Origin: a virus
Strand: one strand, 5' to 3'
Length of the DNA: 23,080 nucleotides
Virus record (IMG/VR): IMGVR_UViG_3300009086_000109
Location: 1 to 23,080 of that record
Under the pieces are notes generated by a model. That model was not told the origin of the DNA. It was given only the letters and a program-made list of their open reading frames with translations, and did not search any database. Position 1 is the stretch's first letter. Every line of letters starts with the position of its first letter. A program made the translations under genes and the position numbers. Of the stretch, positions 1 to 23,080 are shown one piece after another.

Positions 1-1252
1 GAGTGATCTAAAGATTGAGTTGTTGCCGTGGCAGAAAAAGGTGTGGGCTGACGAGACTCGGTTCCACATCGTTGCGGCAGGTCGCCGGACAGGTAAGAGT
101 CGTTTGGCTGCTTACCGTCTAATCATTGAAGCGCTGCAAAGCGAGAGAGGTCATGTATTCTATGTCGCTCCAACACAAGGTCAGGCTCGTGACATCATGT
201 GGCAAACTATTCTGGAAGTTGGTCACCCTGTCATTACAGGGAGTCATATTAACAATTTGCAGATTAAACTTATCAATGGTGCGACGATTTCTCTAAAGGG
301 TGCTGACCGCCCTGAGACAATGCGAGGTGTTAGCTTAAAGTTCTTGGTCATGGACGAGTACGCTGACATGAAACCAGAAGTGTGGGAACAAATCTTACGT
401 CCTGCACTAGCCGACTTAAAGGGTCGTGCCATGTTTATCGGCACACCAATGGGTCGAAACCACTTCTACGATTTATATCAATATGGGTTAACAGGTGATG
501 ATGAGACATTCAAGTCTTTTCACTTTACCTCGTTCGACAACCCGCTACTAGATCCCAAAGAAATTGAAGCCGCTAAAAAGAGCATGTCCTCATTCAGCTT
601 CCGGCAGGAGTTTATGGCATCCTTTGAAGCTGCCGGAGGTGAGCTGTTTAAGGAAGAGTGGGTTAAGTTCGAAGAAAATGAACCTGATGATGGTGATTTC
701 TACATTGCCATTGACTTGGCAGGTTTTGAAGCCGAAGGTTCTGTTGGTGTTAAAAACACTCGCCTTGATAACACTGCTATGGCTGTGGTGAAAGCCAACG
801 AAAAAGGTTGGTGGGTAGCAGAGATTATTTACGGTAGGTGGGACGTTAAGGAAACAGCTAAGAAAATATTCGATGCTGTTAAAAAGTATGAGCCTGTGGC
901 GGTTGGTATTGAGAAAGGTATTGCTCGACAGGCTGTTATGCCATACCTTGGCGACATTATGAAGAGAACCCAGACATTCTTTAGAGTGGATGAGCTTTCG
1001 CATGGTAATAAGAAGAAGACAGATCGAGTTGTCTGGGCGCTCCAAGGGCGCTTTGAGAATGGTTATGTAAAACTTAACAAAGGCGACTGGAACAACGAGT
1101 TCTTGGATCAGCTTTTTCAATTTCCAAACAAACTAGTACACGATGACTTACCTGACGCTTTGTCATACATCGAGCAACTTGCAAAAGTTTCTTATGTTTA
1201 TGACTTTGAAGAAGAAGATCACGAGTATTTAGATGACGTTTCAGGATATTAA
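1..1252 (+). CDS. terL: Terminase large subunit (5' end just outside window)
   Basis: This is the ATPase-nuclease that drives DNA into the prohead through the portal and cuts the concatemer. Numbering from the TTG at 20, Walker A is GRRTGKS at residues 21-27, Walker B is VMDEY with D112/E113, and a GTP coupling motif follows at 141-143. The C-terminal RNase H-like nuclease shows Asp232 in IAIDLAG and an acidic cluster DDLPD at 375-379. The frame is open to the left edge through SDLKIEL, and base 1 is a G, so the true start is probably an ATG only two bases outside the window; TTG20 is then an internal Leu. About 417 residues is short for TerL (often 450-600) but both domains are present. It is followed closely by a small gene and the portal gene. 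No small terminase subunit is visible. Confidence 0.93.
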   Translation, partial: SDLKIELLPWQKKVWADETRFHIVAAGRRTGKSRLAAYRLIIEALQSERGHVFYVAPTQGQARDIMWQTILEVGHPVITGSHINNLQIKLINGATISLKGADRPETMRGVSLKFLVMDEYADMKPEVWEQILRPALADLKGRAMFIGTPMGRNHFYDLYQYGLTGDDETFKSFHFTSFDNPLLDPKEIEAAKKSMSSFSFRQEFMASFEAAGGELFKEEWVKFEENEPDDGDFYIAIDLAGFEAEGSVGVKNTRLDNTAMAVVKANEKGWWVAEIIYGRWDVKETAKKIFDAVKKYEPVAVGIEKGIARQAVMPYLGDIMKRTQTFFRVDELSHGNKKKTDRVVWALQGRFENGYVKLNKGDWNNEFLDQLFQFPNKLVHDDLPDALSYIEQLAKVSYVYDFEEEDHEYLDDVSGY

Positions 1253-1266
1253 CAAAAGGATTTATT

Positions 1267-1485
1267 ATGGGAAACACTGTACGTAACAAAATTGAAGCAG
1301 AAATTAACAAAAACATGCGTAAACGCTCAGATAGTATGGCATCACCGAAAGAAAAAGAAGTCAGCTCAAAAGCAAAAGAGGAAGCTGTTCGTGATGCTAA
1401 TAGTCGTGTTCAATATCAGCACGAGCGTGAGGCAGGCGACCCAAATGCTCTGATGTTGTCTTTTGAAGAGTGGAAAAAACTTTAA
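1267..1485 (+). CDS. Small hydrophilic protein between terminase and portal
   Basis: A 72-residue protein of unknown function. It is highly charged and predicted to be largely helical (MGNTVRNKIEAEINKNMRKR at the N terminus, LSFEEWKKL at the C terminus), with no Cys, signal peptide or membrane segment. An AAAAGGA Shine-Dalgarno sequence precedes the ATG. It sits 14 bases after the terminase stop and 9 bases before the portal start, so it is surely cotranscribed with both. The position would fit an accessory packaging or head-assembly role, but nothing in the sequence proves it. I do not recognise the family. Confidence 0.75.
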   Translation: MGNTVRNKIEAEINKNMRKRSDSMASPKEKEVSSKAKEEAVRDANSRVQYQHEREAGDPNALMLSFEEWKKL

Positions 1486-1494
1486 GGAATCCTC

Positions 1495-3474
1495 ATGTAC
1501 GATGAAGAAAAATTCAGTGACCAGAAGGTAGAAGCATGGGTCATGGACAAGGTAGACCAATGGCGTGACCATTACAGCGCCAACTACGAACAAAAGTTCG
1601 ATGAGTACTACCGTCTGTGGCGTGGTCAGTGGGCGGCTGAGGACAGAACACGTGAATCAGAGCGTTCACGCCTTATTTCTCCTGCTTTGCAGCAAGCTGT
1701 TGAGAGTTCGGTAGCAGAAGTCGAGGAAGCCACCTTTGGTCGTGGTAAATGGTTCGACATTCGCGATGACCGCAGCGATCAAGACCCACGTGATGTCGCT
1801 TATTTGCGCGAACAACTGTCTGAGGACTTCCAATTTACCAAAACACGTAAGGCTGTTGCTGAGTGTATCCTGAACGCTGCGGTGTTCGGTACAGGTGTTG
1901 GTGAAATTGTCCTCGAAGAAGTAAAAGAGATGAAACCAGCGACCCAGCCTATCATGGATGGAGCGTTGAAAGCAGTGGGTGTTAACATCACTGACCGGAT
2001 CGTTGTTAAACTGCGTCCAATTCTCCCTCAAAACTTCCTGATTGACCCTGTTGCTACATCTATCGATGAAGCTCTTGGTGTTGCAATCGATGAGTTTGTT
2101 CCTAAACACCAAGTAGAGATGGGGATTCAAAATGGTATCTATCGCGATGTTGATATTGAGTGTTCCGATACTGATTCAGACATTGAAGCAGACAAAGACC
2201 TTACGTCATTTGATGATGATAAAGTCCGACTGACCAAGTATTACGGTTTAGTTCCTAAACATCTATACAACGACGCCGTTGTAGAAACAGAAGAAGATGA
2301 GCTGTCAAAAGAAGTCAAACCAGAAAGCGAAGGCGAAGAAACCGACGAAGAAGGGTACATCGAAGTAATCATGGTTATCGCTAACGGCGAGACTTTGTTG
2401 AAAATCGAAGAGAACCCCTACATGATGCAGGATCGCCCTGTTGTGGCTTTCCCTTGGGATGTAGTTCCATCACGTTTCTGGGGTCGTGGTATCTGCGAGA
2501 AGGGCTACAACAGCCAGAAAGCGCTCGATGCTGAGCTTCGCGCACGTATTGATGCCCTAGCCCTTACCGTCCACCCAATGATGGCTATGGACGCTTCTCG
2601 TATGCCTCGTGGGGCTAAGTTGGAAATACGTCCAGGCAAGACAATTCTAACTAACGGTAACCCAGCAGAGATTTTACAGCCGTTCAAGTTTGGCAGCTTA
2701 GATCAAGTTACCTTTGCTCAGGCTGGTGAGTTGCAGAAGATGGTTCAGATGGCGACAGGCGCTATTGACGCTGCTGGTATCCCCGGCTCTATCAATGGTG
2801 AGGCTGCTGCTGGTGCTGTGTCAATGTCAATGGGAGCGATTATCAAGCGCCACAAGCGTACTTTGATTAACTTCCAAGAGAGCTTCCTGATCCCAATGAT
2901 TGAGAAGTGTGCATGGCGTTATATGCAGTTTGATCCAGATCATTACCCTGTCTCAGACTACAAGTTTGTACCATCATCATCTCTGGGTGTTATCGCTCGT
3001 GAATACGAGGTGACGCAGTTGGTTCAACTGTTGCAGACACTTGGTCAAGATAGTCCGATGTACCCGATGTTGGTATCAGCGGTTATTGACAACATGGGTT
3101 TGTCCAACCGCGAAGAACTCATGGCTCAAATGCAACAAGCATCACAACCTAACCCAGAGCAGCAACAAATGCAACAAGCTCAGATGCAACAGCAGATGGC
3201 TCTGGCTCAGGCACAGCTTCAACTTGTTCAATCACAGGCAGCAGAAGCGCAGGCACGGGCACAGAAGTACGCTGTTGAGGCTCAGTTGGAACCACAAGTT
3301 GTGCAGGCTAAGATGGCAGCAGCCTTGTCCACAAACCTGCAAGCTGGTAGTGCTGATGAAGCTGAATTTGCAAAACGTGCCAAGATTACTGAACTGATGC
3401 TGAAAGAGAAAGACATCACCAGTAACGAGCGGATCGCGATGATGCAAATGCAAAAGAAGCAACAAAAGACTTGA
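1495..3474 (+). CDS. Portal (head-tail connector) protein
   Basis: Portal subunit of 659 residues, expected to form the dodecameric ring at one capsid vertex that acts as DNA channel, assembly nucleus and tail docking site. Evidence is its place between terminase and scaffold, its size, an N-terminal region rich in charged and aromatic residues (DQWRDHYSANYEQKFDEYYR), and the long C-terminal Gln/Ala-rich helical tail (about residues 544-590, with MQQAQMQQQMALAQAQ) common in podoviral portals. A very acidic insertion occurs at about residues 263-286. The stretch IKRHKRTLINFQESFLIPMI is also of portal type. AAGGAA lies 7 bases before the ATG. The stop codon TGA overlaps the -35 box of promoter P1. 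Family assignment is from recall and context; no catalytic motif exists to check. Confidence 0.85.
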   Translation: MYDEEKFSDQKVEAWVMDKVDQWRDHYSANYEQKFDEYYRLWRGQWAAEDRTRESERSRLISPALQQAVESSVAEVEEATFGRGKWFDIRDDRSDQDPRDVAYLREQLSEDFQFTKTRKAVAECILNAAVFGTGVGEIVLEEVKEMKPATQPIMDGALKAVGVNITDRIVVKLRPILPQNFLIDPVATSIDEALGVAIDEFVPKHQVEMGIQNGIYRDVDIECSDTDSDIEADKDLTSFDDDKVRLTKYYGLVPKHLYNDAVVETEEDELSKEVKPESEGEETDEEGYIEVIMVIANGETLLKIEENPYMMQDRPVVAFPWDVVPSRFWGRGICEKGYNSQKALDAELRARIDALALTVHPMMAMDASRMPRGAKLEIRPGKTILTNGNPAEILQPFKFGSLDQVTFAQAGELQKMVQMATGAIDAAGIPGSINGEAAAGAVSMSMGAIIKRHKRTLINFQESFLIPMIEKCAWRYMQFDPDHYPVSDYKFVPSSSLGVIAREYEVTQLVQLLQTLGQDSPMYPMLVSAVIDNMGLSNREELMAQMQQASQPNPEQQQMQQAQMQQQMALAQAQLQLVQSQAAEAQARAQKYAVEAQLEPQVVQAKMAAALSTNLQAGSADEAEFAKRAKITELMLKEKDITSNERIAMMQMQKKQQKT

Positions 3475-3499
3475 CAAAAACGTAAATTTGTGGTATAAT
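3471..3499 (+). promoter_or_regulatory. Promoter P1, consensus sigma70 with extended -10
   Basis: The -35 box TTGACA (3471-3476) and -10 box TATAAT (3494-3499) are both perfect consensus, with a 17-base spacer and a TGG just before the -10 box (extended -10). The predicted start is near 3506, giving a leader of about 29 bases to the ATG at 3535. It lies over the portal stop codon and faces the scaffold/capsid genes. The surrounding 38 bases match promoter P2 at 34 positions. A host RNA polymerase with its housekeeping sigma factor should use it. Confidence 0.88.
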
Positions 3500-3534
3500 T
3501 ACAACATCTCTCCACATTATGAAAGGATAAAGAG

Positions 3535-3780
3535 ATGGATAAAGAGCTACAAAGATACTATGAAAATTTACTAGATTTGTTTACCCGTGATGGGTGGAAG
3601 CAATTCATTGAAGACATCTCAGATAACAAAGAGGTACTTGATGATATTACAACCATCCCTGATGAGAAACAATTCTGGTTCCGCAGAGGACAGATAGAAG
3701 CGATTAGCCGTATTCTTTCCTACGAGTCTACCATAAAAAATAGTTATGAAGACTTTGAAAGGGATTTACAGGATGCCTAA
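3535..3780 (+). CDS. Small acidic protein, first gene after P1
   Basis: An 81-residue protein of unknown function. It is predicted to be nearly all helical and acidic, starting MDKELQRYYENLLDLFTRDG and with a central FWFRRGQIEAISRIL segment. AAAGGA precedes the ATG by about 7 bases. It is the first gene downstream of the strong P1 promoter and its 3' end overlaps the next start by 8 bases, so it should be expressed with scaffold and capsid. Small helical proteins in this position occur in other podoviruses, but I cannot assign a function. A head-assembly or portal-associated role is only inference from the neighbours. Confidence 0.78.
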   Translation: MDKELQRYYENLLDLFTRDGWKQFIEDISDNKEVLDDITTIPDEKQFWFRRGQIEAISRILSYESTIKNSYEDFERDLQDA

Positions 3781-4012
3781 ACGTATCTACGAGTTTATCT
3801 GCGGAGATGACCATATCACAGAGGCTTACATTGATTCGGAACTCCGAACAACCAATTGTAAAGTGTGTGGTCAACCTGCAATCCGAATCGTTAGCAAGCC
3901 GATGGTCAAGTTAGAGGGCGTGACCGGAGATTTTCCCGGGGCAGCAATGCAATGGGAGCGCAAGCGAAACGAGAAGATAGCGCAGGAAAAGAAGAGTGCC
4001 GCTCAGGATTAA
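3773..4012 (+). CDS. FmdB-like zinc-ribbon small protein
   Basis: The start chosen is ATG 3773 (MPKRIYEF), giving 79 residues. The further upstream ATG at 3746 would run deep into the previous gene and lacks the typical MP-x-YEF opening. Putative metal ligands are C10 and H14 (CGDDH) and C29/C32 (CKVCG), the layout of a small zinc ribbon in the style of FmdB regulatory proteins, with the first pair being Cys-x3-His rather than Cys-x2-Cys. The C-terminal half is basic and helical (WERKRNEKIAQEKK). It overlaps the previous stop by 8 bases. Such ribbons can bind nucleic acid or protein; which applies here is unknown. Confidence 0.72.
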   Translation: MPKRIYEFICGDDHITEAYIDSELRTTNCKVCGQPAIRIVSKPMVKLEGVTGDFPGAAMQWERKRNEKIAQEKKSAAQD

Positions 4013-4068
4013 CCTTAGCATAAGCACATAATTATATTCCACAATGCTTATTTAGCACGGAGAGTTTA

Positions 4069-4854
4069 ATGGCAACATTTATTGACGAAGGCGACGAAGA
4101 GTTGCAACCCGAAGAGTTTTCCTCCATCGAAGAGGTAGAACAGGAAGCTCCTACACAGGAGTCAAACCCAGAAGACGACGACATTCCTGATAAGTACAAG
4201 GGCAAATCTGTTAAAGATATTGTTCGTATGCATCAAGAAGCCGAACGCGCAATCGGCAAACAGGGGAGTGAAGTCGGCGAACTTCGACGTATTGTAGATG
4301 ACTTTGTTAAAGCCCAAACCGTCTCAAAACAAGAACAAGCCCCAGATGTCGAGGACGAGGTAGATTTCTTTACCGATCCCGACAAAGCAATCGCACGAGC
4401 CATCGAGAAGCATCCGAAAGTACGCCAAGCTGAAGAGCTAACGGTGAACATGAAGAGAGCTGAGGCTTTGGCTAATCTGAAATCAAACCATCCAGACTAC
4501 GGTGACGTTATTAACGATCCTTCGTTTGGGGAGTGGGTTGCTAAGAGTAAGGTTCGCCAAGAGTTGTTTAGTCGTGCAGACCGTAACTATGATTTTGATT
4601 CCGCAGACGAGCTTCTTACTACGTGGAAAGAACGGAAACAAGTAGTCGCTCAATCACAAGAGATCGAGAAAGTAGAACGCAAGCAAGCGATCAAGTCAGC
4701 AGCCACTGGTTCAACCAAGGGTTCTGGCGAGACAGCAAGTAAGAAAACCTATCGCAGAGCAGACATCATTAATCTCATGCGTACTAATCCTGACCGTTAC
4801 GAAGAGCTTGCCCCTGAAATCATGCAAGCCTACGCTGAAGGTCGGGTCAAATAA
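4069..4854 (+). CDS. Capsid scaffolding (assembly) protein
   Basis: A 261-residue protein placed immediately before the major capsid gene. It is expected to form the internal scaffold that directs procapsid shape and leaves or is degraded before DNA packaging. The N-terminal 60 residues are very acidic (DEGDEELQPEEFSSIEEVEQ), the middle is charged and coiled-coil-like (about residues 60-215), and the C terminus is a compact basic helical segment (YRRADIINLMRTNPDRYEEL) like the capsid-binding tails of podoviral scaffolds. CGGAG precedes the ATG by 6 bases. There are no Cys residues, usual for scaffolds. The call rests on composition and on the portal-scaffold-capsid gene order. Confidence 0.85.
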   Translation: MATFIDEGDEELQPEEFSSIEEVEQEAPTQESNPEDDDIPDKYKGKSVKDIVRMHQEAERAIGKQGSEVGELRRIVDDFVKAQTVSKQEQAPDVEDEVDFFTDPDKAIARAIEKHPKVRQAEELTVNMKRAEALANLKSNHPDYGDVINDPSFGEWVAKSKVRQELFSRADRNYDFDSADELLTTWKERKQVVAQSQEIEKVERKQAIKSAATGSTKGSGETASKKTYRRADIINLMRTNPDRYEELAPEIMQAYAEGRVK

Positions 4855-4875
4855 TCATTCTGAAAGGTAATTTAT

Positions 4876-5781
4876 ATGGCACTCGGTACTAATCACGTAA
4901 CCAACGCAACCGCTGGTACGTTTATCCCTGAATTGTGGTCTGACGAAATCATCGCAGCCTACAAGCAAAACCTCGTTATGGCAAACCTCGTCTCTAAGAT
5001 GTCCTTCAAGGGCAAAAAGGGCGACACCTTGCACATCCCTAAGCCCACTCGTGGCGCTGCCTCTTTGAAAGCTGCTTCTAACCAAGTTACGTTGCAAGCT
5101 GCCACTGAGTCAGAAGTCCAAGTGTTGGTGAACAAGCACTACGAATATAGCCGCTTGATCGAAGACATCACCGAAGCTCAGGCTTTGGCATCACTGCGTA
5201 AATTCTACACAGGCGACGCTGGCTACGCTTTGGCTAAGCAAGTTGACACCGATTTGGTGTTCTTGGGTCGTGGTGTTAACGGCGGTGACGGTACTGCTGC
5301 TTACACGGGCGCTATTATCGGTTCTGGCAACACTGCCTACACTGGTTCTAACGCTGCTGCTATCAGCGACGCTGGTATCCGCGCTGCAATCCAGAAGTTG
5401 GATGACGCTGACGTTCCTATGGACGGTCGTGTGTTGGTTCTGCCTCCTGTTGCTCGTAACGTGATGATGGGCTTGGCTCGTTTCACTGAGCAGGCTTTCA
5501 CTGGTGAAGTTGGTGGTGGTAACACTATTCGCAACGGTGAAATCGGTAACGTCTACGGTGTTAAAGTCTTCGTGACTACCAACGCTGACGCTGCTACCAG
5601 CGGTGACCGCATCGGTTTGATGTTCACTAAGGACGCTTTCGTGTTGGCTGAGCAAATGGGCGTTCGCTCACAGACTCAGTACAAGCAAGAGTACTTGGGT
5701 ACATTGTTCACCTCTGACATGCTGTACGGCGTGAAAGAGTTGCGTGATGAAGCAGCCGTTGCAATCGCAATGCCTGCCTAA
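4876..5781 (+). CDS. Major capsid protein
   Basis: A 301-residue shell protein, presumably of the HK97 fold used by all tailed phages. Support comes from its position after the scaffold, its length, and typical features: an opening about FIPELWSDEIIAAYKQNLVM, a repeated-contact segment around VNKHYEYSRLIEDITEAQAL, and a C-terminal region ending LYGVKELRDEAAVAIAMPA. Codon use is strongly biased (Asn nearly always AAC, Phe TTC, many GGT and CGT/CGC), consistent with very high expression. AAAGG lies 8 bases upstream of the ATG. The gene is followed within 10 bases by a strong terminator hairpin. No programmed frameshift extension is seen. Confidence 0.93.
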   Translation: MALGTNHVTNATAGTFIPELWSDEIIAAYKQNLVMANLVSKMSFKGKKGDTLHIPKPTRGAASLKAASNQVTLQAATESEVQVLVNKHYEYSRLIEDITEAQALASLRKFYTGDAGYALAKQVDTDLVFLGRGVNGGDGTAAYTGAIIGSGNTAYTGSNAAAISDAGIRAAIQKLDDADVPMDGRVLVLPPVARNVMMGLARFTEQAFTGEVGGGNTIRNGEIGNVYGVKVFVTTNADAATSGDRIGLMFTKDAFVLAEQMGVRSQTQYKQEYLGTLFTSDMLYGVKELRDEAAVAIAMPA

Positions 5782-5789
5782 TTAGGCTA

Positions 5790-5820
5790 AGGGGGCTCTC
5801 TTCGGAGGGTTCCCTCTTTT
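5790..5820 (+). terminator. Intrinsic terminator after major capsid gene
   Basis: A ten-pair stem is formed by 5791-5800 and 5805-5814, closed by a UUCG tetraloop (5801-5804), with one more A-U pair at the base (5790/5815). Three of the pairs are G-U. A run TCTTTT follows directly. It lies 8 bases after the capsid stop codon and before the fibre gene. The U tract is short, so some read-through to the fibre is likely. Confidence 0.8.
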
Positions 5821-5872
5821 GTTAAAGGGCTTTAGTTAGAGTCCTTCACCAAGAGTTCAACAAGGAGAAAAC

Positions 5873-8518
5873 ATGGCTATTTATCGTGGTCTGGGTGGTG
5901 CTGGTTCTAACGAACAAGACGCTTCCATAACAGTTATTACAACAAAGGCGCTGGAAGCCGCTACAAGTGCAACCAACGCTGCGACATCTGCTTCTGCTGC
6001 TTCTACTTCAGCATCTAACGCCGCTACGTCTGAGACTAATGCGGCTACAAGTGCTTCTAATGCTTCCTCATCATCTTCTTCTGCATTGGCAAGTAAAGAA
6101 GCAGCATTAGCTAGTGCTGGCTCAGCCGCTTCTTCTGCTTCTTCCGCAGCTTCTAGTGCTTCTAACGCTTCTTCCTCAGCATCTGCGGCTGCTACAAGCG
6201 AATCTAATGCCGCTACGAGCGAAACCAATGCCGCTGCTAGTGAAGCAGCAACTTTAGCCATCTACGGGAACACAACAGCGATGAACGCTGCTGTCGCCGC
6301 TGCTGCTACAAGTGAGACTAACGCCGCCGCTAGCGAGAGCGCAGCCGCAAGTAGTGAGACTAATGCAGCTACCTCTGCTTCTAACGCATCTGTTTCAGCA
6401 GGTAACGCAGCTTCTTCTGCTACCGCCGCTTCTAATAGTGCATCCGCAGCTTCAACAAGTGCATCTAACGCTTTGGCATCTGAGTCAGCCGCTGCGTCTA
6501 GCGCAACTAACGCCGCCGCTAGTGAGAGCGCCGCAGCAGGTTCAGCTTCCGCTGCATCTACCAGCGCCTCAGAAGCCGCTACAAGCGAGACAAACGCCTC
6601 TACAAGTGAAACTAACGCAGCCGCCTCTGCCTCTGCTGCCTCAGCAAGCGAATCTAATGCGTCAGCATCTGCCTCCGCTGCTGCCACAAGTGAAAGCAAC
6701 GCCGCTACAAGTGCAACAAACGCCGCTAATAGCGCCTCAGCCGCTTCAACAAGCGCGACTAATGCCGCAGCCTCAGAAACCGCAGCAGCAGCCTCAGAAG
6801 CCGCCGCAGCCGCTTCATTTGACGCTTTTGATGACCGTTACCTAGGCTCAAAGACATCTGACCCTTCTGTGGACAATGATGGTAATGCCTTGTTGACTGG
6901 TGCTCTATACTTCGACTCAGTAACCGGTGTTATGAAAGTATGGAGTGGTTCAAACTGGATTGCTGCTTACGCTTCATTGTCAGGTGCTATGTTTGCATCT
7001 AACAACTTGTCAGACGTTGCTTCTATCTCCACTTCTCGTAGTAACCTTGGTTTGGGCACAACTTCTAATGTTGTATTTAACCAATTAGAAACTACCAATG
7101 GTTTGATTGTTGGCGGTGATTTAACTGTTAACGGTACTTTGTCTACCATTAACACTGAAAACCTTGCTGTTTCGGATAACATGATTTATCTGAACGAAGG
7201 TAGTACGATTACTAACCCTGACCTCGGCTGGTCTGGTAACTACAATGACGGTACTTATGCACACGCCGGTGTATTCCGCGATGCTACTGATGGTCGTTAT
7301 AAGTTTTATGACGGCTACACACCAGAGCCCGGTGTTGAAATTAACACAGGTCATGCTTCGTTTAACTTAGCCAGCGTTCAAGCTGGTACTTTCTACGGCG
7401 CTCTGAGTGGCAATGCTTCATCAGCAACTGCTCTTCAAACGTCACGAACAATCAGCCTGACAGGCGATGTTAGCGGCTCTGCCTCATTTAATGGTACTAC
7501 TGACGCTACAATTACCGCTGTTGTGGCTGATGATAGTCACTCTCATAGCACTGCTACGATTACTGGTTTAGACGCTGCTTTGACTAGCTATGCGCCAAAA
7601 GCGTCTCCTGCTTTAACAGGTACGCCAACAGCACCCACAGCAGCAGTCGGTACTAATACCACACAACTAGCTACGACAGCTTTTGTTAATTCTGAGATTG
7701 CGAACGATGCTCCTACCAAGACAGGCGGTGGTGCTAGTGGCACTTGGGGTATCAACATTACTGGCAACGCAAACTACGCTACGACAGCCGGTTCAGCTCC
7801 CGCCTCTGATGTTTACTCATGGGCTAAAGCAGCTTCCAAACCTTCTTATACATATAGCGAAGTTGGCGCTCCATCAACCACAGGCACAAACGCCAGCGGT
7901 ACTTGGGGTATCAATATTACTGGTAACGCTAATACAGCTACAACAGCAGCTAACGGCGGTGTAACCTCTGTCAATGGCTCTACTGGTGCGGTAACAATTT
8001 CAGTTCCTCCTGCTTTTGACTCAGGTACTGTGATGCTATTTCATCAAACCTCTGCACCAACTGGTTGGACTAAAGCAACTAACCACACTGACAAAGCAAT
8101 TCGAGTTGTTAATGGCTCGGTAGGTGCAGGTGGTTCTAATGGATTTGCTGCTGCTTTCGGAACACCCACAGTGACAGGTTCAGTTAGTTTGAGCGGTAGT
8201 GTTGGTGCTACTACTTTGTCAGAATCCCAAATTCCATCTCACCGACATTTGGTTATTAACAGCGGATACGCTAACATTATTGCTGGTTGGGGTTATCCTG
8301 TTACTGCAAGTAACCAAGTAGCGAGTGCTTATCAAGGACAAGGCTATGAAAACTACCACTTACAAGCACACTCATCAGACGCAAACGCTGGTCGGTCTTC
8401 TGCTACTGGTGGCGGCGGTTCCCATGACCACTCGTTCTCAGGCTCTGGTTCTTTAGGTAGCGCTTCCGCTTCTATCAACGTTGCTTATATTGATGTAATT
8501 ATTGCTATTAAAAACTAA
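5873..8518 (+). CDS. Long tail fibre with Ala/Ser heptads and collar-type tip
   Basis: An 881-residue fibre likely to contact the host. The N-terminal 28 residues (MAIYRGLGGAGSNEQDAS) look like a virion-attachment segment. Residues 29-126 and 144-311 are 38 Ala/Ser heptads broken by a 17-residue insert. Then comes a beta-rich shaft (LTVNGTLSTINTENLAVSDN), a fibre module SPALTGTPTAPT at 578-605 shared with a second tail protein, and two copies of GTWGINITGNAN. From about residue 716 a tail-collar domain begins with GTVMLFHQTSAPTGW. His-x-His pairs occur at 556/558, 790/792 and 851/853. A perfect AAGGAG lies 5 bases before the ATG. The stop overlaps the next start by one base. The heptads predict a trimeric rod. 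Confidence 0.9.
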   Translation: MAIYRGLGGAGSNEQDASITVITTKALEAATSATNAATSASAASTSASNAATSETNAATSASNASSSSSSALASKEAALASAGSAASSASSAASSASNASSSASAAATSESNAATSETNAAASEAATLAIYGNTTAMNAAVAAAATSETNAAASESAAASSETNAATSASNASVSAGNAASSATAASNSASAASTSASNALASESAAASSATNAAASESAAAGSASAASTSASEAATSETNASTSETNAAASASAASASESNASASASAAATSESNAATSATNAANSASAASTSATNAAASETAAAASEAAAAASFDAFDDRYLGSKTSDPSVDNDGNALLTGALYFDSVTGVMKVWSGSNWIAAYASLSGAMFASNNLSDVASISTSRSNLGLGTTSNVVFNQLETTNGLIVGGDLTVNGTLSTINTENLAVSDNMIYLNEGSTITNPDLGWSGNYNDGTYAHAGVFRDATDGRYKFYDGYTPEPGVEINTGHASFNLASVQAGTFYGALSGNASSATALQTSRTISLTGDVSGSASFNGTTDATITAVVADDSHSHSTATITGLDAALTSYAPKASPALTGTPTAPTAAVGTNTTQLATTAFVNSEIANDAPTKTGGGASGTWGINITGNANYATTAGSAPASDVYSWAKAASKPSYTYSEVGAPSTTGTNASGTWGINITGNANTATTAANGGVTSVNGSTGAVTISVPPAFDSGTVMLFHQTSAPTGWTKATNHTDKAIRVVNGSVGAGGSNGFAAAFGTPTVTGSVSLSGSVGATTLSESQIPSHRHLVINSGYANIIAGWGYPVTASNQVASAYQGQGYENYHLQAHSSDANAGRSSATGGGGSHDHSFSGSGSLGSASASINVAYIDVIIAIKN
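5957..6805 (+). repeat. Ala/Ser/Asn heptad repeats in the fibre gene
   Basis: The encoded repeat has the consensus A-A-(T/S)-S-x-(S/T)-N and a period of 7 residues (21 bases). Fourteen units occupy 5957-6250 and 24 units 6302-6805. Between them, 6251-6301 encodes TLAIYGNTTAMNAAVAA, which shifts the heptad phase by three residues. DNA copies are diverged in synonymous positions, so selection seems to act on the protein. The composition also creates long meaningless antisense reading frames. Confidence 0.9.
7604..7687 (+). repeat. Fibre module, copy 1 (shared with 12976-13059)
   Basis: This encodes the 28-residue segment SPALTGTPTAPT...QLATTAFV, which matches 22 of 28 residues in the second tail protein at 12976-13059. 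A 23-base core at 7664-7686 differs from its partner at 13036-13058 by one base. Segments of this type are frequent in phage tail fibres. Confidence 0.85.
7736..7789 (+). repeat. GTWGINITGNAN repeat, copy 1
   Basis: This encodes SGTWGINITGNANYATTA (fibre residues 622-639). A near-identical protein segment recurs 53 residues later at 7895-7948, differing at one residue, while several third codon positions differ. Such beta repeats are common in fibre shafts. Confidence 0.85.
7895..7948 (+). repeat. GTWGINITGNAN repeat, copy 2
   Basis: This encodes SGTWGINITGNANTATTA (fibre residues 675-692), the second copy of the segment at 7736-7789, just before the collar-type domain. Confidence 0.85.
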
Positions 8519-8826
8519 TGAAACTAGAAGCTAAATCTAATTGCCCACTAGACGGGTTCAAGCCTTGTAGACAATTAGAGTGCGCTTGGTTTATAAAGAT
8601 TCGCGGTCAAAATCCCAACACAGGCGAAGAAATAGACGATTACGGTTGTTCTATTGCTTGGATGCCTGTGTTGATGATTGAGAACAGCCAGCAACAGCGT
8701 CAAACAGGCGCTGCTGTCGAATCTTTCAGAAACGAGATGGTGCGTTCTAATGAAGTAAGTCAACAAGTCCTTATGGCAACTATACAACACGCAGTACCAA
8801 CTACAAAATTTATAGAGGTGAAATGA
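8518..8826 (+). CDS. Cys-containing small protein coupled to the fibre gene
   Basis: A 102-residue protein of unknown function. The ATG shares its first base with the fibre stop codon (taATG), so translation is probably coupled to fibre synthesis. Four Cys residues, C9, C17, C22 and C44, all lie in the N-terminal half (NCPLDGF, PCRQLEC, YGCSIAWMP), a set that could hold a zinc ion or an iron-sulphur cluster. The C-terminal half is a helical, Gln-rich region (ENSQQQRQTGAAVESFRNEM). There is no signal peptide or membrane segment. A fibre chaperone or a tail-associated role would fit the coupling, but that is inference and I do not recognise the family by name. Confidence 0.78.
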   Translation: MKLEAKSNCPLDGFKPCRQLECAWFIKIRGQNPNTGEEIDDYGCSIAWMPVLMIENSQQQRQTGAAVESFRNEMVRSNEVSQQVLMATIQHAVPTTKFIEVK

Positions 8827-9029
8827 TGTCAGACTTGAATCCCATTGAATATGGGAGATTGCTAGCTAAGGTCGAGGGATTGGAAAGCAAAGTTAATAGC
8901 ATGGATGCTGATATCAAGTGCCTCCTCGCTTTAGCAAACCAGAGTAAGGGCGGTTTTTGGATGGGGATGACAATGGCTTCATTGGCAGGGGGCTTCCTCA
9001 CTTGGTTAGCACAACATTGGAGTAAGTAA
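8823..9029 (+). CDS. Holin-like small membrane protein
   Basis: A protein of 68 residues (67 if the second ATG at 8826 is used; GAGGTGA at 8815-8821 is better spaced for it). Residues 5-38 form a coiled-coil-like helix (YGRLLAKVEGLESKVNSMDA) and residues about 44-63 a single membrane segment (FWMGMTMASLAGGFLTWLA), ending in a short polar tail. A coiled coil followed by one C-terminal membrane helix recalls XhlA-type and other small phage membrane proteins linked to lysis. It overlaps both neighbours by a few bases. A holin or lysis-accessory role is likely but not proven; no endolysin gene is recognised next to it. Confidence 0.6.
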   Translation: MMSDLNPIEYGRLLAKVEGLESKVNSMDADIKCLLALANQSKGGFWMGMTMASLAGGFLTWLAQHWSK

Positions 9030-9508
9030 TGATAGACCCTGTTAGCGCATTTGCCCTAGCTTCTGGTGCCTTCAACATGATTAAGAAGGCAGTCGAAACC
9101 GGAAGGGAGATTGAAGATTGTGTCGGATATTTCGGCAAGTTCTTTCAGGGTGTTAGTGATGTAAATAAAGCAGAGGAAGAGGCTAAAAACCCTCCTCTGT
9201 TTCGTAAGCTATTCAACAGCGGTTCTGTCGAAGAAGAGGCTTTCCAAGCTGTCGTCCACAAACAGAAGATTCAGCAAATGGAGAATGAGCTACGAGAGAT
9301 GATAACCTATCGCTACGGGATTGAAACATACCGCGAGATGTTGCAGATGCGTAGGCAGATAAGACAGGATAGGGAAAATACGGTATATAAACAGCAACAA
9401 AGACGTAAAGCCTTTTTGTGGAATAGCTTATATATGTCTTTAATATCTGTCTGTTTAGGTGCTCTGTGGTGGATGGTTTTGTTGTTTATAGAATTGAAGG
9501 GTAAATGA
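9029..9508 (+). CDS. Membrane-anchored helical protein, unknown function
   Basis: A 159-residue protein. The N terminus (PVSAFALASGAFNMIKKAV) is moderately hydrophobic and amphipathic. The middle, about residues 45-127, is highly charged and coiled-coil-like (KQKIQQMENELREMITYRYG, then RRQIRQDRENTVYKQQQRRK). One strong membrane helix spans about residues 130-154 (SLYMSLISVCLGALWWMVLL), with a short ELKGK tail. The positive charge just before the helix suggests that the long N-terminal part stays in the cytoplasm. Its start shares a base with the previous stop (taATG). It could be a second lysis component or a membrane-active virion protein. I do not recognise the family. Confidence 0.7.
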   Translation: MIDPVSAFALASGAFNMIKKAVETGREIEDCVGYFGKFFQGVSDVNKAEEEAKNPPLFRKLFNSGSVEEEAFQAVVHKQKIQQMENELREMITYRYGIETYREMLQMRRQIRQDRENTVYKQQQRRKAFLWNSLYMSLISVCLGALWWMVLLFIELKGK

Positions 9509-10221
9509 TGGCTATATCGGCTGAATTAATTAAAGCACTAATGAGCGGAGAGGTTGGGATTAATGATCCTTATAACCAGAACCCTTTCTTTAGACAAGAT
9601 GAGATTAACCAAACTGTTTTAGACAAAGCCTTGGAAGAGGATTTACTCAGGAAGAAGCAGCTTGCAATGACTGGTTTGTTTGCTGGTGATTCAGGGGACA
9701 GCGGTGTTCCTACGATTGATCCGGCTGTTATGGCTGCGTTGGAAGCTGAAAACAGCACAGCCCGTGGTGAGCGTAACAAAGCCTTCATGGACTATGTGAT
9801 GAGGAACGACACAGATAGAAGCCTTGGTTTCGCTTTAGGTCTGACAGATAGCATGGGTGGTGTTACGCCCGGACGCGTCGCTCAAATGGCTAACATCTAC
9901 GGCAGGACTCCCTCATTCCTACAAGGTTTGTTATCTCCTGACTACGGTAATGCTGCTGGATTCATGGGTCAGAACGATTCAATCTTTGGCGGGTACACAT
10001 CAGGTGGTTTTGCTCCGATGGGCGCACAACAATCAGCAGCACTTGCAGCACAGGATTTAGGTTTGTTCGACACCCCAGAAGAACGTGCAGCGTGGTATGC
10101 AGAGGCAGACAGCGGTACAAGCAGGGATTCAAGTACGAATGACTCAGGTGGGTACACTGGAAATACAGATGTATCGCAGAGTGATTTTGGCGGTTATGGG
10201 TCAGAAGTGGGGTACGGTTGA
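9505..10221 (+). CDS. Unknown protein with Gly/Ser/Asp-rich tail, possibly virion
   Basis: A 238-residue protein (237 from the second ATG at 9508, which is better spaced from AAGGG at 9497-9501). The N-terminal third is helical and charged (DEINQTVLDKALEEDLLRKK). The middle is small-residue rich, with repeated Gly/Phe-containing segments (TPSFLQGLLSPDYGNAAGFM). The last 40 residues are low-complexity Gly/Ser/Asp/Tyr (NDSGGYTGNTDVSQSDFGGY). No enzyme motif is visible. The start overlaps the previous stop. Position and composition suggest a structural or minor virion protein, but this is inference. Confidence 0.72.
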   Translation: MMAISAELIKALMSGEVGINDPYNQNPFFRQDEINQTVLDKALEEDLLRKKQLAMTGLFAGDSGDSGVPTIDPAVMAALEAENSTARGERNKAFMDYVMRNDTDRSLGFALGLTDSMGGVTPGRVAQMANIYGRTPSFLQGLLSPDYGNAAGFMGQNDSIFGGYTSGGFAPMGAQQSAALAAQDLGLFDTPEERAAWYAEADSGTSRDSSTNDSGGYTGNTDVSQSDFGGYGSEVGYG

Positions 10222-10571
10222 TGAGACACTCAGTAGGAAAACAACTAACAGCAGGGGTCGCTAATACAATTTTTACCGTCCCTAACGGCTACAAAGCTGA
10301 GATGGATATGTTGTTCATATCTAACCTCGACGCTAACAACAAAACAACCACAGCTTACTGGCAACATGCCCACGACATAAACCATAAGATTCGCATTATT
10401 GATTCTTACCCAATGGCTTCTCATTCTTTTGTTCAGTTCAGTCAAGGGTCGGTTGTATTGCAGCAGGGTGATTCTTTTGTTGTCCAACCAGAGGCAGGTG
10501 CGACTCAAAGCTGCATCGTCACGTTTGACCTAAGAAAAGAACCACAAACAGTCGCTTTTGATGGTGAATAA
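10221..10571 (+). CDS. Small beta-rich protein, possibly structural
   Basis: The start chosen is ATG 10221 (116 residues), overlapping the previous stop in TGATG; a TTG three bases earlier would add one residue. The pattern of alternating hydrophobic strands (ANTIFTVPNGYKAEMDMLFI, SFVQFSQGSVVLQQGDSFVV, SCIVTFDL) suggests a small all-beta sandwich or jelly roll. No Cys pair or catalytic motif stands out. It ends just two bases before the -35 box of promoter P2. Small beta sandwiches in such positions are often decoration or tail proteins, but I cannot assign this one. Confidence 0.72.
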   Translation: MRHSVGKQLTAGVANTIFTVPNGYKAEMDMLFISNLDANNKTTTAYWQHAHDINHKIRIIDSYPMASHSFVQFSQGSVVLQQGDSFVVQPEAGATQSCIVTFDLRKEPQTVAFDGE

Positions 10572-10573
10572 AC

Positions 10574-10602
10574 TTGACAAAAACATAATTTTGTGGTATA
10601 AT
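10574..10602 (+). promoter_or_regulatory. Promoter P2, near-copy of P1
   Basis: TTGACA (10574-10579) and TATAAT (10597-10602) are separated by 17 bases with TGG before the -10 box, exactly as in P1. The start is expected near 10609, giving a leader of about 14 bases. It faces the tail adaptor, nozzle, short fibre and ejection genes. The 38 bases 10572-10609 match 3469-3506 at 34 positions. Confidence 0.88.
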
Positions 10603-10622
10603 AGCAACAAAGGAAGAAATAA

Positions 10623-11282
10623 ATGACATACTTAGAACTTGTCAATGCAGTATTACGCAGACTTCGAGAGAGTGAGGTAGCCACCGTACAAGGATCAGGT
10701 AATTCTAACTCTTATGCTCGTTTGATTGGAGACTTTGTAAACGAAGCAAAAGCTCAGATTGAGAACGCTTGGGATTGGAGTAGCTTACGAACCACCTTAG
10801 CGGTAATCACAACTCCTAATGTGTTTAGTTATGAATTAAACGGGACGCAGAATAACTTTGAAGTGTTAGATGTATGGAATAATACAGATGACATTCAAAT
10901 GCAACCTAAATCGGCTAACTGGTTTAATACAGAGTTTCTAACAGCAACTCCTCAAACAGGTCAACCACTTTTCTATAACTTCAACGGCGTTACAGCAGAT
11001 GGTGACGCTCAGGTGGATGTATACCCTATCCCTAACGGCGCGTATGAGTTATTGTTTAACGTAAGTTTGCGGAACTCGGTACTCACTACTGATTCTGATG
11101 TTATTTATATTCCAAGCCGCCCTGTAATTCTATTAGCTACTGCGATGGCTATTGAGGAACGTGGCGAAGATGGAGGACAGCAGAGTATTAACTCGTACCA
11201 GTTAGCGCAATCAGCTATTTCAGACGAGATTGCTTATGATGCAGCCCGTCACCCAGAGGACACAATTTGGTATAGCGTATGA
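10623..11282 (+). CDS. Tail tubular protein A-like adaptor
   Basis: A 219-residue head-tail adaptor of the T7 gp11 type, which forms a ring under the portal and starts the short tail. It shows the typical opening MTYLELVNAVLRRLRE, followed by FVNEAKAQIENAWDWSSLRT, a central beta region with QPLFYNFN and VDVYPIPNGAYELLFNVSLR, and a C-terminal helical part (SRPVILLATAMAIEERGEDG) ending in HPEDTIWYSV. Length is close to T7 gp11 (about 200). AAAGGAAG precedes the ATG. It is the first gene after P2 and overlaps the next gene in ATGA, as expected for adaptor and nozzle. Confidence 0.88.
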   Translation: MTYLELVNAVLRRLRESEVATVQGSGNSNSYARLIGDFVNEAKAQIENAWDWSSLRTTLAVITTPNVFSYELNGTQNNFEVLDVWNNTDDIQMQPKSANWFNTEFLTATPQTGQPLFYNFNGVTADGDAQVDVYPIPNGAYELLFNVSLRNSVLTTDSDVIYIPSRPVILLATAMAIEERGEDGGQQSINSYQLAQSAISDEIAYDAARHPEDTIWYSV

Positions 11283-12832
11283 AACAACTTCAAGCACTCT
11301 CAGTAGTCTCGCCCGGCTTTTACGGGTTAAACACGCAAGAGAGTGGCATCACCTTATCATCTAACTACGCTCAGCTTACTGACAACGTTGTTATTGATAA
11401 GTATGGTCGGCTAGGCTCACGTAAGGGCTGGCAGATGCGTACAGCGGATGGTGTTACTCAACTTGCTGGTGCTTCCATTGAATTCATGGTGGAGCACATT
11501 AACGCTGACAATACTTCTGTAACTTTGTCAGGTGGTAATAACAAACTGTTTAAGAACGGTGCGGATGGAGGTGCGTTGGTTGACATTACACCTAATCTCT
11601 ACACTGTTACTGGTAATAATTGGAAAGGCGCATCTCTATACGATCACGCTTTAATAGTCCAGGCAGGGCATGAACCAATTGTGTATAACGAAGGTTCATC
11701 GCCAGTAACACAAACAATCACAGATTACACAGGAGTAACACAATCTTATGGAACTAACTTCCCTAGCGATGTTGTGGCTGCTTATGGTCGTTTCTGGGTT
11801 CACGATGGTTCTACTATCTATTGGACTACTGATATTGCTGATGTAGCTTTCCCAGCTTTTAATGGCGGTACAAGCGGATCATTAAATATCTCTGCCGTGC
11901 TGCCTAATAACGTAGACAATATTGTAGCTCTTGCCTCTCACAACGGCTTTTTAATTATCTTCTGTGAAAAGAACATTGTCATCTACAAAGGTGCTGAAAA
12001 CCCACTAGGAGACTTCATGTTCCACGACACCATTGCTGGTGTTGGTTGCTCTGCCCGTGATAGTTTACAGAGCACTGGTAACGATTTAATCTTTTTGTCT
12101 GACACAGGTATTCGTAGCCTTGGTCGTCTGCTGCAAGAGAAATCCTTGCCTATGCGTGATCTAACTAAGAATGTACGTGACGATTTACTGAAAGATGTTT
12201 TACAGGAGCGTGTTAACGAAGGTAACCTCTCAGGCGTTAAATCAATCTATTCAGAGATCAACGCTTTCTACCTCCTGTCATTCCCTTCGACTTCGACTGT
12301 ATATTGTTTAGATATGCGGCAGCCTTTGGAAGACGGTTCAAGCCGTGTTACTGTCTGGTATGCGTATCAAGCAAGTTCTTTCTTACGGCGTCGAGATCGG
12401 GAATTACTCGTAGGTAAAACAAACGGGATCGGACGCTACTACGGTTATAGCGATAACGGTGTTAAATACAGACTTCGTTACTTCTCTCACTATTTAGATA
12501 TGGGAGCGCCTACAACATTAAAAATTCTAAAACAGATTAATGCAACGGTAATTGGTGGTAGTAACCAGTCTTTTGTTATCAAAACTAACTTTGATTACAC
12601 AGAAGCCCCTAGGTCTTACCCTTTCACAATCGTTACAGGAGATGTAGCTGAATACGGTTCAAGCGAATACGGTATTGGTGAGTTCTCGTTTGGTATTATT
12701 CTGGACTCAATTAAGAGTAGTGTTGGCGGCAGCGGTAACACAATTCAAATTGGTTTTGAAGCTGATGTTAACGGCAACGAGTTATCGGTGCAAAAGATTG
12801 ATATGTTTGTTAAAACAGGAAGGATGAGTTAA
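11279..12832 (+). CDS. Tail nozzle / hub protein
   Basis: A 517-residue protein directly after the adaptor, the place of tail tubular protein B in T7 and of hub gp10 in P22. The N-terminal motif GFYGLNTQESGITLSSNYAQ, then TDNVVIDKYGRLGSRKGW, is the usual start of such proteins. The remainder is beta-rich with many Gly/Asn turns and aromatic strands (SDVVAAYGRFWVHDGSTIYW, GFLIIFCEKNIVIYKG), consistent with a propeller-like fold. It is shorter than T7 gp12 (about 790) and nearer to P22 gp10 (about 470), so exact equivalence is open. ATGA overlap with the adaptor and taATG overlap with the next gene imply coupled translation. Confidence 0.82.
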   Translation: MKQLQALSVVSPGFYGLNTQESGITLSSNYAQLTDNVVIDKYGRLGSRKGWQMRTADGVTQLAGASIEFMVEHINADNTSVTLSGGNNKLFKNGADGGALVDITPNLYTVTGNNWKGASLYDHALIVQAGHEPIVYNEGSSPVTQTITDYTGVTQSYGTNFPSDVVAAYGRFWVHDGSTIYWTTDIADVAFPAFNGGTSGSLNISAVLPNNVDNIVALASHNGFLIIFCEKNIVIYKGAENPLGDFMFHDTIAGVGCSARDSLQSTGNDLIFLSDTGIRSLGRLLQEKSLPMRDLTKNVRDDLLKDVLQERVNEGNLSGVKSIYSEINAFYLLSFPSTSTVYCLDMRQPLEDGSSRVTVWYAYQASSFLRRRDRELLVGKTNGIGRYYGYSDNGVKYRLRYFSHYLDMGAPTTLKILKQINATVIGGSNQSFVIKTNFDYTEAPRSYPFTIVTGDVAEYGSSEYGIGEFSFGIILDSIKSSVGGSGNTIQIGFEADVNGNELSVQKIDMFVKTGRMS

Positions 12833-13554
12833 TGGCTAACTATTTAAAGGCTACGGACTTCGCAGCCAAAGACGCCCTACTCTCAGGCGATCCTAACAAG
12901 ATTGTTAAGGGTACAGAGATAAATGATGAGTTTGATTCTATTCAAACAGCCGTAAACAGTAAAGCTAATATTAGCTCTCCTGCTTTCACTGGTTCCCCTA
13001 CTGCTCCTACGGCTACTGCGGGCACTAACAATCAACAACTAGCTACAACAGCTTTTGTCACCTCTGCTGTAAGTTCTTATGACGCTGCGCTTACTGTATC
13101 AACAGCCCAGATTGAAGACGATGCCGTAACAGCGGCTAAGTTAGCAGACACAGGCGTAACAGCGGCTACTTATGGTTCCGCATCAGAAATACCTGTTGTA
13201 ACTGTTAACGCGCAAGGGCAGGTTACTTCTGCCACCACAACGGCTATCACCATTTCAGACCCAATAGGTGTAAACCAAACGTGGCAAAATATGACAAGCT
13301 CACGTGCTTTGAGTACAGATTATACCAATAACACTGGTAGACCTATTCAAGTATCAGTGGGTGTCTACTACACGTATGATGGAACTCCAATATCAATTGT
13401 GGTAGACGGTGTTTCTTTCTTTTCTCTGAGAACTTATGGCTGCGGCGGTGTAGCAGCAACTATTGATTACCCCCTTTCTTTTATAGTACCAGCAGGTAGC
13501 ACCTACAAAGTAACGGGCGGTTCTATTCGGGGTTGGTTTGAATTACGCTCTTAA
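12832..13554 (+). CDS. Short tail fibre / second receptor-binding protein
   Basis: A 240-residue tail protein. The N-terminal 45 residues (ATDFAAKDALLSGDPNKIVK, then GTEINDEFDSIQTAV) resemble virion-attachment segments of phage fibres. Residues 49-76 are the SPAFTGSPTAPT module shared with the long fibre. Next is a segment typical of fibres (YGSASEIPVVTVNAQGQVTS), and the last 95 residues are a beta-rich domain (NTGRPIQVSVGVYYTYDG, IDYPLSFIVPAGSTYKVTGG) that could be the binding head. The ATG shares a base with the nozzle stop. No chaperone gene is adjacent. Role in adsorption is inferred from domain type. Confidence 0.78.
   Translation: MANYLKATDFAAKDALLSGDPNKIVKGTEINDEFDSIQTAVNSKANISSPAFTGSPTAPTATAGTNNQQLATTAFVTSAVSSYDAALTVSTAQIEDDAVTAAKLADTGVTAATYGSASEIPVVTVNAQGQVTSATTTAITISDPIGVNQTWQNMTSSRALSTDYTNNTGRPIQVSVGVYYTYDGTPISIVVDGVSFFSLRTYGCGGVAATIDYPLSFIVPAGSTYKVTGGSIRGWFELRS
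12976..13059 (+). repeat. Fibre module, copy 2 (shared with 7604-7687)
   Basis: This encodes SPAFTGSPTAPT...QLATTAFV, 22 of 28 residues identical with the long fibre. The 23-base core 13036-13058 differs from 7664-7686 at a single base. Confidence 0.85.
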
Positions 13555-13579
13555 CAAGCTGAAAAGATAAGGAAATATT

Positions 13580-14374
13580 ATGTCATTTTGGGATTTAGCG
13601 GGTAACGTGGCATCAGCCTTGATTACCAGCAACGCAATGAAAGACTCAGCAGCAGCTAACCAAGAAGCCGCGCAACAAGCCGCAGCAGCCGCTGAGTTTA
13701 AACCTTGGGCTGTCACCACTGGTTACGGGACTAGCTATTTCGATAAGGATAAAAACCAAGCGGGTTACAACATGAGTCCTGTCATGCAAGCGTTCCAAAA
13801 CAGCTTGTATCAAGGCGCTGGTGACTTTATGGGGCAGATTAGTGCTGACCCACAGGTAGCGGCACAGGACTACATGAACCGACAGATGAGCTTGTTGCAA
13901 GGCTCACGTGGCGCTGAGGATATTGCCCTGCGTCAACAACAACTAAACCAAGGTCGCATCGGCTTGGGTCTTAGCGGTGAGGCGATGGGAGCAGGCGCTG
14001 GTACAGGGTATGTTAACCCACAACAGTATCAGCAGCAGTTGGCTCGTGCGATGGCTGACCAACAGATGGCAGCATCCGCTCAGGAATATGGTCAGGCTCA
14101 AATCGATAAAGCAATTTCTCGTGGTACTGGTTTGTTGTCTACGGGTATGGGTATTGAAGAAGCAGCTTTGAAACCGCTCACGTTAGGTGCTGATATTGGC
14201 AACCGTCAAGCAACAGCCGGTGCTGTACAAGCTAACCAATTGATGGCAGGTGGACAAGCGGCTGCTAACGCTAACTTGGCAAGTGGTCTTGGAATGGCTG
14301 GTATGTTAGGTAGCGCAGCGTCATCTTATGGTGGCTATAAGTTTGATCCTCAGACAGGCAAACCAATCAAGTAA
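13580..14374 (+). CDS. Internal virion (ejection) protein, first of three
   Basis: A 264-residue protein. It opens with MSFWDLAGNVASALITSNAM, followed by an Ala/Gln-rich helical stretch (AANQEAAQQAAAAAEF), a less biased middle (TTGYGTSYFDKDKNQAGYNM), then Gln/Ala-rich helices (QEYGQAQIDKAISRGTGLLS) and a Gly/Ala/Met-rich, weakly hydrophobic C-terminal part (ANLASGLGMAGMLGSAASSY). This composition and its place after the tail genes match the small ejection proteins (T7 gp14 role) that enter the outer membrane during DNA delivery. TAAGGA precedes the ATG. Exact homology to gp14 is not claimed. Confidence 0.68.
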   Translation: MSFWDLAGNVASALITSNAMKDSAAANQEAAQQAAAAAEFKPWAVTTGYGTSYFDKDKNQAGYNMSPVMQAFQNSLYQGAGDFMGQISADPQVAAQDYMNRQMSLLQGSRGAEDIALRQQQLNQGRIGLGLSGEAMGAGAGTGYVNPQQYQQQLARAMADQQMAASAQEYGQAQIDKAISRGTGLLSTGMGIEEAALKPLTLGADIGNRQATAGAVQANQLMAGGQAAANANLASGLGMAGMLGSAASSYGGYKFDPQTGKPIK

Positions 14375-14383
14375 GGAAGAACA

Positions 14384-15778
14384 ATGGCAAATGAAATGAT
14401 GGGCTTGTTCAGCAACATATCGCCTGAGCAACGTCAACAACAGTATCTCCAACAGCAGATGGTTTCGCCAGAAGCGCTGGGTCAACAGAGTTTGTTGAAT
14501 CGCGGTGTTAGCATGATGAGTAACGCTGGTGCTCGTATTGGCGGTGTTGGTGCTCGGATGCTAGGCGGTGTTTTGCCCGGCGAAGAGAAAGCCGCAGCCA
14601 TTAGCAGTATGTTTAAAAACATTCAAGCTCAGGGTGGCGAGCCATCAGAGCAGATGTTTGAGTTGAGTAAGCAGTTAGGTGCTGCTGGTTATGGTAATGA
14701 GGCAATGCAGGCTTTGGATAAGGCTAACGCATTGAAGAACACTTCTATCACCCAACGCACTGCTACGGCACAGGCTCGTTCAGCAGAGACATCAGCAGAT
14801 GTTGAAGAGAAAACAGCAGCAGATAAGATTACATTGTCTGGTTTGGATGTTGACTATAAGACAGCTAATATCGCCTCTGTTAAAGCTCAGACTGATTCTG
14901 TTTTGGCAAGTACGTCTCGCTCACAGCAATTGTTGCCTTATGAAATTCAAGAGAAGCAAGCTGTCGTCGATAAGATGGAACAGGAGTTGGCAGAGCGTAA
15001 AGACTTAGCCCCACTGGAAAAACAAGAGCTGCAAGGTCGTATTAAAGCTGCTCGTTTTAACCTCCAACAACAACAAGCACAAGCACCTATGATGTTAGCT
15101 AAGTTGAAGGCTGAGGCTGAGGCTGTGATGAATGACAACAAATTGCGTACTCAGTTACAGGCACTCCCAGAGAACGCTTCTAACGACGATTACATGAAGG
15201 TCATGCGTAAGTATGGTGACCCTAACAAAGTGTTGGCAGCTATCACACGTACTGAGACACAAAAAGCAGCAGATGCAGCCAAGATTGAAGCCGCTAAGAT
15301 TCGCGCTGACGCTAAGTTGGCTCAGATGCCGAAGGACGTTGCTGAGTATGTCGGTAACATCTCTTTGATTGATTCGAGCGATAAGAAGCTGGACAAGTAT
15401 ATTGATGTCTTGGAAAACGATAAAGTTAACTTCGGTGTCGGTGGTCGAGTTTCTGCTTACTTTGACTCTTTCGGTAAACCAAGTGAGAAGACTTTGTTAG
15501 CTGCTCAGATTGACCGTGAATTCCGACAGCAGGCTAACCTGATCTTAATGGCTGCTAAAGGCGTCCAAACAGAAGGTGACGCTCAACGCGCATATCAACA
15601 GATCATTGGTAGTTTGGAGAAGTGGTCTAACGTCGGTGTGAAACAAGCTTTGCAAGATATCAAAGCATGGCAGCAAGAAATTAAGAAGATGAACCAAGCT
15701 AAGATTGGCGCTCGTGGCTACGCTGAGTATGCCAAGGGTAAGGGTGCTGACTTAGACATGTCACAGTGGGATAAATAA
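14384..15778 (+). CDS. Internal virion (ejection) protein, second of three
   Basis: A 464-residue protein that is mostly helical and rich in Gln, Ala and Lys. The N-terminal 80 residues hold Gly/Ala/Met segments (SNAGARIGGVGARMLGGVLP). The centre, about residues 115-320, is long coiled-coil-like helix (EIQEKQAVVDKMEQELAERK, DAAKIEAAKIRADAKLAQMP). The C-terminal 130 residues are more globular (RVSAYFDSFGKPSEKTLLAA). No enzymatic motif and no lytic transglycosylase signature is seen. AAGGA lies 6 bases before the ATG. By position it corresponds to the T7 gp15 role, and it should be packed in the capsid around the portal. This is inference from position and composition. Confidence 0.68.
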   Translation: MANEMMGLFSNISPEQRQQQYLQQQMVSPEALGQQSLLNRGVSMMSNAGARIGGVGARMLGGVLPGEEKAAAISSMFKNIQAQGGEPSEQMFELSKQLGAAGYGNEAMQALDKANALKNTSITQRTATAQARSAETSADVEEKTAADKITLSGLDVDYKTANIASVKAQTDSVLASTSRSQQLLPYEIQEKQAVVDKMEQELAERKDLAPLEKQELQGRIKAARFNLQQQQAQAPMMLAKLKAEAEAVMNDNKLRTQLQALPENASNDDYMKVMRKYGDPNKVLAAITRTETQKAADAAKIEAAKIRADAKLAQMPKDVAEYVGNISLIDSSDKKLDKYIDVLENDKVNFGVGGRVSAYFDSFGKPSEKTLLAAQIDREFRQQANLILMAAKGVQTEGDAQRAYQQIIGSLEKWSNVGVKQALQDIKAWQQEIKKMNQAKIGARGYAEYAKGKGADLDMSQWDK

Positions 15779-15789
15779 AGGAATATATA

Positions 15790-18105
15790 ATGGCATTTGA
15801 TATTGAAGGAGCTAAAAAGGCTGGTGCAAGTGATGAACAAATCGCTGAATACCTAGCCAAGAAACACGGCTTTAACCTAGAAGGGGCTACCAAAGCTGGC
15901 GCTAAAGCATCAGATGTCATTACACACCTGATGAAGAAAGAAGGCGGTTCTGTTGAAAAACAAGCTCCTGATGAAAGTGCTGCTGAAACGGCTCGGTTAG
16001 CTGGTAAGGAAGCACCGAAAGCAGAAGCCCCCGGCATTGTCGAGCAGATGTTTGGTTTAGGTAGCCCAATCGCTCGTGTGGTCAAAGGTGCTGTGGTTGA
16101 TCCTCTGTTGGGTATTAACCAACTTGTGGCGAACACTGGTTTGTTTGGAGATACCGTTAAGCAAGGCGCTAATCAATTGGTTAGGGGTTATGAGGGCGCT
16201 ACTCAGGAAGCTCGTGCCCGTGTAGGTAGCGAAGGTTTTGACCCTTATCAGTTGGGTGGCGCTATCGTCAGTCCTGTTAACAAACTAGGCGTTGTCGGTC
16301 AAGGCGGTTCTTTAATTTCTAAGATAGGCTCAGGGGCTGGTGCTGGTGCTATTCAAGGTTTTATTGCACCTACACAGACAGAGGGTGATGACGGGACAGG
16401 AGATCGCTTAGTCAACGCAGCCTTGGGTGCTGCTTTTGGTGCTGGTATTCCTGCTACGGCTGAGGCTGCTCAACAGGTATGGGAGATCATTCGACGCCTG
16501 CCTATCAATCCTGCTGGTAAACTACGTGCCTTGCAGAAACACTTAGGTGATAAGATTCCTGTTGAAGCTCGTGAGGAAATTAGCTCTGAGTTACGAGCAG
16601 CCAAACCATCCACAGAAGGTTATCAGCAATCAGCAGCGGAAGCTCTGGCAGACCAGCCAAAAGCTATTGAGTTGATGCGGGAACAGGAACGTGCGTTAGC
16701 TGCTACTCCTAGTGTGGCTCGGGTGCGTGACTTGGAAAACCAGCAGGCGATTCAGACGCAGATGGAAGGTGCGTTTGGTAAGGCAGAGGATATCCCTGTT
16801 GCTGAACAAATGCGTGATGTACGAACAGGCGCTATGCGTGAACAAGCTCTGGCAGATGCAGATAAGTTCCGCACACAGGTTGTCCCCGCAGAACAAGCTG
16901 CTGTACGTGCTGATGCAGCCGCCGAAGGTCAGTTAGCTAAACAAGCCTCTGAGCTAGAAGGTGCTGCTGCTAAGGATGTTGAATTCCAAGCAGGAAAGCC
17001 CGGCTGGTTAACAGCAGGGACACAGGCGTTTGAGAAGAGAGCTGCTGCACAACAAGCAGGCGACAAAGCTGGTTTGTTGAAGGCTGAGGCTGATGTTAAA
17101 AGGATGCAGGCTCAGGCTATTAAGGATGAGGGTTTTTACCCATTGGAGATTGATAGTATCGTTAAGAACATCGAGAAAGAATTGGCTGATCCAATGACTA
17201 AGGTGGACGATACGCTCATCTCAGTTCTAAACAGTACGCAGCGTAAATTGATGGATGCTGTTGACCCTGAAACAGGCATCATTAACAGTGACGTTCTGTA
17301 CAAGGTACGCAAGCTAATTAACCAAGATATCCAAAAAGCGCTGGCTGGTCAGAAGGTAACAGACGCTCCCGCAGTCGAAAAGAAGGTGCGTGATATTCTG
17401 GACAAGTCGATTGAGAAAGCATCGGGTGGGAACTTGTGGGGTAAATACCTCTCTGAGTATTCTGAACGTAGCACTCAAATCGACCAGATGAAGCTAGGAC
17501 GCGATTTGTTGGGTAAGCTAGGGGTAGATAGTGCAAGTGGTGCTCAAAAGGCTGGTACGTTCGTTCAGGCGGTTAATAACGTTACCGACACTATCAAAGA
17601 TATCACTGGACGTAGTTACGACAAGTTAGAAGACTTCGCCACTCCCCGTCAGGTTAACATCCTAAAGAGTGTAGCCTCTGATGTTAGCCGTAAGGAACGA
17701 GCAGCGTTATCAGCTTCTTATGGTAAGGCAAGTGAAGGTGTACAACCAGAATCTAGGAATTTACCCGCGCTCTTAGATAAAGGTCTGACATTAACCAAAA
17801 CAATCATTGGTTGGATGCAGCATGGTTCCCAAAAGGAATTTGACGCCAAGATTGCTGACCTGATGTTGAATCCCCAGAAGTTGGCAACGTTCATTGATAA
17901 CCTACCAAAGGATCGGATGAACATTGTTGTCGAGTTGATGGTACAACGTATGAGTCCTGATATGCGAGCTTCGTTCTTATCTATCGTACCGAAAGGTGAG
18001 AAAGTTCTTGATGAACTCGGAACTGCACAAACTGCTATCAGAAATGTTAGCGGAGCCGCTGTCCGAGGTGGTGTGATACGCGATGTAGGCGTCCAACGTC
18101 AATAA
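15790..18105 (+). CDS. Internal virion (ejection) protein, third and largest
   Basis: A 771-residue protein, last of the + strand arm. The N terminus carries two tandem 25-residue units (residues 3-27 and 28-52). Next is a Gly/Ala-rich, membrane-prone region (about 90-240, with KIGSGAGAGAIQGFIAPTQT and AALGAAFGAGIPATAEAA). Residues about 250-480 are long helices rich in Ala, Gln and Glu (EQAAVRADAAAEGQLAKQAS). The C-terminal 250 residues are mixed and charged. It would fill the role of T7 gp16, but it is much shorter (T7 gp16 is about 1300) and no transglycosylase motif is seen. AAAGGA precedes the ATG. The stop is directly followed by a terminator. Confidence 0.7.
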   Translation: MAFDIEGAKKAGASDEQIAEYLAKKHGFNLEGATKAGAKASDVITHLMKKEGGSVEKQAPDESAAETARLAGKEAPKAEAPGIVEQMFGLGSPIARVVKGAVVDPLLGINQLVANTGLFGDTVKQGANQLVRGYEGATQEARARVGSEGFDPYQLGGAIVSPVNKLGVVGQGGSLISKIGSGAGAGAIQGFIAPTQTEGDDGTGDRLVNAALGAAFGAGIPATAEAAQQVWEIIRRLPINPAGKLRALQKHLGDKIPVEAREEISSELRAAKPSTEGYQQSAAEALADQPKAIELMREQERALAATPSVARVRDLENQQAIQTQMEGAFGKAEDIPVAEQMRDVRTGAMREQALADADKFRTQVVPAEQAAVRADAAAEGQLAKQASELEGAAAKDVEFQAGKPGWLTAGTQAFEKRAAAQQAGDKAGLLKAEADVKRMQAQAIKDEGFYPLEIDSIVKNIEKELADPMTKVDDTLISVLNSTQRKLMDAVDPETGIINSDVLYKVRKLINQDIQKALAGQKVTDAPAVEKKVRDILDKSIEKASGGNLWGKYLSEYSERSTQIDQMKLGRDLLGKLGVDSASGAQKAGTFVQAVNNVTDTIKDITGRSYDKLEDFATPRQVNILKSVASDVSRKERAALSASYGKASEGVQPESRNLPALLDKGLTLTKTIIGWMQHGSQKEFDAKIADLMLNPQKLATFIDNLPKDRMNIVVELMVQRMSPDMRASFLSIVPKGEKVLDELGTAQTAIRNVSGAAVRGGVIRDVGVQRQ
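15796..15945 (+). repeat. Two tandem 25-residue units at ejection protein N terminus
   Basis: Residues 3-27 (FDIEGAKKAGASDEQIAEYL...) and 28-52 (FNLEGATKAGAKASDVITHL...) align without gaps, sharing F-x-(I/L)-E-G-A-x-K-A-G-A and a helical second half with KK near the end. The DNA copies are clearly diverged. Confidence 0.8.
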
Positions 18106-18107
18106 AC

Positions 18108-18147
18108 AAAAAAGCCCCTAGGCAGAAATGCTTCGGGGCTTTTTTTT
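18108..18147. terminator. Bidirectional terminator between convergent arms
   Basis: AAAAAAGCCCC (18108-18118) pairs with GGGGCTTTTTT (18135-18145). The apex adds a four-pair stem (18120-18123 with 18130-18133) around a six-base loop. Eight T's (18140-18147) end the + strand copy, and the A run gives six U's on the - strand. It serves the ejection-gene transcript on + and the PhoH/reductase transcript on -, whose last stop codon touches it. Confidence 0.93.
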
Positions 18148-18343
18148 AGTCTTGGATTTCTAAGACTTCATCATCTAGTTCAGAGAACTCACCAATGTAG
18201 ATGGAGAAGAATGGGATTTTGATTAACAACCCCTCATAGGCGGCAATAAACCGTCCCTCTTCATCACCGACTACGTGGCAGATGTTATCGTTATGCTCGA
18301 TGTCGAAACCGATACCAAGTCGCATGTTAATGTGTAAGCTCAT
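18146..18343 (-). CDS. Small acidic protein, last gene of the - strand operon
   Basis: A 65-residue unknown. The start chosen is the ATG at 18343 (MSLHINMRLGIGFDIEHNDN) because AGGA lies 8 bases upstream. Extending to an upstream start at 18427 would run through 84 more bases of phoH without a ribosome site. It overlaps the end of phoH by 17 bases in another frame. The protein is acidic and beta-leaning (FIAAYEGLLIKIPFFSIYIG, then EFSELDDEVLEIQD). No motif is recognised. It ends at the bidirectional terminator, whose U-run base pairs with its last codons. Confidence 0.68.
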   Translation of the reverse strand: MSLHINMRLGIGFDIEHNDNICHVVGDEEGRFIAAYEGLLIKIPFFSIYIGEFSELDDEVLEIQD

Positions 18344-19064
18344 ATTTACTATCCTCATGTTTAATTCTTGCAATGATGTAATTCTTAACCAGACTACTAC
18401 GAACAATGTCGGCAACCGAGAACTCAATCTCAGTGAACTCTTTCATTGCCCGTAGGATGGTCAAGAACTCTAACAAACCACTCTTATCGTTCTTCTTAGT
18501 CAGGTCAACCTGTCGGTAGTCACCACACAGGAAGAACTTAGACGTATGACCGATACGAGTAATGATTGTGTCTAACTCGTGCATTGTACAGTTTTGACTC
18601 TCATCAAGAATGACAATTGCATTGTTAAACGTGGTTCCCCGAATAAACGAGGTAGACAGAAACTCCACATACCCTTGTTCGACTAACCGATCCCATGCGT
18701 CTTTGCGTTTGAACAGTTCAGCCGCAATCTGTTTATACGGCTCTGTAAACTGGTTCATCTTCTCTTCTGCATCGCCCGGCAAATGTCCCATCTCACGGCT
18801 CTGTACGCTACTACGAATGATTACCAGCCGTTGATACGGGTTAGACTTGTCCATGACCTCTTCTAGCGCCTTGTAGAAGGCAATGTAGGTCTTACCCGTA
18901 CCAGCCACCCCAGACAGAGCGCAGAAGTAATGACCCTGTTGGTAGGCGTCAAAGAACTCTTTCTGTTTCTCTGTTTTGGGCTGGATTGTAATCATATCAT
19001 CCAGACGCATCTTCAAGCTGTTTTGCTTTTGTTCTGGTTCTACTGCTCGTTTTTTTGTTACCAT
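18327..19064 (-). CDS. phoH: PhoH-like ATPase
   Basis: A 245-residue P-loop ATPase of the PhoH family, which is common in phages and related to the ATPase half of superfamily 1 helicases. Walker A is GVAGTGKT at residues 52-59, a conserved LPGD follows at 95-98, Walker B is ILDESQN with D154/E155, and GDYRQVDL is at about 181-188. The basic N terminus (MVTKKRAVEPEQKQNSLKMR) is an extension before the core. The start ATG directly abuts the nrdB stop (TAA-ATG), and the 3' end overlaps the next small gene. PhoH was first linked to phosphate starvation in bacteria; its phage role is unsettled, with RNA metabolism the usual suggestion. Assignment is firm, function less so. Confidence 0.93.
   Translation of the reverse strand: MVTKKRAVEPEQKQNSLKMRLDDMITIQPKTEKQKEFFDAYQQGHYFCALSGVAGTGKTYIAFYKALEEVMDKSNPYQRLVIIRSSVQSREMGHLPGDAEEKMNQFTEPYKQIAAELFKRKDAWDRLVEQGYVEFLSTSFIRGTTFNNAIVILDESQNCTMHELDTIITRIGHTSKFFLCGDYRQVDLTKKNDKSGLLEFLTILRAMKEFTEIEFSVADIVRSSLVKNYIIARIKHEDSKYELTH
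18351..18356 (-). promoter_or_regulatory. Ribosome site that fixes the start at 18343
   Basis: GAGGAT on the - strand, inside the 3' end of phoH, is spaced 8 bases from the ATG at 18343. It supports the 65-residue form of the small downstream gene over a longer one. Confidence 0.65.
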
Positions 19065-20018
19065 TTAAGCTGCTTTCCCCCATACATCATCCCAAGTGCC
19101 CTTAGTGGCTCCTTTGGAATAGTCTGTTACACGTTGTTCAAAGAAGTTGGTATGGCTAACACCAAGCATCCCATCCACCCAAGGCAGGGGATTCTTCTTC
19201 ACCTTAAAGACACCTTTCATTCCCATGCTAATCAAACGACGATCAGCAATGTAACGAATGTACTGTTTAACCTCCTCTGCTCGTAAACCCTCAACATCAA
19301 ACATACCGAAGGCAAGGTCGATGAACTTGTCTTCCAAGGCTACCATCTCCTGCGCGATCTCTTTGATACGGTCGCTGGTGGACTCATCAGGGTTCTGTTT
19401 AACCCACTCACGGTACACCTTAATCATACCCTCAGCGTGTTGTGTCTCATCCACGATACTCCATGCGATGATCTGACCCAAACCCTTTAGCTTACCGTTA
19501 CGAGCGAAGTTCAACAACATAACAAACGAGCTAAACAGTTGCATACCCTCGCCGAATGCGCTGATTGTCGCGATCTTCTCCGCAACAGGTGCATCGTTTA
19601 GGTTCTGGTAGTACTCATGTTTCTCCACCATCTCACCATACTGCATGAACTCGTTGTACGTACTCTCAGGCAAACCAAGTGTCTCGATCAGGTGGGCATA
19701 GGCAGCTACGTGTAACGCCTCACGACCAGCAAAACCTGACATCATCATACGCACTTCTGGCTGTTTAAACACTGGAAGGTAATGTGTGTAATACCCGTCA
19801 CCAATGTCTAGGTCACCCTGCACAAAGAAGCGTAGGATTTTGGTTAGGAAGTCCTTCTCCTGCTTACTGAGCTTCTTCTGGTAATCTTTTAAATCCTCAC
19901 CCATCGGTACTTCTGTATGTAGCCAATGGCTCTGCTCATGCTGTAACCAAGCGTCATACGCCCACGGGTACTTGAATGGCTTGAATGTGTTTCGTTCTTC
20001 TGTTAGTTGCGGTTTCAT
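19065..20018 (-). CDS. nrdB: Class I ribonucleotide reductase beta (radical) subunit
   Basis: A 317-residue ferritin-like subunit that makes the tyrosyl radical needed by NrdA to reduce ribonucleotides. All six expected metal ligands can be placed: D69 (FVQGD), E100 and H103 (EALHVAAY), E157 (FGEGMQLF), and E191 and H194 (DETQH). Y107 is at the radical-tyrosine position, four residues after H103. So this looks like a Tyr-radical diiron (or dimanganese) enzyme rather than a Tyr-less type. AAAGGG precedes the ATG, one base after the thioredoxin stop. It is a little shorter than bacterial forms (about 340-375), as usual for phage. The partner nrdA lies two genes upstream in the same operon. Confidence 0.95.
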   Translation of the reverse strand: MKPQLTEERNTFKPFKYPWAYDAWLQHEQSHWLHTEVPMGEDLKDYQKKLSKQEKDFLTKILRFFVQGDLDIGDGYYTHYLPVFKQPEVRMMMSGFAGREALHVAAYAHLIETLGLPESTYNEFMQYGEMVEKHEYYQNLNDAPVAEKIATISAFGEGMQLFSSFVMLLNFARNGKLKGLGQIIAWSIVDETQHAEGMIKVYREWVKQNPDESTSDRIKEIAQEMVALEDKFIDLAFGMFDVEGLRAEEVKQYIRYIADRRLISMGMKGVFKVKKNPLPWVDGMLGVSHTNFFEQRVTDYSKGATKGTWDDVWGKAA

Positions 20019-20019
20019 G

Positions 20020-20265
20020 TTAGCCCTTTAAAAATGCTCGGAATCCATCTTCATTCATTGTACCACCTTTGCGGTTAACAATGTTCTCATTCTCATCAAT
20101 CAACAACATGGTGGGGATAGTGCGGATGCCATAGAAGGCTGCTGTCTCCCTATCTGTGTCCACGTTAATCTCAACGATAGGTACATCATGCTCCACCTTA
20201 GCCATAACAGCACTCAGGGCTTTGCAGGGGTTGCACCAATCAGCATAAAACTTCAATATCTTCAT
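20020..20265 (-). CDS. Thioredoxin-like protein (CNPC active site)
   Basis: An 81-residue redox protein with the thioredoxin fold. The active site is WCNPCK (residues 10-15), where cellular thioredoxins have WCGPCK, and the cis-Pro is P51 in TIPT. The start chosen is ATG 20265 (MKILKFYADW) because GGAG lies 9 bases upstream, while an ATG five codons earlier has no ribosome site. It is shorter than cellular thioredoxin (about 105), closer to small glutaredoxin-like phage proteins. Lying between nrdA and nrdB, it most likely reduces the C-terminal Cys pair of NrdA. It could equally be classed as a glutaredoxin-like protein. Confidence 0.88.
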   Translation of the reverse strand: MKILKFYADWCNPCKALSAVMAKVEHDVPIVEINVDTDRETAAFYGIRTIPTMLLIDENENIVNRKGGTMNEDGFRAFLKG

Positions 20266-20274
20266 TACCAATGT

Positions 20275-20278
20275 CTCC
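20275..20278 (-). promoter_or_regulatory. Ribosome site that fixes the thioredoxin start
   Basis: GGAG on the - strand lies 9 bases before the ATG at 20265. The alternative ATG at 20280 overlaps it and has only AT-rich sequence upstream, so the 81-residue form is preferred. Confidence 0.65.
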
Positions 20279-20301
20279 ATACGTTAACAATAATGTGTAG
20301 A

Positions 20302-20325
20302 CAGGTGATTATCTCTAACCACCTG
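20302..20325 (-). other. Hairpin with GAGA tetraloop between nrdA and thioredoxin
   Basis: On the - strand RNA a 10-pair stem (CAGGTGGTTA with TAATCACCTG) is closed by a GAGA loop of the GNRA type. One pair is G-U, which becomes an A-C mismatch on the + strand, so the full stem exists only in the transcript of the reductase operon. It starts 7 bases after the nrdA stop and no U run follows, so it is more likely a processing, stability or translation-control element than a terminator. Confidence 0.7.
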
Positions 20326-20332
20326 ATCCAGC

Positions 20333-22105
20333 TTAACCTTCGCAAGCGAGACATGTTTCCCCGTTTGCAATGGCTGTCATGTCAATAGTCTCCTCAATGC
20401 GCTGACGTTGAATCTGAGCACCAACCTTGTCTGCCTTACGCACCTTATCGCTACGCAGGTAATACAAGCTCTTTAGACCCATCTTCCACGCCATGAAGTG
20501 AACTGCGTGTAGGTAGGCAATCGTTGTATCGGGTCGGAAGAATAGGTTAACACTCTGTCCCTGATCGATAAACTGTTGCCGATCTGCTGCTAGTTCAACC
20601 AACCATCGCTGGTCGATCTCCATCGCTGTTTTAAACACTTCTTTTACGTCTTCGGGAACGTCCAAATGCTGAACGCTACCATCGTTGGCAATAATAGAAG
20701 CCCAAGTGTCGTCATCGTCCATACCAAGATCAGCAAGACGTTTAGACAAGAATCGATTACGGTAGACAAACGCGCCACTTAGAGTATCCTGCCTAAATAC
20801 ATTTGCTCGATACGGCTCAATGGATGGCGAAGTGTTACCCATAATAAGACTGGAAGAAGCATTGGGAGCAATAGCCATGTGATGACTAAAACGCCTGTCA
20901 ACCCCAGACCAAGCCGCATCCGGACAAGCGCCTCTCTTGCGAAACAGAATATTGTCTGCACGTAAACATTCCTTGTTAATGTGACTAAAAATATCTTTGT
21001 TAGTCAGTTTAGACATAACACCATCAATTGGTATGTTGTTCTTCTGTAAGTAGGCATGAAAACCTAACGAACCAAGTCCAACAGACCTCTCAGCGGTAGC
21101 AGAACGAACAGCGCGGCGAATGTGGTCAGGAGCGTTAGTGATGAAATAGTCAATAACGTTGTCAAGCATTTCCATAATATCTGGAATGAACTGTTTGTTA
21201 TCTTTCCAATCATCGTAATACTCCAAATTCACACTCGACAAACAACAAACTGCTGTTCGGTCGGCACTGGTAGGCAGGAAGATTTCAGTACACAGGTTTG
21301 ACCCATTGATCTGCAATCCCTTGTCATCCAACCAAGACGGTAACGCACGATTAGCTGTATCGATAAAAATCAGATACGGCTCACCTGTCTGCATACGCAA
21401 GTCCAGGATTTTCTGCCACAACGCCTTAGCACTAACCACTTCCACTGTTTCGCCATTAGCTGGGTTCTTTAATTCCCAGTCATCATTGGCGTCACCGTCC
21501 TTCATGCACCGCTCGATAAGCTCCATAAACTCATCAGAGATATTGATCCCATGATTAAGGTTAAGAGTACGCAGGTTTTGGTCACCTGTTGGCTTACGCA
21601 TTTCCAGAAATTGGATAATGTCAGGATGAGAGATGTCCAAAAAAGCAGCGTAAGACCCACGGCGTGTACGTCCTTGACGATATGCCAAGGAGGAAGCATC
21701 GTACATTTTGAGGTGAGGCATGACACCAGTTGATTTGTCATCACTATTCCTAATGCCAAGATGGACGCCGACACCACCACCAAGCATAGAGAGCCAATTG
21801 GTTTCCGACAAATTATCCACCAGACCCTCGGCACTGTCCTCCATATAGTTAAGGAAGCAGCTAATAGGAAGTCCACGCTTACTACGACCAAAAGAAAGAA
21901 TAGGAGTGCTATAACTGAGCCAATGCTGACTACTATACTCATAAAGTCGCTGAGCATGGGCAGGGTCGCTGCTAAAAGCCTCCGATACATACGCAAATCT
22001 CTCCTGTGGGCTAACCTCGTGTTCCATCATGTAACGTTCGCGCAGTCGCTGGATGCCTAAAGCATCGAACAACTTATCACGCTCCAAGTTGATTTTAATT
22101 GTCAT
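20333..22105 (-). CDS. nrdA: Class I ribonucleotide reductase alpha (catalytic) subunit
   Basis: A 590-residue catalytic subunit that makes deoxyribonucleotides from ribonucleotides. The start is ATG 22105 (MTIKINLERD), with AGGAA 7 bases upstream; a TTG one codon earlier is ignored. Active-site features are C83 (ISCFLN), the N270-L-C272-T-E274 triad segment, and C287 (VCCLSSVNL) as partner of C83. The radical path tyrosines Y548-Y549 (SLYYLR) and the C-terminal swinging pair C585/C588 (CLACEG) are present. It is much shorter than the E. coli protein (761) and lacks the N-terminal ATP-cone, so dATP feedback inhibition at that site is probably absent. The first bases overlap the preceding 52-residue gene by 11. 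Confidence 0.95.
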   Translation of the reverse strand: MTIKINLERDKLFDALGIQRLRERYMMEHEVSPQERFAYVSEAFSSDPAHAQRLYEYSSQHWLSYSTPILSFGRSKRGLPISCFLNYMEDSAEGLVDNLSETNWLSMLGGGVGVHLGIRNSDDKSTGVMPHLKMYDASSLAYRQGRTRRGSYAAFLDISHPDIIQFLEMRKPTGDQNLRTLNLNHGINISDEFMELIERCMKDGDANDDWELKNPANGETVEVVSAKALWQKILDLRMQTGEPYLIFIDTANRALPSWLDDKGLQINGSNLCTEIFLPTSADRTAVCCLSSVNLEYYDDWKDNKQFIPDIMEMLDNVIDYFITNAPDHIRRAVRSATAERSVGLGSLGFHAYLQKNNIPIDGVMSKLTNKDIFSHINKECLRADNILFRKRGACPDAAWSGVDRRFSHHMAIAPNASSSLIMGNTSPSIEPYRANVFRQDTLSGAFVYRNRFLSKRLADLGMDDDDTWASIIANDGSVQHLDVPEDVKEVFKTAMEIDQRWLVELAADRQQFIDQGQSVNLFFRPDTTIAYLHAVHFMAWKMGLKSLYYLRSDKVRKADKVGAQIQRQRIEETIDMTAIANGETCLACEG

Positions 22106-22253
22106 CAAGTAGTTCCTCTAAATAATCAGCCATGTCTTCGATACGGTCTTGGAACTTGGCAACAATCTCTTCGCTGTTAATCTCTAACAACTCCAAGATT
22201 GTTACCTCGTCAAGACGTTTGAGTTTATCACAAATGTCAGGAATCGTCAGCAT
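22095..22253 (-). CDS. Small acidic helical protein (52 residues) before nrdA
   Basis: Translation from ATG 22253 gives 52 residues starting MLTIPDICDKLKRLDEVTIL and ending MADYLEELLDDN. It is acidic and predicted to be entirely helical. The reading frame fills an otherwise empty gap between two genes, overlaps the preceding gene by 7 bases and nrdA by 11, and carries the nrdA ribosome site in its last codons. No strong ribosome site of its own is seen, so translation probably depends on ribosomes ending the upstream gene. Similar short IPDICDKL-type proteins are, from memory, found in other podoviruses. Function is unknown. Confidence 0.75.
   Translation of the reverse strand: MLTIPDICDKLKRLDEVTILELLEINSEEIVAKFQDRIEDMADYLEELLDDN
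22113..22118 (-). promoter_or_regulatory. Ribosome site for nrdA inside the upstream gene
   Basis: GAGGAA on the - strand, 7 bases before ATG 22105, lies in the last codons of the 52-residue gene. It decides for ATG over the TTG at 22108. Confidence 0.7.
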
Positions 22254-22447
22254 TTGAAAAAATCAGGTAAGACTAAATCGTATTCTTTCAACCACGACGC
22301 GACGATTGGTGTATTCATCTTTTTCTTCAACTCCTCAAATGTGGCGCCTGTCACGGCAATGTCTTTCTTTGGATTGTATCCTCCCACAACCCCGAAGATT
22401 GTGAACCTATGCTTATGCTTAGGATTCGGTATTCCTATTGGATTCAT
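22247..22447 (-). CDS. Small basic protein (66 residues), unknown function
   Basis: A 66-residue protein starting MNPIGIPNPKHKHRFTIFGV with a basic N-terminal half and a helical C-terminal half (TFEELKKKMNTPIVASWLKE). GGAG lies 7 bases before the ATG. The 5' end overlaps the phosphoesterase gene by 29 bases in another frame, and the 3' end overlaps the 52-residue gene. There is no Cys pair or membrane segment; one Cys is the last residue. It may be a small early regulatory or host-directed protein, which is only a guess from size and place. Confidence 0.7.
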   Translation of the reverse strand: MNPIGIPNPKHKHRFTIFGVVGGYNPKKDIAVTGATFEELKKKMNTPIVASWLKEYDLVLPDFFKC

Positions 22448-23080
22448 ACTTTTTCTCCAAGTAATTCATAGATAAAAACATCTCGTCAAACGCTCCATCC
22501 TTGACTTCGTTTAACATGACCAACCCTCGCCAATGTGTGTTGCTTAGTTGATCCATGTAATCCTCGTCGTGTAGGTAGAACGAACCAGCGATTATTCCGC
22601 AGATTGCTGTCCCGTCTGCTCTTTTGCCGTAAGCGACTTGTTTACCTTGTTGATGCCCTGCAACACAAGACATGTGGAGCTTATTAACAATAACACTAGC
22701 AGAGCTAGCAGGTCGCCCCATAGCACCAACAGGGAAGTAGTGGCAGAAACCAACACCATTGATAAAAACAGGTTTAAGAAATTCATATACTTCCCAATCT
22801 TTTTTATAGTTTAGGTCATCAGTCGAAATCACACCTTCCAGCATAGGCGTGTTAGCCACTGCGCGGTTGATGCGGTTCTCATGGTTACCCATTGTTAAGA
22901 TCAAACGAGGCTTGTAAACCTTGTGTTTTGTCGCCTTCTGTGTTGCTTGTAAGTCACGCAACGGTTTGAGCAGCTTCTTCATACCGATCTGGGCAGCGGC
23001 AATGTCATCTTTGTACCGCTTCCCTTCAAAGTATTTACTACCAGCCTTATCGTGGGTTGATAAGGAGGGCATATCCGCGA
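22419..23080 (-). CDS. Metallophosphoesterase (calcineurin-like), 5' end outside window
   Basis: The C-terminal 220 residues of a calcineurin-like metallophosphoesterase. The frame is open to the right edge (A-D before MPSLSTHDK), and this A-D probably belongs to the GDxxD metal motif, so the Met at 23072 is internal and the true start lies outside. Numbering from that Met, GNHE is at 62-65, a His in FCHYF at 111, and the last motif reads GHQQ at 139-142 where the family usually has GHTH or GHxH. The rest (GIIAGSFYLHDEDYMDQLSN, then THWRGLVML) is typical for phage members. It probably acts on phosphodiesters such as nucleic acids or nucleotides; the substrate is unknown. It is the first visible gene of the - strand operon. 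Confidence 0.88.
   Translation of the reverse strand, partial: ADMPSLSTHDKAGSKYFEGKRYKDDIAAAQIGMKKLLKPLRDLQATQKATKHKVYKPRLILTMGNHENRINRAVANTPMLEGVISTDDLNYKKDWEVYEFLKPVFINGVGFCHYFPVGAMGRPASSASVIVNKLHMSCVAGHQQGKQVAYGKRADGTAICGIIAGSFYLHDEDYMDQLSNTHWRGLVMLNEVKDGAFDEMFLSMNYLEKKYESNRNTES

Follow-up and report, generated by a model that had tools for sequence, protein, structure and literature searches.

Why do two almost identical promoters precede the capsid and tail blocks of an uncultivated virus, what reads them, and what kind of RNA is expected to start at the first? The window analyzed here is a whole IMG/VR virus record of 23,080 bases that starts inside a terminase gene. One strand carries terminase, portal, probable scaffold, capsid, and tail genes, and the opposite strand carries genes for PhoH, ribonucleotide reductase, thioredoxin, and a phosphoesterase. 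The first site, P1, lies between the portal gene and the capsid block; the second, P2, lies before a tail protein gene. The features referred to below are as follows.

1495 to 3474, plus strand: portal protein, with its stop codon inside the −35 box of P1
3471 to 3499, plus strand: promoter P1 (−35 TTGACA 3471–3476, spacer 3477–3493, −10 TATAAT 3494–3499)
3505 to 3537, plus strand: predicted RNA hairpin over the start of ORF 3535 (covariation, bulge-length test)
3535 to 3780, plus strand: ORF 3535, 81 residues (MDKEL...), first gene of the expected P1 transcript
3746 to 4012, plus strand: 88-residue ORF with weak, sub-threshold zinc-ribbon similarity
4069 to 4854, plus strand: probable head scaffolding protein (top match a family of unknown function, second match a scaffolding family)
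4876 to 5781, plus strand: major capsid protein
5790 to 5815, plus strand: intrinsic-terminator-like site 3′ of the capsid gene (fold of 5786–5830, −17.6 kcal/mol)
10574 to 10602, plus strand: promoter P2 (−35 TTGACA 10574–10579, spacer 10580–10596, −10 TATAAT 10597–10602)
10623 to 11282, plus strand: tail protein, first gene of the expected P2 transcript
18108 to 18145, plus strand: terminator-like hairpin flanked on each side by A and T tracts, where the virion and replication gene blocks converge

The DNA of the window has no match among cultured phages. Its portal protein matches those of 11 cultured-phage records at 20 to 27% identity, and its capsid protein is about 35% identical to those of freshwater cyanopodoviruses such as Pf-WMP3, which are among its closest cultured capsid relatives. 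Nine capsid matches in genome contigs were considered as a guide to the host; eight are MAG contigs (about 4–40 kb) with unrelated taxon labels and the ninth comes from an isolate but matches only weakly and in part, and hence no host is claimed. The product of ORF 3535 is acidic (net charge −9) and has relatives in 139 loci, with no match among the cultured phages searched. The 88-residue product that follows has a net positive charge; its similarity to a zinc ribbon (E = 0.0033, 17.9 bits) falls under the Pfam cut-off of 34.4.

According to a preliminary description of this DNA, positions 3469–3506 and 10572–10609 form a matching pair with consensus boxes and a 17-base spacer, and this was borne out. 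The two stretches agree in 34 of 38 bases, both match TTGACA-N17-TATAAT at 12 of 12 box positions, inside the 16 to 18 spacing of sigma70-type extended −10 promoters, and both 17-base spacers end in TGTGG immediately before the −10 box (3489–3493 in P1), in agreement with TRTGN. Transcription starts assigned by rule, 7 bases beyond the −10 box, are predicted at A3506 and A10609. A scan for perfect sites with spacers of 15 to 19 bases returned P1 and P2 only (shuffle mean 0.01), and the 29-base core occurs twice in the window at up to 3 mismatches and never in 100 shuffles, so that the earlier statement that the window holds no third copy stands. The likeness is confined to the element, since the flanks match at only 5 of 20 positions upstream and 10 of 30 downstream. 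The spacer is noncoding at both sites, as had been stated, but the element of P1 is not entirely free of a coding role, the portal stop codon TGA (3472–3474) being part of its −35 box.

Capsid, portal, and tail proteins served as queries for relatives, and the best 80 loci were taken for each. Among them the class follows the pattern TTGACA-N12-TRTGN-TATAAT. At the P1 junction, which follows the portal gene, a 12/12 site occurs in 55 of 74 loci, always with a 17-base spacer, and is missing from 19; 6 of the best 80 portal loci have no such junction, and sites more than 220 bases past the portal stop were left uncounted. Before the tail gene, a 12/12 site is present in 33 and lacking in 42 of 75 loci (best 80, 5 skipped). 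In relatives, the terminase block has a third promoter on its upstream side, in a stretch that lies to the left of this window. The exact pattern gave one to four matches in 17 of 23 long records and none in the other 6; reversed-pattern controls gave none. The virion-gene strand of the relatives' loci holds 127 distinct 12/12 sites, 118 of them 17-spaced with TRTG, against 8 on the other strand, one with TRTG. Fourteen duplicate or genome-contig loci were dropped from this strand count and related strains were counted separately; because the loci are centered on virion genes, the comparison is biased toward the virion-gene strand. In 117 distinct cores, themselves selected for TRTG, TTGAC is fixed, and across the class the boxes, TRTG, and the 17-base length are near-fixed, while the inner 12 spacer bases vary and are A/T-rich. 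Judged by these alignments, the candidate promoters P1 and P2 belong to an ordinary type that this phage group uses consistently.

The optimal spacer of sigma70/sigmaA promoters is given as 17 bp, and TRTG at −17 to −14 as a Gram-positive consensus with effects also in E. coli, in the excerpted text of PMC2613000. With the TRTGN extended −10 promoters of that text the present sites share TTGACA, TATAAT, the 17-bp spacer, and TRTG at −17 to −14; they differ in being predicted promoters that form a near-perfect class on virion genes, in phages without a detected RNA polymerase. The single-subunit RNA polymerase that phages with T7-type promoters encode was not found, as PF00940 had no match in 16 records (the window and 15 relatives, which may be incomplete); the built-in controls of this search gave no signal, and phage HTVC011P, used as positive control, did. 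Sigma region 4 (PF04545) was likewise absent from the 16 records, with its controls detected. Because neither was found, host sigma70 polymerase is the likely reader, a sigma70 preference being assumed for the host. Wumptrevirus WMP3 (Saffermanviridae) and other freshwater cyanopodoviruses also have no PF00940 match, but in them the promoter pattern is absent even at 2 mismatches.

Two other accounts of the pair have to be weighed, both of them raised in the preliminary description. The suggestion that a phage-encoded transcription factor or polymerase recognizes the spacer and start region of the element draws on boxes that show unusually little variation and lie mostly on one strand. It did not find support: the inner spacer is variable, P1 and P2 have different start regions, PF00940 and PF04545 are missing from 16 of 16 records, and the part that is conserved (−35, TRTGN extended −10, −10, spacing of 17) coincides with what host sigma70 polymerase reads. 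We regard this account as very improbable; a small accessory factor may still play a part. The other suggestion was that the pair reflects recent duplication or else selection. Selection on the promoter element is supported by a class that is nearly invariant across relatives, whereas recent duplication is not, because divergent relatives keep each site at its particular junction, followed by a downstream sequence specific to that site (in the window's clade, ACATCTCT after P1 and CAACAAAGGA after P2), and the pair must therefore be old. In its strongest form, the duplication account makes P1 and P2 recent copies of one 38-base element that travels as a small mobile promoter cassette. P2 is indeed missing as one clean block, holding just the promoter and a handful of flanking bases (alignment A2), in four close relatives (L171, L176, L189, and L194), and on a tree of 58 of the best 80 tail-gene loci its gain and loss require at least seven state changes when 10/12 sites are scored as present. 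The preliminary description had named relatives lacking the element at these junctions as evidence against its reading, and such relatives do exist for P2, which goes part of the way toward that outcome. P1 and P2 are also more alike over the 12 inner spacer bases within genomes than between them (6.77 against 5.24 identities; permutation p = 0.0007 for 13 genomes, 0.001 for 11 deduplicated genomes, and 0.025 for the 9 that remain without the window and its nearest relative), values that are not clean probabilities as the genomes are related. This likeness hints at copying or homogenization. Against a recent copy stand the junction-specific conservation, the fact that homology ends at the boundaries of the element, and the low complexity of the spacer, because of which a 10/12 match is not especially rare (position frequencies give a probability of about 0.01). 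Taken together, we consider recent duplication unlikely. The excerpted text of PMC4503421 describes PeSL cassettes of T4-type phages, in which a short promoter module is gained and lost between early genes. The P2 block resembles them as a short promoter-bearing unit that comes and goes between genes; unlike a PeSL unit of promoter plus stem-loop, the block in alignment A2 contains no stem-loop, and it stands before virion genes rather than early ones.

The more novel component of the locus is the RNA element adjoining P1, not the promoter pair. In the predicted hairpin, an outer stem pairs 3505–3511 with 3531–3537, AUG included, and encloses a core in which CC (3512–3513) is opposite GG (3525–3526) of the Shine-Dalgarno sequence, with AUAA (3527–3530) as a 4-base bulge. 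The P1 start region of the window's clade reads ACATCTCTCC...GAAAGGATAAAGAGATG; CATCTCT is complementary to AGAGATG, which holds the start codon of the 81-residue ORF. An RNA starting at the predicted A3506 would retain six of the seven bases of the 5′ arm.

The pattern CC-loop-GG-ANAA was found in 79 of 105 distinct leaders (from 139 loci), 71 of which have a flanking stem of at least 4, leaving 34 of the 105 without the motif at that stem length. The letters CC, GG, and ANAA (AACA also allowed) were preset in the search, and their invariance in the alignment therefore reflects selection of the rows. The arms are diverse yet complementary, examples being AGCAT/ATGCT, ACAGT/ACTGT, TAACT/AGTTA, GTTCT/AGAAC, ACGCT/AGCGT, and GAACT/AGTTC, and 36 of 44 distinct arm pairs form a stem of at least 4, compared with a mean of 5.8 and a maximum of 13 in 2000 permutations. 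In alignment A1 (60 distinct rows from the 79 leaders, after removal of duplicates and of the rows with truncated 3′ arms L135, L132, and L009), 90.0% of cells are paired versus 62.8% after shuffling, and covariation is 0.639 versus 0.146 for shuffled and 0.060 to 0.146 for slid controls. All seven outer pairs vary on both sides, a measure that does not discriminate, since 209 of 500 shuffles also reach seven. With CC...GG fixed, no 5′ gap, and the letters of the bulge left free, a bulge of 4 was found in 66 leaders with 20 arm pairs, and any other length in 0 to 2 leaders each. When CC/GG was freed as well, at a stem of at least 6 and a 4-base bulge, CC/GG formed the largest class (18 of 84 distinct cases). 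The 23 stem labels (one of them a truncation artefact) require at least 23 changes on a 70-row tree of poor resolution, one-sided changes included. Loop length ranges from 3 to 12.

Thermodynamic support was not obtained: at −4.7 kcal/mol, the predicted fold does not surpass shuffled sequences (z = 0.05 and 0.42). When bulged stems of every kind were admitted in an open search, other stems were chosen in several clades, and hence the evidence for the hairpin is the covariation test and not the fold. No Rfam family reached its gathering score in the window or in 14 loci, and the open-licence literature searched contained no paper on this element. R1, a model built from A1, has a single site in the window (E = 3.6e-7, next 4.6), a match that is not independent, as the window's hairpin was in A1. 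Within the 75 bases viewed, 17 of the 71 hairpin leaders show no site resembling a promoter, and 6 show only a 10/12 site. No hairpin like that of P1 was found at the P2 gene; a TGACA/TGTCA hairpin in the start of that gene was set aside as presumably coding-constrained.

The placement of the arms varies among relatives. In some, the 5′ arm lies between the Shine-Dalgarno sequence and the AUG, with the 3′ arm in codons 2 to 5. In the window, GGATAAAGAG occurs twice (3525–3534 and 3537–3546), which offers the 5′ arm a second possible partner that would leave the AUG in the loop, as is the case in other clades, and this repeat is possibly the route by which one arrangement turned into the other. 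A variant start-site stem with ATAA on the 5′ side occurs in the leaders L021, L024, L034, L039, L043, and L057 (CTATT...AATAG in the first three), possibly a mirror form of the hairpin. L019 and L081 have a second small hairpin, GTTGTA-GAAA-TACAAC, adjoining the start-site hairpin on its upstream side, and L046 and L065 have a similar one.

The hairpin also appears on other genes. At E ≤ 0.001, R1 found one or two sites in 12 of 16 records and none in 4. Several relatives have, in addition, a site that was not in A1 at the first gene after the terminase-side promoter, about 100 to 250 bases from that promoter. In the family of this first gene (63 distinct leaders, from a scan covering 76 of the best 80 loci), a stem of at least 5 was found at bulge 4 in 44 leaders and at other bulges in 0 to 2, compared with 0 of 50, 0 of 51, and 3 of 42 control leaders of three other genes. 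A stem of at least 4 is present in 57 leaders, 56 of which have the same GUCU/AGAC core, so the terminase-side hairpins taken alone share one stem core and show little covariation. The first gene has no family match and its protein none among the cultured phages searched; to call it "terminase small subunit" would be to guess by position. A scan across loci gave 70 distinct stem-5 hits, 50 at the ORF 3535 family and 20 elsewhere, some of the latter being due to chance, since three shuffled sets gave 4, 10, and 7 matches. Two relatives carry the same hairpin at an endonuclease VII-like gene (L078 2075–2102 and L054 599–626; family match for L078 only) that begins MDKEL, as ORF 3535 does; it looks as if the hairpin module had been kept while a different gene took the place.

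These occurrences share a CC/GG core, a 4-base bulge, an outer stem that is free in sequence but paired, and a position on at least two unrelated genes. They could tentatively be read as a translational operator through which a trans-acting regulator couples the gene at the head of the terminase-side transcript with that at the head of the capsid transcript. This reading is doubtful, and is made more so because the nearest long relative of the window, G001, has one R1 hairpin only, at P1, with no terminase-side copy; so far, the window's clade has only the capsid-side copy. If true, a shared operator would be a new phage RNA regulon element. CsrA recognizes the motif ANGGA in a hairpin loop. 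The P1 hairpin does contain GGA, its GG facing CC; CsrA (PF02599) was found in none of the 16 records, with controls detected in 3, and RegA in none of the 16 in a search without a positive control.

The reading that we favor, with a probability of about 0.78 for its parts jointly, is that P1 and P2 are host-type virion promoters read by host polymerase and that the P1 RNA starts in a hairpin over the Shine-Dalgarno sequence and AUG. We infer that the promoters are active and late, that transcription starts where predicted, that a host sigma factor is used, and that the hairpin affects translation; what the comparisons show directly is the promoter class with its positions and conservation, the absence of the searched polymerase and sigma families from 16 records, the covariation and bulge geometry of the hairpin, and its design at a second transcript in other clades. 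A podovirus-like group apparently without its own RNA polymerase would thus use up to three strong host-type promoters for its virion genes, with the upstream one, outside the window, serving the terminase block, P1 the capsid block, and P2 the tail block. The host housekeeping polymerase would see the −35 box, the TRTGN extended −10, and the −10 box at a spacing of 17, the remainder of the spacer being merely kept A/T-rich. Late in infection it would transcribe up to three blocks. The P1 RNA would begin at the base of the hairpin that covers the Shine-Dalgarno sequence and start codon of ORF 3535, and the output of this first gene is therefore probably also set at translation. A weak hairpin would keep partly closed the gene that opens the capsid block and, in other clades, the one that opens the terminase-side block as well. 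On its own it is at most a mild brake, because its energy of −4.7 kcal/mol is no better than that of shuffles; conservation of the design over the sequence suggests that the hairpin may be bound by something.

Would the arms at 3505–3537 serve equally well as DNA, an inverted-repeat operator for a repressor at P1? They lie directly downstream of P1, and repressors often act just downstream of promoters. The arm sequence, however, changes freely while complementarity stays, the loop ranges from 3 to 12 bases, the motif has no promoter-like site in view in 17 of the 105 leaders, and it overlaps the ribosome-binding site or AUG, which together make a DNA operator extremely unlikely. Somewhat less remote, yet still improbable, is a passive 5′-terminal stem that shields the P1 mRNA from decay. 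This would suit the 25 of 48 leaders with both promoter and hairpin in which the stem starts 6 bases past the −10 box, the expected 5′ end; it accounts poorly for the terminase-side transcripts of other relatives, where the hairpin lies further in, about 100 to 250 bases from the promoter, and for hairpins that persist without a visible promoter.

For the favored hairpin over the Shine-Dalgarno sequence and AUG, the nearest precedent in the excerpted text of PMC3014915 is the set of T4 genes e, soc, 49, and I-TevI, whose mRNAs form a helix over the Shine-Dalgarno sequence and/or AUG. Such a helix is present here too, by comparison and prediction only. In T4 gene e, the hairpin lies beside late promoters and late transcripts lose the 5′ part of the structure (PMC3014915). 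Predicted P1 transcripts, in contrast, keep the 5′ arm, so that an escape of the gene e type fits poorly. Two further differences from the T4 hairpins are that other clades repeat the bulged design on another transcript and that the AUG of some relatives lies in the loop.

What began as a two-site curiosity thus grows into a map of transcription for an uncultivated phage group. With consensus promoters of host type on the virion blocks, it becomes directly testable how late genes are delayed without a phage polymerase, and a hairpin that is invisible to energy-based folding and plain in covariation is a candidate part of late-gene control.

Some minor observations concern other sites in the window and its relatives. 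The hairpin at 18108–18145 is, by its predicted folds (18100–18152; −22.6 kcal/mol forward and −19.7 kcal/mol reverse), a two-way terminator-like element where the blocks of both strands meet; the terminator scan did not list it. In the nearest long relative (L091, 6322–8812), the terminase-side promoter is followed by a small unknown gene, a holin-like gene, and an endolysin gene; a 417-residue ORF in the terminase position comes after these lysis genes, which are thus early on that transcript. Perfect or near-perfect promoters also occur on the opposite strand of relatives (L137 6794−, L147 676−, L146 6082−, and L142 6303−), with 16-base spacers and without TRTG. An inverted repeat surrounds the −35 box in each, its sequence differing by record (CGGAGGGG...CTCCTCCG in L137, CCTAGGGG...CCCCTAGG in L142), and the arrangement looks like a putative operator.
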